DNA from: Nocardia ninae NBRC 108245
GTDB lineage: Bacteria > Actinomycetota > Actinomycetes > Mycobacteriales > Mycobacteriaceae
DNA: 64,000 nt
Assembly (NCBI RefSeq): GCF_007990755.1
Contig: NZ_BJXA01000012.1
Location: 96,171-160,170 of the forward strand
Direction of reading: 5' to 3'
Position numbers and translations under genes: made by a program. A model generated the notes under the pieces. The model did no database searches, had not been told where the DNA came from, and worked only from the letters and a program-made list of their open reading frames with translations. This document shows positions 1 through 64,000 of this stretch, in pieces; position 1 is the first letter of the stretch, and each line of letters starts with the position of its first letter.

Positions 1-657
1 GGCGATGGCGATGGCGTGCGCTCGGCCGGGGCAGGCGTGTGGGCCCGCCCCGAATCCCAGTCCAGGGTGCCGCATGTCGAGCTCGACGACCGCTCCGTCG
101 ACGAACCGTCTGGTCGAGCGAAGCGGCGGGTTCTCGATCATGGTCCGCTCGATGATCTGCTCGGCGGTGCCTTCGGTGGTCAGCTGCCGAGTGTTGGCGA
201 TCAGTGCGCTGGTTGCGGCACAAGCTTGCACCAGCAGGCAGATTCGGGCGGCCGTGGTGTCGTCGGCGACGCCGCTGATTGCCGTTACCAACTCGGCGAC
301 GGCTTCGTCGGCCGCGGGGTTGTCCGGCTCGTATGGTTGATAGTGTGCGGCGACCAGTGCTACTGCGTCGACGGAAATGTTCTGCAGGCCAAGGGCTTCC
401 GCCAAAACGCGGACATGGGGCAGTGGTCCGGCGGTGGTGCTGACCCGCTCGCGCAGATCGGCGGGGGAGAGCCGGTCGAGTTCCGCAGTGACCAATGCCC
501 GCAACCGCTGATGCTCGGCGCCCTCGGCGAAGCGCGGCACGTGGGAGCGCAGCCACGCGAGGCCGATCGGCGCATCCACCCGGGGCACGGCGGGCACCGG
601 TGCGTTGATCAATGTGGCGCGCACCTGCTCAGGGTTGGTGATCGAAGGGGCTGTCAT
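1..657 (-). CDS. Short cytochrome P450-like protein (3' end cut by window edge)
   Basis: Translating from the ATG at 657 gives 219 codons with no stop before the window edge, so the C-terminus is missing. The heme-ligand motif FGAGPHACPGRAHA lies near codons 200-213, and a C-helix-like HQRLRAL and an I-helix-like ACAAT are recognisable. In ordinary bacterial P450s the heme cysteine is near residue 350; here it is near residue 207, so most of the N-terminal half is absent rather than cut. The usual K-helix ExxR is not clean (ENPPLRSTRR region). Substrate unknown. It is divergent from the ArsR gene across an 18-bp palindrome, suggesting shared control. It could be a degenerate P450 that no longer oxidises anything. 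Confidence 0.75.
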   Translation of the reverse strand, partial: MTAPSITNPEQVRATLINAPVPAVPRVDAPIGLAWLRSHVPRFAEGAEHQRLRALVTAELDRLSPADLRERVSTTAGPLPHVRVLAEALGLQNISVDAVALVAAHYQPYEPDNPAADEAVAELVTAISGVADDTTAARICLLVQACAATSALIANTRQLTTEGTAEQIIERTMIENPPLRSTRRFVDGAVVELDMRHPGLGFGAGPHACPGRAHAIAIA

Positions 658-680
658 GCCGTGACCGTATCCCCGGATCA

Positions 681-698
681 TTTCGGTGGCCGCCGAAA
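681..698. promoter_or_regulatory. 18-bp near-perfect palindrome, candidate ArsR operator
   Basis: TTTCGGTGGCCGCCGAAA lies in the gap between the divergent P450-like and ArsR genes. Only the pair at the fourth position in from the centre is mismatched. Position and symmetry fit a dimeric winged-helix repressor acting on both genes. It also argues that the ArsR start is downstream of the GTG at 686, which would fall inside the site. Confidence 0.45.
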
Positions 699-718
699 CG
701 TTCGCGCACCATCATGGG

Positions 719-1546
719 GTGGTGTCATCCAGAGGAGCCGAACTGGCAGGTCTCGCCGCGTTGCTCGCCGACCGCACCCGCGCCGACATGTGTCTCGCCT
801 TGGTCGACGGCCGCGCCTGGACCGCAGGTGAGCTCGCCCGTCACGCCGGAGTGGCCGCGTCCACCGCGACCGAACACCTCAATCGTCTCCTCGCGGGCGG
901 GCTGCTCATCGAACGCCGCCAAGGCAGGCATCGCTACGTCCAATTGGCGGGACCGCAGGTCGCCGACCTACTGGAGTCCATGGTCACCCACCTGGACCCA
1001 CCCCGTCCGACGGTGACCAATCTCCGAACCGCCACTGCCGCAGCAGCTTTGGCAAACGGTCGCACCTGCTACGACCACCTGGCCGGACGCTTGGGCGTCG
1101 CCATCACCGATGCCATGTCCACCCAGGCCTTCCTCGATCAGGACAACGGTTTCGCCCTCACCGAAGCCGGTCTCACCTGGCTGACCGGCCCGCTCGGCAT
1201 CGACCCCGCCACCCTGCACGCCACCCGCCGCCCCCTCGCCCGCCCCTGCCTCGACTGGACCGAACGCCGCACCCACCTGGGCGGCGCCGCAGGCGCCCAC
1301 CTCTGCCGCCGCCTCCACGAACTCCACTGGATCACCCGAATCGGCACCGGCCGCGCCATCCGCCTCACCCCGAAAGGCGAATCCGCCCTGCAAACTTCGC
1401 TGGCCCTCGACCTTTCCGCCCTGCAACCCCCTACACCGCATCCCGCAACTGCCGCAGCCGATAAGCCACCCGCGAAACAACCCCCGCCAACATCCTGGCC
1501 CCCGACTCCAACCGCTCCAGCAACTCCACCAACTCATCCTCGGTAG
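719..1546 (+). CDS. ArsR/SmtB-family transcriptional regulator
   Basis: Residues about 5-85 form an ArsR-type winged helix: LADRTRADMCLALVDGRAW, then helix-turn-helix WTAGELARHAGVAASTATEHL and a wing (IERRQGRHRYVQL). No cysteine cluster for metal sensing is obvious. The C-terminal half is an extended domain seen in larger actinobacterial ArsR regulators. The start is uncertain: GTG 686 is also in frame, but it lies in the palindrome, so GTG 719 or 722 is preferred; no Shine-Dalgarno sequence is visible. The last 40 or so residues are almost all Pro, Ala and Thr and are encoded opposite the DUF222 fragment, with a 116-base tail-to-tail overlap, so the original stop was probably lost. It likely regulates itself and the divergent P450. 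Confidence 0.75.
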   Translation: MVSSRGAELAGLAALLADRTRADMCLALVDGRAWTAGELARHAGVAASTATEHLNRLLAGGLLIERRQGRHRYVQLAGPQVADLLESMVTHLDPPRPTVTNLRTATAAAALANGRTCYDHLAGRLGVAITDAMSTQAFLDQDNGFALTEAGLTWLTGPLGIDPATLHATRRPLARPCLDWTERRTHLGGAAGAHLCRRLHELHWITRIGTGRAIRLTPKGESALQTSLALDLSALQPPTPHPATAAADKPPAKQPPPTSWPPTPTAPATPPTHPR

Positions 1547-1631
1547 CCCGCGAAACATCCACCCCCCGCACCCCAGCCACCGCACCCTCCAGCGCCCTGA
1601 CCTGCTCCTCAAAGGATTCGTTCGAACGCAT
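1431..1631 (-). pseudogene. 13E12/DUF222-type HNH endonuclease, 5' fragment
   Basis: A 66-residue ORF beginning MRSNESFEEQVRALEG and continuing ELVELLERLE...R.LAGV matches the first 60 or so residues of actinobacterial REP13E12/DUF222 proteins, which normally exceed 400 residues and end in an HNH nuclease domain. Here the frame stops at 66 residues and no HNH motif follows. A LexA-type SOS box overlaps the start codon, as in mycobacterial 13E12 genes (established knowledge). I read it as a relic of a repeat-family gene rather than a functional nuclease; a free-standing small protein cannot be excluded. Confidence 0.55.
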
Positions 1632-1637
1632 GTTCTA
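1622..1637 (-). promoter_or_regulatory. LexA (SOS) box over the DUF222 start codon
   Basis: TCGAACGCATGTTCTA matches the actinobacterial LexA consensus TCGAAC-N4-GTTCGA with one mismatch. The DUF222 start codon, read on the minus strand, falls in the 4-base spacer, so LexA would block initiation directly. Confidence 0.6.
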
Positions 1638-1828
1638 ATGATAGCAGTTCTGGTCCACAGCACGTGCTCGTCGCGAACGCTGCGACGAAGCAGGCCCGTA
1701 CGCCCCACACCCTGATGACCACGTCTGGTGGCAATCTCTATCCGGGCGCAGAACGCGCGGACCGGACTCGGGATGTCCGCACCCAGCACATCGCATCCAA
1801 CGCAGCATTCTCAGGAGGTCGGTCCGGC

Positions 1829-2821
1829 TCAGTGGGCGTGGATGCCGATGAAGGACAACAGGATTTCGGCGGATCGGGTGGGATTCTCGACCTGGGGTGA
1901 GTGGCCGACGCCCGGCACGGTCACCACCGTCGCGTCGGGAACGGTGCGATATTCGGCGGTGGAGGTGGAGCAGCGCCACCGGCGGTCTTGTTCACCGAAG
2001 ATCACCAGCAGGGGTTTGCCCAGGACGGTCAGCCGGTCCGGAAGGGCGCGCTGGTTCAGATAGTCGCGACTGGCCGCCGAGGTCGCGGTGAGGGCATGAT
2101 GGGTCATGCCACGCAAGTCGCCGACGAACTGTTGCGGGATCGGGTAGCTGTCGGTGGCGAACGCACTGCTCAGAGCCTGGCGGAGGAGGTCGTCGGTGCG
2201 TAACTGCCACATCGCTTCCCCGAGGACCGGAGTCGTGAGCAGCCGGCCGGCGGGACTTTCGGAAGTATCGGCACCGAGGGTGGGGCCGGTGTCGACGAGC
2301 ACCAGCGCGGTCACCAGGTCGGGGCGTTGCTCGGCGAGCGAGGTGGCCACCGCGCCTCCGGTGGAGTGGCCGACCGCGATCGCGTGCCGGACACCGAGCT
2401 GGTCCAGTGCTCCGGCGACCCGCTTGCCTTGCTCCGGGATCGAGTAGCCGGCGCCGTCGGGTTTGTCCGAGCTGCCGTGCCCGAGCAGGTCGAGGCGGAT
2501 AACGTGGTAGGAGTCGGCCAGCAGCGGCACCAGCCGGTCCCACCAGTGGGTGGATGCGCCGAGCCCATGGATCAAGACCAGGGCAGGGCCGCCGCCGAGG
2601 CCGTCCTGGCTGACATGGATGTTCTGACCGTCGATGGTGAGTGTCGATTCGACGGTGGCCGCGGCGCTGTGGTGAGCGGTCACCACCGAGTTTCCCAGCA
2701 GCAGCACGACAATCGCGCTGACGATGGCCACAGCGAGGAGGCGGTGCTTGCGGCGTTTTCCCGCGCGCCGCTGGTCCAGCCGGGTTCCGTGCGAATGGTT
2801 GTCGATTACGGGTGAAGTCAC
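1829..2821 (-). CDS. Membrane-anchored or exported alpha/beta hydrolase
   Basis: About 330 residues. After a basic N-terminal stretch (RRAGKRRKHR) comes one hydrophobic segment (LLAVAIVSAIVVLLLGNSVV), then an alpha/beta-hydrolase fold: oxyanion motif HGLGAS, nucleophile elbow GHSTGG, acid in FGEQDRRW and catalytic His in GVGHSPQ. The arrangement suggests an uncleaved anchor or signal peptide with the enzyme outside the membrane. The GTG at 2821 follows a purine-rich agtgaggg; longer in-frame versions reaching 3238 overlap the divergent AraC gene and are unlikely. The substrate could be an ester, lactone or epoxide and is not determinable. It is head-to-head with the AraC regulator, which may control it. 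Confidence 0.85.
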   Translation of the reverse strand: MTSPVIDNHSHGTRLDQRRAGKRRKHRLLAVAIVSAIVVLLLGNSVVTAHHSAAATVESTLTIDGQNIHVSQDGLGGGPALVLIHGLGASTHWWDRLVPLLADSYHVIRLDLLGHGSSDKPDGAGYSIPEQGKRVAGALDQLGVRHAIAVGHSTGGAVATSLAEQRPDLVTALVLVDTGPTLGADTSESPAGRLLTTPVLGEAMWQLRTDDLLRQALSSAFATDSYPIPQQFVGDLRGMTHHALTATSAASRDYLNQRALPDRLTVLGKPLLVIFGEQDRRWRCSTSTAEYRTVPDATVVTVPGVGHSPQVENPTRSAEILLSFIGIHAH

Positions 2822-2884
2822 GCCCTCACTGTCGCCGCCGGTGGGGACCGATGGCTTGAACAAATGTTCCCCGACCTCCAGCAT

Positions 2885-3763
2885 ATGAGGGTGCGCTTCA
2901 CTGGGCCGGAACCTGTCTGGGATGTCGTTTGTCCGCCCCGGCCGAGCCGGATACCCGGTGTCCGCATGGCTGGATTCCGCGATCATGGTGCGAAACCTGT
3001 TGACCAGCGGGCGCTTCCGCATCCTGCCGTGACAATGCTGCTGGAGTTCGGCGCGCGTTCGCCGGTCGTGGACGACGCCGCCGGACAGTGTCGGGGCAGT
3101 CTCGCCGCCGGTCTGGGAACCAGTACGCGACGCGTACGCGGCGAGCAGATCGAATGCGTGCAAGTGCGGTTGTCGCCGCTGATCGCGGGCGCCGTGCTGA
3201 GCGCCTCCCCCGCCGAATTGACCGACGCCGTTGTGCATCTGGACGACCTATGGGGCCAGGAGGCGGCACGGATCCGCGAGCAGCTGGCCGAGACCCCTTC
3301 GTGGACAGAGCGTTTCGCTCTCATCGAGGTGTTGCTGGCTCGCCGCTGCGTGGCCGAACCTTCGGCCGAGCCGGAAGTGATCTGGGCCTGGCGGCGTATT
3401 CGGGCCGGGCGCGGTTTGGTCCGGATCGATGGCCTGGCCGACGAGGTCGGTTGGAGCCGCAAACGCCTGTGGTCCCGGTTCCGAGCGCAATTCGGTGTGC
3501 CGCCCAAGCGGGCGGCGACACTGGTCCGCTTCGACCGTGCCGTCCACGGACTCGCCGCCGGTGCCGACCCGGCCCGGGTTGCCGCCGACAACGGCTACGC
3601 TGACCAATCCCACCTGCACCGCGATATCGTCGCGTTCACCGGCGTGACGCCGGCGGCCGTGGCCGGCGAATCCTGGCTGGCTGTCGACGACATCGCCTGG
3701 CCCGGTACCAGCCGTCGTGCCGCTAGCCCTGCCTTCGACGAATCGACCCGGCCACCGGGCTGA
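2885..3763 (+). CDS. AraC-family transcriptional regulator
   Basis: 292 residues. The C-terminal 100 residues hold two helix-turn-helix units (RIDGLADEVGWSRKRLWSRFR and RVAADNGYADQSHLHRDIVAFTG), and the second is the conserved AraC signature. The N-terminal 180 residues resemble the small-molecule sensing half of actinobacterial DUF6597-type AraC proteins (inference). ATG 2885 (MRVRFTGPEP) is preferred to a GTG/ATG at 2864 because the similarity seems to start there; the ribosome site is weak. It is divergent from the alpha/beta hydrolase, 63 bases apart, so mutual regulation is plausible. Confidence 0.85.
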   Translation: MRVRFTGPEPVWDVVCPPRPSRIPGVRMAGFRDHGAKPVDQRALPHPAVTMLLEFGARSPVVDDAAGQCRGSLAAGLGTSTRRVRGEQIECVQVRLSPLIAGAVLSASPAELTDAVVHLDDLWGQEAARIREQLAETPSWTERFALIEVLLARRCVAEPSAEPEVIWAWRRIRAGRGLVRIDGLADEVGWSRKRLWSRFRAQFGVPPKRAATLVRFDRAVHGLAAGADPARVAADNGYADQSHLHRDIVAFTGVTPAAVAGESWLAVDDIAWPGTSRRAASPAFDESTRPPG

Positions 3764-3808
3764 CGCAAGACACAGTTTTCTGCGCCCGACTACGGCCGAC
3801 GAGTGTCG

Positions 3809-4243
3809 TCAGTGGAGTTCCTCGACCAACCCGATGATGATGCCCTCGGGCCCGCGGACATATCCGTAGCGGAGCATGTCTTCGTAACGGGCTACCGTGC
3901 CCACGAGTTCGCCACCGTGGGCGCGCAGGCGGTCGATGACGTCGTCGATGTCGTCGGTCACGAACGTCAGGCGGGGGATGCCAAGGGTGTTCACTGGTGC
4001 CTTTGGCGCGGGGTTGGTGGCGGGCGAACGGAACGTCGAAAGTTCCACCCGGCCATGGCCATCCGGCGTTCGGACGACGGCCATGTCTGCTTGCACGCCG
4101 TCCAGCCCGAGCAGGTCGTCGGCCCATTGACCACCGACTGTCGCTTCGCCCTCCAGTTCCAGGCCCAGTTCTATGAAGAACGCGACAGCAGCCGCGAGGT
4201 CCTCGACCACAATGCCGACGTGATCCATCCGGCGGATCGTCAT
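3809..4243 (-). CDS. VOC-superfamily (glyoxalase/bleomycin-resistance-like) protein
   Basis: 144 residues with two beta-alpha-beta-beta-beta modules: MDHVGIVVEDLAAAVAFF at the N-terminus and PRLTFVTDDIDDVIDRL at about residue 90. Candidate metal ligands are His8, the E in GRVELSTF and the terminal Glu near VEELH. The family includes glyoxalase I, dioxygenases and antibiotic-binding proteins; specific activity unknown. The start is fixed by gaggagaac 7 bases before ATG 4243. It stands alone on this strand. Confidence 0.85.
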   Translation of the reverse strand: MTIRRMDHVGIVVEDLAAAVAFFIELGLELEGEATVGGQWADDLLGLDGVQADMAVVRTPDGHGRVELSTFRSPATNPAPKAPVNTLGIPRLTFVTDDIDDVIDRLRAHGGELVGTVARYEDMLRYGYVRGPEGIIIGLVEELH

Positions 4244-4511
4244 AATGTTCTCCTCAGGTTCGTTGCGCGGCCCGTTCGGCTGCTCGTGCCCCTGGGACGG
4301 AGCCGCCCGAGCGTTCTCGACATCCACGGCGCATGAGTTTCCCAATCTATTTGGACCGGGTTGTGCAGCGGCACGACCGTGCAGCAGCGGGAACTCGGGC
4401 TCCAGCCATCTAGCCCCCGAAACCAGGGGCAAGATGCGGATCTCGATGACCGATAGCATCGGTGCCACGCACTGCGCCAACTCAATTGACGGTGCGCCAG
4501 AGGGGAATTCG

Positions 4512-4607
4512 ATGCCAGAAGAAACACTTCGGGCAGACGACGAAGCTGTGCAGGCCGACCTCCTGGGTTCCGCGGCGCAGGTCAATCGCGAATTCGATCG
4601 CCGATGA
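4512..4607 (+). CDS. Possible 31-residue small protein upstream of the ESX-like cassette
   Basis: ATG 4512 is preceded by agagggg at a good distance and opens an acidic, charged ORF (MPEETLRADDEAVQ...). Its TGA overlaps the ATG of the next small ORF as ATGA. It could be translated as the first member of a coupled chain leading to the WXG-type genes. No family recognised. Short open frames ending in ATGA are common by chance at this GC content, so support is modest. Confidence 0.3.
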   Translation: MPEETLRADDEAVQADLLGSAAQVNREFDRR

Positions 4608-4753
4608 CAACCTCAGCAGCCGTAGTAGACGGCGCAGACTGCAATTTCCGGCAACCCTCGGCTGACCACGACGCCGGTGACACGATGGCGGTCCACGCGA
4701 TGCGCAAGATCCTCAGAGCAATCGGATTCAGGGATAGAGGTCACGAACTGTGA
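4604..4753 (+). CDS. Possible 49-residue small protein directly upstream of the ESX-like gene
   Basis: ATG 4604 overlaps the stop of the preceding 31-residue ORF, and its TGA at 4751-4753 overlaps the GTG start of the ESX-like gene at 4750 (GTGA). The product begins MTTSAAVVDGADCNF and ends in a basic stretch (AMRKILRAIGFRDRGHEL). With overlaps at both ends it looks like part of one translational unit. No homologue recognised, no signal peptide. Chance cannot be excluded. Confidence 0.35.
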   Translation: MTTSAAVVDGADCNFRQPSADHDAGDTMAVHAMRKILRAIGFRDRGHEL

Positions 4754-5034
4754 GCGGGTTCGAGGTTGAGATCAGTCAGCTGAAAGAGGCGGCCAAAGCG
4801 GCGGGATCCGCCGCGACCCAGGCCAGGGCGGTGGACCCGGGTAACGGCTTGACCGGGCTCGCGGCGGCATTGCCGGGTGGGGAGGCGGCGAAGAAGGCGC
4901 CGACGTTGGTGACGACGTTCAATGACCGCGCGAAGGGCTGGGCAGACGAGATCGGCGGCTGGGGCGATTTGGTGACCGCGGCCGCGAAGTTGTACGCCGA
5001 GAACGAGGTCGAGGCGGAAAGGGCTTTCGGATAA
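4750..5034 (+). CDS. WXG100/ESX-like small secreted protein with YxxxE signal
   Basis: 94 residues, predicted as two helices around GWADEIGGWGDL. The C-terminus reads LYAENEVEAERAFG, which contains YxxxE, the general type VII secretion signal (YxxxD/E). Length and helix-turn-helix layout match ESX proteins, though the turn is not a strict WXG. Start GTG 4750 has gaggt upstream. The stop overlaps the next ATG (TAATG), so the two are translated together and probably secreted as a heterodimer, with this protein supplying the signal. No ESX core machinery (EccC, EccD and so on) is in the window. Confidence 0.8.
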   Translation: MSGFEVEISQLKEAAKAAGSAATQARAVDPGNGLTGLAAALPGGEAAKKAPTLVTTFNDRAKGWADEIGGWGDLVTAAAKLYAENEVEAERAFG

Positions 5035-6431
5035 TGGCCGTCGGCTATCACGACGTCCGAAAGTGGGACTCGCAGGCGCTCGATACGTCGGCCACCAACT
5101 TGCGTGGGCGGCGGGACAAACTCATCGGGCTGCAGGACGAACTCGACGACGCCAGGAGATTGCCCCAGTGGCACGGTCCCGCGAGCGAGCGCGCACGCGG
5201 TTCGCTGGGTACCACGCGGAACAACGCCGAAATCTTGATCGCGGAGCTGTCCGCGGTCGACCGCGCCATGCAGAACGCATCGGACGACGTGTCCGCCCTG
5301 AAAACCCGGGTCGCCAATAACGACGCCCTCGCCGACACTTACCAGTTCGGCATCGCCGCCGATGGCGCGATCGTGGACAACAAGCCCCCGGACCCGCCGC
5401 CGAAGTCGCGATTCGAGGCCGAAGACCGCGCGGAGAGCGCACGGCATCGCGAAACCATCAGGGCGCAGCTGGAAAAGGAAACCAAGGCGATACTCACCAC
5501 GGCGAAGAACATCGACACCGCCGTTGCCCTGGTGCTGCAACTCGCGCAGGACCGCAAGATCAGCGACCACGGCGCGACCACCCTCGACGGCGCCAGAAAA
5601 GGCGGGGAGATCGACGCCAACGTGGCCGAGATGGAGCAGGCACTGCGCGACGCCGGGCTGCTGACCGGTCCGCCGGTGACCGGTTATTACCGGCAGTGGC
5701 TCGAGAACGCCGTGCGCCGGGGCGTATCGATCGACACGATCAAGCAGATGGTCTCCGAACACAAGATCACGCCGGAGGATTTCAAGATCCTGGATCGAAT
5801 GGAAGAGATCCGCGAGGACGAGGACGGCGACGGGATCTTCAAGTCGTACTTCCTGATGCCGAACAACATGAGCGGGGACGACGCCGCCAAGGCGGTGCGG
5901 ATGACCTACATCTTGAACGCGGGCACCGACTACGGCACCGAAGGCGAGAAAACCGACTTCGCACCGACCCCATACGGATCTGCGGAACTACGCCGAATCA
6001 CCGAGCGGCAACGGGACAACTCCTGGAGCTACAACGACGATGTGGGATTCGTGCACGGCAACGGTGGACGTTTGGTGACCACGCCGAACGGCATGATGAT
6101 GGGTTTGGGCGGGAACCTCGTTCAGGACCAGTTCAGCCAAAACGGCGGAACGACCTGGGGCGATACGTTCATGCTGAACGTCGACGACTCGAAAGATCCG
6201 GCGCAACAGCTTCGAGAGGTCGCGAGGTCGGGTCACGCGTGGTACGAAAACGACAACGGTCCGTACCGGGGCAAACTCGACCTGGACCGCTTTTTGCACC
6301 ACGAGGAGCGTCACTCTCAGCAGTGGGCCGAGGAAGGTTATGCCGGCTTCCTCGCGTCCTACGCGTGGGAGCAAGTCACCGGCGGCAACGAGACCGAGGA
6401 AGAAGCGGGGCTTTCCGATGGCGGTTATTAG
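5034..6431 (+). CDS. WXG-type secreted protein with C-terminal HExxH metallopeptidase-like domain
   Basis: 465 residues. The first 100 or so form a helical hairpin with a WHG turn (residues 47-49) followed by long helices, the layout of WXG/LXG effectors. A charged linker (about 130-200) leads to a C-terminal domain. Residues 423-427 are HEERH (HExxH, zinc ligands plus catalytic Glu), followed by SQQWAEEGYAGF and a terminal NETEEEAGLSDGGY that could give the third ligand. The protein ends 38 residues after HExxH, so it is a minimal zincin-like tail. It has no Sec signal peptide; export would be with the ESX-like partner. Protease, toxin or wall-modifying activity is inference. Confidence 0.75.
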   Translation: MAVGYHDVRKWDSQALDTSATNLRGRRDKLIGLQDELDDARRLPQWHGPASERARGSLGTTRNNAEILIAELSAVDRAMQNASDDVSALKTRVANNDALADTYQFGIAADGAIVDNKPPDPPPKSRFEAEDRAESARHRETIRAQLEKETKAILTTAKNIDTAVALVLQLAQDRKISDHGATTLDGARKGGEIDANVAEMEQALRDAGLLTGPPVTGYYRQWLENAVRRGVSIDTIKQMVSEHKITPEDFKILDRMEEIREDEDGDGIFKSYFLMPNNMSGDDAAKAVRMTYILNAGTDYGTEGEKTDFAPTPYGSAELRRITERQRDNSWSYNDDVGFVHGNGGRLVTTPNGMMMGLGGNLVQDQFSQNGGTTWGDTFMLNVDDSKDPAQQLREVARSGHAWYENDNGPYRGKLDLDRFLHHEERHSQQWAEEGYAGFLASYAWEQVTGGNETEEEAGLSDGGY

Positions 6432-6972
6432 GTGGCCGCGGGTCGCCTGCGCTGCCGTGTTCGTGGCGGCGGTGACCGGGGCGTGCGACAGCCAAGCGCA
6501 GTTCGCGCCGTCGCTGCCGCCTGCGGCCGGGTTCCGCGTCGACGACGGTGTCCTGAAACTGTGGACGGGCACTCCGTGCGAGGGCGTCACCGGCCTGACG
6601 TTGATCTTCGACTCCGGCACCTCGGAGAGCACGGACCAGGTGTGGACCGCGCCGCGGCCGGGGGTGCCGGTGGAGCGCATGGACCTGCTGCGGACCGCCA
6701 AGGGATCCGCTCCCGACACCGGCGGACCTCTCCAGGTCCAGAAATCGCTGCCCGCAGACTACGACTGGACCAAGGCGGGTTCGCTCTCCTTCTCCGTTGA
6801 CGGCCCGGAGGCGTACGGTGCCAGGGCCGACGTCGCTCGAGTCTTGCGCGAGTCGGCCCAGCACCCGTCCGGGAGTTACCTTTTCGGCGAGCGCGGTTGG
6901 CTGGACGCGTCGGAGGTCCAGCGCGAGAATCGGAAATCGTTCCTGACCGTCTGCACTCCCGACCCGAAGTAG
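6418..6972 (+). CDS. Lipoprotein of the ESX-like cassette
   Basis: 184 residues starting inside the end of the upstream gene (14-base overlap). The signal peptide VACAAVFVAAVTGAC ends in a lipobox VTGA-Cys, so the mature protein is lipid-anchored on the outer face of the membrane. The rest has no recognised domain; a second cysteine pair (TPC... and TVCTP) could form a disulfide. Tight coupling to the putative metallopeptidase suggests a periplasm-side partner such as an immunity or tethering protein (inference). Confidence 0.75.
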   Translation: MAVIRWPRVACAAVFVAAVTGACDSQAQFAPSLPPAAGFRVDDGVLKLWTGTPCEGVTGLTLIFDSGTSESTDQVWTAPRPGVPVERMDLLRTAKGSAPDTGGPLQVQKSLPADYDWTKAGSLSFSVDGPEAYGARADVARVLRESAQHPSGSYLFGERGWLDASEVQRENRKSFLTVCTPDPK

Positions 6973-7003
6973 TTGCCGCACAATCGAACCTGCGGAGCAG
7001 AAG

Positions 7004-7258
7004 ATGGACACGCCGAACAGCACTCGCCGCACAAGCGCGCTGCGGACAACGGTGCGGCGTCTCGTCCTGGGCGCATTCGCCGGTACCGCCGTCTTGATCG
7101 TGCTGTTCGTCGCCGAGGTGGTGCTCAGCGTCACTGGAGTGTCCGCCGACCCGCACGGCTACGGAATGTTCGCCGGAATCCTGTTCACGGCGATCCTGAC
7201 ACCGGTCGCGTTGGCACTGTGGCTGCTGTACCGATCGATGCGCCGACGCTGGAACTGA
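7004..7258 (+). CDS. Small two-span membrane protein
   Basis: 84 residues with two hydrophobic segments (about 22-45 and 55-77) and basic ends (RTTVRRL, RSMRRRWN), giving a hairpin with both termini in the cytoplasm by the positive-inside rule. It follows the lipoprotein gene by 31 bases on the same strand and is likely the last gene of the cassette. ATG 7004 follows ggagcagaag. No family recognised. Confidence 0.65.
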   Translation: MDTPNSTRRTSALRTTVRRLVLGAFAGTAVLIVLFVAEVVLSVTGVSADPHGYGMFAGILFTAILTPVALALWLLYRSMRRRWN

Positions 7259-7416
7259 CAAACCCGATACAGCACCGCGCGCCGCAGCACGAGCATGCCT
7301 CCGCTCTTCGCTGCGGCTACGCATCCCAGGGCGATTCGCCGCGATAGCAGGTTTTCGGAAGCGTGCGGGTGCATCGGGCTGTGACGATCGCCAGACGTCG
7401 ATCCGAGGAGAAAATC

Positions 7417-7827
7417 ATGCGACGACATGTCGGGCTGGCCTTGTTGGCCGCCGCGGGGTTGCTCAATACCGCACCTGCTGTCGGTGTGGTCGCACCGCAG
7501 GGGATGTACGCCGCCTATGGCATTGCTCCGGCCGGGCGCGATCTCGAGGTGGTGCTGCGACATCGGGCCGTGCTGTTCGCCGTCCTCGGGGTCGGGTTGC
7601 TGGTGGCAATCTTTCGTCCCGCGCTGCGGCCGATCGCGGTGCGCGCCAATGCGATCAGCATGGGTAGCTTTCTCGTCCTGGTGATCGCCGGGGGTCCGGT
7701 CGGCCCGGGATTGGTACGCGTGGCGGCCGTCGACGTCGCAGGATTGGCGGCGCTCGGCGTCGGCGTCGCGCTGCTGCGGGGTGAGCGTGCGGTCGAGCAG
7801 GGGCGCTTGGTTGGGGGAAGGGGATGA
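7417..7827 (+). CDS. Four-span membrane protein
   Basis: 136 residues with about four transmembrane helices (MRRHVGLALLAAAGLLNTAPAVG; AVLFAVLGVGLLVAIF; ISMGSFLVLVIAGG; VAGLAALGVGVALL). The start at ATG 7417 is set by gaggag 7 bases upstream. Its stop overlaps the next gene (ATGA), so it forms a pair with the DUF4345 protein. It resembles small uncharacterised actinobacterial membrane proteins; function unknown. Confidence 0.75.
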   Translation: MRRHVGLALLAAAGLLNTAPAVGVVAPQGMYAAYGIAPAGRDLEVVLRHRAVLFAVLGVGLLVAIFRPALRPIAVRANAISMGSFLVLVIAGGPVGPGLVRVAAVDVAGLAALGVGVALLRGERAVEQGRLVGGRG

Positions 7828-8189
7828 GAACCGTTGTGCTGTGCCTTGTCGGTGTGCTGTTCGCGGGGATGGGAACGTACGCGCTGGCCGCCCCTGCTGC
7901 GCTGGCGCGGCCGTTCGGGTTGTCGGTGCCAACGGCGGTGAGCCGCGCAGAGATTCGCGCGGTGTACGGCGGTTTCGGTCTGGCCGTCGCAGGCATGCTG
8001 TGGTGGTCGGCGTTCGGTGCCGGTGAACTGCGGACCGGGGCGGCGCTGACAGTCGGGTTCGCGTTGGCCGGGATGGCGGGCGGCCGCATCATCTCGCGGC
8101 TGATCGACAGCGGGGTGCGTTTCTATCCGATCTGGTTCTACTGCTTGGTTGAACTCGTCGGCGCGGCACTGGTGCTCGGTGTCGCCTGA
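7824..8189 (+). CDS. DUF4345-type membrane protein
   Basis: 121 residues, four predicted helices, with a motif of the DUF4345 family in the middle (RAVYGGFGLAVAGMLWW) and GGRIISRLIDSG later. ATG overlaps the previous stop by 4 bases. Function unknown; members often sit beside regulators, and an AraC gene follows 27 bases downstream. Confidence 0.8.
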   Translation: MRTVVLCLVGVLFAGMGTYALAAPAALARPFGLSVPTAVSRAEIRAVYGGFGLAVAGMLWWSAFGAGELRTGAALTVGFALAGMAGGRIISRLIDSGVRFYPIWFYCLVELVGAALVLGVA

Positions 8190-8216
8190 CATGCCGTTCA
8201 CGATCTGTCTACTGCA

Positions 8217-9032
8217 ATGATCACGACTATGACGGTCGACTCGGGCAACCGCCGCGTGGGCGAGCGCACGCTGTGGCTCTGGCAGGGCCAGGCGGCGTAC
8301 CTTGGCCTGTCGTTCCAGCTCGACACCCATTCGACGCCGGTGCAGTGCTTCGTACTCGGTGTGGACGAGAAGATCACCGTCCGCACCCCGGATGGTGGAC
8401 GGTGGCAGCGGCGCAGCGTGCTGATTCCGGCGCGCACGGCCCATAAACTCGAATCCAGCGGACGGGTGCTGTTTTACTATCTCGATCCTCGCTCGGCGGC
8501 CGCTGCCCGTTTACGAGCGTCGATGCGAGAGCCGACAATACCCGTCGCGACGGGACACCGGGACGAGGCGGCACTGACCGCCCATCTGAATCAGCCCGGC
8601 CAGCCAGATCCCCGGGAACTGCGCCGGATCATCGCCGGCCCTGAGACACCAGCGACGATCGACGAACGGATCCGAGCGGTAATGAACACGATAGTCAACG
8701 ATCCCGCTGGGCGAACCACCGCCGCGGAGCTGGCCGCCGACCTCGGCATCTCCACTTCCCGTTTCCTGCACCTGTTTTCGGCCAACGCCGGCACCAGCTT
8801 GCGGCGCTATCGCTTGTGGGCCCGCCTGTTGTCGGTCGCAGGCGCCGTCGCCGACGGCATCGACCTGACCCGCGCCGCAGCCGACGCGGGATTCGCTTCG
8901 GCCAGCCATTTCAGCGACACCTTCCGAACTTTGTTCGGCCTCACCGCGACCGAAGTACTCGCCCAGGGCATGAACATCGTCCTGGTCCCGGACACGGAGC
9001 GGACACCGACGGCGGCGCGTCTGCGTCGTTGA
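8217..9032 (+). CDS. AraC-family transcriptional regulator
   Basis: About 271 residues. The N-terminal 100 residues look like a cupin sensor (CFVLGVDEKITVRTPDG...VLIPARTAHKL). The C-terminal domain has two helix-turn-helix units, TAAELAADLGISTSRFLHLFSANAG and TRAAADAGFASASHFSDTFRTLFG, the AraC signature. Two in-frame starts, ATG 8217 and ATG 8229. It follows the two membrane proteins on the same strand and may report on or regulate them; effector unknown. Confidence 0.85.
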   Translation: MITTMTVDSGNRRVGERTLWLWQGQAAYLGLSFQLDTHSTPVQCFVLGVDEKITVRTPDGGRWQRRSVLIPARTAHKLESSGRVLFYYLDPRSAAAARLRASMREPTIPVATGHRDEAALTAHLNQPGQPDPRELRRIIAGPETPATIDERIRAVMNTIVNDPAGRTTAAELAADLGISTSRFLHLFSANAGTSLRRYRLWARLLSVAGAVADGIDLTRAAADAGFASASHFSDTFRTLFGLTATEVLAQGMNIVLVPDTERTPTAARLRR

Positions 9033-9183
9033 CGCAGACGTGTCCCCAGTACCCAGCAACGTCGCCGATGGTGTTTGGTTTGCACTACTTCCTTTGAACT
9101 ACACCGCTTCACGGAGGCTGCAGGCGTGGGCGGTTACCGCCGGCGCGAGTTGCCGGGCCTTTCGAATGATGGAGATCCACGCT

Positions 9184-9777
9184 GTGCCTTCGCCCACCGA
9201 CGATGAACCGAACGAGGCACTCCCGCAAGAGATGTCAGTGGAACCTGATGTACCACCAGCGGTTGAGCAGCGATCACGGTGGCGGATCGCCCGCCGCCCT
9301 CTCTACCTACTACTGGGATTGGCCTTCATCGTCCCGGGCGGGATCCTGTTCGTCGCACGCGACGCCGACTCGGAGCAACCGCGCCCGCAGTACAGCAAAT
9401 TCGCCTCGGGAACCTTCACCTACGGCGTCGGCACCCACTGGGGAGTACAGCACTTCGGTGTCGATATCGAAGGTGAGATCGGCACTCCGATCCTGGCCGT
9501 TGCCGACGGCACCGTGCTCGAGGCGGGCCCGGCCGCCGGATTCGGTATGTGGGTGCGGCTGTTGCACGACGACGGCACTGTCACCATTTACGGCCACATC
9601 GACACCGCAACGGTATCGGCGGAGCAACGGGTGCTGGCCGGCGAGCAGATCGCGACTCTCGGCAAGAGAGGATTCACTACCACCCCGCATTGTCATTTCG
9701 AGGTTTGGCTGGATGGTGAGCACAAGGTGGACCCACTGCCGTGGCTGGCCACCCGTGGTATCAGCCTCGTACCCTGA
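9184..9777 (+). CDS. M23-family peptidase (LytM-type), membrane-anchored
   Basis: About 197 residues. One transmembrane segment (LYLLLGLAFIVPGGILFVA, about residues 40-58) places the rest outside. The peptidase domain shows the zinc ligands of M23: HFGVDI (HxxxD), then YGHID and HCHFEVW (HxH). This family cuts peptidoglycan crosslinks or activates other hydrolases. GTG 9184 has ggag 9 bases before it; ATG 9166 or 9169 in frame are alternatives. It stands alone, facing the HEAT-repeat gene. Confidence 0.85.
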   Translation: MPSPTDDEPNEALPQEMSVEPDVPPAVEQRSRWRIARRPLYLLLGLAFIVPGGILFVARDADSEQPRPQYSKFASGTFTYGVGTHWGVQHFGVDIEGEIGTPILAVADGTVLEAGPAAGFGMWVRLLHDDGTVTIYGHIDTATVSAEQRVLAGEQIATLGKRGFTTTPHCHFEVWLDGEHKVDPLPWLATRGISLVP

Positions 9778-9815
9778 CGAGACCGCGCCCGGCGGCCGAA
9801 AGATACAGCCGTATC

Positions 9816-10619
9816 TCAGGATTCGCGAGCCGCGATCGCGGCTTGGATCCGGCGTAGTGTGCGGAGACCTTTCTTCGCGGCGACGCTCACCATGCCGTCG
9901 AAGACCGTTGCACCGCGATCGTTGGCCATCAACCTTTCCAGCGTCGGCACGGCACGATCGTCGCCGGTCGAACCGAGCGCGACGGCGGCCCAGTAGCGCT
10001 GGTCCGGGTCGTCGCTGTCGGCCGCCTCGCACAGTCTCGGGATGATGTCCGGTGCGAATTTGGCGAGCGCGCTGGCGATATAGCCGATGCGGTAGTACCG
10101 GCGGTTGTCGAATTCGTCCCACAGCGCGGCGAGGGCCGCCTCGCCGCCGATCAGGCCGAGGGCTTCGGCGGCACGTTCGCGCATTCCGGCGATCGGGTCC
10201 CGCAGCACGGGGGTGAGCGCCGGGACGACGGATTCGTCACCGAGCGTGCCCAGTGCGATCACCGCCTGCTCTCGCGCCATTTCCTGGGGGTGATCCAGCA
10301 TCGCGACCAAGCCGGGAACTGCCTCACGGAAGCCGAGTGCCGCGCAACCCATCGCCGCCCACGCCTGGCAGTTGTACTGAGTGTCGGCGAGCGACGCCAG
10401 CAGCGGTTCTCGCAGCGTGTCGTCGCCGAAGATCGCCGCCAGGTTCAACGCCCGGGTGTACAGCGACCGGTGGTAGTCGGAATAGTCGCGGACGAGCGCG
10501 CGTAGTGCTTCCTGGGCGGAGGCGTCGCCATCAGCAGCCTGATCGAGCAGGAGCCGCAAATTGTCCACGCGGGTCTCCAGAGCACCGTCTTTGAGGCTTC
10601 GCGCATCAGCTGGATTCAC
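9816..10619 (-). CDS. HEAT-repeat (PBS-lyase-like) protein
   Basis: 267 residues, mostly tandem helical repeats of about 30 residues. Clear examples are QAVIALGTLGDESVVPALTPVL, RAAEALGLIGGEAALAALWDEF and WAAVALGSTGDDRAVPTLERLM. This is the E-Z/PBS-lyase HEAT pattern, used as a protein-binding scaffold rather than a lyase in non-photosynthetic bacteria. No catalytic residues, no signal peptide. Cytoplasmic adaptor role is inference. Confidence 0.8.
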   Translation of the reverse strand: MNPADARSLKDGALETRVDNLRLLLDQAADGDASAQEALRALVRDYSDYHRSLYTRALNLAAIFGDDTLREPLLASLADTQYNCQAWAAMGCAALGFREAVPGLVAMLDHPQEMAREQAVIALGTLGDESVVPALTPVLRDPIAGMRERAAEALGLIGGEAALAALWDEFDNRRYYRIGYIASALAKFAPDIIPRLCEAADSDDPDQRYWAAVALGSTGDDRAVPTLERLMANDRGATVFDGMVSVAAKKGLRTLRRIQAAIAARES

Positions 10620-10685
10620 CGCCCAACGGTACCTGGCGCTGATCTCGCCCTCCGGCCGCCTCAGCTGGGCCTTACCATTGACGAG

Positions 10686-11846
10686 TTACCGCTTGGTGCG
10701 TTGTCCGGCCCGGGCCGCGATGGCCTTGGCGAGCGGCCATTGGGCGCCGATGGCGGTCAATTCGGTGACCTCGCCGAGCAGGCTGTCGGCGGCGGGGAGC
10801 GCGAAGTAGCGGCTACCGGACGGAGGGTTGCCGTGCGCCTTGGCATCTCGGGCGCGAACGAGCAGGACGGCGCGGTCCAGTGCGTCGTAGGCGGGGCCGG
10901 CCGGGGCGGCTCGGGAGATCGCCGTCACGATGTCGGGCGGGTGCGGTGTCGCGTAGCGGCCCAGGTCCAGAATGCTGTCGCGGATCTCGATGACGGTGCG
11001 GTGCAGGAGATATCGGTTGGGCTGAGCCCCGTCCGGTACGGGGCTGTGGTGCACGATCTCCGGGCAGGCGGCGGTCAGCTCGGACCAGAGGGGCCGCAGC
11101 GCTTTTCGGTGGCGCGTCAGATCGTCTACGCCCATTCGGTTGACTATGGCGATCAACGTCAGCCCCATGCACAGCACGAGATCGAAAAAGACTCCGTTGC
11201 GATCGATTTCGGCCTGGACGGCGATGAAAGCATTGTGCTGCCCGGTGATCCGGAAGGCAGACGCCACCATGGTGGCGCTGATGCGTCCGAGCACCGCGAC
11301 GCCCGTGAGGAGTGTCGCCACGTACATCGCCGCTTCGCCGCGACCGACTCGGTTGCGGAGTTCGGCACCGGCAGCCTGGATGACGAGGACCGCCATCGCG
11401 ACACCGATCGGCGCCGTGCACAGCCAATATCCGAACTGTGCCCATCCGGTGCGTTCGAAGATCGTGCCGTTGCCACCGCCGAACGTGCTGAAACACAGTG
11501 CCGCGACACTGAATACGGCGGCCAGCCCGTAGCTGACGCGCGGCGAGCGAAAGCGATACAGCAGCGCCGCACCGATCAGCAGCCCGGCCGCATAGCCGAC
11601 ATTGAAACCGATCGCCCCGAGTTCGAGGATCAGCTCTTCGGAGAGCCAACCGCCGGAGAGCTCGGTGATGAGGCGGCGCACCGTCGGTTCCCGGGTTGTC
11701 GCCGTGGCGACCACACAGCCGAAGGCGATGGTGACGTGCCGGTCGAGCTCGGTGTTGAGCAAGCCGACGAGGCGACCGGCCAGCAACAGGCAGGCGGCGA
11801 TCACGGTGGGCAGCGTTACCGCTGTCGGTAGCGTCGAGGTCAACAT
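10686..11846 (-). CDS. MAB_1171c/DUF6545-type multi-span membrane protein
   Basis: 386 residues: about seven transmembrane helices in the first 230, then a cytoplasmic C-terminal domain of about 150 residues (LRPLWSELTAACPEIVHH... to the end). This matches the actinobacterial family annotated as MAB_1171c putative transporters with a DUF6545 tail. It starts 3 bases after the stop of the ImmA/IrrE-type gene, so the two are one unit; this pairing recurs in nocardiae and mycobacteria (family knowledge). Transport substrate is not known. Confidence 0.75.
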   Translation of the reverse strand: MLTSTLPTAVTLPTVIAACLLLAGRLVGLLNTELDRHVTIAFGCVVATATTREPTVRRLITELSGGWLSEELILELGAIGFNVGYAAGLLIGAALLYRFRSPRVSYGLAAVFSVAALCFSTFGGGNGTIFERTGWAQFGYWLCTAPIGVAMAVLVIQAAGAELRNRVGRGEAAMYVATLLTGVAVLGRISATMVASAFRITGQHNAFIAVQAEIDRNGVFFDLVLCMGLTLIAIVNRMGVDDLTRHRKALRPLWSELTAACPEIVHHSPVPDGAQPNRYLLHRTVIEIRDSILDLGRYATPHPPDIVTAISRAAPAGPAYDALDRAVLLVRARDAKAHGNPPSGSRYFALPAADSLLGEVTELTAIGAQWPLAKAIAARAGQRTKR

Positions 11847-11849
11847 CGC

Positions 11850-12356
11850 TCAGCGCTGAAAGACCAAGCGGCCGAGCACCGAACGTGGTCGCTGAACCTC
11901 GAGGTCGACGTCGGACATGAGCATCGAGGCGAACAGCTCGGCCTGGTTCTCGTCGACATCGTCGTAATTGCTGCGGGCCAGCACGCGCAGCACGCTGTCG
12001 ATGTCCAGGTCGGGGAACAGTGCTGCGAGCGTGCGGCGCTGCGCGCCCGGCGAAACGAATCCGGCGTGGTCGAGCAACAAATGAGCGATCTCGTGCATCA
12101 CGATGTGGTCGGTGTGATATCCGGTGCTGGCCGCGTCGTAGGCGATGACGATGTCGTCGGCGCGTTCCACGACGAGCCCGCACGGAAACCCACCCGTGGT
12201 CAGATCCTGTTGCGGAACAATCAAAATCGGCTTACCGACCCGTTCGGCCACGTGCGCGACGAAGGTCGCCAGATCCCACGGCCGCGGCACCTCGAGCGAA
12301 ATCGCCAGCTGTCGGATTCGTTCGACCGCGGGGTCGACACCGGCGCGTCGGAACAT
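11850..12356 (-). CDS. ImmA/IrrE-type metallopeptidase-like protein
   Basis: 168 residues. HEIAH (HExxH, about residues 88-92) and a downstream ENQAELFAS give the zinc-binding signature of the ImmA/IrrE group, whose members cleave repressors (ImmA cuts ImmR; IrrE controls the DdrO regulon). No helix-turn-helix is fused to it and no XRE regulator lies next to it. The downstream partner is the seven-span membrane protein, so a membrane signal relayed by proteolysis is a plausible model (inference). Confidence 0.8.
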   Translation of the reverse strand: MFRRAGVDPAVERIRQLAISLEVPRPWDLATFVAHVAERVGKPILIVPQQDLTTGGFPCGLVVERADDIVIAYDAASTGYHTDHIVMHEIAHLLLDHAGFVSPGAQRRTLAALFPDLDIDSVLRVLARSNYDDVDENQAELFASMLMSDVDLEVQRPRSVLGRLVFQR

Positions 12357-12507
12357 GGAGCCATCTTCGCCGCCGATGGTCCGGATTGTCCAGGGGAGCA
12401 GCCCGCCATCCGACTGACAGAATCACCGGTCGCGCCATGATCAACGGTGTCTCCAAGATCGGCACCGCGTACATTCCGTGACGTACCGCCAGAACCAGGA
12501 GAAGGCG

Positions 12508-12879
12508 ATGGGTACCACACCGATAGAGCCGAGGGCACTGACGGAGCTCGAAGCGAGCGTCGTGACCACACTGCTGTCCTCCTCGGGCAAAGCCGGTGCT
12601 GGTGACTATCTGGCGCAGGTCCCGTTCGCACGGGTCATTGCCACGTGGGGTGATGGTTCCCCGAGCGTCGATCTCATGGTTCCCCCTGATGTGGCAGCAG
12701 TATCCGGGTCAACCAACGGAATCTTCATCGATGGAGGTGTCACCGACCGCAACGGGGCACCGATCGGCGAAGTCATTCTGTGGGTCGAGGACGGGAGACT
12801 TGGCGGAATCGAGTACACCTGGTACACCGACGAGCGCCCGAAGTCGCTGCCCGACCCGTCACAGATCGAGGTTTCGTAG
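12508..12879 (+). CDS. Conserved hypothetical protein
   Basis: 123 residues from ATG 12508, chosen because aggag lies 8 bases upstream; a GTG at 12478 in frame has no such site. It belongs to a widespread actinobacterial family I recognise only by pattern: LTELEASVVTTLL..., a central ARVIATWGDGSPSVDL and a terminal GGIEYTWYTDERPKSLPDP. Many members carry cysteines (CGCPS) at the central site; here it is GDGSPS. Function unknown, no signal peptide or membrane segment. Confidence 0.7.
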   Translation: MGTTPIEPRALTELEASVVTTLLSSSGKAGAGDYLAQVPFARVIATWGDGSPSVDLMVPPDVAAVSGSTNGIFIDGGVTDRNGAPIGEVILWVEDGRLGGIEYTWYTDERPKSLPDPSQIEVS

Positions 12880-12918
12880 CGGGTCTGGATGTGACGCGCC
12901 GCGCGGCAGGATTCGGAT

Positions 12919-14073
12919 CTATCCGACCCGCAGTGACGAGACGGCGAGTTGTTCGGTGAGTGCTCGCCGCAGGAAGTTCGGATCGTTCAGGTGTGGTTGG
13001 AGTAGGCGCCAGCCGTGGTAGTAGGTGAAGATGTAGGGCTCGGTGAAGGGGGTGCTGAGAAAGCCTTGTAGGAACGTCAGTTCGTCGTCGGATACCAGTG
13101 CGGTGTCGGCGAGGTAGTCGCGGACCTTCGGCCATGGTGTCGCCTCGGCGAGCAGCAGCGAGGCGTTGCAGTATGCGCCCCAGAGGATGTTACGGGCGTG
13201 CTGGATCTTCGCGTAGTTGCTCGAATCGGGTTGGAGCTCTTCGACATTGTCGAGTAGCCAGTGCTGGGCTTCGTCGTCGGGGAACAGTACCCGCGGGGCG
13301 TGCAGGCCGAGGCCCTCGGACACCACGTAGGCCGGTGACGGCATGAACCGCACCTGGATGTCGGGGCGGTGGCCCTGATGCATTTCCTTCATCATGAATT
13401 CGCAGATGTGTCCCGGAACCGCTTCGTGGGCAACGACATAGAACAGGTCGGCCAGGTTGAACGGCAGGTTCGGATCGACGAACACGCTGCCTGCGGTTCC
13501 GCCTCGATGCAGTCCACGAAATGGTCCGGGGGCGAATTCCACTGTCACCTCCAGCTTTTTCGGCAGCGGAAGTAGCGCCTCGGTTCGTCGCCGGGTTTCC
13601 GTCAGCGCCAGGTGAATCAGCTCGGACAACCGCTCTGGTCGGCCCGGCGGCAGGCTGTGTGCGGCGCGCCAGGCGTGCAGCCGTTGTGCGAGCGTGCCTT
13701 TCGCCTCAGGTAGGGCCTCGTCCAGCAGTTGGTAGGCCTCGTCGAATACTTCGTCGGGAATCCATTCGGCGTCGATTCCCAGCATGCCTCGCACCTGTTC
13801 GGGAAACGGCAGCTGCTCTCCGGTCAGCCGTCGGGCGATGGTATGTAGCGCCCGCACCTGTTCCGCCAGGGCGGGATCGTTGTCGGCGACGGCCGCCGCC
13901 ATATCCTGCGCGGCCCGGACCAGATCCGCCGGATTCGGCAAGGGCTCGTTCGCCACCTCGTCCAGCCACCGCGCAGGCCCTCGATAGTCGAGAATCCAAC
14001 TTCCCGTGGGGTGTTGGGTCACGAGCCGATCGACCCGTAGAGCGAGCATCGCATGGTCACGCAATACGTCCAT
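12919..14073 (-). CDS. DUF885-like putative metallopeptidase
   Basis: 384 residues. The key motif is HEAVPGH (about residue 245), the HExxPGH pattern of DUF885 proteins, a group related to thermolysin-fold or M32-like peptidases. The flanking LFYVVAHEAVPGHICEFM and later GLGLHAPRVLF fit a helical metallopeptidase. ATG 14073 (MDVLRDHAML) is preferred over a longer frame to 14220 whose first 49 residues are basic and unlike a protein start. No signal peptide, so cytoplasmic. Substrate unknown. Confidence 0.75.
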   Translation of the reverse strand: MDVLRDHAMLALRVDRLVTQHPTGSWILDYRGPARWLDEVANEPLPNPADLVRAAQDMAAAVADNDPALAEQVRALHTIARRLTGEQLPFPEQVRGMLGIDAEWIPDEVFDEAYQLLDEALPEAKGTLAQRLHAWRAAHSLPPGRPERLSELIHLALTETRRRTEALLPLPKKLEVTVEFAPGPFRGLHRGGTAGSVFVDPNLPFNLADLFYVVAHEAVPGHICEFMMKEMHQGHRPDIQVRFMPSPAYVVSEGLGLHAPRVLFPDDEAQHWLLDNVEELQPDSSNYAKIQHARNILWGAYCNASLLLAEATPWPKVRDYLADTALVSDDELTFLQGFLSTPFTEPYIFTYYHGWRLLQPHLNDPNFLRRALTEQLAVSSLRVG

Positions 14074-14255
14074 ATATCCACTGTGCCGCGTGTTTCGAAC
14101 TCCCGCAGCCGCCTGCTCCGGTTCGGATGGACAGCTCGACGGCAGCCATCGGCGGCAGGATGACCTCTCGAAATGAATTGGGCGAATCGGACAGCGATCC
14201 GCCATGATTCGTCGGGTCAACGTTCAACGCACGTGCTCACAAAGGAAAGTGCTTG

Positions 14256-14681
14256 ATGAGGTTCATGAGTAAGGCCGCAGTCGCGATCGCGACGATGGGT
14301 CTTGCGGCCGGGTCGGTAATCGGTGCCGGCACGGCGAACGCGGCCAGTCTCCACGGTGCGATCGCATTCAGTGGTGATGACTGGAGCTACGGCACCAGTA
14401 TCGATGCGCCGAGCCGCGAGGAGGCGATCGCCGAGGCGCTCGACGCGTGCGGCATCGCCGACTGCATCGTCTTGGTGGACTGGGCGGACGGCTGCGGCGC
14501 GCTCGTCTACACCGACGGCGCGGTCGCCACCGGCGCGGGCTTCAACCGCTCGGCCGCACTGTTCGCCGCCCACGCCAGCCTGGCCCGGCATTACCCGCCG
14601 GCCTTCCTGGCCAATGTCGGTTCCGCGGACAGGTCGGGGACGGAGATCAGCGAGGTGATCTGCACCGCCAACGCGGGCTGA
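14256..14681 (+). CDS. Secreted DUF4189-domain protein
   Basis: About 141 residues. Signal peptide AAVAIATMGLAAGSVIGAGTANA with a cleavage site after ANA-A. The mature part has the DUF4189 pattern: HGAIAFSGDD, then S.EEAIAEALDACG..DC, with cysteine pairs (ACGIADC, DGC, VIC) likely forming disulfides, and a GAGFNRSAALFAAHASL repeat unit. These small exported proteins are common in nocardiae; function unknown. aaggaaa lies about 8 bases before the start. An intrinsic terminator follows. Confidence 0.8.
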   Translation: MRFMSKAAVAIATMGLAAGSVIGAGTANAASLHGAIAFSGDDWSYGTSIDAPSREEAIAEALDACGIADCIVLVDWADGCGALVYTDGAVATGAGFNRSAALFAAHASLARHYPPAFLANVGSADRSGTEISEVICTANAG

Positions 14682-14695
14682 TCGTCGGCTGCTCG

Positions 14696-14729
14696 GAAGA
14701 CCCGGAACCTGTTGGGCCGGGTCTTCTTT
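14696..14729 (+). terminator. Intrinsic terminator after the DUF4189 gene
   Basis: GAAGACCCGG and CCGGGTCTTC form a perfect 10-bp stem with an 11-base loop, followed by TTT. It starts 14 bases after the DUF4189 stop. Confidence 0.8.
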
Positions 14730-14836
14730 GCTGTTCCGAGCACCCGTCGGGGAAGCCGGTCGAGGGCGCCTAAGTGCCGCGTGATCAGGCAAAAGCCGCA
14801 ATCACGGCGTTCACCGTGTGATCTGTGGCCCACCGT

Positions 14837-14882
14837 TTGACAGCTCCCGACCGGCGGGTCTCAATTGGTCAAGTGACCAGTT
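14837..14882 (+). promoter_or_regulatory. Promoter with overlapping palindromic operator
   Basis: TTGACA at 14837-14842 is followed after 17 bases by a weak -10 (ctcaat). From 14863, AATTGGTCA-AG-TGACCAGTT forms 9-bp arms with one mismatch and covers the -10. Half-sites resemble those of FadR/GntR-type repressors (TGGTC...GACCA), but the spacing is wider. It sits 49 bases before the secreted hydrolase gene. Confidence 0.45.
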
Positions 14883-14930
14883 AACCCCGGCTCTCCCTTC
14901 GGAGCAGCGCGTTTCCGCACAGGAGTGAAG

Positions 14931-15932
14931 ATGAACCTACGGAGCCTCGTGCTCACAGCCACGTTCGCCGCCGCCTGCGCCGTGGCGACCGTTGCGACAC
15001 CGATCGCGCATGCCGAACCCGACCGAGTGCCGGAATCCGTCGACATTGCCTGCGCGGGTGCCATCCGGCACCGCAACGCCGACTGGTATCTGCCCGAGGG
15101 GTCCGCCAATGGTCTGGTCTGGCTGCAACACGGTTTCGCGCGAAGCAATGCGAACGTGGCAAGTCTCGCCGAGCATTTCGCCGCCGCCGGCTACGTCGTC
15201 TTCGCACCCTCCTTGCCGTTCCTCGATCCGGCAGGGTGCACCCTGCAGAACCTCGGCGACAACACCGGCTTCCTCGACAACATCGCCGGACTGTTCGCCA
15301 ACGCCGCCGACCCTGCCAGTCCGCTGGCCCGCAGCTTCGCCGCGGCCACGTCGGCTGCGCACCGTCCCGATCTGCGACTGCCACAACAGACCGTGTTCGT
15401 CGGACACTCCGCCGGCGCCGAGGCCGTCGAATATGTCGCCCACCGACTGCACGCCGACCACCCCGCCGCCTTCGCCGACTTACACGGACTCGTCCTGCTC
15501 GACCCCGTGAAATCATTCCTCGGCGACAACACCGATCAAGCCCTCACCGACCTCGACCACACCGACCTGCCGATTCTCGATATCGCCGCGAAACCCTCGC
15601 AATGCAATCTCTTCGGTGTCGGCACCGCAGCCGCCCAACGCCTGCTGCACCGTAGCTACCTCGGCGTCCGCATCGGCACCGGCGTGCACACCGACGCCGA
15701 AGGTGACAGCGGCGACATGATGGGAAACCTGTTGTGCGGCAACCCGAAGTCCGTCAATATCGCCACCCTGCAAACCCTCGCAGTCGGCTGGACCACCGAT
15801 TTCTTCACCGGCACCAGAACCGCCGACTATTACCCCGCCCACGCACCGGCCACTGACGCAGCCACCGCGCAATCCGCAGTCACAGACGCAGTTTCGGCCG
15901 CACCGGAAGCCAAGATCCTGACCGGTTCGTAG
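14931..15932 (+). CDS. Secreted alpha/beta hydrolase
   Basis: 333 residues with a signal peptide (LVLTATFAAACAVATVATPIAHA, cleavage before EPDRV). The fold shows QHGFARS (oxyanion region), the nucleophile elbow VGHSAGAEA and a plausible acid in GLVLLDPV; a late His (GVHTDAEGD) could complete the triad. Paired cysteines (DIACAG, GCTL, QCNL, LLCGN) suggest disulfides. It resembles secreted lipase/chlorophyllase-like enzymes. aggag precedes ATG 14931 by 6 bases. A promoter with a palindromic operator lies directly upstream. Confidence 0.8.
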   Translation: MNLRSLVLTATFAAACAVATVATPIAHAEPDRVPESVDIACAGAIRHRNADWYLPEGSANGLVWLQHGFARSNANVASLAEHFAAAGYVVFAPSLPFLDPAGCTLQNLGDNTGFLDNIAGLFANAADPASPLARSFAAATSAAHRPDLRLPQQTVFVGHSAGAEAVEYVAHRLHADHPAAFADLHGLVLLDPVKSFLGDNTDQALTDLDHTDLPILDIAAKPSQCNLFGVGTAAAQRLLHRSYLGVRIGTGVHTDAEGDSGDMMGNLLCGNPKSVNIATLQTLAVGWTTDFFTGTRTADYYPAHAPATDAATAQSAVTDAVSAAPEAKILTGS

Positions 15933-15964
15933 GGGATCGCCCCTGATGTCAAGATCGTGGCGTG

Positions 15965-16423
15965 ATGGAACGTCGGCTGACGACCGAGACGATCGTGCCC
16001 GCGACCATGCGCGATTTTCGCGAAGTGGTCGAGAATCATGCTCGCTATTGGGGCGGACGTGACCTGCGGTCCCTTCACCTCGCTGCCCTGGTGCACGAGT
16101 TCCCGAAAACCAGCTTGGTGGCAGTGGCCGATGCCGAAATCCGGGGCTATGTCTTCGGATTCGTCACTCCGCACCGTGTGGCCTACGTACATCTGATCGC
16201 CACACGGGACGACATGCGAGGCGCTGGGCTCGGCCGTCGCCTATACGATGCATTCGTTATGGCGGCACGGGCGCAGGGTGCCACGCAAATCAAGGCCATC
16301 ACCTCGCCGAATAACAAGGGCTCGATCGCATTTCACCAGAGCCTCGGTTTCGAGGCCCAGGTAGTCGAGGACTACCACGGGCCGGGTCTGGATCGCGTCG
16401 TTCTTACCAGGGAACTGGCCTAA
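15965..16423 (+). CDS. GNAT-family N-acetyltransferase
   Basis: 152 residues with the GNAT fold: strand-helix EIRGYVFGFV, the acetyl-CoA loop R-D-D-M-R-G-A-G-L-G-R-R-L (R/QxxGxG/A) near residue 88, and the late motif NNKGSIAFHQSLGF. Substrate (amine or protein) unknown. Starts at ATG 15965, or GTG 15962 one codon earlier; no Shine-Dalgarno sequence, and CAAGAT six bases before the GTG could be a -10 for a leaderless transcript. Confidence 0.85.
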   Translation: MERRLTTETIVPATMRDFREVVENHARYWGGRDLRSLHLAALVHEFPKTSLVAVADAEIRGYVFGFVTPHRVAYVHLIATRDDMRGAGLGRRLYDAFVMAARAQGATQIKAITSPNNKGSIAFHQSLGFEAQVVEDYHGPGLDRVVLTRELA

Positions 16424-16469
16424 TTCCGGTGACCGCCAAGGAGTCGTCCGGGAATTCGGTGGTCGGGAC

Positions 16470-16787
16470 CTACGCTTGGATTACCTCGATGCCTACCAGG
16501 GCGTTCAGTGAGTCGCAGCTGGCCCAGGACTGGTTTTGGCCGTATTGCACCGGGCCGTATTTCCAGTAGGTGAAGGGGACGGGCCAGGCGACGCAGGTGA
16601 GCTTTACCTGGTGCCAGGTGGGCAGCTCGCAATTGGCCATTCCGCCGGTGTTGAAGATGTTGTAAACGTGACAGTTGGCCTGCCATACCGGGACGTCGGC
16701 CTGGGCGACGCCGGCACCGGCGAGCACGGTGGCTGCGGCGGCGGTGGCAACGACGGCGCTGGCGGCAAGCCTTTTCGTGGATACCAT
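16470..16787 (-). CDS. Small secreted protein
   Basis: 105 residues beginning MVSTKRLAASAVVATAAAATVL with a signal peptide ending AGVAQA-DVP. The mature 75 residues are rich in Trp and Tyr and have four cysteines (ANC, NCE, TCVAW, SCDS), so two disulfides are likely. The start is fixed by caggagg 6 bases upstream. No family recognised; typical of exported nocardial hypothetical proteins. Confidence 0.75.
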   Translation of the reverse strand: MVSTKRLAASAVVATAAAATVLAGAGVAQADVPVWQANCHVYNIFNTGGMANCELPTWHQVKLTCVAWPVPFTYWKYGPVQYGQNQSWASCDSLNALVGIEVIQA

Positions 16788-17050
16788 TGCGAACCTCCTG
16801 AAATAGTTGTTGTCTGGAACACATCGCTGACAAGTCGCACTTGTTACTCGAAACGTTCCTGACGGGCGCAGCTGCTCCTTGGGAATGCCGAATGCATTTA
16901 TGTGGTCGGCGGTGCAGATCGACGGCTTGTTCGTCGTCATTGTTCGGAGCCGGCCGGACTTGCGACCGCCGTTATCAACCGCGTAGTGGGCCGTATCCGT
17001 CGGGAACGACGACGCGGCAGCAGAGAATCTGGGGTGGTGCGGGCAAGGCC

Positions 17051-17133
17051 GCTGGACAAGTGATCACGTGGAACTGATGCTGGCATCGGCCGAGAAGCCC
17101 GCTGCACCATTTCCACGTGATCACTTGTCCAGC
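17051..17133. repeat. Perfect 23-bp inverted repeat around a 37-bp core
   Basis: The arms 17051-17073 and 17111-17133 are exact reverse complements; each contains TGATCAC and CACGTG palindromes. The 37-base core has no coding frame. Of the 412-base gene-free stretch 16788-17199, this is the only structure seen besides the adjacent terminator. It may be a miniature mobile element, a very strong hairpin or a recombination site. Confidence 0.8.
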
Positions 17134-17152
17134 AATGTAATACGAAGAGGCT

Positions 17153-17182
17153 ACCCGGCCCTGGGGTAAGCGAGGGCCGGGT
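17153..17182 (-). terminator. Hairpin terminator of the PepSY gene
   Basis: ACCCGGCCCT and AGGGCCGGGT form a perfect 10-bp stem with a 10-base loop, beginning 17 bases beyond the stop of the minus-strand PepSY gene. There is no long T tract. Confidence 0.55.
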
Positions 17183-17199
17183 CTGTGAACGGGTGCGGG

Positions 17200-17505
17200 T
17201 CAGTCGTTGTCTTGGTCGATCGAGACAATCGTCCCGGTGCGCGCGTCGACCGTCACCTCGTACCCATTGCCGTCGCGGGTTTTGACGTCGACCTCCCACT
17301 TGGGGGCGCCGTCCGCGGTGTCCAACTCGACGGATTCGACGGTCGCGCCCATCAACGCCTGCCGTGCCGCGTCGAGAGCTTCCTGCTCACTCACGGGTTC
17401 CGCGGTGGCCAGTGCGCTGCCACCACCGATCAACGCGACGGTCAGCGCCGCGCCGACGGTCAGTCGGCGCAGGTCGGAGCCGATGCGGCGGTTGGTGAAC
17501 GGCAT
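17200..17505 (-). CDS. Secreted PepSY-domain protein
   Basis: 101 residues: signal peptide (LTVGAALTVALIGGGSALATA) then one PepSY domain, with SEQEALDAARQALMGATVESVEL, the WEVDVKTRDGNGYEVTVDARTG core and an acidic tail. PepSY domains act as protease inhibitors or ligand-binding modules outside the cell. Start ATG 17505 has aaggaggatc just upstream. Stand-alone gene divergent from the argC promoter region. Confidence 0.85.
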   Translation of the reverse strand: MPFTNRRIGSDLRRLTVGAALTVALIGGGSALATAEPVSEQEALDAARQALMGATVESVELDTADGAPKWEVDVKTRDGNGYEVTVDARTGTIVSIDQDND

Positions 17506-17749
17506 GATGATCCTCCTTGGTCGATAATTCCGGTGGCGCGGCGGTACCCGCCTGCGCCCTTCGCGTGGGAACTACCACCGAATCCGCGCGGTATGCCTGC
17601 TGATCAAGATCGCCTCGTGTGGCATCCGAGCCCCCCGGCGCGACCGCCGCCCGGCCAGCGTTTGCACCCCGCCGAGCCGGGTACCAACCCTGCGAAACCT
17701 CTGACTCTTCCAGCAGGATCCAGGCAAGAGGGGACCAGCTGGTGAATGA

Positions 17750-20069
<2,320 letters not shown>

Positions 20070-20073
<4 letters not shown>

Positions 20074-20998
20074 CAAGCCAACTCCGCCACGAGCTTTCGG
20101 CGCTGGACAAGGCGCACATCCTGGCCGACGCGCTGCCCTGGCTGCAGAAGTTCCGGGACAAGATCGTGGTGGTGAAGTTCGGCGGCAACGCCATGGTCGA
20201 CCCGGAACTCGAGCGGGCGTTCGCCGCCGACATGGCGTTCCTGCGCACCGTCGGCGTGCACCCGGTGGTGGTGCACGGCGGCGGCCCGCAGATCAGCGCG
20301 ATGCTGAAGAAGCTCGGCCTGGAGGGCGAGTTCCGCGGCGGCTTCCGGGTGACCACGCCGGAGGTGATGGACGTGGTGCGGATGGTGTTGTTCGGGCAGG
20401 TCGGTCGCGAACTGGTCGGCTTGATCAACGCGCACGGCCCGTACGCCGTCGGCATCTCCGGTGAGGACGCGCAACTGTTCACCGCGACTCGCCGCACCGT
20501 CGAGGTCGACGGCGAGCCCACCGACATCGGGCTGGTCGGCGACGTCACCTCGGTGAATCCGGATGCGGTGCTCGACCTGATCTACGCGGGCCGCATCCCG
20601 GTGGTGTCCACCATCGCGCCGGACGCGGACGGGGTGGTGCACAACATCAACGCCGACACCGCCGCCGCCGCGCTCGCCGAGGGCATCGGCGCCGAGAAAC
20701 TGGTGGTGCTGACCGACGTCGAAGGCCTCTACACCGACTGGCCGGACCGGTCCTCGCTGATCACCCGCATCGATACGGCGGCGCTCGCGGAGTTGCTGCC
20801 TCGCCTGGATGCGGGCATGGTGCCGAAGATGGAAGCCTGCCTGCGCGCCGTGCAGGGCGGGGTGCCGACGGCGCACGTGATCGACGGTCGCGTGCCGCAC
20901 GCCGTGCTGCTGGAACTGTTCACCGGAGAAGGAATCGGAACGATGGTGACGCCCGACTCGTCCTCGAACGGGGCGGGCTCGCCGGACGGAACGAGAAA

Positions 20999-21002
<4 letters not shown>
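20070..21002 (+). CDS. argB: Acetylglutamate kinase
   Basis: 310 residues; phosphorylates N-acetylglutamate, usually the feedback-controlled step. Amino-acid-kinase fold: VVKFGGNAM at the N-terminus, [31 protein letters not shown] and [14 protein letters not shown]. Length and the N-terminal helix ahead of the kinase domain fit the arginine-sensitive hexameric type (family knowledge). ATG 20070 overlaps the argJ stop (ATGA). Last codons overlap the argD start. Confidence 0.97.
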
Positions 21003-23386
<2,384 letters not shown>

Positions 23387-23390
<4 letters not shown>

Positions 23391-23902
23391 GCGTCGCACA
23401 TCCGGAGCAGGGCAAGGCCGGACCAGAAATCGCGCGCACTCGTGCCGGGCGCCAGTCGCGCATTGTCGAACTGCTGACCGCACATGCGGTGCGCAGCCAG
23501 ACCGAACTGGCGGCGTTGCTGGCCGCCGAAGGCATCGAGACCACGCAGGCAACGCTCTCGCGTGACCTCGACGAACTCGGGGCGGTGAAGCTGCGCGCCG
23601 CCGACGGTGGCGCCGGCGTCTACGTGGTTCCCGAGGACGGCAATCCCATCCGTGGCGTCATCGGCGGCACCGATCGTCTCGCGAAGCTCCTCGGCGACCT
23701 GCTGGTCTCCACCGATCACAGCGGCAATATCGCGGTCCTGCGCACCCCGCCCGGTGCCGCGCACTACCTGGCGAGCGCACTGGACCGCGCCGCGCTGCCT
23801 TATATCGTCGGCACCATCGCAGGCGACGACACCATCGCCGTCATCGCCCGCGAGCCGCTGACCGGCGCCGAACTGGCCGCGAAGATCGAGGAGATCGCCT
23901 GA
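23387..23902 (+). CDS. argR: Arginine repressor
   Basis: 171 residues; hexameric, arginine-dependent repressor of arg genes. N-terminal winged helix ([37 protein letters not shown], the SR.. contact helix) and C-terminal oligomerisation/arginine domain ([18 protein letters not shown]...[13 protein letters not shown]). It probably binds the two ARG boxes upstream of argC and argG, so argR is itself in the unit it represses. GTG 23387 lies in the last repeat copy. Confidence 0.96.
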
Positions 23903-23908
23903 CGTAGG

Positions 23909-24073
23909 TCAGGAGAACGGGTATTGCCCGCCGCCACCACGCGGTGTGCGATTGTCCGGCGTTGCCACGTCGATGATGTCCTGAATGAGGTCGACGACCG
24001 CGCGGCCGACGTCCAGGACACCGTGGCCGAGGGTGCTGAACTCTCCCGCGACGAGGTGTAGCAGTGCGTTCAT
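23909..24073 (-). CDS. Small hypothetical protein
   Basis: 54 residues from ATG 24073, which has aagga about 9 bases upstream; a longer frame to 24142 lacks one. Sequence is amphipathic (MNALLHLVAGEFSTLGHGVLDVGRAVVDLI...) with a Gly/Pro-rich tail. No family recognised. It lies convergent with argR between the two arg units. Confidence 0.5.
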   Translation of the reverse strand: MNALLHLVAGEFSTLGHGVLDVGRAVVDLIQDIIDVATPDNRTPRGGGGQYPFS

Positions 24074-24227
24074 GACGTCCGTCCTTACTACCCGCCCGAC
24101 GATTCCGTTTCCAGGGTCGCACACCGGAGAACGGCACGCCAAGGACGTGATTCGCTTGATGGGCAGTGACTTTCGCGAACGATCCGGGGCTGCGGGAGCG
24201 TTTCCCGGACCCCCGTTGTGAATGGGC

Positions 24228-24249
24228 TTGCATCATCGTGCATAATCAT
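24228..24249 (+). promoter_or_regulatory. ARG box and promoter of argG
   Basis: TTGCATCATCGTGCATAATC followed by AT differs from the argC box at only two central positions, and the match extends upstream to TGAATG. The CATAAT here (24241-24246) would give a transcript with a leader of about 75 bases before argG, unlike the leaderless argC. Confidence 0.8.
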
Positions 24250-24330
24250 TTGCAGGACGTGCGGGCCGCTGTGGCGGGAAGCCGGTCCGTACTTCGAACA
24301 CAAGCATCGAAACCGAGGAGCACACAGACC

Positions 24331-25533
24331 ATGTCCGAACGCGTCGTACTCGCCTACTCAGGTGGGCTGGACACCTCCGTGGCGATCAGCTGGATCGCCA
24401 AGGAGACCGGCTCCGAGGTGGTGGCCGTGGCCATCGACCTCGGCCAGGGCGGCGAGGACATGAACGTGGTGCGCCAGCGAGCGCTGGACTGCGGCGCGGT
24501 CGAGGCCATCGTGGTGGACGCGCGCGACGAGTTCGCCAACGACTACTGCCTGCCGACCATCCAGGCCAACGCCATGTACATGGGCCGCTACCCGCTGGTC
24601 TCCGCGATCAGCAGGCCGCTCATCGTCAAGCACCTCGTCGAGGCGGCCAAGTTCCACGGCGCGAGCACCGTCGCGCACGGCTGCACCGGCAAGGGCAACG
24701 ACCAGGTGCGTTTCGAGGTCGGCATCGGTGCGCTCGCGCCGGACCTGAACGTCATCGCCCCGGTCCGGGACTACGCGTGGACCCGGGAGAAGGCCATCGC
24801 CTTCGCCGAGGAGAACGCGCTGCCGATCAACGTCACCAAGAAGTCCCCGTTCTCCATCGACCAGAACGTGTGGGGCCGCGCGGTGGAAACCGGCTTCCTC
24901 GAGGACCTCTGGAACGCGCCGACCAAGGACGTCTACGACTACACCGCCGACGCGACGGTCAACTTCGAGGCCCCCGACGAGCTCATCATCACCTTCGAGA
25001 AGGGTGTCCCGGTCGCCATCGACGGCCGCCAGGTGAGCGTGCTGGAAGCCATCGTCGAGCTGAACCACCGCGCCGGACGGCAGGGCGTCGGCCGCCTCGA
25101 CATGGTCGAGGACCGGCTCGTCGGCATCAAGAGCCGCGAGATCTACGAGGCGCCCGGCGCCATCGCGCTGATCACCGCGCACCAGGAGCTCGAGGCCGTC
25201 ACCGTCGAGCGCGAGCTCGGCCGGTACAAGCGACAGGTCGAGCAGCGCTGGGGCGAGCTGGTCTACGACGGCCTGTGGTACTCCCCGCTCAAGCGCGCGC
25301 TGGACGCGTTCGTCGGCGAAACCCAGGAGCACGTCTCCGGCGACATCCGGATGGTGCTGCACGGCGGCAACGCGGTCGTCAACGGCCGCCGCTCCGAGCA
25401 GTCCCTCTACGACTTCAACCTCGCCACCTACGACGAGGGCGACACCTTCGACCAGTCGCTGGCCAAGGGTTTCGTGCAGATCCACGGGCTGTCCTCGAAG
25501 GTCGCGGCGCGTCGGGATCTGAACCAGAAGTAA
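24331..25533 (+). CDS. argG: Argininosuccinate synthase
   Basis: 400 residues; ATP-dependent condensation of citrulline and aspartate. N-terminal PP-loop [14 protein letters not shown], then [14 protein letters not shown] and [18 protein letters not shown] are family signatures. ATG 24331 follows gaggag by 10 bases. Separated from argR by its own ARG box, so it starts the second ArgR-controlled unit with argH. Confidence 0.97.
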
Positions 25534-27099
<1,566 letters not shown>

Positions 27100-27101
27100 G
27101 C

Positions 27102-27162
27102 CTCGGCGAGTGGCACATGGTGGTGGCAAACGCCGAGTAGGCCTCGCGATGGTGTGCCACTC
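27102..27162. terminator. Nested inverted repeats between convergent genes
   Basis: GAGTGGCACA (27108-27117) pairs with TGTGCCACTC (27153-27162), and inside lie CTCGGCG and CGCCGAG. The outer arm reaches the stop of the minus-strand gene. This is a candidate bidirectional terminator for argH and that gene. Confidence 0.45.
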
Positions 27163-27817
27163 ACGGGGGAAGTAGTTCCGCAACGTGGAGTAGGGGAGCG
27201 GCCAGGGCGGGGATTGCCTTGGGATGCCGTAGCTGACCTTTGTGATAGGTGAGCAGGTCTTGTCCGGCGAGGCTCCAGTGCGGGACCGCGTTGTAGAGGT
27301 GCGCGGTGATCAGTTGAGGGCCGATCAGCCTGCGGGCATAGTGCGGGTCGGGTGCGACGACGCGGTAGCGGTAGTCGAACGTCGGATTGCCGGTGGCGGT
27401 CGGTTTATCGCCGAACAGGCTGCGGCCTAATTGGGAGAGCGAGCCCCGCGACAGCACACTGACCGGCAGGTGCGGCTGCGCCAGCCGCACGATAATGACG
27501 ATGTAGTGGTGCGTCGTCGAACTACCGTCCGACGACGACGTCTCGTGCTTGTAGTCCGCCACGGTCACCCACCGGCCGCCGAGGTGCCCGGTCATCATCA
27601 CGCCGAGGCCGCGCGGATTTCGGCCGGGTAGCCGCGACGTCCACTCCGCGCGGGCACGCTCGGTATACGACCACCCGTGCGCCCGCGACCATTCCCACAG
27701 CTGAGTTTTGCGCGCCCGCTCGGCACGCATCGACCGCTGGACCGCGACAACGAGCAACACGATCAACGCGACAACCACCGACGCCCCCGCCGCGCCGACG
27801 AGCATCACCACATCCAT
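27161..27817 (-). CDS. Single-span membrane protein of unknown function
   Basis: 218 residues. One transmembrane segment at the very start (VVMLVGAAGASVVVALIVLLVVAV), then a basic stretch (RSMRAERARK) and a soluble domain with WEWSRAHGWSY, GRWVTVADYKHETSSSDG and a HHYIVIIVRL strand. This resembles actinobacterial DUF3137-like membrane proteins, a weak match. ATG 27817 follows gagga by 5 bases. Positive-inside places the domain in the cytoplasm. Confidence 0.7.
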   Translation of the reverse strand: MDVVMLVGAAGASVVVALIVLLVVAVQRSMRAERARKTQLWEWSRAHGWSYTERARAEWTSRLPGRNPRGLGVMMTGHLGGRWVTVADYKHETSSSDGSSTTHHYIVIIVRLAQPHLPVSVLSRGSLSQLGRSLFGDKPTATGNPTFDYRYRVVAPDPHYARRLIGPQLITAHLYNAVPHWSLAGQDLLTYHKGQLRHPKAIPALAAPLLHVAELLPP

Positions 27818-27940
27818 CCCGATCCTCAGTTCCTCGTCGCCGGACGCCGCCGCGCCGCACCCGCGCCGAGTTCCCCCCGGCCACCGCACCACCCACGGCG
27901 CGCTGCCCCGTCATTCTCCGGCACTCGTTACGCTGCCGCC

Positions 27941-28264
27941 ATGACCCTGCTGTTTCTCGCCATTGCCATCGCGTCCGAGGTGACCGCAACCGTTTCCCTG
28001 AAACTCTCCGACGGATTCAGCAAGGTCATTCCGTCGATCATCGTCGTCATCGGCTACGCCAGCGCCTTCTGGTTCCTCTCCCAAGCCCTAAAGCGCGGCA
28101 TGCAGATCGGCGTCGCCTACGGCATCTGGTCCGCCGTCGGCGTAGCCGCCATCGCCATCATCGGCGTCCTCTTCCTGGACGAGCGCCTGACCCTCATCCA
28201 AGTAGGCGGCATCGCCCTGGTGATCATCGGCGTACTCGCCCTGGAACTCGGCGGCGCACACTGA
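27941..28264 (+). CDS. Small multidrug resistance (SMR) family transporter
   Basis: 107 residues, four transmembrane helices, with the essential membrane-embedded Glu in LFLAIAIASEVTATVSLK (position about 13) and the SMR signature in helix 3 (GVAYGIWSAVGVAAIAIIG). EmrE-type proteins export cationic drugs or guanidinium using the proton gradient. Stand-alone gene, so a homodimer is likely. Which subtype (Qac/EmrE or Gdx) is not decided. Confidence 0.92.
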   Translation: MTLLFLAIAIASEVTATVSLKLSDGFSKVIPSIIVVIGYASAFWFLSQALKRGMQIGVAYGIWSAVGVAAIAIIGVLFLDERLTLIQVGGIALVIIGVLALELGGAH

Positions 28265-28347
28265 GACGGCTGCGCCGAGTTCGACGTTCTACGACGCGCA
28301 CTGAGTGGGTGTGCCGAGCACGACGCTCGACACAGCCGCACATCGTT

Positions 28348-28908
28348 CTATCGACGGAACTTACTGGTATCCAGGTCGAAATCGAGCGGGGCGGGCAACG
28401 TCAACGGGGCACCGAACTGTGCCGTGGCAGTGTGTAGATACTTGCCGTCCGCCGGCTCCCAATAGACCGTGACTTCTGCCCGGTGGCGATCGACCAGTAG
28501 ATAGGTTGGGATCGACGCCTGAGCGTAGGCATCGCGTTTCTCGAAGCGGTCTACGTCCGCGTCCCGGTCCCGGCCCGAGGTTATCTCGACCACCATTACG
28601 ACACCGGCCGGATCGGCCCAGGAGGGCTGGTCCTCGAGGTAGTCGAGCGTCGCGACGGCGCCATCGACGCGCGCTCGCCCCTCGCGGTAGGCGGGGATCT
28701 TCAACCCGCGCTCGTGAAACAGGTGGAGGTTTGGATGGTGAGATTGAATCTGGACACCGATACGCACCGCGTAGGCGTCGTGTTGGCCATCGGGCGCCGG
28801 AACCACGTAGATCCTTCCATTGATCAGCTCGACGTCGACTTCCTCGGACGATGCGCGCTCCAGCACCTCGAACTCCGCGAGGGTCACATCGGCGTCCATG
28901 CTGCTCAT
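28348..28908 (-). CDS. Uma2-family (DUF820) putative endonuclease
   Basis: 186 residues. The PD-(D/E)xK nuclease-like core shows VDGAVATL (Asp), VVMVVEITS (Glu) and FEKRDAYAQASIPTYLLVDR (Lys), the usual Uma2 order. These proteins are abundant in actinobacteria and cyanobacteria; their biological role is not established. ATG 28908 (MSSMD...) is taken because ggggat precedes it. Confidence 0.85.
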   Translation of the reverse strand: MSSMDADVTLAEFEVLERASSEEVDVELINGRIYVVPAPDGQHDAYAVRIGVQIQSHHPNLHLFHERGLKIPAYREGRARVDGAVATLDYLEDQPSWADPAGVVMVVEITSGRDRDADVDRFEKRDAYAQASIPTYLLVDRHRAEVTVYWEPADGKYLHTATAQFGAPLTLPAPLDFDLDTSKFRR

Positions 28909-29279
28909 ATCCCCAGGATAACTAGGTGGCGCGAGTTCGGTCCGCTGGTCGTCCAACAGCAGGTGTCGCGCTGCGGTCGGCGGGCTCATGTGGAGACCGG
29001 GTTCGATCGCGGGCTGCTACGTTCCACTCTGCAACTCCTTCTACTCGACGACGGGATCGTTGTGCATTTCCTTTGACGTGCGACGCAGCTCAATGGTTCC
29101 CGCAAAACTCCGCGACTTTCAGTGCTGAAACTGGGTGCTGGCGATCCACTACTCGCCGAGCCGCCGCCGAGGGCGTTCAGTGCATTGTTTTCTCACCCTA
29201 AATACCCGGATTCCGTTGCGCCTCCCGCATTTTGCCGAATACGTCCCATGAGACCTCAGCCCGAACGTAGCATCGGGCG
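28909..29279. other. 371-bp gene-free stretch upstream of the ABC operon
   Basis: No convincing coding frame on either strand. Base composition is less GC-rich than the genes around it. The only element recognised is TAGCAT at its right end (29268-29273), a possible -10 six bases before a 15-codon ORF. Confidence 0.5.
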
Positions 29280-29327
29280 ATGGATTGGACGTTTGCTCAG
29301 CTGTGCGTGCACGGATGTGGCCGATGA
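29280..29327 (+). CDS. Candidate 15-residue leader peptide of the ABC operon
   Basis: ATG 29280 lies exactly 6 bases after TAGCAT, so a leaderless transcript would begin with this codon. The peptide MDWTFAQLCVHGCGR contains two cysteines and ends at a TGA overlapping the ABC ATPase ATG. It may act as a translational leader or coupling peptide. Unproven; short ORFs ending in ATGA are frequent at high GC. Confidence 0.35.
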   Translation: MDWTFAQLCVHGCGR

Positions 29328-30130
29328 CCTCGGACGATGCCGCGAAACAGGCCGAACCGGCCGGCGAATCCGCCGTCGCGTTGCGGGCCGAGGGACTGGT
29401 GAAGCGCTACGGCGGGGTGGAGGCGTTGCGCGGCGCGAACTTTCAGGTGAGCGCAGGCGAAGTGGTCGCCTTGATCGGCGACAACGGTGCGGGTAAATCG
29501 ACTCTGGTGAAATGCCTTTCGGGCGCCGAGCAGCCGGATTCCGGGCGGATTTTGCTGGACGGCAAGCAGGTGGTGCTGAATACGCCCACGGCGGCACGCA
29601 AACTCGGCGTGGAGACGGTGTATCAGGACCTCGCGGTGGCCCCCGACCTCGACCCGGCGGCGAACCTCTTCCTCGGCCGCGAGCTGGTGCGCAAGGGCTT
29701 GGCGGGCAAGCTCGGCATGCTGGATCGCACCGCGATGAGAGCCCAAGCGGTCGAACACTTTCGGCGCCTGGGCGTCACTCTGCAGAGCGCGGACGTGCCG
29801 ATCGGCTCGCTGTCGGGCGGACAGCGGCAGAGCGTCGCGGTGGCCAGGGCGGTGATGTGGGCGAGCAAGGTGGTGTTCATGGATGAGCCGACCGCCGCGC
29901 TCGGCGTGGTGCAGCGCGAGCGGGTGCTCGAAGTGATCCGCCGGGTCCGCGACGAGGGCATCGCGGTGGTGCTGATCAGCCACAACATGCCGGAGGTGCT
30001 GGCCGTCGCTGACCGCATCGAGGTGCTGCGGCTCGGACGGCGGGTGGCTCGGTTCACCGCGGCCGAGGCCACCCTCGAACAGTTGGTCGGCGCGATGACC
30101 GGCGCGCTGTCACAGGAGGGTGCGGCATGA
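29324..30130 (+). CDS. Sugar-type ABC importer, ATP-binding subunit
   Basis: 268 residues. Walker A GDNGAGKSTLVKCLSG, signature LSGGQRQSVAVARA, Walker B VVFMDEPTAALG and switch His in LISHNMP. It is a single-domain ATPase of the CUT2 type (FrcA-like), whereas RbsA/MglA carry two domains; a homodimer would serve the transporter. The phrase DEPTAALGV is typical of carbohydrate importers. ATG 29324 is favoured by overlap with the upstream mini-ORF. Confidence 0.9.
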   Translation: MTSDDAAKQAEPAGESAVALRAEGLVKRYGGVEALRGANFQVSAGEVVALIGDNGAGKSTLVKCLSGAEQPDSGRILLDGKQVVLNTPTAARKLGVETVYQDLAVAPDLDPAANLFLGRELVRKGLAGKLGMLDRTAMRAQAVEHFRRLGVTLQSADVPIGSLSGGQRQSVAVARAVMWASKVVFMDEPTAALGVVQRERVLEVIRRVRDEGIAVVLISHNMPEVLAVADRIEVLRLGRRVARFTAAEATLEQLVGAMTGALSQEGAA

Positions 30131-30177
30131 GCACGCCAGCAATGCCGGAGCAGAGCGTCAGCGAGGTGCGGGCATGA
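30127..30177 (+). CDS. Candidate 16-residue coupling ORF between ABC ATPase and permease
   Basis: ATG 30127 overlaps the ATPase stop and the TGA overlaps the permease ATG 30174, so ribosomes could pass through without a gap. Product would be MSTPAMPEQSVSEVRA. Its role may be purely coupling; chance is possible. Confidence 0.3.
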   Translation: MSTPAMPEQSVSEVRA

Positions 30178-31217
30178 CCGAGGTCAAAACTGTCGACGGC
30201 AACGGCGGCCCCGAGTTGCCCGAACGCACTGTCCTGCAACGACTCCTCGGCGCGAGCACGGTCTGGATCGGCGTGGTGCTGGTTGCGCTGTGCATCGTGT
30301 TCAGCGTCCTGCGGCCCGATGCGTTCCCCACCCGCTTCACCTTTCAGACGCTGCTGATCGAAACATCGGTGCTGCTGGTGCTTTCGGTGGGCATGACGTT
30401 CGTGATCATCACCTCGGGCATCGACCTGTCCGTCGGCATGGTGCTGATCTTCGCCGGCGTGATCGGCGCCAAATCAATGGAGGCGCTGAGCCCGGACCAG
30501 GATGCGACCGGCGCGGGCTGGGGCATCATCGGCATCGGTTTCCTGCTTTCCGTTGTAGGCGGCGGTATTTGGGGCCTCATCAACGGATTACTGGTGGCCA
30601 AGGCCAAGATTCCGCCACTGATCGTCACGCTCGGTTCGTTCGGCGCCGCCCTCGGCGCGGCCCAGCTGATCACCGGCGGCGTCGACACTCGGACGGTGCC
30701 CGAAAAGCTGCGTAACACATTGGGTTTCGGCACCACCTTCGGCGGCATCCCCAACCTGGTGCTGGTCGCCACCGTGGTCACCGTGGTCGCCGCGTGGGTG
30801 CTGCACACCACCCGTTTCGGCCGCTACACCTACGCCATCGGCTCCAACGAGGAGGCCGCCCGGCGGTCCGGCATCGCGGTCACCCGGCATCTCGTGCTGG
30901 TGTATCTGCTCACCGGCGTGCTCGCGGGCCTGGCGGGTTTCATGAACCTGGCCTACTTCGGCACCACCACCATCGGCGGGCACACCACCGACAACCTGGA
31001 TGCCATCGCGGGCGTAGTGATCGGCGGCACCAGCCTTTTCGGTGGCGTCGGCTCGATCGTCGGCACCGTGATCGGCGTGTTCATTCCGTCGGTGCTGAAG
31101 AAGGGGTTCGTCATCGCGCAGGTGCCGGTGTTCTGGCAGCCGATCGCGGTGAGTGTGGTGCTCGTCGCGGCGGTCTGGTTCGACCAGCTCCGCCGCCGGG
31201 CCCGCGATCGGAAATAG
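30174..31217 (+). CDS. Sugar-type ABC importer, permease subunit (RbsC-like)
   Basis: 347 residues with about ten transmembrane helices. The family signature GIDLSVG follows VGMTFVIITS, and the later GSNEEAARRSGIAV is the cytoplasmic coupling helix (EAA-like loop) of CUT2 permeases. Partner of the upstream ATPase and downstream binding protein. One permease gene, so a homodimer is expected. Confidence 0.92.
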   Translation: MTEVKTVDGNGGPELPERTVLQRLLGASTVWIGVVLVALCIVFSVLRPDAFPTRFTFQTLLIETSVLLVLSVGMTFVIITSGIDLSVGMVLIFAGVIGAKSMEALSPDQDATGAGWGIIGIGFLLSVVGGGIWGLINGLLVAKAKIPPLIVTLGSFGAALGAAQLITGGVDTRTVPEKLRNTLGFGTTFGGIPNLVLVATVVTVVAAWVLHTTRFGRYTYAIGSNEEAARRSGIAVTRHLVLVYLLTGVLAGLAGFMNLAYFGTTTIGGHTTDNLDAIAGVVIGGTSLFGGVGSIVGTVIGVFIPSVLKKGFVIAQVPVFWQPIAVSVVLVAAVWFDQLRRRARDRK

Positions 31218-31226
31218 GAGTCGACA

Positions 31227-31259
31227 GTGACAAACAAGATGGCGGAGGTAGCCGAATGA
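31227..31259 (+). CDS. Candidate 10-residue coupling ORF before the binding protein
   Basis: GTG 31227 has aggag 6 bases upstream and encodes MTNKMAEVAE; its TGA overlaps the binding-protein ATG 31256. This is the third mini-ORF in the operon with the same arrangement. Confidence 0.3.
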   Translation: MTNKMAEVAE

Positions 31260-32230
31260 CGGTGGCGAAGCGGACGGCGGTGCTGATCGGCGCGATGGTG
31301 TCGGTCGGCGCGCTGCTGGTGTCCTGTAGTGGGCAGGTGGGCGATTCGGGTGGCACCGACAGCAAGAAGCTGGTGCTGATTCCGGGCGTCGCGGACGAGC
31401 CGTTCTACATCTCGATGCAGTGCGGCGCACAGGAGCAGGCCACCAAGCTCGGCTACAAGCTGGACACCCAGGCACCGACGAAGTTCGACGCGGGATCGCA
31501 GACGCCGGTGCTGACCGGCGTGGTGGCGAACAAGCCAGGCGGCATCCTGATCGCGCCGACGCACGCCACCGCGATGGCCAATCCGATCAAGCAGGCCAAG
31601 GATTCGGGCATCAAGATTGTCGAGGTGGACACCGCCCTGGACGACACTTCCATCGCGCTGTCTTCGATTTCGTCCGACAACAAGAAGGGCGGCGCGCTCG
31701 CCGCGCAAACTCTGGCCAAGCTGGTGGGGGACAAGGGCCCGGTGCTGGTGATCAACACCAAGGCGGGCACGTCCACCACCGACGCGCGGGCGCAGGGCTT
31801 CGAGGACGCGATCAAGAGCTTCCCCGGTATTACCTCACTCGGCGTGCAATACAACAACAACGAAGCGGCCCAGGCGGCGTCGATCGTCACCGCGACGCTG
31901 GCCGCGCACCCCGACCTCGCCGGCATCTTCGCCACCAACCTCAGCTCGGCCGAGGGCGCGGCGACCGGCCTGCGCAACGCGAACAAGCTCGGCCAGGTGA
32001 AACTGGTCGGCTTCGACGCCAGTCCCAAACAGGTCGAGGACCTGAAAGCCGGTACCGTGCAAGCACTTATCGCCCAGGATCCGGCGGGCATCGGCGCCAA
32101 AGGCGTCGACCAGGCCGCCGCGGCGATCGAGGGCAAACCGGTCACCCGAAAGATCGAGACCGACATGATCGCGATCACCCAGGCCGACATGGACGCCAAC
32201 TCGAAGTACTTCTACAAGCGCAAGTGCTGA
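31256..32230 (+). CDS. Sugar-type ABC importer, substrate-binding lipoprotein
   Basis: 324 residues. Lipoprotein signal ends ALLVSC-SG. The mature protein is a periplasmic-binding-protein type I fold (KKLVLIPGVADEPFYISMQCG..., GGILIAPTHATAM, GIFATNLSSAEGAATGL, VKLVGFDASPKQVEDL), as in RbsB/FrcB. Ligand probably a pentose, hexose or polyol; cannot be decided. ggaggt precedes ATG 31256. A strong hairpin follows the gene. Confidence 0.92.
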   Translation: MTVAKRTAVLIGAMVSVGALLVSCSGQVGDSGGTDSKKLVLIPGVADEPFYISMQCGAQEQATKLGYKLDTQAPTKFDAGSQTPVLTGVVANKPGGILIAPTHATAMANPIKQAKDSGIKIVEVDTALDDTSIALSSISSDNKKGGALAAQTLAKLVGDKGPVLVINTKAGTSTTDARAQGFEDAIKSFPGITSLGVQYNNNEAAQAASIVTATLAAHPDLAGIFATNLSSAEGAATGLRNANKLGQVKLVGFDASPKQVEDLKAGTVQALIAQDPAGIGAKGVDQAAAAIEGKPVTRKIETDMIAITQADMDANSKYFYKRKC

Positions 32231-32244
32231 CGCTCGGATGAGGG

Positions 32245-32276
32245 GCCGACCGGGTGCGCTTCAGCGCCCGGTCGGC
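32245..32276 (+). terminator. Hairpin terminator after the ABC operon
   Basis: GCCGACCGGG and CCCGGTCGGC pair perfectly, and the loop can extend the stem with GCGC/GCGC around TTCA. It begins 14 bases after the binding-protein stop and also lies ahead of the convergent ilvA end. Confidence 0.7.
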
Positions 32277-32334
32277 ACATCCCGGCGGCCCGCCTTCGAG
32301 CCGGACTTGATGGCGCGGCTACTCGGCGCCGCCG

Positions 32335-33564
32335 TTAATCCGCCGCGCGAACTGCGTAACCAGCGTTGGTGAGGGCGTTGAGGACGTCTTCGCGATGGTT
32401 GGGGCCGCGGGTTTCCAGGGTGAGGGAAACCTCGACCTCGTCGAGCGCCAGCCAGGTTCCGGTGCGGGCGTGCCACACGTCGACCACGCTGGCCCCGGTC
32501 TTACCGACCACCGCAAGCAGCGCGCTCAATCCGCCTGGTTGATCCGAGATCGTCACGCGGACAGCGAGATAGCGGCCCGCCGCGCTCAAGCCGTGGCCGA
32601 TCAACCGGGTCAGCAGCAGCGGATCGATATTGCCACCCGAGAGGATCGCGCACACCGGACCCTTCAGTTCGAGATCCGCTGCAGCACAACTCATCAGGGC
32701 CGCGACCGCCGCCGCACCCGCGGGCTCGACGATCAGCTTGGCCCGTTCCAGACACAGCAGCAGCGCCTTGGACAGTGAATCCTCGTCGACGGTCACCATG
32801 GCCGAGACATGCTCGGCCACATGGACGAACGGCACCTGACCCGGCTGCCCGACGGCGATACCGTCGGCCATGGTCGACATTCGCCCGACCCGCACCGGCT
32901 TGCCCGCCGCCAGCGAACCCGGCCAGGCGGCCGCCTCTTTCGCCTGCACCCCGATCACCCGCACCTGCGGTGCCAAATGATGCAGCGCCACCGCGATGCC
33001 CGCGATCAAGCCGCCGCCACCGGTCGGCACGAGCACGGTGCCGACGTCGGGGATCTGTTCCAGGATTTCCAGCGCCACCGTCGCCTGCCCGGCCACGACG
33101 TCGGGGTGGTCGAACGGATGGATCAGCGTCGCACCGGTACGGTCGGCGAACTCGACGGCGGCGTCCAACGCGTCTTCGATGGTCTCGCCCACCTGGCGCA
33201 CCTCGGCACCGTAGGCCTTGGTGGCGGCCAGCTTCGGCAGCGAGGCGCCGACCGGCATGAATACGGTCGAGGTGATATCCAGCGAGGTCGCCGCCCAGGC
33301 CACGCCCTGCGCATGGTTACCGGCACTCGCGGCGACCACGCCGCGCGCCCGGTCCTCGGCGGGCAGGTTAGCAATCCGGTTATAGGCGCCGCGCGGCTTG
33401 AACGACCCGGTCCGCTGCAGGTTCTCGCACTTCAGCCACACTTCGGTGCCCGCACGCTCGGACAGCACCCGGGAAGCGACGATGGGCGTTTTCCGAATCA
33501 CCGGCGCCAGTAATTCCGCCGCCGCCGTGATTCGCTCCATACCGACCAACTCCATGGCGCCCAT
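32335..33564 (-). CDS. ilvA: Threonine ammonia-lyase
   Basis: 409 residues; PLP enzyme deaminating threonine to 2-oxobutanoate for isoleucine. PLP lysine in RTGSFKPRGAYNR (about residue 58), ASAGNHAQGVA, phosphate loop PTGGGGLIAG and LSGGNID. The C-terminal 75 residues form a single ACT-like domain, the layout of the short form rather than the long biosynthetic enzyme with two. ATG 33564 is the longest start; ATG 33555 or 33540 are alternatives. A catabolic role is possible. Confidence 0.92.
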   Translation of the reverse strand: MGAMELVGMERITAAAELLAPVIRKTPIVASRVLSERAGTEVWLKCENLQRTGSFKPRGAYNRIANLPAEDRARGVVAASAGNHAQGVAWAATSLDITSTVFMPVGASLPKLAATKAYGAEVRQVGETIEDALDAAVEFADRTGATLIHPFDHPDVVAGQATVALEILEQIPDVGTVLVPTGGGGLIAGIAVALHHLAPQVRVIGVQAKEAAAWPGSLAAGKPVRVGRMSTMADGIAVGQPGQVPFVHVAEHVSAMVTVDEDSLSKALLLCLERAKLIVEPAGAAAVAALMSCAAADLELKGPVCAILSGGNIDPLLLTRLIGHGLSAAGRYLAVRVTISDQPGGLSALLAVVGKTGASVVDVWHARTGTWLALDEVEVSLTLETRGPNHREDVLNALTNAGYAVRAAD

Positions 33565-33634
33565 GCTGCCATCCCGCCCGCAATACGTCCGACGATTCCG
33601 GCCGACGCCACACCGCAGGCGCCCGGACCTGCGG

Positions 33635-34804
33635 TCAGGCCGCCTTGGCGAGGTTGTGCGCGAGCGCGCCGAGGCGTGCCAACCGAGCGTCGCCCAGGGG
33701 CGTGAGCCGCCCGCCGAGCCGGTTGGTCACGAAGCCCAGCGACATGCCGGTGGCCGGGTCGGCGAAGGCGCCGGAGCCGCCCAGGCCGAAATGACCGAAG
33801 GCGGAGATCGGATCCGCCTTCGACGGGCGCATGGGCACGCCGTGGTAACCGAGCGCCCACGGAATCCGCAGGGCGAGAACGTAATCGGGGGTGAAGATCT
33901 GACGGCGACTGACCTCCGCGATGGTGTCGGGGCGGAGCAGCTGGAATCCGTCGAGCTCGCCACCGTTGGCGAGGGCACCGTAGACCCGGGCCAGCGCGCG
34001 GGCCGAGAACACCCCGTTGACGCCGGGCATCACCGAATCATGCAGCCGCGGATCGGCAACCAGGTCGGCGAAGCCCTTGGGCGTGGTGTCCATCGCCGCC
34101 GAGAACCTGGTCCTGCCGAGCAGTCGGGAGCTGTTCTCCCAGCTCATGCCCGCGACGGTCAGCCGGGGAAAGTTGGTCGCGACCCGGTCGCGCTGCGCCT
34201 GCGGCACCCCGAACCAGAGTTCCTCGGCGGCAAGCGGTTCGGCGATCTCGGTGCGCAGCACCTCGGGGAACTCCGTGCCGGTGACCTGCCGCACCAGCTC
34301 GGCGACCAAGTGCCCGAAGGTGATTCCGTGATAGCCGCTGGTGTCGAGGTGGCGCGGGTCCGGCGCCGCCGCGGCCAGGGCGGCCGTCACCGCCGCGTCG
34401 TCGAAGAAGCGATCGAACGAACCGGGCAGCAGCCCACGCAACCGGTGCAAACCTGCTCGGTGACTGAGCAATGCACGCACCGTGATGCGCTCCTTGCCCG
34501 CGGCGCCGAAGTCGGGCCAGTACGTCGCGACCGGCTCGTCGTAGTCGAGCTCACCACGCTCGGCGAGCCGGTGCAGCACCGTGCTGGCCACACCCTTGCC
34601 GGTCGAATACGCCATGGCCACGGTGTCGTGTGCCCACGGCACCTCCGGTCGCGCGTAGCCGGCCCAGACGTCGACCACCGGCTCGCCGTGCAGATAGACC
34701 GCGAGCGCCCCGCCGCCGTCGAGGGGTCGCCGGAACAGCCGGTCGAACTCGGCGACCAGGGTCGCGAACCGGCGATCTACGAACTGTGTTGCCGAAACCG
34801 TCAT
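33635..34804 (-). CDS. Beta-lactamase-fold serine hydrolase (EstB/class C-like)
   Basis: 389 residues. Nucleophile motif SxxK as STGK in VAMAYSTGKGVAS (about residue 70), Tyr motif SGYHG near 160, and an HFGLGGSG segment replacing KTG late in the protein. These mark the family VIII esterase group rather than a true beta-lactamase. No signal peptide. The start ATG 34804 has a purine-rich gagag upstream. In actinobacteria such enzymes sit in lipid or peptide-ester metabolism; substrate unknown. Confidence 0.88.
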   Translation of the reverse strand: MTVSATQFVDRRFATLVAEFDRLFRRPLDGGGALAVYLHGEPVVDVWAGYARPEVPWAHDTVAMAYSTGKGVASTVLHRLAERGELDYDEPVATYWPDFGAAGKERITVRALLSHRAGLHRLRGLLPGSFDRFFDDAAVTAALAAAAPDPRHLDTSGYHGITFGHLVAELVRQVTGTEFPEVLRTEIAEPLAAEELWFGVPQAQRDRVATNFPRLTVAGMSWENSSRLLGRTRFSAAMDTTPKGFADLVADPRLHDSVMPGVNGVFSARALARVYGALANGGELDGFQLLRPDTIAEVSRRQIFTPDYVLALRIPWALGYHGVPMRPSKADPISAFGHFGLGGSGAFADPATGMSLGFVTNRLGGRLTPLGDARLARLGALAHNLAKAA

Positions 34805-34949
34805 CGGAAACTCTCTGTAGTACGTGTCCGCATTCCAGAATTGCACGAGCCGCTGCGGCCGCACGCGCACCCCCTAGCCCGCGACCGGTCGGTTCGGTGA
34901 ACGTTTCCTGAGCGTCACACAGCCGACCTCGATCGCAACACGCCTGGCC

Positions 34950-34955
34950 TAGCGT
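34950..34955 (+). promoter_or_regulatory. Candidate -10 box for a leaderless GntR transcript
   Basis: TAGCGT lies six bases before ATG 34962, with no ribosome site between. Spacing equals that of the argC and LtrA genes. Confidence 0.4.
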
Positions 34956-34961
34956 GTCCGC

Positions 34962-35684
34962 ATGCCCCCGAGACGACGTTCGGCGCTCCTCGCGAGGTTG
35001 GTCGTCGACACACCCGGCCGACCGCAAGTGATCCTCGGCGAACTGCGCCGGGTGATCCTGGACGGGGCGGTGCCGCCGTGCACCGTCATACCGCTGCGCG
35101 AGGTGGCCGTACTGTTCGGGGTGAGCCACATCCCGGTCCGTGAGGCGTTGAAGACGCTGATCGGGGAGGGCCTGGTCACCCACGAACCGCACGGCGATTA
35201 CGTGGTGGCCCAGCTGACCGCCGCCGAACTGCGCGAGATGTACATCGTCCGGGAGACCCTGGAGAACGCCGCCTTGGCCGCGGCCGCGATCAACGCGAGC
35301 GCCGCGGACCGCGCGGACCTGATCGCGGTGAACGCGCTGCTCGAACAGGCGATCCGGGACGACGATCCGGTCGCTTACCACCGCCGTTCCCGCGACTTCC
35401 ACGCCGCGCTGACCAGGCCGTCGCGCCTGTTCCGGCTGCTACACATGTTGGAGTCGGCGTGGAACGTCACCGAGCCGGTGCAGTCCATGGTCCATATCGG
35501 CCGCGGCGACCGGGTGCGCTTGCACACCGACCACGCACTCATGATGGACGCGTTTCTCGCGCGCGACGTGGATCGCTTGCTGCTCACCGCCGAACGCCAT
35601 CACCGCAGACTGGAATCCGTCATCGCGACCTTGCCGACGGACACCGGGTTGCTCGCGCCGGAAGATATATCGGCCGCGCAATAG
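34962..35684 (+). CDS. GntR-family (FadR/FCD-type) regulator
   Basis: 240 residues. N-terminal winged helix with PLREVAVLFGVSHIPVREALKTLIGEGLV, the GntR signature. The C-terminal FCD domain (EMYIVRETLENAALAAAA..., DDDPVAYHRRSRDFHAAL, HTDHALMMDAFLARD) has metal/ligand-binding Asp and His residues in the expected places. It precedes the NCS1 permease and racemase on the same strand and likely controls that purine or hydantoin uptake unit. Confidence 0.9.
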   Translation: MPPRRRSALLARLVVDTPGRPQVILGELRRVILDGAVPPCTVIPLREVAVLFGVSHIPVREALKTLIGEGLVTHEPHGDYVVAQLTAAELREMYIVRETLENAALAAAAINASAADRADLIAVNALLEQAIRDDDPVAYHRRSRDFHAALTRPSRLFRLLHMLESAWNVTEPVQSMVHIGRGDRVRLHTDHALMMDAFLARDVDRLLLTAERHHRRLESVIATLPTDTGLLAPEDISAAQ

Positions 35685-35770
35685 CCGGGAAATAACGAGG
35701 CAATGGTCGGGCAATGCCGCATCCATACGGTCGTTTCGAGCACAGTTCCACCTCTCGGACGGGCAGAACC

Positions 35771-37264
35771 ATGACCGAAACAATTGCGGCACCGAGCATT
35801 GCGCCGCCGGCGCGCACCGTCGGTGCGGCCTACGACCCACGCCTCACCAACGCCGATCTCGCGCCGTTACGCACGCAGAGCTGGGGCTCGTACAACTTCT
35901 TCGCCTTCTGGATGTCGGACGTGCACAGCGTCGGCGGCTATGTCACCGCGGGCAGCCTGTTCGCGCTGGGCCTGGCCAGCTGGCAGGTGTTGGCGGCCTT
36001 GCTGATCGGCATCACCATCGTCTTTTTCTTCTGCAACCTGGTGGCGAAGCCGAGCCAGGTGACCGGCGTGCCGTATCCGGTCATGTGCCGCAGCGCTTTC
36101 GGGGTGCTGGGAGCCAACATTCCGGCCATCATCAGAGGCTTGATCGCGGTGGCCTGGTACGGGATTCAGACCTTTCTGGCCTCTGCGGCGCTGGATGTCG
36201 TTCTGGTGAAACTCTTTCCGGGACTCGCTCCGTACGCGGTGGCCGACGACTATGGCTTCCTGGGACTTTCGCTGCTCGGCTGGGGCAGCTACCTGACGCT
36301 GTGGGTCGTGCAAGCCTGCGTGTTCTGGCGCGGCATGGAAGCCATTCGCAAGTTCATCGATTTCTGCGGGCCCGCGGTCTACGTGGTGATGTTCCTGCTC
36401 TGCGGCTACCTGATCGCGAAAGCCGGTTGGGGCGCCATGGATCTGAACCTCGGCGACGTGAAGTACACCGGCTGGGACGCGGTTCCGGTAATGCTCGGCG
36501 CGATCGCGCTGGTGGTGTCCTACTTCTCCGGCCCGATGCTGAACTTCGGTGACTTCTCCCGCTACGGAAAGACTTTCGCCGCCGTGCGCCGCGGCAACCT
36601 GCTCGGCCTGCCGGTCAACTTCCTGCTCTTCTCGCTGCTGGTGGTGATCACCGCCTCGCTGACGGTCCCGGTCTACGGCGAATTGGTCACCGACCCGGTA
36701 GCGACGGTCGCGCGCATCGACAGCACTTTCGCGATCGTGCTGGGCGCGTTGACCTTCACTGTCGCCACCATCGGCATCAATATCGTGGCGAACTTCATCT
36801 CCCCGGCCTTCGACTTCTCGCACGTGGACCCGCAGCGGATCAGCTGGCGCGCGGGCGGCATGATCGCCGCGGTCGGCTCGGTGCTGATCACCCCGTGGAA
36901 CCTGTACAACAACCCCGAGGTGATCCACTACACCCTCGAGGTGCTCGGCGCGTTCATCGGCCCGCTGTTCGGCGTGCTCATCGCCGATTACTACCTGGTG
37001 CGTAAACAGCACGTGGTGGTCGACGACCTGTTCACCATGTCCAAGACCGGAAGTTATTGGTACCGCAAGGGATACAACCCAGCGGCCGTGCTCGCGACGG
37101 CGGTCGGCGCGCTGGTCGCGGTGATCCCGGTGCTGGCCAAGGACCTTCCCGGCATGTACACGGCGGCGCAGTACAGCTGGTTCATCGGTTGCGGCCTCGG
37201 CTTCGCGGTGTACTACGTGGTCGCCACCAGAACGCGGTGGGCCGTACGCGGAGTACCGGCCTGA
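35771..37264 (+). CDS. NCS1-family nucleobase/hydantoin/allantoin permease
   Basis: 497 residues, 12 transmembrane helices, with the NCS1 opening NADLAPLRTQSWGSYNFFAFWMSDVHSVGGY (helix 1, nucleobase contact), GVPYPVMCRSAFGVLGANIPA, WYGIQ and FGDFSRYG. Mhp1-like layout. The stop overlaps the hydantoin racemase ATG (TGATG), so the substrate is most likely a hydantoin or allantoin. ATG 35771 is preceded by a 23-codon frame whose TGA overlaps it. Confidence 0.92.
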   Translation: MTETIAAPSIAPPARTVGAAYDPRLTNADLAPLRTQSWGSYNFFAFWMSDVHSVGGYVTAGSLFALGLASWQVLAALLIGITIVFFFCNLVAKPSQVTGVPYPVMCRSAFGVLGANIPAIIRGLIAVAWYGIQTFLASAALDVVLVKLFPGLAPYAVADDYGFLGLSLLGWGSYLTLWVVQACVFWRGMEAIRKFIDFCGPAVYVVMFLLCGYLIAKAGWGAMDLNLGDVKYTGWDAVPVMLGAIALVVSYFSGPMLNFGDFSRYGKTFAAVRRGNLLGLPVNFLLFSLLVVITASLTVPVYGELVTDPVATVARIDSTFAIVLGALTFTVATIGINIVANFISPAFDFSHVDPQRISWRAGGMIAAVGSVLITPWNLYNNPEVIHYTLEVLGAFIGPLFGVLIADYYLVRKQHVVVDDLFTMSKTGSYWYRKGYNPAAVLATAVGALVAVIPVLAKDLPGMYTAAQYSWFIGCGLGFAVYYVVATRTRWAVRGVPA

Positions 37265-37992
37265 TGCGGATCCGGTTGATCAACCCGAACACGACGCGGG
37301 CGATGACCGACACCATCGAGGAATGTGCCAGGGCCGTCGCCGATCCCGGCACCCTCCTCGATGCGGTGACCGCCGAGATGGGGCCCGCGTCGATCGAGAG
37401 TCATTATGACGAAGCCCTCAGCGTCCCAGGCGTTCTCGCCGCCATCAGACGCGGCGAGGAAGCAGGTGTCGACGGCTATGTGATCGCCTGCTTCGGTGAT
37501 CCGGGCTTGGACGCCGCGCGGGAACTGGCCGGCGGACCGGTGATCGGTATCGCCGAGGCGGGCATGCAGGCGGCCAGTCATCTGGGTCGTGGGTTCAGCG
37601 TCGTCACGACATTGCACCGGACCATCGGACGCGCGTCCGACCTGGTGGAACGGTATGGGCGGCAACGGTTCTGCCGCGGCATCCACGCCTGTGAGCTCCC
37701 GGTACTCGCACTGGCCACGGACCCGGACGCCCGCAAGGTCGTCACCGAGGCCTGCCGGACGGCGGTGGACGCGGACGGCTCCGACGCGATCGTGCTCGGC
37801 TGCGCGGGCATGGCGGACCTGTGCGCGCACATCCGCGCCGAGATCGGGGTACCGGTGATCGACGGGGTGGCGGCGGCGACGCTGACCGTGCAGTCGCTGA
37901 TCACCCTGGGACTGCGCAAGTCGGGTGGGGGAGAGTTCGCGGCGCCGCCGCCCAAGCCGTATTCGGGGCCGCTGCGTTCGTTCGGGCTATGA
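37264..37992 (+). CDS. Hydantoin/allantoin racemase (Asp/Glu racemase superfamily)
   Basis: 242 residues. N-terminal IRLINPNTTRAMT is the family signature; the two catalytic cysteines are in IACFGDPGLD and VLGCAGMAD. It interconverts enantiomers of 5-substituted hydantoins or allantoin so a stereospecific hydrolase can act; no such hydrolase is in the window. Translation is coupled to the permease. Confidence 0.9.
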   Translation: MRIRLINPNTTRAMTDTIEECARAVADPGTLLDAVTAEMGPASIESHYDEALSVPGVLAAIRRGEEAGVDGYVIACFGDPGLDAARELAGGPVIGIAEAGMQAASHLGRGFSVVTTLHRTIGRASDLVERYGRQRFCRGIHACELPVLALATDPDARKVVTEACRTAVDADGSDAIVLGCAGMADLCAHIRAEIGVPVIDGVAAATLTVQSLITLGLRKSGGGEFAAPPPKPYSGPLRSFGL

Positions 37993-38000
37993 GTGCGAAC

Positions 38001-38351
38001 TCACGCGGCGACGGCGGTGTGCAGCGTCTGCAGCACGGCATCCGGATCGTCGACATCGACGACGACCCTGGTGAAGTCGGCGCCGGAGAGCTCGATGCGC
38101 AGTGCGCGTCCGTCGAACCTGGTGTCCCAGAACTCTTTACGTCCCTTGCCGCGGAACGTCCCCGCGGCGATCACGCCGGGGAAGAAGGTGCCGGGTGCGC
38201 GTACCCACGGCGGACGCCGATCGACCTCGGCCTTGGTGACCGCGGTGATGTTCGCTAGATCGAAGGTGATGTGCTCACGCAGGGCGAGGACCTGATGTCC
38301 GCCGACCACCTGGATCGTCACGGTCGTACCCGTGACCTCGATTTCGACCAT
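38001..38351 (-). CDS. Hypothetical protein, PH-like fold
   Basis: 116 residues from ATG 38351 (MVEIEVTGTTVTIQVVGGHQV). Alternating strands and PPWVRAPGTFFPGVIAAGTFRGKGRKEFWDTRF suggest a bacterial PH-like small domain, as in DUF2550-like or YdbT-like proteins (weak). No signal peptide. The gene ends 9 bases after the racemase stop on the opposite strand. Function unknown. Confidence 0.7.
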   Translation of the reverse strand: MVEIEVTGTTVTIQVVGGHQVLALREHITFDLANITAVTKAEVDRRPPWVRAPGTFFPGVIAAGTFRGKGRKEFWDTRFDGRALRIELSGADFTRVVVDVDDPDAVLQTLHTAVAA

Positions 38352-38647
38352 CGCGCACCTCACGTCGGGAGAGAACCTCTGACGTCTCCCACAATGCAAG
38401 GCGGACCTGGTCATAGCCTGTGCCCTTCCTTTGATTATTCTCAGTCTTTGCGCCACATTGCCTTACTTAGATATGCGCATCTAAATATGTGATCGCCTTG
38501 ATCGTGCGATCTTCGGTCCCGAGCGTGTCGGCACAAAACAGCAAGGGCGGGATGGGATTCTCATCCTGCTCCACCTGTTCCTGCACGTCCGCATTCCGAC
38601 GTCGGCGCACCGGTCGCTCGGAAAACCGTCCGCGAGAAAAGGTGTCG

Positions 38648-39166
38648 ATGCTCGGGAAAATCGCCAGCACAGCGGTGCTGTCCGTCGTATTGCTCGTCCC
38701 CTTCGAAACCCCGGCCGCGTCCGCGCTACCGCCCTCGGGCCGGTGCGATAACGGTGACTTCCGCTGGACCGCGGTGGACGGCGCGATCGACATGACCCCG
38801 CACGTGCTCACCTTCACCTCCGTCGGCGTGCTCCGCGACTGCACGGGCGGCCCCGAGGGCATCGCCGGCGGCACCTTCACCGGCACCCACATCGCCACCG
38901 CCGACTGCCTGCGCCCGGCCGACGGCCCGATCACCGTCGACGTCCTCTGGTCCAACGGCGCGACGAGCAGGCTGTCGGGACCGTGGCCGGTGACCATGCA
39001 ACAGCCGACGATCGGAACGCTGGACGTCGTCGACGGCCTCGGGCAGGGGAGTCGCGTCCGGATCACCGCCCACTACGAGATGATGACCCCGGCGATGATC
39101 GGCGACTGCCTCGGACCCGGTGTGCGCACCGGGGTCGGACGGCTCAGCGCCACTACCGCTCTGTGA
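38648..39166 (+). CDS. Small secreted protein
   Basis: 172 residues. Signal peptide (IASTAVLSVVLLVPFETPAASA-LPPS). The mature part has three cysteine pairs (GRCDNG, LRDCTGG, DCLRP, DCLGPG) and Gly/Thr-rich beta strands. No family recognised; it looks like a nocardial exported beta-sandwich protein. gagaaaagg lies 5 bases before ATG 38648; GTG 38642 is in frame. Its last 14 bases overlap the end of idi on the other strand. Confidence 0.75.
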   Translation: MLGKIASTAVLSVVLLVPFETPAASALPPSGRCDNGDFRWTAVDGAIDMTPHVLTFTSVGVLRDCTGGPEGIAGGTFTGTHIATADCLRPADGPITVDVLWSNGATSRLSGPWPVTMQQPTIGTLDVVDGLGQGSRVRITAHYEMMTPAMIGDCLGPGVRTGVGRLSATTAL

Positions 39167-39716
39167 GCGCCCGTTCGGCGACCTCGAGCACGCCGGCCAG
39201 CCACGGCGTGTACGCGTCCGGGTCGTCGGCCATCGCGTCGCGCAGCGCCTCCGGCTGGATCCAGGCGTAGTCGGCGACCTCGTCCGGATTCGGGTGCGGC
39301 GAACCGGCACTGAGCAGCCCGACCAGCACGTGGTCCCATTCGAACTCGACGCGCCCGGTCGTCGCGTCCTCGGCGTGGTAGCGGTACACACCGACCTCGG
39401 CGAGGGTCGTGGCGAGCCCCATCTCCTCGGCGAGGCGGACCGCGGCCGCCGCCGCGACGGGCTCGCCGGGCGCGGGATGGCCGCAGCAGGTGTTGGCCCA
39501 CTGCGACGGGAAGCGTGTTTTCACCGCGGCCCGCTGCTGCAACAGCACGCGTCCGGTGTCGTCGAACAGCAGCACCGAGAACGCTCGATGCAGCTGTCCG
39601 GGCGCCTGGTGGGCCTGCGACACCGGGCACGTGCCGATCGCGTGTCCGGCGTCGTCGACGAGTTCGACGGGCAGGGCCTCGCGGTCGGTGATCGGGTGCT
39701 CCAGTGTCTCGGTCAC
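39153..39716 (-). CDS. idi: Isopentenyl-diphosphate delta-isomerase (type I)
   Basis: 187 residues; interconverts IPP and DMAPP. Nudix-related fold with the catalytic Cys in WANTCCGHP and the Glu/metal site in RLAEEMGL (Nudix box remnant) and EFEWDHVLVG. Start is a GTG at 39716 that overlaps the stop of a 56-residue upstream ORF (GTGA), with ggggag as ribosome site. No carotenoid or terpene genes lie beside it. Confidence 0.95.
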   Translation of the reverse strand: MTETLEHPITDREALPVELVDDAGHAIGTCPVSQAHQAPGQLHRAFSVLLFDDTGRVLLQQRAAVKTRFPSQWANTCCGHPAPGEPVAAAAAVRLAEEMGLATTLAEVGVYRYHAEDATTGRVEFEWDHVLVGLLSAGSPHPNPDEVADYAWIQPEALRDAMADDPDAYTPWLAGVLEVAERALTER

Positions 39717-39880
39717 CTCCCCACCTTATCGGCGGCGATCAGCGGGTAGCTGCGGCAACCCTCCTGGTCCACGGTCCGGAACGGTCGCTCGGCACCCCGC
39801 GCCAGCTCGGCTTTCGGGCGCTGCGCGCGGTGCGGGACGGTGGTTGCGGTGAGGTCGGTCACGTGCTCGAGAACGGTCAT
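39713..39880 (-). CDS. Small hypothetical protein upstream of idi
   Basis: 55 residues from ATG 39880; ends in GAERPFRTVDQEGCRSYPLI. Its TGA overlaps the idi GTG start by 4 bases, which supports cotranslation. Basic, no membrane segment, no family recognised. It could be a real small protein or a coupling ORF. Confidence 0.5.
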   Translation of the reverse strand: MTVLEHVTDLTATTVPHRAQRPKAELARGAERPFRTVDQEGCRSYPLIAADKVGR

Positions 39881-40368
39881 GTCGGATACACCCTCTCTCA
39901 AAGCGGGCAGTGTCTGTTTTCCGGCGATCCACGCAGCGGTCGGCAGGCGAGACCGACCGGACCTCGACAAAGGTCGATACTTATTCGGCGTCTGTTACTT
40001 CTGCACAAAACGACACGGGCGAGAAACCCGCGGAACCCGGCGAAATGGTCTACGCGACAGCATGTTCGGAGCTGGCACCGATGGTAGGACGGGTGGCGGG
40101 TCGCGTGCAGCGAAACGACGAGATGCCGGAGCGGATGGTTACGACATGCCGCCGATCGAATAGCCGGGGCATAACTTTCGGCCCGGAATCGCAGAACAGC
40201 GGACAGCTCGCTGCCGGATAGCTATTTTGCGTGGCGGCACCGCCATGGGCTGCTCGACGGTGACCCGAAATTCCGCGGACCGGTCATTCCGCCGCTTATT
40301 CGAGTTCGTTCGCGGCGTCGGAAATCTGTGCGGAATCGGGCGCTGACCCCGGCCAACGTGCATGGATC

Positions 40369-40389
40369 GTGTCACAGCGGACACATAAT
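40369..40389 (+). promoter_or_regulatory. Candidate promoter with overlapping inverted repeat
   Basis: GTGTC (40369) and GACAC (40380) are separated by 6 bases, and a CATAAT box begins on the last base of the right arm. This looks like a repressor site on a -10 region. It would give a leader of about 120 bases. Confidence 0.3.
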
Positions 40390-40492
40390 GGACACACGGT
40401 GTGGGAAGCTCTTCCAAACACATCGGCGTACTTGCCGGGGGCCGGTGGGCTATCCCCTCGGTCGGGTACGCGAATGATGAGGGTCAACGTTC

Positions 40493-40509
40493 TAGGGTAG
40501 GGCCAGGAG
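40493..40509 (+). promoter_or_regulatory. -10 box and Shine-Dalgarno deciding a TTG start
   Basis: TAGGGT at 40493-40498 is a plausible -10. AGGAG at 40505-40509 sits 5 bases before TTG 40515, the best-placed ribosome site in this frame, and sets the start there rather than at 40401, which has none. Confidence 0.55.
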
Positions 40510-40514
40510 CGATC

Positions 40515-43466
40515 TTGAAGTTCAGTGCGAAGGATTTGGTCGGATCGGCGCAGCGGTTGATGGCAACCGCGCAGAACGGCCTGGAGGTCATCCGTTTCGG
40601 CGGGTTGACCCATGACGTCGAGTCGTCCCCGTTCGAGGTGGTCGAGAGAAGGCGGATGTACCGGCTGCGGCACTACTTCCCCGACGACCCCACCCAGGGC
40701 CGTCCGGTCGCGCTGCTCGTGCCGCCGCTCATGGTGAACGCCGACATCTGGGACGTGAACGTCGAGGACGGCGCCGTCGGCATCCTGCAGCGCGGCGGAA
40801 TCGATTGCTGGGTCGTCGATTTCGGCTCACCCGCCAGCGAAGAGGGCGGCTGGGAGCGTGACCTCGCCGACCATGTCCTAGCGGTCAGCAGCGCGATCGA
40901 CGCGGTGACCGAGGCGACCGGCAGCGCCGTGCACCTGATGGGTTATTCGCAGGGCGGCATGTTCGCCTACCAGGTCGCCGCCTACCGGTTCGGCAAGGGC
41001 GTGCAGAGCATCGTGACGTTCGGCAGCCCGGTCGACGTGGTCGCGGGCATGCCGTTCGGCCTGCCCTACGGGATGGTGTCCGAGGTCGCCGACTTCCTGG
41101 CCGATCACGTGGTCACCCGGCTGCCGATCACCGATTCCATGGTGCGCATCGGCTTTCAGCTGCTCGACCCGATGAAGACCGCCAAGGCCAGGTTCGACTT
41201 CCTGCGGCAGCTGCACGACCGGGAGGCGTTGCTGCCCAAGGAGCGTCAGCGCCGGTTCCTCAACAGTGACGGCTGGGTCGGCTACGCGGGTCCGGCCGCC
41301 GCGGATCTGCTCAAGCAGTTCGTCGCGCACAACCGATTGATGCTGGGCGGCTTCGTGATTCGCGATCAGCCGGTCTCCCTCGCCGAGCTGAAGTGCCCGA
41401 TCCTTGCGTTCGTCGGCGAGGTCGACGACATCGGCCAGCCCGCCGCGGTGCGCGGCATCGTGCGGGCCGCGCCGAACGCGGAGGTGTACGAGGCGACCCT
41501 GGTCGCCGGGCATTTCGGCCTGGTGGCGGGCAGCACGGCGACCAACCACACCTGGCCGCTGGTGCGCCAGTGGGTCGACTGGCTCGACCGAGACAAGCCG
41601 CTGCCGCCGGAGATCCACCCGATGGCCGAGCACGTCGACAGCAACCGGCCGCGGTCGGCGGCCACCCGAGTGGTGCACACCGCGGCGACGCTGGCCGAGG
41701 CGGGCGCTGGCGTCGGCAAGGCGTTGGAAGGCATTGCCAGCAACACCGTTCGCGGTTCGGTCGAGCTGGCCGGTGAGGCGGCGCGGGCGTTGCCGCGACT
41801 GACCCGGCTCGGCATGATTCAGCCGCACACGCGAATTTCGCTGGGCCGGTTGATCGCCGAACAGGGCAGGCGCGCTCCACTGAAGGACCTGTTCCTGTTC
41901 GAGGATCGGGTGCACACCAACGCGGCGGTCAATGTCCGCATCGACAATGTGGTGCGCGGGCTCATCTCGGTCGGCATCCGGCCCGCGATGCGCGTCGGCG
42001 TGATCATGGAGACCCGGCCGAGCGCGCTGGCCACGGTCGCCGCGCTGTCCCGGCTCGGCGCGGTGGCGGTGCTGCTCGCCCCGGGCAGCGAGCTCGCCCG
42101 CGCGCTGGAGATCACCGGCGTCGACACGGTCGTCACGGATCCGGAGAACCTGCGGCACGCCTCGACCGTCGGCGCGCGGGTGCTGGTGCTCGGCGGCGGC
42201 GACACCCGCCGGCTCGATATTCCGTTGAGCGATCAGGTGATCGACCTCGAGCAGATCGATCCGGCGCAGGTGAAACTGCCTGCCTGGTACCGGCCCGATC
42301 CCGGCCTGGCGCGCGAGCTGGCGTTCGTGCTCGTCACCGGCACCGGTGACCGGCTGGAAACCAAATACATCACCAACCACCGCTGGGCGCTGTCCGCCTT
42401 CGGTACCGCCACCACCGCCGACCTGAACCGCAGGGATACGGTGTATTGCCTTGCGCCGCTGCATCATTCGTCCGGCCTGCTGGTGAGTCTCGGCGGCGCG
42501 ATCGCGGGCGGCAGCCGGATCGCGCTGGCGCGTTCGCTGGATCCGGCGCAGTTCGCCGAGGAGGTGCACCGCTACGGGGTCACCGTGGTCACCTACACCT
42601 GGACGATGCTGCGCGACATCCTCGACGCCGAGGTGTTCCCGGTCGGGCACCGGCACCCGATCCGGCTGTTCATCGGCTCCGGCATGCCCGCAGGGCTGTG
42701 GCGGCGCACCACCGAGCAGTTCGATCCGGCCAGGGTGCTGGAGTTCTACGCCTCCATCGAGGGCGACGTGGTGCTGGCCAACGTGAAGGGCGTCAAGCGC
42801 GGCTGCAAGGGCAGGCCGGTGCCGGGCACCGCCAGGGTGGAGCTGGTCGGCTACGACCCGATCACCGAGCAGATCCTGGTCGACGACTCGGGTTACGCCC
42901 GGCGTTGCGCGGACAACGAGGTCGGGCTGCTGCTCGGCAAGGCGTCCGACGGAGTGGACATCTCGGCGGGCGGGTTGCGCGGGGTGTTCGCGCCGGGCGA
43001 CTCGTGGATGCCGACGGAGAACTTGTTCCGCCGCGACAGCGACGGCGACTACTGGCTGATCGACCGCAAGGACACCGTGATCCGCACACCGCGTGGACCG
43101 GTGTTCGGGCAGCCGATCGTCGATGTTCTCAACGACATCACCGCGGTCGACATGGAAGTCGCCTACGGCTTGGAAGTCGGTGAGCACTGCATTGCCGTCG
43201 CCGCGATCAGCGTGCGCAAGGGTTTCCGGTTGGAGCCCAAGGACGTGACCGAGGCGCTGCGCGCGCTCGACCCGGCCCAGCGGCCCGATCTGGTCTACGT
43301 GGTGGAGGAGATTCCGCGCAGCTCCTCCTACCGGCCGTCCACCCGGGCGGTGCAGGCGGCGGGTCGTCCGCAGCCGGGCCCCGATACCTGGTGGTACAAC
43401 CGGGCCTCCGACGCCTACGAAATTCTCACCGAGGACGACGCGCCCACCGTCCTCGGCGACAGCTGA
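40515..43466 (+). CDS. Bifunctional lipase-type alpha/beta hydrolase and acyl-CoA synthetase-like protein (Rv1683 type)
   Basis: 983 residues from TTG 40515. Residues about 60-375 are an alpha/beta hydrolase related to PHA-synthase/lipase proteins, with elbow HLMGYSQGGMF (Ser near 144). Residues about 450-983 are an AMP-binding enzyme domain: SIEGDV near 747 and DRKDTVI near 850 are in place, but the usual TSGTTGxPKG loop reads VTGTGDRLETKYI and the C-terminal lysine motif (PRTxxGK) reads PRSSSYRPSTR. Layout, length and neighbours match M. tuberculosis Rv1683, described as a long-chain acyl-CoA synthase/lipase linked to triacylglycerol metabolism. The altered motifs leave adenylation activity doubtful. 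Confidence 0.88.
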   Translation: MKFSAKDLVGSAQRLMATAQNGLEVIRFGGLTHDVESSPFEVVERRRMYRLRHYFPDDPTQGRPVALLVPPLMVNADIWDVNVEDGAVGILQRGGIDCWVVDFGSPASEEGGWERDLADHVLAVSSAIDAVTEATGSAVHLMGYSQGGMFAYQVAAYRFGKGVQSIVTFGSPVDVVAGMPFGLPYGMVSEVADFLADHVVTRLPITDSMVRIGFQLLDPMKTAKARFDFLRQLHDREALLPKERQRRFLNSDGWVGYAGPAAADLLKQFVAHNRLMLGGFVIRDQPVSLAELKCPILAFVGEVDDIGQPAAVRGIVRAAPNAEVYEATLVAGHFGLVAGSTATNHTWPLVRQWVDWLDRDKPLPPEIHPMAEHVDSNRPRSAATRVVHTAATLAEAGAGVGKALEGIASNTVRGSVELAGEAARALPRLTRLGMIQPHTRISLGRLIAEQGRRAPLKDLFLFEDRVHTNAAVNVRIDNVVRGLISVGIRPAMRVGVIMETRPSALATVAALSRLGAVAVLLAPGSELARALEITGVDTVVTDPENLRHASTVGARVLVLGGGDTRRLDIPLSDQVIDLEQIDPAQVKLPAWYRPDPGLARELAFVLVTGTGDRLETKYITNHRWALSAFGTATTADLNRRDTVYCLAPLHHSSGLLVSLGGAIAGGSRIALARSLDPAQFAEEVHRYGVTVVTYTWTMLRDILDAEVFPVGHRHPIRLFIGSGMPAGLWRRTTEQFDPARVLEFYASIEGDVVLANVKGVKRGCKGRPVPGTARVELVGYDPITEQILVDDSGYARRCADNEVGLLLGKASDGVDISAGGLRGVFAPGDSWMPTENLFRRDSDGDYWLIDRKDTVIRTPRGPVFGQPIVDVLNDITAVDMEVAYGLEVGEHCIAVAAISVRKGFRLEPKDVTEALRALDPAQRPDLVYVVEEIPRSSSYRPSTRAVQAAGRPQPGPDTWWYNRASDAYEILTEDDAPTVLGDS

Positions 43467-43482
43467 GACGACGAATCCAGTT

Positions 43483-43519
43483 GTCGAGCCGCCGCATTCA
43501 CCGGGTGCGGCGGCTCGAC
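43483..43519 (+). terminator. Strong hairpin after the acyl-CoA synthetase gene
   Basis: GTCGAGCCGCCGCA and TGCGGCGGCTCGAC form a perfect 14-bp stem with a 9-base loop, starting 17 bases after the stop. No T tract, common in actinobacteria. Confidence 0.65.
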
Positions 43520-43593
43520 CCGGTCGCGCGCGCCGAGCGCCCGCGCCGTAGCATCCAGCGCTGACGTTGCTGTCCGATTTTCAGGGGTCCTTG

Positions 43594-44193
43594 GTGCGTA
43601 CGAGCCTTATCTACCGCAACGCCACCGTGTACGAGCTGCTTATCCGCGCGCTGTACGGCCGGCACTACACGGCGCGGTACCGCGCGATCGAGGCGCTGGT
43701 GCCCGACGGCGCCAGTGTGGTCGATTTGTGCTGCGGGCCGGCGACTTTGTACACCCGCTATCTGCGCGACAAGTCCGTCGATTACACGGGACTGGATCGC
43801 AACGACAAGTTCGTCGCCCAGCTCACCGAGGCGGGCGGGCGCGGCATGGTCTGGAACCTGAACTCCGACACCCCGCTGCCCGAGGCCGACTACCTGGTGA
43901 TGCAGGCCAGCCTCTACCACTTCCTGCCCGAGCCCGCGCCGGTGCTCGATCGGATGCTGAAGGCCGCTCGCAAACAGGTGATCATCGCCGAACCGGTGCG
44001 CAATATCGCCAGCAGCGACAACCGGGTGCTCGCCGCGATCGGCCAGCGGTTCACCAACGCGGGGGACGGCGCACAGGCGCACCGGTTCACCGAGGAGACG
44101 CTGGACGAGTTGTTCCGCGGGTACGAGTCGCGGGTGGTGCGGCAGTCGTTGATCGCGGGCGGCCGAGAAAAGTTGTACGTACTCGACGCCTGA
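43594..44193 (+). CDS. SAM-dependent methyltransferase
   Basis: 199 residues. Class I fold: motif I VVDLCCGPATLY, acidic residue in VDYTGLDRND, motif with ADYLVMQASLYHF and VIIAEP. The substrate is unknown; beside sugar and envelope genes it might modify a glycan or lipid-linked sugar (inference). GTG 43594 has aggggt about 7 bases upstream; TTG 43567 is a longer alternative. Ends 3 bases before the convergent aminotransferase stop. Confidence 0.82.
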   Translation: MRTSLIYRNATVYELLIRALYGRHYTARYRAIEALVPDGASVVDLCCGPATLYTRYLRDKSVDYTGLDRNDKFVAQLTEAGGRGMVWNLNSDTPLPEADYLVMQASLYHFLPEPAPVLDRMLKAARKQVIIAEPVRNIASSDNRVLAAIGQRFTNAGDGAQAHRFTEETLDELFRGYESRVVRQSLIAGGREKLYVLDA

Positions 44194-44196
44194 CCC

Positions 44197-45336
44197 TCAG
44201 ACGGTGAAGTCGGTGACCGCTTCCACGACACGAGCGATCTGCTCGTCGGTCAGATCCGGCCACAACGGCAGGCGCACAACGGTTCCCGAGAACTCGGCGC
44301 TGCGCACGCACGGATGCGGCGTACGGCCCAGCTTCAACCCGGCCGGGCTGGAATCCAGCGGCACATAGTGGAACGGCGCCACGATGTTGCGCGCCCGCAG
44401 GTGCGCGATCAGGTCGTCGCGGCGTTCCTCGGTGGGCGTGCGCAGGTAGTACAGGTGCGCGGTGTGCTCGCGGTCGGCGGGCACCGTCATCAGTCGAACG
44501 TCGTTGCGGGCGGCCCATTCCGGCAGTCCGGCGGCGTAGGCGTCCCACACCCGGTGCCGACCGGCCTGGATCGTGTCGAACTCGTCGAGTTGCGCGTCGA
44601 GCACCGCCGCGTTCAACTCGCTGGGCAGGTAGCTGGAGCCGATGTCCTGCCAGGAGTACTTGTCCACCGCGCCGCGCAGGAAGCGGGCCCGGTCGGTGCC
44701 CTTCTCCCGGATGATCTCCGCGCGCGCCATCAGGATCTCGTCGGTGAGCAGCAGCGCGCCGCCCTCGCCGCAGTGCACGTTCTTGGTGTCGTGGAAGCTG
44801 AGCGTGCCGAGGCTGCCCAGGGTGCCGAGCGGGCGTCCGCGCCATCGGCCGCCGAGGCCGTGCGCATTGTCCTCCACGATGGCGAAGCCGTGCGTATTGG
44901 CCAGGGCCAGTAGCTGTTCCATGTCGGCGGCGACGCCACCGTAGTGGATGACCACCACGGCTTTGGTCCGTGACGTGACGGCGGCCGCGACCGACTCGGG
45001 GTCCAGGTTGCCGGTGTCGAGATCGATGTCGGCGAAGACGCAGGTAGCCCCGCGCAACGCCATGGCGGTCGCGGTGGAGGTGAACGCGAAGCTGGGGACG
45101 ATCACCTCGTCGTCGGGGCCCAGTTCCAGCAGCAGGCCCGCCATCTCCAGGGCGGAGGTGCACGAGGTGGTCAGCAGTGCGTGCGGTGCGCCGGTGATCA
45201 TCTTCAGCTTCGCGGTGGCCGCCGCGGTGAACGGTCCGTCGCCGTGGCTGTGGTCGGAGCCGAGCACGGCGCCGAGGTTGGCCAGTTCGCGCGGCGACCG
45301 GAACGGACGGCTGAAGATGATGCGGTCAGTGCTCAA
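44197..45336 (-). CDS. DegT/DnrJ/EryC1 sugar aminotransferase (RffA/WecE-like)
   Basis: 379 residues. PLP-dependent sugar transaminase; PLP lysine in LSFHDTKNVHCGEGGAL (about 182), TTSCTSALEMA and VIVPSFAFTSTATA. Closest pattern is dTDP-4-amino-4,6-dideoxygalactose transaminase (RffA/WecE). TTG start overlaps the upstream glycosyltransferase stop by 11 bases, so the pair is translated together. No dTDP-sugar synthesis genes are in the window, so the keto-sugar must come from elsewhere. Confidence 0.9.
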   Translation of the reverse strand: MSTDRIIFSRPFRSPRELANLGAVLGSDHSHGDGPFTAAATAKLKMITGAPHALLTTSCTSALEMAGLLLELGPDDEVIVPSFAFTSTATAMALRGATCVFADIDLDTGNLDPESVAAAVTSRTKAVVVIHYGGVAADMEQLLALANTHGFAIVEDNAHGLGGRWRGRPLGTLGSLGTLSFHDTKNVHCGEGGALLLTDEILMARAEIIREKGTDRARFLRGAVDKYSWQDIGSSYLPSELNAAVLDAQLDEFDTIQAGRHRVWDAYAAGLPEWAARNDVRLMTVPADREHTAHLYYLRTPTEERRDDLIAHLRARNIVAPFHYVPLDSSPAGLKLGRTPHPCVRSAEFSGTVVRLPLWPDLTDEQIARVVEAVTDFTV

Positions 45337-46423
45337 CCCGGTCGTTCCCCTTGGTCGTGGTGGTCAGTTCCCGGTCTTGCACCGGGCCCGCCGCTGCCAT
45401 CGGGCGCGGCGTCGGTGAATCGACGGTCAGATAAAGCGGCTTACCCACGAGGATATGCAACGCCACCCCGAGGTATTCGGCGATCAGACCGAGTGAGAAC
45501 AAGATAGCCCCGGCCACCAGCAGCAGCACCACGATCATCGAGGCCCAGCCTTCGGGCGCCCAATTGTCGGTGGTGAGCGCCTCGTACACGATGACGCCCG
45601 CCATCACGACGCCGCAGAGCGCCAGCGTCACACCCAGCAGGCTGACCAGGCGCAGGCCGCGAGTTCCGCTGCACAGCACCATCTTCCAGAACAGCGAGAA
45701 CAGGCGGCGGTAGTTGTAGCCGGAGTCCTCGCGGCCCTCGGCGCGCAGCACCACCGGCACCTGCGCGACCGAACCCACCACCCAGGTCAGCGCGACGTCG
45801 AGATACACGCCGTTGGAGGCGACGTCGGCGAGCTGACGCCCGATGGCGCCGCGGATCAGCCGGTAGCTCTCGAAGCGGGTGGAGTCGGGGAACGCGAACA
45901 CCGTCGCGAGCACCAGCTTCGCGCCGCGCGAGGTGAGGTTGCGCAGGAAGCCGTGTGGGCGGGTGTTGCTCGGCTTGGAGTAGACCAGCTCGGCGCGCTC
46001 GGTCAGCGCGGCGTCGAGGAAGCTGCCGATGAACCGGGGATCGTGCTGGCCGTCCTCGTCCATGGTGACGATCCAGTCGCCGCCCGCCGCCGACATGCCC
46101 GCGATCGTCGCGGCGTCCTGGCCGAAGTTGCGGCTCAACCAGATGGTGCGCACCTCGGGGTAGGTCCGCTCGAGTTCCTGCAACACCACATCGGAGCGGT
46201 CCGGGCCGCGGTCGTGCACCAGGATGATCTCGTCGATCTGGAAGGTGGCGCCGCCCGGCGTCTCGGTGGGGCGGGTGAACTCGTGCAGTTCGGCGACGAG
46301 CCCGCCGATGGTGTCCTCGCCACGATAGATCGGCACGACCACAGACACGGCATGCGGCCGGGCCGGCCCGCCGTTCGAGGTGACCGCGGCGGGGCGGGGC
46401 GTGCGGGTGGAGGGAATCGGCAT
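45326..46423 (-). CDS. Polyprenyl-phosphate glycosyltransferase (GT2, two-span)
   Basis: 365 residues. GT2 core VSVVVPIYRGEDTIGGLVAEL, DxD region TMDEDGQHDP (about 120) and the acceptor loop QVPVVLRAEGREDSGYNYRRL. Two transmembrane helices at about 265-320 (LLGVTLALCGVVMAGVIVY and IVVLLLVAGAILFSLGLIAEY). This is the DPMS/ArnC-type layout that loads a sugar onto a polyprenyl phosphate on the inner face. Shares a promoter region with the divergent YfhO-like gene; a GtrA flippase candidate lies nearby. Confidence 0.92.
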   Translation of the reverse strand: MPIPSTRTPRPAAVTSNGGPARPHAVSVVVPIYRGEDTIGGLVAELHEFTRPTETPGGATFQIDEIILVHDRGPDRSDVVLQELERTYPEVRTIWLSRNFGQDAATIAGMSAAGGDWIVTMDEDGQHDPRFIGSFLDAALTERAELVYSKPSNTRPHGFLRNLTSRGAKLVLATVFAFPDSTRFESYRLIRGAIGRQLADVASNGVYLDVALTWVVGSVAQVPVVLRAEGREDSGYNYRRLFSLFWKMVLCSGTRGLRLVSLLGVTLALCGVVMAGVIVYEALTTDNWAPEGWASMIVVLLLVAGAILFSLGLIAEYLGVALHILVGKPLYLTVDSPTPRPMAAAGPVQDRELTTTTKGNDRVEH

Positions 46424-46588
46424 CAGCTGGATCGACTTTCGATGACGGTGCGTGCCGGTACCCCCCGCTGGACAGCAGGGCCCGAGCCGCCCAGAACTCT
46501 AGCATGGTGCGGGTTTCGGATTCCGGGTCGGCGCATCCCCCCATCATCGACGCGTCGGCGGCCGGATGCCAAGCGCCACACTGCTGTG

Positions 46589-46594
46589 TAGGGT
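46589..46594 (+). promoter_or_regulatory. -10-like TAGGGT before the first YfhO-like gene
   Basis: TAGGGT is followed by nine bases (TTGGAACTC) and the GTG start. The same arrangement, with two base changes, precedes the second paralogue at 48905, so the signal was duplicated with the gene. Confidence 0.45.
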
Positions 46595-46603
46595 TTGGAA
46601 CTC

Positions 46604-48907
46604 GTGACGGATAGTGCAGTGTCGAGGGTGACGCGACCGGGGTCCGCCGAGGTCACGAGGGGTGACTCGAGCGAGGTCGCCGAGGCGTCGCCTGCCGGGG
46701 CCGCCCGTCCGGATGCGCCCGAGGGGGACCGCGCGGCCCGCCGGGACGTCTACCGCTGGGGACTCGTCACCGCCGTCGGCGTGGTGTTCGGCTACCTCGC
46801 GGTGCTGCTCGCCAACGCCAGGCACTTCTACACCGACGACACCGAGTCGCAGTACACCGGATTGTGGGTCGGCCTCGGCGACGCCCTGCGCGACGGCACC
46901 TTCCCGGTGCTGGTGCCCGAGCGGTGGATGTCGGGCAACAACACGATGGACGACGCGGGCCTGTTCAACCCGCCGCAGCTGCTGATCGATCTGATCGCGC
47001 CGTCCGTCGACAACATGGCGCTGTACGCCACCGTCGTCAAACTGATCTTCGCGATCATCGCCGCACTGGGCGTCTACCGGATCTGCCTCGCCTACGGTGG
47101 CCGGCCCGCGTGGTCGGCGGTGGCCGGTGTCGCGTTCCCGCTGTCCGGGTTCTTCCTGTTCTTCGACGAGGCCAGCTGGATGACCGCGCTCACCGGCACC
47201 GCGTGGCTGGTGCACGCGTGGGCGTCGTCGGTGCGCTACACACGCGGTCAGGGCGGGCCGATCCCGGTCTTCGTCTTCCTCTATCTGACGATCTCCACCC
47301 AGTACATCTTCCCGGCGGTCGAGGCGGCGTTGATGCTGCTCGCGGTCGCGGTGGGTGAGCTTGTCTACCAACGTAAATGGTGGCCGGTCGCGCGGCTGGC
47401 GGTGGTCGGGGCCTGTGCCGGGCTCGCGGGGCTGCTGACCTTCCTGCCGAGCATGCTGTCGGCGAAGGTGACCTGGCGCGGCACCATGGAGATCAACAAT
47501 GACCAGTTCCTCACCGTGCCGTGGTCGGAATCGCTGAATGCCAGCCTGCCGAGCTCGCTGCCCGCGTTCACCTCCTGGTGGGGGTATGTGCAGCCGATGC
47601 CGGTGACCTACATCGCCTGGTTCCTGATTCCGGCGCTCGCCTTCATCGATTGGGGCCGGGCCAAGGACAGCTGGCGGGAACTGTCGGGTGTCGCGTTCTT
47701 CGCGACGATGATGCTGATGTGGGCGGCCGGGCCGGGTTCGATCGGTCCGCTGCGCTGGCCGGTGCGGGTGCTGCCGATGCTGGCCATCGGGCTGCTGGTG
47801 CTGGTGTGCGTGTTGCTCGGGCGCTACGGCACGACCAGGGACCTGAAGAATCGCGGTATCGCCGCGGGGGTGCTGGTGCTGCTGCTGTGGGTTCGGTCGT
47901 TCTCCGCCGATCCGCATGATGTGGTCTGGCATGTACTGGCGGCCGCGGCGATCGTCGCGCTCGGTGTCGCGGTGTTGTGGGTGGACCGGATCAAGGGGAT
48001 TGCGGCGGCCTGTGTGCTGGTGATCGTGGCGATGTTCCCGATCGCGTTCTTCCAGGTGCAGGCCGCGCAGCCGACGCCGATGACGTGGAACCTGCCGACC
48101 AACCGCTCCGAGGCCAAGGCGGCGTTCCCGGATTTCCCGGGCACCACGCTGCAACTCGCCGAACGCGGACTGCTGCAACCGGGGGACAACAGTCTCGAAG
48201 GCGCGTACGGTTCGCTGGTTTTCGGCAACTACGCCAAGTCATTGGAGCTGTCTTACGTCAATGGCTACACCCCGACCGGGCACTTCTACTTCGGGGAGTT
48301 GCTGTGCATGCGGTGGGACAGCAGCGTCTGCCCGGACGCGTTCCGGCGCATGTTCGCCCCCGAACCGAGCACCGGGCGCACCCTGGCCGATCTGATGAAG
48401 CTGGATCGGGTGGTGCTGCAACGCGCCCTGTTCCCGGACGCGCGCAATCAGCCCGCGCCGGACGGCTGGAAGTGGGTCGACTACCCGGGCCACGAGAAGT
48501 ACATCTCGGTGCTGGAACGGGCGGACGGGCCGATCTCCACGGTGAACGGTCGAGTCGCGGACGCCAAGAACGTGACCGCGACGTCGATCTCGGAGACCGA
48601 CACCACCAGCCGGGTGCGGGTCAGCTCGCCGAACGGCGGGCGGGTGGTGTTCGCCCGGCTCGGCTGGCCCGGCTACCGCGTCACCATCGACGGCAAGCAG
48701 GTGCCGATCACCACGGTGGCGAAATCCTTTGTCGCCGTTGACGTTCCCGCTGGTACACAGAACGCCGAGTTGGTGCTGACCTGGCGTCCGCCCGGCTGGA
48801 AGATCGGCATCGCCGCGCTGGCGGCCGGAGTCGTGGGCACCGGCGTGCTGCAATGGCTGTACGTGCGGTCGCGGCGGCGTGCCAAGGCGCAGCCCGCCGC
48901 CGGGTAG
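46604..48907 (+). CDS. YfhO-like multi-span membrane protein (GT-C glycosyltransferase-like), copy 1
   Basis: 767 residues with about a dozen transmembrane helices and a C-terminal extracytoplasmic beta-rich domain (RVRVSSPNGGRVVFARLGWPGYRVTIDG...). The first external loop has ARHFYTDDTESQY, an acidic pair as used by GT-C enzymes that take sugar from a polyprenyl phosphate. With GT2 and GtrA alongside, it likely transfers the polyprenyl-linked sugar to a wall polymer or glycolipid. GTG 46604 is preferred to TTG 46595 by comparison with the second copy. Acceptor unknown. Confidence 0.82.
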   Translation: MTDSAVSRVTRPGSAEVTRGDSSEVAEASPAGAARPDAPEGDRAARRDVYRWGLVTAVGVVFGYLAVLLANARHFYTDDTESQYTGLWVGLGDALRDGTFPVLVPERWMSGNNTMDDAGLFNPPQLLIDLIAPSVDNMALYATVVKLIFAIIAALGVYRICLAYGGRPAWSAVAGVAFPLSGFFLFFDEASWMTALTGTAWLVHAWASSVRYTRGQGGPIPVFVFLYLTISTQYIFPAVEAALMLLAVAVGELVYQRKWWPVARLAVVGACAGLAGLLTFLPSMLSAKVTWRGTMEINNDQFLTVPWSESLNASLPSSLPAFTSWWGYVQPMPVTYIAWFLIPALAFIDWGRAKDSWRELSGVAFFATMMLMWAAGPGSIGPLRWPVRVLPMLAIGLLVLVCVLLGRYGTTRDLKNRGIAAGVLVLLLWVRSFSADPHDVVWHVLAAAAIVALGVAVLWVDRIKGIAAACVLVIVAMFPIAFFQVQAAQPTPMTWNLPTNRSEAKAAFPDFPGTTLQLAERGLLQPGDNSLEGAYGSLVFGNYAKSLELSYVNGYTPTGHFYFGELLCMRWDSSVCPDAFRRMFAPEPSTGRTLADLMKLDRVVLQRALFPDARNQPAPDGWKWVDYPGHEKYISVLERADGPISTVNGRVADAKNVTATSISETDTTSRVRVSSPNGGRVVFARLGWPGYRVTIDGKQVPITTVAKSFVAVDVPAGTQNAELVLTWRPPGWKIGIAALAAGVVGTGVLQWLYVRSRRRAKAQPAAG

Positions 48908-48910
48908 GGT
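48905..48910 (+). promoter_or_regulatory. -10-like TAGGGT before the second YfhO-like gene
   Basis: Lies at the stop codon of copy 1 and is followed by CTGGGACTC and the GTG start, the same spacing as copy 1. Suggests copy 2 can be transcribed on its own, leaderless or nearly so. Confidence 0.4.
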
Positions 48911-48919
48911 CTGGGACTC

Positions 48920-51169
48920 GTGGTGGAAAGCAACGCCCTCGCGCGGCGGGACGTGTACAAGTGGGGCTGCATAACCGCGCTCGGTGTGCTGGCCGGATAT
49001 GTGGCCGTGCTGCTGGCCAACGCCCGGCACTTCTACACCGACGACACCGAGTCGCAGTACGCCCCGCTGTGGGTGATGCTCGGAAATCGCCTGCGGGACG
49101 GGAAGTTCCCGGCGATGATCCCCGAGCACTGGATGGCGGGTAACTACACCATCGAAGAGGCGGGTCTGCTGAATCCGCCGCAGCTGCTGATCGATCTGAT
49201 CGCGCCGTCGGTGGACAACGTCGCGCTGTATGCCACCGTCGTCAAGCTGATCTTCGCGATCGTCCTCGGGCTCGGGGTGTACCGGATCTGCCTGGAATAC
49301 GGGGCGTCCGCGCCGTGGGCCGCCGTGGCAGGCATCTCGATTCCGTTCACCGGCTGGCTGCTGTTCTTCGACGAAGCCAGTTGGTACACCGCGTTCGTCG
49401 GGACCGCGTGGCTGGCGCACGCGTGGGCCTCCGGTGTCCGTTATGCGCGCGGGCGTAGCGGGCCGATCCCGACCTTTATTTTCCTGTACCTGGCGATCTC
49501 GGTGCAGTACATCTTTCCGGCGGTCGAGGCCGGGCTGATGATCGGCGCGGTGGCCGTTGGAGAGGTTGTCTACCAACGCAAGTGGGCGCCGTCGCTGCGG
49601 TTGCTCGCCGCGGCCGCCGGTGCGGCGCTGGCCGGTCTGGCGACCTATCTGCCGAGCATGCTGTCGGCGAAGGTGACCTGGCGCGGCACCGCGCAGATCA
49701 ACAACGACCAGTTCCTGACCGTGCCGTGGTCGGAGTCGCTCAACGCGAGTCTGCCGAGCACGTTGCCTGCCTACAACTCCTGGTGGGGTTATGTGCAGCC
49801 GATGCCGGTCGTCTACATCGCTTGGTTCCTGATTCCGGCGTTGGCGTTCATCGATTGGCGTAAGGCGCGGGAGAACTGGCGGGAATTCACCGCGATCGCG
49901 CTGTTCGCGATCATGGCGCTGATGTGGACCGCCGGGCCGGGGACCATCGGCCCGCTGCGCTGGCCCGCGCGGGTGCTGCCGATGGTGGCACTCGGGCTGC
50001 TGGTGCTGGTCTGCGTGCTGCTGGGTCGGTACGCGACCTTCGACGGCTGGCGGCGGCGCGGGATCGCCGCCGGGGTGCTGATCGGATTGTTGTTCGTGCG
50101 CTCGTTCTCCGCGGCGCCCCGCGAGCTGGGTTGGCATGTACTGGCGGCACTTTCGGTGGCTGCGCTCGGTGCCGCGGTGGTGTGGCTCGGCCGGACCCGG
50201 GGGATGGTCGCGGCTTGCGTGCTCACGCTGGTCGCGGTTTCCCCGATCGCCTACATCCAGGTGCGAGCCGTGCAGCCGACGCCGATGAGCTGGAACCTGC
50301 CGGAGAAGCGCTCGGACATGAAGGCCGCCTTCCCCGACTTCCCCGGCACCACACTGCAACTCGCCGACCGCGGTCCCATCCCGCCCGCCGAGAAGAACTT
50401 GCAGGGCGCCTACGGGTCGCTCGTCTTCGGCAACTACGCCAAGGATCTCGAGCTGACCTACGTCAGCGGCTACACCCCCAACGGACACTTCTGGTTCGGC
50501 GAGATGCTGTGCATGCTCTGGGACACCAGCGTGTGCCCCGACGCCTACCGCCGGGCCTTCGCGGTCGAACCGACCACCGGGCAGACCATTGTCGACCTGA
50601 TGAAGGTCGACCGAGTGGTGTTGCAGCGCAGGCTCTACCCCGATGCCCGCAACCAGCCTGCCCCCGGCGGCTGGAAATGGGTCGACTACCCCGGGCACGA
50701 ACAAACCATCTCCGTGCTGGAACGAGTGGACGGATTGATCTCCACCCGCAACGGTCGCATCGCCGCCACCACAGGCAGCACGGCGACCGCTGTGTCGGAA
50801 TCGGATACGACCAGCCAGGTCCGGGTGAATTCCGAGAACGGCGGCCAAGTCGTCTTCGCCCGCCTCGGCTGGCCCGGGTACCGCGCCACCCTGAACGGTC
50901 ACGAGATCCCCACCCGGCTCGTCGCGAAAACGTTTGTCGCGGTGGATATCCCGGCCGGGACGAAGAACGGTGACCTGGAATTGAGCTGGCAGCCGCCCGG
51001 TTGGCAGATCGGTGCGGCGGCCGCGTTGCTCGGGCTGCTCGGTGTCGGTGTGTTGCAGTGGGTGTTTGTGCGGAACAGGCGTCGGGATGACGGGGTGGAT
51101 GCGTCGGCTGACGCCGATCCGGGGGAGCCCACCGCGCCAGAGGCTGATCTGGTGGACGTGAAGAGCTGA
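48920..51169 (+). CDS. YfhO-like multi-span membrane protein (GT-C-like), copy 2
   Basis: 749 residues, highly similar over its whole length to the gene 12 bases upstream: shared ARHFYTDDTESQY, LLIDLIAPSVDN, LPSMLSAKVTWRGT, SWWGYVQPMP and the C-terminal beta domain. It lacks the 30-residue N-terminal extension of copy 1. A recent tandem duplication is clear. The two may act on different acceptors or form a heteromer (inference). The stop is followed by a 29-bp imperfect repeat. Confidence 0.82.
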   Translation: MVESNALARRDVYKWGCITALGVLAGYVAVLLANARHFYTDDTESQYAPLWVMLGNRLRDGKFPAMIPEHWMAGNYTIEEAGLLNPPQLLIDLIAPSVDNVALYATVVKLIFAIVLGLGVYRICLEYGASAPWAAVAGISIPFTGWLLFFDEASWYTAFVGTAWLAHAWASGVRYARGRSGPIPTFIFLYLAISVQYIFPAVEAGLMIGAVAVGEVVYQRKWAPSLRLLAAAAGAALAGLATYLPSMLSAKVTWRGTAQINNDQFLTVPWSESLNASLPSTLPAYNSWWGYVQPMPVVYIAWFLIPALAFIDWRKARENWREFTAIALFAIMALMWTAGPGTIGPLRWPARVLPMVALGLLVLVCVLLGRYATFDGWRRRGIAAGVLIGLLFVRSFSAAPRELGWHVLAALSVAALGAAVVWLGRTRGMVAACVLTLVAVSPIAYIQVRAVQPTPMSWNLPEKRSDMKAAFPDFPGTTLQLADRGPIPPAEKNLQGAYGSLVFGNYAKDLELTYVSGYTPNGHFWFGEMLCMLWDTSVCPDAYRRAFAVEPTTGQTIVDLMKVDRVVLQRRLYPDARNQPAPGGWKWVDYPGHEQTISVLERVDGLISTRNGRIAATTGSTATAVSESDTTSQVRVNSENGGQVVFARLGWPGYRATLNGHEIPTRLVAKTFVAVDIPAGTKNGDLELSWQPPGWQIGAAAALLGLLGVGVLQWVFVRNRRRDDGVDASADADPGEPTAPEADLVDVKS

Positions 51170-51214
51170 CGGCGCAGTTGGACCCGGTGGACGTGGAGTG
51201 TTGACGTCGCAGCT
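51151..51214. repeat. Imperfect 29-bp direct repeat spanning a stop codon
   Basis: GGTGGACGTGAAGAGCTGAC at 51151 and GGTGGACGTGGAGTGTTGAC at 51186 begin two copies 35 bases apart, each with an in-frame TGA after similar codons (VDVKS, VDVEC). A small slippage-type duplication of the gene end. The rest of 51170-51416 shows nothing else. Confidence 0.6.
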
Positions 51215-51416
51215 TCATCGTTGACGCCTCGTGGGCTCGAATGGTTGATGCCGGGCGAATGCACTGCTTCGGGGCGAAATTCGGCGGGCGCGGTGCGTCG
51301 ACACCGGCTGCGGAATGGCCGGTGCGAGCAGATTCTGGGGCGCGTTGGGTGCGCCCGTCGATCGCCCGAAGGGGCGGGGCGATAGAGTGCCTGGCGCGAC
51401 TGGAGGTGGGCACCTG

Positions 51417-52016
51417 ATGGAATTCAACGATGAGCGAAGTGAGGTGTCCGCGGGCGCCGACGGGGTCGCGCCGACGGCGACTCGCGGCGGTCGTTCGTTG
51501 GACGACTGCGACGGGCAGAGCGGGCGTGCTGTGCTGAGCAGCGACCCGATTGCCGTCGATCTCAGCACCGCCGAGCAGGCGAAACCTGGGCCGCTGCTGC
51601 GTTTGGTGCAGCGGCAGGAGGTGGCGTTCGCGGCGGTCGGCGGGTTCAATACCGCGTTGGGCATCGGACTGACCGTGGTCTGGCTTGCGGTGCTCGGCGA
51701 CAACGTGCCGCCGTCTGTCGCGGTGGCGGCCGCCTACGCCGTCAGCATCGTCATCGCGTTCGTGCTGCATCGCACCCTGGTATTCCGGGTGCGCGGCCAC
51801 CTGCTGCGCGATTTCCTACGGTTCGTCGCGGTCAATTCCGGTGGCCTGCTGCTGAATATGGCGCTGCTCGAGCTCGCCGTCTCGGTCTGGCACTTCCCCG
51901 ACAAGCCCGCCGCCGTCGTGGTGATGGGCCTGGTCGCCATCGCCAGCTACTTCGGCCATCGCCACATCTCGTTCCGCCGCCGACCGCAGGTCGAAGCAGA
52001 CCACGCCGTCGGGTAG
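51417..52016 (+). CDS. GtrA-family membrane protein
   Basis: 199 residues. After a hydrophilic 65-residue N-terminus come four transmembrane helices with the GtrA pattern (VAFAAVGGFNTALGIGLTVVWL, RTLVFR in the loop, FVAVNSGGLLLNMALLELA, ASYFGHRHISFRR). GtrA proteins are thought to flip or assist polyprenyl-linked sugars; next to the GT2 and YfhO-like genes this completes a lipid-linked glycosylation set. ggagg lies about 10 bases before ATG 51417. Confidence 0.88.
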   Translation: MEFNDERSEVSAGADGVAPTATRGGRSLDDCDGQSGRAVLSSDPIAVDLSTAEQAKPGPLLRLVQRQEVAFAAVGGFNTALGIGLTVVWLAVLGDNVPPSVAVAAAYAVSIVIAFVLHRTLVFRVRGHLLRDFLRFVAVNSGGLLLNMALLELAVSVWHFPDKPAAVVVMGLVAIASYFGHRHISFRRRPQVEADHAVG

Positions 52017-52019
52017 GTT
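52014..52019 (+). promoter_or_regulatory. -10-like TAGGTT before the Trm112 gene
   Basis: Lies across the GtrA stop codon and 7 bases before ATG 52027, with no ribosome site between, so a leaderless transcript is likely. Confidence 0.4.
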
Positions 52020-52026
52020 TTCGGTC

Positions 52027-52254
52027 ATGCCGGAGCACACCTTGGACGCCACCCTGCTGAGCCTGCTCGCCTGCCCCCAGGACAAGGGCCCGCTACTGCT
52101 GGTCCGCGCCCCCGAGGGCCCCGTCCTCTACAACCCCCGCCTACGCCGCGCCTACCCCATCGACAACGGCATCCCCGTGCTGCTCATCGACGAGGCCCGC
52201 GACGCCACCGACGCCGAACACGCCGACTTCATCGAACAGCCAGTAGAAGCCTGA
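52027..52254 (+). CDS. Trm112-family protein
   Basis: 75 residues with LLSLLACPQDKGPLLLV at the start, PRLRRAYPIDNGIPVLLIDEAR in the middle: the Trm112/UPF0434 zinc-ribbon-like fold. Only the first Cys is kept, so zinc binding is unlikely. Trm112 partners activate methyltransferases in other organisms. In M. tuberculosis the equivalent (Rv1684) directly follows the Rv1683 gene; here 8.5 kb of glycosylation genes intervene. Confidence 0.88.
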   Translation: MPEHTLDATLLSLLACPQDKGPLLLVRAPEGPVLYNPRLRRAYPIDNGIPVLLIDEARDATDAEHADFIEQPVEA

Positions 52255-52333
52255 CCCCTAGCAGGACATAACGGCGACCCACCAGCCGCCCCATTTCCGC
52301 CAAGCGCGGACATCCAGGGTGGAGCGTCCTCGA

Positions 52334-52868
52334 GCGGGACATGAGGCCAGGCCCGCTCGGCGTTTCTCGCCACTCTGCCCCGTTCAGTGCACCAGCAAGG
52401 TTGAGGTGTTGCCGAATGGGACGGCCGTTACCCGGCGCTTCCCGCCTGACGTCTCGTGTACAGCCGAACATTCGGCCAGAGCGCTGTTGAGCGGCTGTAC
52501 CGACAGGACCGCTCGATGGTTTGCCGCTAGGTCTCATTCGCGCCCTCTGTCGGCGGTCGAGCGCGACGGCCGCCAGCGCTACCCCCTAGTCGCCGCAGCA
52601 GGTTTCGTCCGCGGCACAGCGAGCCACGCCGCCAGCGCAGGCCGGAGACAACTGCCGAGCGGGACGTGAGGGCGGCCTCCTTCGGCGTTTCTTGCCACCA
52701 TGTCCCGCCCGGCGCATGCGGAGTTGTCTGGCGGGGCATGGTGGCGGGCGTACTCGACGTTTGCCGCCTTCGTGTCCCGTTTGGCGCAGACGTCCGGGGT
52801 GGGCGTTGGCGCGCGGGACATGGTGGCGGATCCACTCGACGTTGTCGCCACCCTGTCCAGGTCAGGCT
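52334..52868. repeat. Four imperfect ~60-bp palindromic repeat units
   Basis: Units begin with GCGGGACATG-like sequence at 52334, 52659, 52731 and 52813. Each runs through a CTCGACGTTT-like centre to a GCCACC.TGTCCCG-like end that is the reverse complement of its start, so each can fold. Unit 4 reaches the end of the TetR gene. Besides a GTACAGCCG/CGGCTGTAC pair at 52458-52500, this explains the 607-bp gene-free gap. Confidence 0.65.
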
Positions 52869-53515
52869 GGGTCCGGCTGTTCCGTTGGGGGCGTCGTTAT
52901 TTCGCCGGTGAGGTAGCGCTGGAGGGTGGGGGCTACGGCGGTGATGAGGTCTTCGGCGGGGGAGGAGGCCATGGGTTCGATGGCGACGATTTTGCGGGCC
53001 ATCAGGACGCCGATCATTTGGGAGCCGACCAGGGCTACTCGTAGGCGGCCGTCGTCGTGGGGGGTGGCGATGCGTTGGCGGACGCGTTCCAGGACGACCT
53101 CGAGGATGAACGAGCGTGCCAGCGAGACGTCTCCGCCGGCGATGATGCTGCGGACCATCGCGACGATGCCGGGCCCGGCGGGGGAGTCCCAGACGCCGAG
53201 TACCGAGCGCAGGATGGTTTCGCCGAGTTGGTCGAGTGGGGCGGCGTCGACGGCGGACAGGGTGAGTTCGGGGCTGACCGGTAACTGCACGACCGCGCCG
53301 AACAGTTCCTGTTTGGTGCCGAAGTAGTGGTGCACCAAGGCGGGATCGACTCCCGCGTCGGAGGCGACGGCGCGGATGGAGGTCTTGTCGAAGCCAGCCT
53401 CCGAGAACCGCGCCCGCGCCGCCGCCAGGATCGCCTCGCGCGCGCCGGACTGTCCTGGCCTGCGTCCGGAGCGGGCGGGACGATCCTCGCCGGGTGATCC
53501 GTTGGTCGCCGTCAC
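52862..53515 (-). CDS. TetR-family transcriptional regulator
   Basis: 217 residues. N-terminal helix-turn-helix AREAILAAARARFSEAGFDKTSIRAVASDAGVDPALVHHYFGTKQELF is the TetR signature; the C-terminal ligand domain is typical of the actinobacterial TetR_C group. GTG 53515 overlaps the ABC permease stop (GTGA), so the regulator is the last gene of the exporter operon and probably represses it from the operator at 55100. Equivalent in position to Rv1685c. Confidence 0.9.
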   Translation of the reverse strand: MTATNGSPGEDRPARSGRRPGQSGAREAILAAARARFSEAGFDKTSIRAVASDAGVDPALVHHYFGTKQELFGAVVQLPVSPELTLSAVDAAPLDQLGETILRSVLGVWDSPAGPGIVAMVRSIIAGGDVSLARSFILEVVLERVRQRIATPHDDGRLRVALVGSQMIGVLMARKIVAIEPMASSPAEDLITAVAPTLQRYLTGEITTPPTEQPDPA

Positions 53516-54306
53516 GGGGTGCGCCGCCGTAGCGTCGCCGCGCCCAGGCACAGTGCCACAATCGCGAATCCGGCGACGACGGCCAGGTCGCGCCACATCG
53601 CGCCGGTGGCATTCGGATGCACCGAAACCTGTTGCAGCGCATCGACGGCGTAGCTCAACGGCAGCACGTTGCTGATGGCCTCCAACCAACCGGGCAGCTC
53701 GCCGCGTGGAACGAGCAAGCCGCACAGGAAGATCTGCGGCGCCACCACCACCGGCATGAACTGCACCGCTTGAAACTCGGTGCGCGCGAACGCACTTGCC
53801 AGCAGACCGAGCGCGACGCCGCACACCGCGTCGATCACCGCGATCAACACCACCCAGCCGGGGTTACCGGCCGAGTCGAGCCCGAGCAGGCCGAACGACA
53901 CCAGGCAGGCGACCACCGCCTGCGCCGCCGCGGCCAACGAGAAGGCGGTGCCGTAACCGCCGAGCAGGTCGAGTTTCGCCAGTGGCGTGGTGAGCAACCG
54001 CTCCAGCGTGCCCGAGGTGCGTTCGCGCTGCATGGCGATGGCGGTGATCAGGAACATCACGATGAACGGCAGGATGCCGAGCATGCTGATGCCGACGCGG
54101 TCGAACAGCGATACCGGGTTCAGCGGGTTGGTCGGGGTGTCCCGATAGATGAAGTACAGCAACGTCATCAGCAGCGCGGGGACCACCAGGATCATCGCGA
54201 CGGTGCGGTGGTCGTTGCGCAGCTGGCGAAGAATGCGGATGGTCGTCGCGAGATAGGTGCGAAGGGTAGGCGTCCGCCGAGTCGCGGGCGCGAGTGTGCT
54301 GGTCAT
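53512..54306 (-). CDS. ABC-2 type exporter, permease subunit
   Basis: 264 residues, six transmembrane helices; the ABC-2 pattern RERTSGTLERLLTTPLAKLDLLGGY follows helix 2, and FLCGLLVPRGELPGWLEAISNVLPLSYAVDAL marks the late loop. Pairs with the ATPase 52 bases upstream. Drug, lipid or polyketide export is typical; substrate unknown. Equivalent in position to Rv1686c. Confidence 0.9.
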   Translation of the reverse strand: MTSTLAPATRRTPTLRTYLATTIRILRQLRNDHRTVAMILVVPALLMTLLYFIYRDTPTNPLNPVSLFDRVGISMLGILPFIVMFLITAIAMQRERTSGTLERLLTTPLAKLDLLGGYGTAFSLAAAAQAVVACLVSFGLLGLDSAGNPGWVVLIAVIDAVCGVALGLLASAFARTEFQAVQFMPVVVAPQIFLCGLLVPRGELPGWLEAISNVLPLSYAVDALQQVSVHPNATGAMWRDLAVVAGFAIVALCLGAATLRRRTP

Positions 54307-54358
54307 GGTTCCTGCCTGGTGTTCGACGATGCGTTGCGGTCGCGGGACGGGTCGGCGC

Positions 54359-55090
54359 TCATGCCGCGCGCCCCGTGGTGATCAGCGTGAGGAAGGCCCG
54401 CTCGAGGTTCTCCTCACCGGTTTCGGCGCGCAGTTCGTCGGGGCTGAGCTGGGCGAGGAGATGACCGTCGCGCATCAGCAGCAGCCGGTCGCAGTGCTCG
54501 GCCTCGTCCATCACATGGCTGGACACCACCAAAGTGGTGCCACCGGCGGCCAATTCGTGGAACTGCTTCCAAAGATCCACGCGCAGAACGGGATCGAGGC
54601 CAACCGTCGGCTCGTCGAGGACCAAGAGCTCGGGTTGTGCGACCAGTGCACAGGCCAGCGAGGCACGGGTCTTCTGTCCACCGGACAGTTCATCGCCGCG
54701 TTGAGGTGCGTGCTCGGTGAGCCCGACGGCATTGATCGCCTCGTCGACGGCGCTGCGCTCACGCCCGTAGAGCGCGGCGAAATACGCCACGTTCTCGTGC
54801 ACGCTGAGGTCGGAGTAGATGCTCGGCGCCTGCGTGACATAGCCGATGCGCCGCCTGAGCTCCGCCGCCCCCGCCGGACGGCCCAGCGCCGAGATCTCTC
54901 CAGAGTGCACGATCTGGGTGCCGACGATGCTCCGCATCAGCGTCGTCTTCCCACACCCCGACGGACCGAGCAATCCGGTGATCGACCCGCGCGGAATCGT
55001 CAACGAGACATCGTGCAGAACTTCCCGCCCGCCGCGCCGCACCGTCAGGTTCCGGACCTCGACGGCGGTTGATGAGGTGGGTTGCGACAT
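54359..55090 (-). CDS. ABC-2 type exporter, ATP-binding subunit
   Basis: 243 residues. Walker A GPSGCGKTTLMRSI, Q-loop YVTQAPSIY, signature LSGGQKTRASLACAL, Walker B LLVLDEPTVGLDP and switch His SSHVMDEAE. DrrA-like. First gene of the ATPase-permease-TetR operon, with a palindromic operator just upstream. Equivalent in position to Rv1687c. Confidence 0.92.
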   Translation of the reverse strand: MSQPTSSTAVEVRNLTVRRGGREVLHDVSLTIPRGSITGLLGPSGCGKTTLMRSIVGTQIVHSGEISALGRPAGAAELRRRIGYVTQAPSIYSDLSVHENVAYFAALYGRERSAVDEAINAVGLTEHAPQRGDELSGGQKTRASLACALVAQPELLVLDEPTVGLDPVLRVDLWKQFHELAAGGTTLVVSSHVMDEAEHCDRLLLMRDGHLLAQLSPDELRAETGEENLERAFLTLITTGRAA

Positions 55091-55099
55091 GGTCGCCTC

Positions 55100-55135
55100 A
55101 ATTCATCGAGTGTTGAATTCACTGTGTGATGAATT
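55100..55135 (-). promoter_or_regulatory. TetR operator candidate upstream of the ABC exporter operon
   Basis: AATTCATC (55100) and GATGAATT (55128) are perfect inverted arms 20 bases apart, and the spacer contains a second palindrome TGAATTCA (55114-55121), giving repeated TTCA/TGAA half-sites. AT-rich in a GC-rich genome and 10 bases from the ATPase start. Confidence 0.65.
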
Positions 55136-55342
55136 TAGCGCGAGCGCGCGGCGAGGGCAAGACCTGCGTGTTCGGTTGCGGTATGCCCAGCGCCGATGGC
55201 TTCGATGAATACCCGATCGTGCGGGCACTGGCGCGGGCCGCAGGGCGGCAGGCGTGTGGGCCCGCCGACTGCCTGGCGCTGGTGTCTGGCGCGGGCGCTA
55301 GCGAGTGTGCCGTGTAGCTCGTGAATGATCCGGCTGATCCGC

Positions 55343-56863
55343 TCAATGCCCGTGCCGCGGCGGTTCACCCACCGATCCACCCGCCTCGACCACCACGAAT
55401 TGGCCCATCATCCCCTGATCCTCATGCCACAGCAGATGGCAGTGATACATGTACGGCGTGTCCGGATCGGCGGGACCGTCGAAGCGCATAGCCAACCGGA
55501 CGGTGCTGTTCGGCGGGATGAAAACGGTGTCCTTCGGGCCGGTGAGTTCGGCGGGCGGCGGGCCGTCGTTTCGGCCGAGTACGCGGAACTGCACGTCGTG
55601 AATGTGGAAGTTGTGCGGCATGCCATCGTTGTTGTGCACGATCCACGTCTCGGCCGTGCCCCGGGTGACGGCCAGGTCGATGCGGTCCATGGCCATCGGC
55701 TTGCCGTTGATCCCCGCCATATTGATGTCGAAGCGGCGTTCCTGGACCGAGTCCGAACCGTCCGGGGTCGACGGGCGAGCAAGGGCCGCAGGCAATTCCG
55801 GTGACGGGCGCAGTGCGCCGGCGGCGCGAAGCTCGAGAATGTCGAAAGTGTCGTCACCGCCGGCGAAACGCTGGGTCCAGAAGCTCAGCCCGGCGTCGAG
55901 TTTGTTGCTGCGCAACATTGTTCGTTCACCGGGTCGGACGCGTACCACGATCTCGGCCCGCTCGCCCGGTGAAAGCTGCAAACGATCAAGCGCCAGCGGG
56001 CTTTCCAGCAATCCACCATCGGTCGCGATGAGCGAGAACTGACGCTCGTCGTCGAATCCGAAGGTGTAGACCCGCGCCGTGGACGCATTCAGCAGGCGCA
56101 GCCGGATCAGCTCGTCGCCGACCTCGCGGTACGGCGTCAGCGTCCCGTTGACCATCGTCTGATCGCCGAGAAACCCGACGTCACGGAACATCGCATGCGA
56201 CATATCGAGCTCGGCCCGACGGAATTTCACATCCTGCACAATGACCGGCAGGTCGTCGACGCCGTAATTGCTTGGTAGCGGCAGACTTTCGGATACCTCG
56301 TCGTCGAGCAAGAACATCCCCGCGAGCCCACGCCGCACATGCTTTTCGGTCTCGCCGTGCGGATGCGGGTGATACCAGAGCGTGGCGGCGGGTTGATCGA
56401 TGGTCCACTGCGGTGTCCACGTCGCACCTGCCTGCACCATCTGATGCGGCCCACCATCCATCGCCGCGGGCAGATGCATGCCGTGCCAGTGCACCGTCGA
56501 CGCCTCGGGTAGCTGGTTACGAACGGTGACCGCGACCTGCTCGCCACGCCGGGCCCGCAGCGTCGGCCCGAGGTAGTCGCCGTTGAAGCCCCAAGTCTCC
56601 GTCGCCTGCCCTGGCCGGAATTCCGTAACCCCCGTTCGCATTTCGAGGTCGAATTCGCGCGTGCCATCCGGCCGTATCGTCGACGGCGCCAACGGCGGAA
56701 TCGCGAGCGCGTTGCCGAATTCCGCGCGGCCGACAGTGTTCACCACCGCGTTGACGTACACCACGCGGACGCAGCCACCGATCGCAAGCCCGAGCAGCGC
56801 GACGAGCCCGGCGAGAATGAGGAACAACCGCCGCCACCTGCGCGGCCGGGAAACCGAAACCAT
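55343..56863 (-). CDS. Multicopper oxidase
   Basis: 506 residues. N-terminal membrane segment with a Cys (LFLILAGLVALLGLAIGGCVRVV), possibly a lipoprotein anchor. All four copper motifs are present: HWHGMH, HPHPHG, HNFHIH and HCHLLWHEDQGM, so T1 and the T2/T3 cluster are complete, with Met as axial ligand. Three cupredoxin domains. Such enzymes oxidise Cu(I), Fe(II) or phenols outside the membrane; copper tolerance is the likeliest role. MarR gene lies upstream in the same direction. Confidence 0.93.
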   Translation of the reverse strand: MVSVSRPRRWRRLFLILAGLVALLGLAIGGCVRVVYVNAVVNTVGRAEFGNALAIPPLAPSTIRPDGTREFDLEMRTGVTEFRPGQATETWGFNGDYLGPTLRARRGEQVAVTVRNQLPEASTVHWHGMHLPAAMDGGPHQMVQAGATWTPQWTIDQPAATLWYHPHPHGETEKHVRRGLAGMFLLDDEVSESLPLPSNYGVDDLPVIVQDVKFRRAELDMSHAMFRDVGFLGDQTMVNGTLTPYREVGDELIRLRLLNASTARVYTFGFDDERQFSLIATDGGLLESPLALDRLQLSPGERAEIVVRVRPGERTMLRSNKLDAGLSFWTQRFAGGDDTFDILELRAAGALRPSPELPAALARPSTPDGSDSVQERRFDINMAGINGKPMAMDRIDLAVTRGTAETWIVHNNDGMPHNFHIHDVQFRVLGRNDGPPPAELTGPKDTVFIPPNSTVRLAMRFDGPADPDTPYMYHCHLLWHEDQGMMGQFVVVEAGGSVGEPPRHGH

Positions 56864-56949
56864 CTCCTGACGGTAGGAATCGAGCCCATCCCGTCACATC
56901 CGGAAGCGTCCCTATTTCGACCCTTGACTTCCGCCCCGCCGCACCAGGG

Positions 56950-57423
56950 TCACGCGCCGCTGAGTTCGGCGGCCGCCTCGTGTCCGGCCGCGGCGGTGCG
57001 CCGCAGAAAGTCCGCGATCAGTTCGAGCTCGGACTCGGTGTATCGCTCGCACAGCTCGTCCATCCGACCGTTCATGCCCGAAAGCACCTGGTAGAGCTCG
57101 GTGTTGCGCTCACGGGTGGCCCGAATGGTGACCGCGCGGCGGTCGGTCGCGGCCGGGTCGCGTTCGCGGGTGATCCAGCCGCCGCGCTGCAGACGGTCGA
57201 GCACGCCGGTCATCGTCGCGGGATGCAGCCCGGCGAGCTTGGCCAGCGCGCTTGCGCTGAGCGGCCCGTGCCGATCGACCAGTTCGAGGCAGGTCCAATC
57301 GACGTCCTTGAGTTCGACCTTGCCGCCGAACTGCCTGTTGAGCAGCGACAGCTGGGTGTTCAGGTCGCGCAGCGACTCCTTGACCGCGTTGGCCGAGCGC
57401 CGACGACGGCGAGCGTCCACCAT
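56950..57423 (-). CDS. MarR-family transcriptional regulator
   Basis: 157 residues. Winged helix with LSASALAKLAGLHPATMTGVLDRLQRGGWITRERDPAATDRRAVTI, the MarR signature including the DxRxxxI wing. ATG 57423 has gaggt 6 bases upstream; another ATG 57438 is possible. Divergent from the NAD(P)-binding gene across AT-rich inverted repeats; it lies 86 bases ahead of the multicopper oxidase gene and may affect both. Confidence 0.9.
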   Translation of the reverse strand: MVDARRRRRSANAVKESLRDLNTQLSLLNRQFGGKVELKDVDWTCLELVDRHGPLSASALAKLAGLHPATMTGVLDRLQRGGWITRERDPAATDRRAVTIRATRERNTELYQVLSGMNGRMDELCERYTESELELIADFLRRTAAAGHEAAAELSGA

Positions 57424-57435
57424 TGTTACCTCTTT

Positions 57436-57478
57436 CATATTGTATGTAACTCATATTAGTTGATATGGTCCTCATATG
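57436..57478. promoter_or_regulatory. AT-rich MarR operator cluster
   Basis: CATAT-N6-ATATG at 57452-57467 is flanked by CATATTGTATG (57436) and CATATG (57473). The repeated CATAT half-sites sit between divergent genes and stand out against GC-rich surroundings. Confidence 0.6.
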
Positions 57479-57531
57479 ATACGGCGCTCGGACGAATGGG
57501 CGTCGCACCCGATCTCCCGAGAAGGATCACC

Positions 57532-58227
57532 ATGCGCATCACCGTTTTCGGAGCCAATGGACCCACCGGCCGCCTGCTCACCGATCAGGCACTTGCCGCA
57601 GGTCATGAGGTCGTCGCGGTCACGCGCCGGCCGGAAGGGTTCCCGATCGACCACGACCGGCTGACCGTCTTCGGTGGCGATGTGCGGGAAGCGGACTCGG
57701 TACGCATCGCCGTCGCGGGCGCCGACGCGGTGCTCTCCACGCTAGGTGTGCCGTACGGCAAGGAGCCGATCGACACCTACTCGGTCGGCGTCGCCAATAT
57801 CCTCGCCGCCATGCGCCACAACGACATTCGACGCATCGCGGTGGTGTCCTCGAGCGCCGTGGATCCGCAGCCGTTCACCGACGCCGGCTTCCTGTTCAAT
57901 CGCGTGCTGCAGCCCTACATCGCGCGGGTTATGGGCAAGACTTTGTACGACGACATGCGCCGGATGGAATCCCTGCTCGCCGCAACCGATCTCGACTGGA
58001 CCATCGTGCGTTCGGGCGGGTTGTACGAACTGCCCGCCGTCACCGACTATCTGCTGGTCGAGGGCCACGCCGACAAGCGCTACACCGCCCGCGTCGACTT
58101 GGCGGCCGCCATGCTCCGACTGCTCGATGACGACAAGTTCGTGCGGAAGATCGTCAGCGTGGCGACGACAGCGGACAACCCCAGCCTGCTCCAATTGATC
58201 CGCACCGAGGCGCTGGGAAAGAGCTGA
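57532..58227 (+). CDS. NAD(P)-binding SDR-like oxidoreductase (NmrA/YwnB type)
   Basis: 231 residues. N-terminal Rossmann motif ITVFGANGPTGRLLTDQAL (GxxGxxG), VVAVTRRPEG, a flavin-reductase-like VSTLGVPYGKEPIDTYS region and TIVRSGGLYELPA. Atypical SDR with no clear YxxxK. ATG 57532 follows gaaggatcacc. Redox role, perhaps as a sensor or quinone reductase; likely regulated by the divergent MarR protein. Confidence 0.88.
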   Translation: MRITVFGANGPTGRLLTDQALAAGHEVVAVTRRPEGFPIDHDRLTVFGGDVREADSVRIAVAGADAVLSTLGVPYGKEPIDTYSVGVANILAAMRHNDIRRIAVVSSSAVDPQPFTDAGFLFNRVLQPYIARVMGKTLYDDMRRMESLLAATDLDWTIVRSGGLYELPAVTDYLLVEGHADKRYTARVDLAAAMLRLLDDDKFVRKIVSVATTADNPSLLQLIRTEALGKS

Positions 58228-58234
58228 CGGCTAG

Positions 58235-58268
58235 TGTGACTCGGGTCACAACAACTATCTGTCACGTC
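58235..58268 (+). promoter_or_regulatory. CRP/GlxR-type site and possible ECF41 promoter
   Basis: TGTGA-CTCGGG-TCACA (58235-58250) matches exactly the CRP/GlxR consensus TGTGA-N6-TCACA. Overlapping it, GGTCACA and CGTC (58265-58268), 14 bases apart, resemble the ECF41 promoter elements TGTCACA and CGTC, though the spacing I know is longer. About 65 bases before the oxidoreductase gene. Confidence 0.5.
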
Positions 58269-58332
58269 GGCACGGGGTTGTTTGTCCCATGGTCGTCACC
58301 AACCCGGGTGACCCGATCATTGGAGCAACCCC

Positions 58333-59535
58333 ATGAACACCGAACACCGGATCGTCATTCTCGGCGCCGGCTACACGGGCCTGTTGACCGCCGTGACGCT
58401 GGCCCGTCGCACCCGCGCGCTGAATGTGCAGATCACGCTGGTCAACCCGTCGGCGCGGTTCACCGAACGCCTCCGCATGCACCAGATCGCCGCCGGCCAG
58501 GAGCTGCCCGACCACCGCATCACCGACATCCTCGCCGGCACCGGCGTCGAATTCGTCCAGGGCTGGGCCACTTCCATCGATCCGACCGCCCAACAGGTCA
58601 TGGTCGACGACACGATGACGCTGCCCTACGACGAATTGGTCTACGCCCTAGGCAGCAATACCGACACCAGCATCGTCCCCGGCGCCGCCGACCACGCCTG
58701 GACCCTCAACGATCCGAAAACCGCACACCGCTTCGCAGAACTTCTGAATGTCGTTGCAGCCCAAGGCGGCACAGTCGCGGTCTGCGGCGCAGGCTTGACC
58801 GGCATCGAGGCCGCGGCCGAAATCGCCGCCGACCATCCGGGATTGCGCGTCACGCTGATCAGCAACGCCGAACCCGGCGCCATGATGGGCGACAGGGCCC
58901 GCGCCTACCTGCACCGTGCACTGGACCGCCTCGGCGTCACCCGTGAAATCGGCCAGGCCGTCACCAAGGTGCTGCCCGACGCCGTCGAATTGGCCGACGG
59001 CACACTGCTTCCCGCCGATCTGACGCTGTGGACCACCGGCGTCCGCGTCTCACCACTGGCAGCCCAGGCCGGCATCGACACCGACGCGCGCGGCCTCATC
59101 GTGGTCGACAAGACCCTGCGCTCGGTCTCGCATCCGAACATCCACGCCATCGGCGACGCCGCCTCGATCCGCTTGCCCTGGGGGCAGATTCACGGCACCT
59201 GCCAGAGCGGCATGCCGACGGCCGCCTACACCGCCGCGGCAATCGCCAGGCAGCTGCGCGGCAAGCAGCCGAAACCGTTCTGCTTCGGCTACTTTCACCA
59301 GCCGGTCAGCCTCGGCCGTCGTGACGGCGTCATCCAGTTCACCCGCTCGGACGACACCCCCGGACGGTTCTACCTGACCGGACGCCTGGCGGCCGCCTAC
59401 AAGGAGTCGGTCAGCGCCAGCCCACTGCCGATGTTCCGGCTCAGCAGGCGAATGAATGCCCCGGTCAAGCTGAGGGCAGGCCGCCAGGCCCTCACCCAGG
59501 ACCGGGTGGTGCTTGGCAAACCCGAACATGATTGA
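58333..59535 (+). CDS. NDH-2-like FAD/NAD(P)H oxidoreductase
   Basis: 400 residues. Two dinucleotide sites: FAD at RIVILGAGYTGLLTAVTLA and NAD(P)H at VAVCGAGLTGIEAAAEIA; ATGD-like HAIGDAASIR closes the FAD site. Layout of type II NADH dehydrogenases and related disulfide-free reductases; the C-terminus lacks a clear membrane anchor. The sigma factor gene begins 13 bases downstream, the arrangement seen for ECF41 sigma factors and their oxidoreductase targets. Confidence 0.9.
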   Translation: MNTEHRIVILGAGYTGLLTAVTLARRTRALNVQITLVNPSARFTERLRMHQIAAGQELPDHRITDILAGTGVEFVQGWATSIDPTAQQVMVDDTMTLPYDELVYALGSNTDTSIVPGAADHAWTLNDPKTAHRFAELLNVVAAQGGTVAVCGAGLTGIEAAAEIAADHPGLRVTLISNAEPGAMMGDRARAYLHRALDRLGVTREIGQAVTKVLPDAVELADGTLLPADLTLWTTGVRVSPLAAQAGIDTDARGLIVVDKTLRSVSHPNIHAIGDAASIRLPWGQIHGTCQSGMPTAAYTAAAIARQLRGKQPKPFCFGYFHQPVSLGRRDGVIQFTRSDDTPGRFYLTGRLAAAYKESVSASPLPMFRLSRRMNAPVKLRAGRQALTQDRVVLGKPEHD

Positions 59536-59548
59536 GGAGCATGACCCG

Positions 59549-60439
59549 ATGGTGAATCCGACGCCCGCGCAAGATCCGTTTCTCGAACACCGGCGACTCC
59601 TGTTCGCCACCGCGTATCGGATGCTGGGCACCGTCACCGACGCGGAGGACATCCTCCAGGACACCTGGCTCAAATGGCACGACACCGATCAGGCGACGGT
59701 GCGGCACCCCAAGTCCTACCTGGTCCGCACCGTCACCAACCTGGCGCTGAACCGACTCACCTCCGCCCGGGCCACCCGCGAAAGCTACGTCGGCCCCTGG
59801 CTCCCCGAGCCGCTACTCACCACACCGAACATCGCCGAGGAGACCGAATTGGTCGACACCGTCTCCACCGCGATGCTGGTGGTGCTGGAAACCCTGAGCC
59901 CGATCGAGCGCGCGGTCCTGGTGCTGCGTGAGGTGTTCGGCTACACCCATGCCGAGATCGCCGACACCCTCGACCGGCCCGAACCGACCATCCGCCAGAT
60001 CGCGCACCGGGCGCGCGCGCACGTGCAGGCCCGCCGCCCGCGCTTCGACACCGACAAGGATCAGCGCGATCACATCACCGCGCGGTTCATGGCGGCCTGT
60101 TCCGGCGGTGACCTCAACGCCCTGATGGATCTACTCGCCCCGGACGTGACCTGCTGGTCGGACGGTGGCGGTGTGGTGACCGCGGCCCGACGCCCGCTGC
60201 ACGGCCCGGATCATGTGGCCCGCTGGACCCTCGGCGTGTTCGCCAAGCCGATCGTCGCGGGTTACGAGCTCGAGCCCACCTACCTCAACGGTGAACTCGG
60301 CGCAGTGGCGCGGATCGGTGGGCACCCGGTCGCCGCCTTCACCTACGACATAGTCGATGGCCGCATCCAGAACCTGCGGCTCCAGGTGAATCCGGGCAAG
60401 CTCAAAGGCCTTTCGCTCGGTCCCGACCTCGTCGGTTGA
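59549..60439 (+). CDS. sigJ: ECF41-type (SigJ-family) RNA polymerase sigma factor
   Basis: 296 residues. Region 2 (HRRLLFATAYRMLGTVTDAEDILQDTWLKW) and region 4 (LSPIERAVLVLREVFGYTHAEIADTL) are followed by a SnoaL-like domain. ECF41 hallmarks are present: WLPEPL in the linker, DGGG in the SnoaL part and NPGKL (NPDKL-like) near the end. In this group the C-terminal domain, not an anti-sigma factor, controls activity. ATG 59549 has gaggag 10 bases upstream; ATG 59528 is possible but overlaps the upstream gene. Confidence 0.9.
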   Translation: MVNPTPAQDPFLEHRRLLFATAYRMLGTVTDAEDILQDTWLKWHDTDQATVRHPKSYLVRTVTNLALNRLTSARATRESYVGPWLPEPLLTTPNIAEETELVDTVSTAMLVVLETLSPIERAVLVLREVFGYTHAEIADTLDRPEPTIRQIAHRARAHVQARRPRFDTDKDQRDHITARFMAACSGGDLNALMDLLAPDVTCWSDGGGVVTAARRPLHGPDHVARWTLGVFAKPIVAGYELEPTYLNGELGAVARIGGHPVAAFTYDIVDGRIQNLRLQVNPGKLKGLSLGPDLVG

Positions 60440-60486
60440 CCCGGCGCGCCCGCACCGAGGTCGGCGGTTGTCGTCGGTGATCGTTC

Positions 60487-60492
60487 TAGGCT
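60487..60492 (+). promoter_or_regulatory. -10 box for a leaderless ltrA-like transcript
   Basis: TAGGCT lies six bases before the GTG at 60499, and no ribosome site is present. Confidence 0.45.
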
Positions 60493-60498
60493 CCTGCG

Positions 60499-61647
60499 GT
60501 GACCAACCAGAGCGCAGAGCTATCCGCCGAAGGCGGCCAGCTGCGGGCTTCGACACTGGAGCTCTTCTTCGATCTCGTCTTCGTTTTCACGATCACCCAG
60601 CTGACCCACGTCTTCACCCACCATCCGGGCTGGCAGGCCCTGGGCCAGGTGGCGCTGCTGTTCGGCCTCATCTGGTGGATGTACAGCGGGTATGTGTGGC
60701 TCACCAACGAGGTGGCACCGAACAGCTCGACTCGGCGAACCTGGTTGCTGATCGGGATGTTCTCCTTCTTCGTGCTCGCACTGGCCATTCCGGATGCGTT
60801 CCACGGCACCGGGCTCGCCTTCGGCTTCGGCTACGTCCTGGTGACCGCCGTGCACACCGCGCTGTTCGCCTCCGGCGGCGGTGCGTCCGCCGCGCGGGCC
60901 ATCAAGCACATCGCGCCGTTCAACTTCCTGGCCGCGGGGTTGGTGCTGGCCGGCGGGTTTCTGCACGGTTGGCCGCAATACGCCTGTTGGGGCCTGGGGT
61001 TCGCGGTTCAGGTCGCCAGCCCCTACCTGATCGATACCGGTGATTTCGTCATCCGGGCGAGCCATTTCTGCGAGCGGCACGGCTTGGTCGTGATCGTCGC
61101 GATCGGTGAGTCCATCGTCGCGATCGGCGCCGGACTGGCCGGGGTGAAAATCACGCCGCAGCTGATCGTCACCGTGTCGCTCGCGCTGTGTCTTGCTTAC
61201 GTGCTGTGGTGGGCATACTTCGGCTTCGACGACGAACGCGGCGAGCACGCGCTGGCCGCGACACCTGATCGGGAGCGCTCCCGGCCCGCGGTCCTTGCCT
61301 ACGGTTACGCGTTGTATCCGCTGCTCATCGGCATCACCGTGACCTCGGCGGGCCTGCAGATGAGCATCGGGCACGGCAACGAATCCGTCAGCCTGGCCGC
61401 CGCGGCTGCGCTGTCCGGTGGTGTCGCCCTGTATTTCCTCGGGCAGTTCTTCTTCCGCCTGGCCTTGAAGTTGCCGCGGCCGTGGATCCGGTTGATCGCG
61501 GCCGCCGCCGTCGCGGCGACAACGCCGATCGGCGTCGTGTGGGTGTCGTGGGCGCAGCTGGCGACGCTGGTCGCGGTCGGCTATCTCGCGGTGATCGCCG
61601 ACGACCTGATCACCTTGCGGAGTGGGCAGCACAGCTCCTACCTGTAG
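60499..61647 (+). CDS. Low-temperature-requirement A (LtrA) family membrane protein
   Basis: 382 residues with about eleven helices. LtrA signature at the start: ASTLELFFDLVFVFTITQLTHVF, with the charged E..FDLVFVF, and later HFCERHGLVVIVAIGESIVAIG. Known from Listeria for cold growth; biochemical function undefined. Distinct from the upstream sigma operon, with its own -10. Confidence 0.93.
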   Translation: MTNQSAELSAEGGQLRASTLELFFDLVFVFTITQLTHVFTHHPGWQALGQVALLFGLIWWMYSGYVWLTNEVAPNSSTRRTWLLIGMFSFFVLALAIPDAFHGTGLAFGFGYVLVTAVHTALFASGGGASAARAIKHIAPFNFLAAGLVLAGGFLHGWPQYACWGLGFAVQVASPYLIDTGDFVIRASHFCERHGLVVIVAIGESIVAIGAGLAGVKITPQLIVTVSLALCLAYVLWWAYFGFDDERGEHALAATPDRERSRPAVLAYGYALYPLLIGITVTSAGLQMSIGHGNESVSLAAAAALSGGVALYFLGQFFFRLALKLPRPWIRLIAAAAVAATTPIGVVWVSWAQLATLVAVGYLAVIADDLITLRSGQHSSYL

Positions 61648-61700
61648 CTCACCGGGACGGCGCGGTGGCTGACCGAAAGCTGTCGGTGCCGTCTTGGACA

Positions 61701-62324
61701 ATGGTGGTCGTGTGTGCCGATGAGCTGAACGTCGATCCGCCCGCCGCCGCCCGCCGTGTCCTGGGCGCCACTCTCTGGTCCGGATCGGTTGGGGTCCGGA
61801 TCGTCGAAGTCGAGGCCTATGGGGGTGATCCGGCCGGACCGTGGCCGGACCCGGCGTCGCATTCCGGGCGCGGGCGGACCAAGCGCAACACGGTGATGTT
61901 CGGTCCGGCGGGGGTGCTGTACGTGTACCTGAGCTACGGCATGCACATGTGCATCAACGTGACCAGCGGTCCGGACGGGTCGGCGAGCGCGGTGCTGATC
62001 AGGTCGGGTGAGGTGGTCGCCGGGCTCGAGGAGGCCCGCGCTCGGCGGCTGCCCGCGCGGACCGATGCCGATTTGGCGAAGGGGCCGGGCAATCTCGGCA
62101 GCGCGCTGGGCATCACTCTGAACGACTACGGAACTCCGCTGTTCGAACCGTCCTCGCCGATTCGGCTGGAACTCGTCGATGCCCTCGACGAGGAAATCGC
62201 CAGCGGTCCCCGGGTCGGCGTGAGCACTGCCGCGGATCTGCCGTGGCGGTTCTGGCTACCGTCCTCGCCCGCGGTCTCCACCTACCGGCGCAGTCCCCGA
62301 GCGCCGCGTGCCGAGGCGTCCTGA
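61701..62324 (+). CDS. mpg: DNA-3-methyladenine glycosylase (AAG/Mpg type)
   Basis: 207 residues; removes alkylated and deaminated purines, starting base-excision repair. Motifs of the family: VRIVEVEAYGG (catalytic Glu), DPASHSGRGRTKRNTVMFGPAGVLYVYLSYGMHMCINVT (DNA contact), AVLIRSGE and KGPGNLGSALGI. ATG 61701; GTG codons just after are alternatives. Directly before tyrS as in M. tuberculosis (Rv1688-Rv1689). Confidence 0.94.
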   Translation: MVVVCADELNVDPPAAARRVLGATLWSGSVGVRIVEVEAYGGDPAGPWPDPASHSGRGRTKRNTVMFGPAGVLYVYLSYGMHMCINVTSGPDGSASAVLIRSGEVVAGLEEARARRLPARTDADLAKGPGNLGSALGITLNDYGTPLFEPSSPIRLELVDALDEEIASGPRVGVSTAADLPWRFWLPSSPAVSTYRRSPRAPRAEAS

Positions 62325-62425
62325 GGTTTTGCCAGGCGCGTAATTCGCTCGACCAGCGGCGGGTACAGCCGACACACTGAGGCGCACTCGAGCCACCAAT
62401 TACCCGTGCGGAAAGATGGGACAGC

Positions 62426-63703
62426 GTGAGCGGCGACATCATCGACGAATTGACCTGGCGCGGACTGATCGCGCAATCCACCGACCTGGACGCGCTGCGT
62501 GCGGCCCTGGACGCGGGACGGTTGACCGTCTATGCCGGTTTCGATCCCACCGGGCCCAGCCTGCACGCCGGACATCTGGTGCCGTTGCTCGCGCTGAAGC
62601 GGTTCCAGCGCGCGGGCAACCGGCCGATCGTGCTGGCCGGCGGCGCCACCGGACTCATCGGCGACCCGCGCGACGTCGGCGAGCGCACCATGAACTCCAC
62701 CGACACCGTGCAGGAGTGGGCCACCCGGATCCGTTCGCAGCTGGAACGGTTCGTCGACCTGGACGATTCGCCGACGGGCGCGGTGCTCGCGAACAACATG
62801 GAGTGGACCGGGCAGCTGTCCACCATCGACTTCCTGCGCGACATCGGCAAGCACTTCTCGGTGAACGTCATGCTGGCCCGCGACACCATCAAACGGCGCC
62901 TGGACGGTGAGGGCATCTCCTACACCGAGTTCAGCTACATGCTGCTGCAGGCGAACGACTACTTGCAGCTGCGTCGCAACTACGACTGCACATTGCAGGT
63001 CGGCGGCTCCGACCAGTGGGGCAACATCATCGCCGGCGTCGAACTGAACCGCCGCGTCGACGGTGCCGCGGTGCACGCGCTCACCGTTCCGCTGGTGACC
63101 TCGGCCGACGGCAAGAAGTTCGGCAAGTCGACCGGCGGCGGCAGCCTGTGGCTCGATCCCGAGATGACCAGCCCGTACGCCTGGTACCAGTACTTCGTGA
63201 ACACCGCCGACGCCGATGTGCTGCGGTACCTGCGCTGGTTCACCTTCCTCTCGCGCGAAGAACTGGCCGAACTCGAAGTCGCCACGGCCGAGCGCCCGCA
63301 TGCGCGGGAAGCGCAGCGCAAGCTGGCGGCGGAGATGACCACGCTGGTGCACGGCGAGGCGAACACCCGCGCGGTGCAGCTGGCCAGTCAGGCGCTGTTC
63401 GGTCGCGGCGAACTGCGCGAACTGGATGAGCCGACCTTGGGTGCCGCATTGCGCGAAGCCGCGGTGGCCGAGCTGGCGGCGGGGGAGCCGAGCACGATCG
63501 TCGATCTGCTCGTCGCCACCGGGTTGAGCGAAAGTCGCGGCGCCGCCCGGCGTGCGGTGAACGAAGGCGGGGCATCGGTGAACAACGAGCGCGTCTCCGA
63601 CCTCGAGTGGACCCCCTCCGACAGCGACTACCTGCACGGACGGTGGCTGGTGCTGCGGCGCGGAAAGAAGAACCTCGCCGGCGTACTGCGGGCAGGTGCA
63701 TGA
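62426..63703 (+). CDS. tyrS: Tyrosyl-tRNA synthetase
   Basis: 425 residues. Class Ic: HIGH-like [12 protein letters not shown] (about 43-54), the tyrosine-recognition YxxxQxxD segment [19 protein letters not shown] and the KMSKS-like KKFGKSTGG (about 231). The C-terminal 75 residues are an S4 RNA-binding domain ([29 protein letters not shown]). GTG 62426. A hairpin follows; beyond it lies the putative rrn promoter region. Confidence 0.97.
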
Positions 63704-63713
63704 AGATCGCGGT

Positions 63714-63743
63714 GGCTTGAGTCACATCCGTGTGATTCAAGCC
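63714..63743 (+). terminator. Hairpin terminator after tyrS
   Basis: GGCTTGAGTCACA and TGTGATTCAAGCC pair over 13 positions with one wobble around TCCG, starting 10 bases after the tyrS stop. No T tract. Confidence 0.6.
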
Positions 63744-63801
63744 CGCGTTCGGCCCGAGTCTGCGGCTCTGACCTGGGGAAACACCGGCGCGAACAGCGGA
63801 T

Positions 63802-63830
63802 TTGACTCTGCGTTATCCGCCGCGTAACTT
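63802..63830 (+). promoter_or_regulatory. Upstream promoter (P1) of a probable rRNA operon
   Basis: TTGACT, 17-base spacer, TAACTT. The same -35 as the promoter at 63967. It lies in a non-coding stretch of about 300 bases after tyrS that has no credible gene. Confidence 0.6.
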
Positions 63831-63966
63831 TATCCAAGTCAGAGCGACACGGACACCGACCCGGAGCCGAGAAGCCCAGCGGAAACGCTGAGCGGATGGA
63901 CCGGGAAACGAGGTAGTACGGGGTGCGCCTGGCCATCAGCAAGACGTCTAGGGCGATCACGCGGAC

Positions 63967-63995
63967 TTGACTCCGTGCGAGAAGCCGTTTAGGCT
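63967..63995 (+). promoter_or_regulatory. Downstream promoter (P2) of a probable rRNA operon
   Basis: TTGACT, exactly 17 bases, TAGGCT, then GGAAC at the window edge. This closely follows mycobacterial rrn promoters (TTGACT...TAGACTGGCAGG). The 16S rRNA gene would lie a few hundred bases beyond the edge. Confidence 0.7.
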
Positions 63996-64000
63996 GGAAC

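Follow-up and report, generated by a model that had tools for sequence, protein, structure and literature searches.

The window, a 64,000-nucleotide stretch of Nocardia DNA, carries four tightly packed open reading frames at 4750-7258 on the + strand, which together form one cassette. The genes and the features within them are as follows.

4750-5034, + strand: small ESX-like secretion partner, 94 aa, GTG start
4993-5007, + strand: YxxxE (YAENE), type VII export signal motif, residues 82-86 of the 94-aa protein
5034-6431, + strand: large protein, 465 aa, ATG start, one base shared with the preceding stop codon
5034-5603, + strand: helical secretion module of the large protein, residues 1-190 (WHG at 46-48; AlphaFold helices)
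5604-6431, + strand: putative C-terminal effector module (tip), residues 191-465, ending DGGY; also found on other N-termini and alone
6300-6314, + strand: HEERH at residues 423-427, predicted to supply two zinc ligands and the catalytic Glu (helix of the model; conservation)
6396-6398, + strand: Glu455, candidate third zinc ligand, 11th residue from the end (invariant; helix 453-458 of the model)
6418-6972, + strand: lipoprotein, proposed immunity protein, 184 aa, 14-base overlap with the 465-aa frame
7004-7258, + strand: two-helix membrane protein, proposed accessory, 84 aa, two hydrophobic stretches judged by eye

The initial annotation had described this four-gene arrangement, and its coordinates and overlaps were borne out, including the 14 bases common to the lipoprotein gene (start 6418) and the large gene (end 6431), as was the claim of a two-helix membrane protein at 7004-7258. 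It had also placed the cassette far from any ESX core genes, which holds for this draft assembly: an EccD search indicated an ESX machine elsewhere in the genome, with one gene over the cut-off on contig C16 and two on C32, and the window lies on C12. GC content (65.4% versus 67.1%) gave no mark of an island. Nine of the ten neighbouring frames scanned (686-12356) matched ordinary families and the remaining one had no match; none of the ten matched a phage-type family.

Relatives of the tip were gathered as 80 named loci, the best 80 of 176, and L020, a match with an internal stop, was excluded from alignments. A homologue of the 84-aa membrane protein was present at 22 of these best 80 loci, and L044, L059 and L063, three of the ten relatives compared, share DNA only up to a point before its gene; we propose that this protein is an optional accessory.

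The YxxxD/E motif of the 94-aa protein, previously noted as its YxxxE ending and located here at residues 82-86, was retained in 31 of 31 homologues. Of these, 29 come from named loci and one (L009) is the copy in the window itself; the last, L010, lies on the same contig as L058, so that 30 are distinct. Such retention, like that of HExxH below, exceeds chance. The 94-aa protein did not match the Pfam WXG100 profile. Among the best 80 of 176 loci, a homologue lay directly upstream of all 29 large proteins with this N-terminus and at none of the remaining 51. Related N-termini bearing other tips had the partner directly upstream in 25 of 37 cases (24/24 in the order-level set, but only 1/13 in the family-level set, a low figure that weighs against the reading favoured below). 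The small partner follows the N-terminus, not the tip.

In the N-terminal module of the 465-aa protein the WHG turn was found as annotated, and an AlphaFold model showed long helices at residues 13-31, 48-102 and 126-172. The match to WXG100 (Pfam) was weak (E 0.82) and below the cut-off, and filing the protein under that family was therefore rejected; some proteins with a related head scored E 0.00014-0.007, still below the cut-off. Elsewhere, related N-termini bear Abhydrolase_8, TPR_23, PLDc_2 or DUF6973 tips.

The tip was investigated by alignment, structure prediction and profile searches. In the AlphaFold model (pLDDT 89) HEERH, confirmed at residues 423-427, does sit in a helix (417-449), and Glu455 lies on the next helix. 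A third ligand had been suggested within the last 15 residues, and Glu455 fits this suggestion, being invariant in 59 of 59 rows of an alignment of 58 named loci and the window. Nor was the HExxH motif lost in orthologues: it was retained in 16 of 16 rows of a first alignment, which was built from whole-protein similarity matches; three of these rows recur among the named loci. HExxHxxQW was present in 79 of the 80 named relatives (best 80 of 176), a figure biased upward because one of the two search patterns contained the motif, and a closing ExxAGxxDGGY in all 80 (again the best 80 of 176). From motif, conservation and model, zinc is predicted to be bound by His423, His427 and Glu455, with Glu424 as the base, and the tip is very probably a zincin-type enzyme.

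No library search placed the tip in a family. Neither Pfam nor NCBIfam gave a family over the cut-off, PHROGs and PADLOC gave none at E <= 0.1, and a Foldseek search of the 465-aa model against solved structures, a full-length search dominated by helical proteins, gave no match at E <= 0.001. Against the sequences of solved structures, a tip profile matched a pair of designed TIM-barrels at E 0.0006 and 0.003 and, at E 0.64, an M48 peptidase; the five matches of the full-length profile, at E 0.13-3.2, included no protein named as a peptidase. A PG_binding_1 domain at residues 195-229 was considered and rejected, the match being sub-threshold (E 0.0013, 19.3 versus 23 bits) and seen in none of eight relatives scanned.

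These searches leave some room for HEERH to be a structural motif of another enzyme or of a binding domain, an arrangement compatible with a toxin-immunity cassette. The absence of a fold match or family over cut-off would fit such a tip, as would L080, the lone exception among the best 80 of 176, which has HKERH and so lacks the motif Glu, and further positions (TPNG, GGN and WGD) that are likewise invariant or nearly so. The core shared with a family of small proteins argues otherwise: HExxH, QW, a later Glu and AGLxDGGY are kept there, yet the upstream TPNG part is missing. In addition, the signature described for PVC-metallopeptidases is HExxHxxQ with a Glu on a helix further along (PMC3482391, in part). 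We consider it quite improbable that HEERH is not a zinc site.

The relationship with the small family is close by profile comparison (hhalign, 98.9% probability, E 3e-17; L146 omitted from the small-family profile), and a partial profile match was found in 92 of 301 genomes of the window's family. Three small-family members matched Tox-MPTase4 (PF15640) at 11.6-12.9 bits against a cut-off of 25 (E 0.1-0.27), and the 465-aa protein did not match it at all; membership of the tip in Tox-MPTase4 was rejected, since only the small family was touched, and below the cut-off. Tox-MPTase4 was also absent from a scan of 296 genomes of the phylum, but the controls of that scan were silent too, which makes it uninformative. 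A LytR_CpsA_Psr (wall-polymer ligase) gene was near the small tip relative at six of ten loci fetched. It is conceivable, though rather doubtful, that weapon and housekeeping enzyme are one family, in which the small zincin-like protein is related to the core of a mobile ESX toxin tip. On this view the target of the tip would be an envelope-assembly protein located outside the membrane in other actinobacteria, whereas mycobacteria would retain, at a fixed chromosomal site, a form that lacks both the secretion module and the immunity lipoprotein.

The tip (about 270 C-terminal residues) is carried by several type VII N-termini that are unrelated to one another, and in mycobacteria it occurs as a standalone protein. 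Among the best 80 of 176 loci, the N-termini that bear it and are mutually unmatched at E 1e-6 fall into clusters of 29, 12, 4, 3 and 2 plus single cases; both scanned members of the 12-member cluster contain EspA/EspE (PF18879). One tip on different heads and a related head with different tips is an arrangement expected of polymorphic toxins. Ten relatives, drawn from Nocardia, Amycolatopsis, Asanoa and Micromonospora, were compared at the nucleotide level, and in nine of them similarity was essentially limited to 4725-7259. Carriers among the best 80 of 176 loci include Nocardia, Amycolatopsis, Micromonosporaceae, mycobacteria and Nocardioidaceae; the cassette is chromosomal here and on a plasmid in Georgenia, and within the genus a family-level search found two genomes with it and at least 20 without. 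Judged by these sequence comparisons, the cassette appears to be horizontally exchanged and mobile.

The 184-aa protein has Cys23 by motif check, and Cys23, Cys54 and Cys179 were invariant in 21 of 21 rows of a lipoprotein alignment. Its model is beta-rich (pLDDT 85.9). No family in Pfam or NCBIfam exceeded the cut-off, only a sub-threshold CBM_26 match being seen in Pfam, and there was no PHROGs family; Foldseek gave no solved fold at E <= 0.001, and the lipoprotein profile matched no solved-structure sequence. In genomic position the protein is tightly linked to the tip. Among the best 80 of 176 loci this immunity candidate lay directly 3′ of the tip in 54 of 55 secreted forms (in L061 the toxin is present and no lipoprotein is recognisable), versus none of the 20 related N-termini with other tips that had longer downstream DNA; it was likewise absent from the full set of 37 such controls, whose downstream DNA is short. 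On the tree, the contrast between forms with the lipoprotein and standalone forms goes back to only one or two independent changes. At all 53 loci having one, the lipoprotein domain starts 14-140 bases (median 23) past the toxin stop on the same strand, and all ten matches in the 301 family genomes directly adjoin a tip, in seven places. The lipoprotein tracks the enzyme tip rather than the secretion head, as would be expected of an immunity gene. Several lipoprotein domains, tandem or fused, were found at eight of the 53 loci, with two tandem genes in L074 and three in L084, and two-domain lipoproteins also occur. Because of this linkage, the multiple copies and its lipoprotein nature, we take the protein to be a putative immunity protein with good confidence. 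Secretion partners and immunity proteins may thus be distinguished by which module each follows, the N-terminus or the tip.

Distance correlations within 28 Nocardia-type loci (r 0.68 tip-lipoprotein, 0.80 tip-N-terminus, 0.75 tip-partner) failed to separate tip-immunity from head-tip pairing, the lipoprotein tracking the tip no more closely than other parts do in this group. When four parts were compared in the same loci, conservation was highest in the tip (81% mean identity), a point in which most polymorphic toxins differ. Orphan immunity genes are common in polymorphic-toxin systems, and no orphan lipoprotein was found in the 301 family genomes at E 1e-5. Tip conservation, the lack of orphans and the joint occurrence in 54 of 55 secreted forms (best 80 of 176) would each suit a secreted enzyme that is no toxin, whose own surface partner docks, activates or presents substrate to it, the pair remodelling the producer's envelope. 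The LytR_CpsA_Psr gene near the small relative (6/10) also points that way, as does the PG_binding_1 match, though none of the eight relatives scanned has one. The tandem genes and two-domain lipoproteins, the same tip on differing secretion heads, and the patchy mobile spread argue against such remodelling, which we regard as unlikely.

Taken together, these data make it probable that the cassette encodes a polymorphic toxin secreted by ESX, with a zincin-type tip and an extracytoplasmic immunity lipoprotein that are both new. The earlier proposal of a secreted zinc enzyme with a membrane-anchored partner or immunity protein is thus supported by the helix, the kept motif and the tip-linked lipoprotein. 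The 94-aa protein would pair with the large protein through the latter's helical N-terminus, and the YxxxE tail of the small partner would steer both to an ESX machine of the cell; judged by the motifs and by known ESX pairs, export through ESX is highly probable. Once outside, the tip, with its zinc held as above and Glu424 as catalytic base, may hydrolyse a target beyond the cytoplasmic membrane of neighbouring actinobacteria, probably an envelope protein or peptide, although our preference for a target outside the membrane is only a modest one. The 184-aa lipoprotein on the outer face of the membrane would block the tip and shield the producer and its kin. The cassette looks like a weapon against other bacteria, and its putative antibacterial use is likely.

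An ESX effector directed at eukaryotes such as host cells or amoebae, with the lipoprotein serving for self-protection or as an export aid, appears very unlikely by comparison: some carriers, such as Nocardia brasiliensis (L055 and L057), can infect people, but many others are environmental actinomycetes, for example Amycolatopsis, Asanoa, Actinoplanes and Actinokineospora. The antibacterial role of actinobacterial ESX (T7SSa) is far less documented than that of firmicute T7SSb, and a lipoprotein of immunity-like kind makes such a role testable in environmental actinomycetes. Zincin tips are used elsewhere against eukaryotes (PMC3482391, in part); a dedicated, tip-linked lipoprotein is instead expected for a bacterial target. 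As judged by library searches, the toxin-tip and putative immunity families are new, lying under the Pfam and NCBIfam cut-offs and having no PHROGs match. A literature search by title or abstract start, in which subscription papers and preprints are thinly covered, returned no paper on the cassette among the matches listed.

Among known systems, Abhydrolase_8 (DUF1023) proteins with an ESX-type N-terminus have a related N-terminal module, and those of the order-level set also have a member of the same partner family upstream. Their tip, however, is an alpha/beta hydrolase, and no such lipoprotein lies downstream. PVC-metallopeptidase (eCIS_core, PF13699) and Tox-MPTase1-5 are likewise HExxH zincins of polymorphic toxins, the former with HExxHxxQ and then Glu, and the table rows for these families give no immunity family (PMC3482391, in part). 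Membership of the tip in eCIS_core was rejected, since profile similarity was not significant (hhalign, about 2% probability, E 0.02-0.03; profile of eight eCIS segments, with L182, a partial eCIS match, excluded).

The phage-encoded ESX-secreted toxins (PEST) of Mycobacterium abscessus prophages combine a small WXG100 gene, a ~50 kDa polymorphic toxin whose N-terminus is WXG-like, and a gene for immunity, and their heads and tips recombine (PMC10654092 and PMC8092301, both in part); several PEST immunity proteins are predicted lipoproteins (PMC8092301, in part). Unlike these, the Nocardia-type cassette is chromosomal, or plasmid-borne in Georgenia, and prophage carriage was not indicated, the tip having no match in 50,697 phage records and the scanned neighbours being of no phage type. 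Its tip and lipoprotein also lie under every library cut-off, and the word 'metallo' occurs 0 times in the available main text of PMC10654092 and PMC8092301.

TelC/TipC of Streptococcus intermedius resembles the cassette in having a T7SS toxin that acts in the inner wall zone and an outward-facing, membrane-anchored immunity protein, of which multiple paralogues are reported, although TelC is a lipid II phosphatase of Firmicutes and the likeness is drawn from descriptions rather than sequences (PMC6193138, in part). TslA of Staphylococcus aureus is a phospholipase whose domains stand in the reverse order, and its counterpart TilA is a DUF576 lipoprotein (PMC10730906, in part), a family for which the 184-aa lipoprotein gave no Pfam match over the cut-off. 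Nevertheless, TslA/TilA matches the proposed design, a T7SS toxin acting outside the membrane with small helical partners and a neutralising immunity lipoprotein, and TilA homologues vary in number, with multiple immunity paralogues (PMC10730906, in part).

The four genes of the cassette were found where the initial annotation had placed them, with the sizes, overlaps and motifs claimed, when the ORFs and motifs were re-read in the window.

4750..7258 (+), genes for the 94-residue YxxxE partner, the 465-residue protein, the 184-residue lipoprotein and the 84-residue two-helix membrane protein (P0004)

When 301 family genomes were searched, the 465-residue protein split in two by similarity: residues 1-190, the secretion head, are 25-35% identical to the heads of other large proteins, and the remainder from ∼190 onward, the effector tip, matches proteins with a different N-terminus or none. 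A Pfam scan of 17 proteins with related heads, drawn from the family- and order-level searches (an eighteenth entry belonged to the small zincin-like family described below), identified tips over cut-off as Abhydrolase_8 in seven and TPR_23, PLDc_2 and DUF6973 in one each. The N-termini in front of the tip, compared by phmmer (E 1e-6) among the best 80 of 176 named loci of relatives (L-numbers) and one Georgenia plasmid, form clusters of 29, 12, 4, 3 and 2 and single cases, which may be over-joined, perhaps for L084 in the cluster of 12, since the compared stretches can include a few tip residues. Both scanned members of that cluster (2/2) are EspA/EspE. As judged by eye from reading frames, 27 of the 82 rows (80 loci, the plasmid and the window) have a standalone tip, one that lacks a secretion head. 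Three individual loci were also recorded.

L157:1501-2706, related head bearing DUF6973 (E 9.6e-21), with an HExxH also present beyond residue 150
L067 (Nocardia tenerifensis), tip, lipoprotein and membrane protein present, N-terminal module without an in-frame copy
L137:5060-7796, cassette layout repeated on the 94 kb Georgenia plasmid as 107-, 464- and 188-residue genes, the three annotated as hypothetical, followed by an RDD-family gene

To find homologues of the lipoprotein, every ORF of the loci was searched with a profile built up from the 184-residue protein, whose single sequence already detected them in 52 of 80 loci (E 1e-5). They are present in 54 of 55 secreted forms, L061 being the exception, and in one of 27 standalone forms (L110). 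In all 53 named loci having it, the lipoprotein domain shares the toxin's strand and begins 14-140 bases (median 23) past the toxin stop, and eight of the 53 have more than one such domain.

L074, L084, tandem genes
L077, further copies
L075, L078, L079, L086, L117, two-domain proteins

Across the 301 family genomes there are 10 lipoprotein matches (E 1e-5; six genomes, seven places), each directly adjoining a tip. No lipoprotein was detected beside 37 related heads with other tips, where the downstream DNA was short (at least 500 bases in nine of 37), nor in 20 of these loci for which more was taken. The small YxxxE partner accompanies all 29 large proteins with the window-type head and none of the 51 remaining named loci, whose heads are of other types or absent; it also lies beside 25 of the 37 related heads with other tips (24/24 from the order-level search, 1/13 from the more distant family-level search). 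On inspection, certain other head types proved to have their own small upstream ORF (L074, L070, L073, L137); none of three scanned has a Pfam match. Since the partner follows the head and the lipoprotein follows the tip, the small protein is regarded as an export component and the lipoprotein as a companion of the tip. Standalone forms make up essentially one clade and one row of the tip tree, so that co-loss of head and lipoprotein represents one or two events, not 27. On that count, standalone tips without the lipoprotein fit an enzyme that would be harmless in the cytoplasm and harmful outside.

The HExxH motif is retained in orthologues: all 16 rows of a less biased first alignment, gathered by whole-protein similarity, keep HExxH, QW, the later Glu and DGGY unchanged, and HExxHxxQW occurs in 79 of 80 loci, the exception being HKERH in L080. 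The closing ExxAGxxDGGY lies six or fewer residues from the end in 80/80. At L080:6001-6810 (M. pyrenivorans), Lys replaces the predicted catalytic Glu, and genes for the lipoprotein and a P0004-like membrane protein are present. An AlphaFold model of the 465-residue protein (pLDDT 89.4, pTM 0.85) places HEERH within a helix, as the initial annotation had expected.

401-406 and 409-416, two strands
417-449, helix with HEERH near its start
453-458, helix holding Glu455, the candidate third zinc ligand
460-463, helix

Residues 195-229 give a PG_binding_1 match below threshold, which would agree with a target on the wall side; the domain was detected in none of eight scanned relatives.

The tip profile matches 109 of the 301 family genomes: in 17 it covers the tip wholly or for the most part, and in 92 only a portion near the C-terminal end. 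Frames were read for nine of these 92 and for one genome outside the family, and there the match is a small protein that lacks the upstream part. Profile comparison relates this small family to the tip core (98.9% probability, E 3e-17), with HExxHxxQWA, a later Glu and AGLxDGGY in common, and at the level of sequence this minimal shared core strengthens the predicted zincin reading. No Pfam or NCBIfam family exceeded cut-off in three members scanned. The small family is represented by L138-L147, with the pattern RHEAVHADQWAR...AGLxDGGY; six of these ten fetched loci have nearby both a LytR_CpsA_Psr gene (Pfam-checked in two) and an AMP-binding-like gene (two checked, both below cut-off). Secretion-less tips of ∼250 residues, with common neighbours at similar offsets, occur in 26 mycobacterial loci.

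L081, L087, L088, L090-L095, L097, L099-L101, L103-L111, L113, L115, L116, L118

A PAP2/DAGK gene precedes the tip in 21 of the 26 (one representative scanned) and a PMT_2-like gene follows it in 24 (one representative scanned, just below cut-off). Since neighbours are shared at similar offsets, these tips suggest a domesticated form, vertically inherited.

Cys23, Cys54 and Cys179 are invariant in 21/21 aligned lipoprotein rows, a pattern read from sequence as a lipid anchor and perhaps also a disulphide, both of which fit a location outside the membrane. The lipoprotein model is mainly beta (pLDDT 85.9), and neither a sequence search of solved structures nor a fold search found a solved relative.

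Ten of the 30 relatives having the window-type head or its remnant were compared with the window's opening 16 kb. In nine of the ten, similarity at the nucleotide level hardly extends beyond the cassette. It runs from 4725-4748 (5692 in L067, which lacks the head) to 6965-7259, with one extra upstream match in L040 (114 bases, 4412-4524); only L039 has both flanks in common with the window. Carriers belong to Nocardiaceae, Pseudonocardiaceae, Micromonosporaceae, Streptomycetaceae, Mycobacteriaceae, Nocardioidaceae and Bifidobacteriaceae. Within the best 80 of 176 named loci, the nearest relative is Nocardia suismassiliense (99% across the tip); that set may omit records very close to the genome of the window. 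Nine of ten scanned ORFs neighbouring the cassette match ordinary families, and no match to the tip came up in 50,697 phage records. The cassette had been described as far from ESX core genes; it lies on contig C12 of the 9.7 Mb assembly and the three EccD genes all lie on other contigs, so ESX machinery is present but away from the cassette in this assembly. Two further genes were noted in the window.

9040-9777 (+), Peptidase M23 protein that looks, by eye, to be membrane-anchored at its N-terminus; it lies ∼1.8 kb beyond the downstream end of the cassette
11850-12356 (-), 168-residue protein with a further HExxH (HEIAHLLLDHAG), adjoining a DUF6545 gene; Pfam gave only a sub-threshold CUE match, and the protein presumably resembles ImmA/IrrE peptidases

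Taken together, the proposal of an ESX-secreted toxin with an immunity lipoprotein rests, through sequence, conservation or models, on a small and a large protein that are paired and have ESX signals, on a modular tip in which a zincin motif is conserved, and on a lipoprotein linked to the tip, with exchange as a cassette. ESX would export the large protein, the tip would act by zinc catalysis on an extracytoplasmic target of competing actinobacteria, and the lipoprotein would inhibit the tip. As far as the family libraries and literature searched show, the tip and lipoprotein families are new, as are their occurrence with many head types and in many families and the tip's connection to the small zincin-like family. 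The tip resembles in layout the PVC-metallopeptidase of Zhang et al. 2012, described as HExxHxxQ plus a Glu carried by a later helix (PMC3482391); membership is not claimed because profile comparison with eCIS_core was not significant. Immunity acting at the membrane's outer face has precedents in TilA and TipC (PMC10730906, PMC6193138). The Nocardia cassette is laid out like the PEST cassettes found in M. abscessus prophages (PMC10654092, PMC8092301), where several PEST immunity proteins are predicted lipoproteins (PMC8092301) and, for two PEST cassettes, plasmids without the immunity genes lost efficient transformation of M. smegmatis (PMC10654092).
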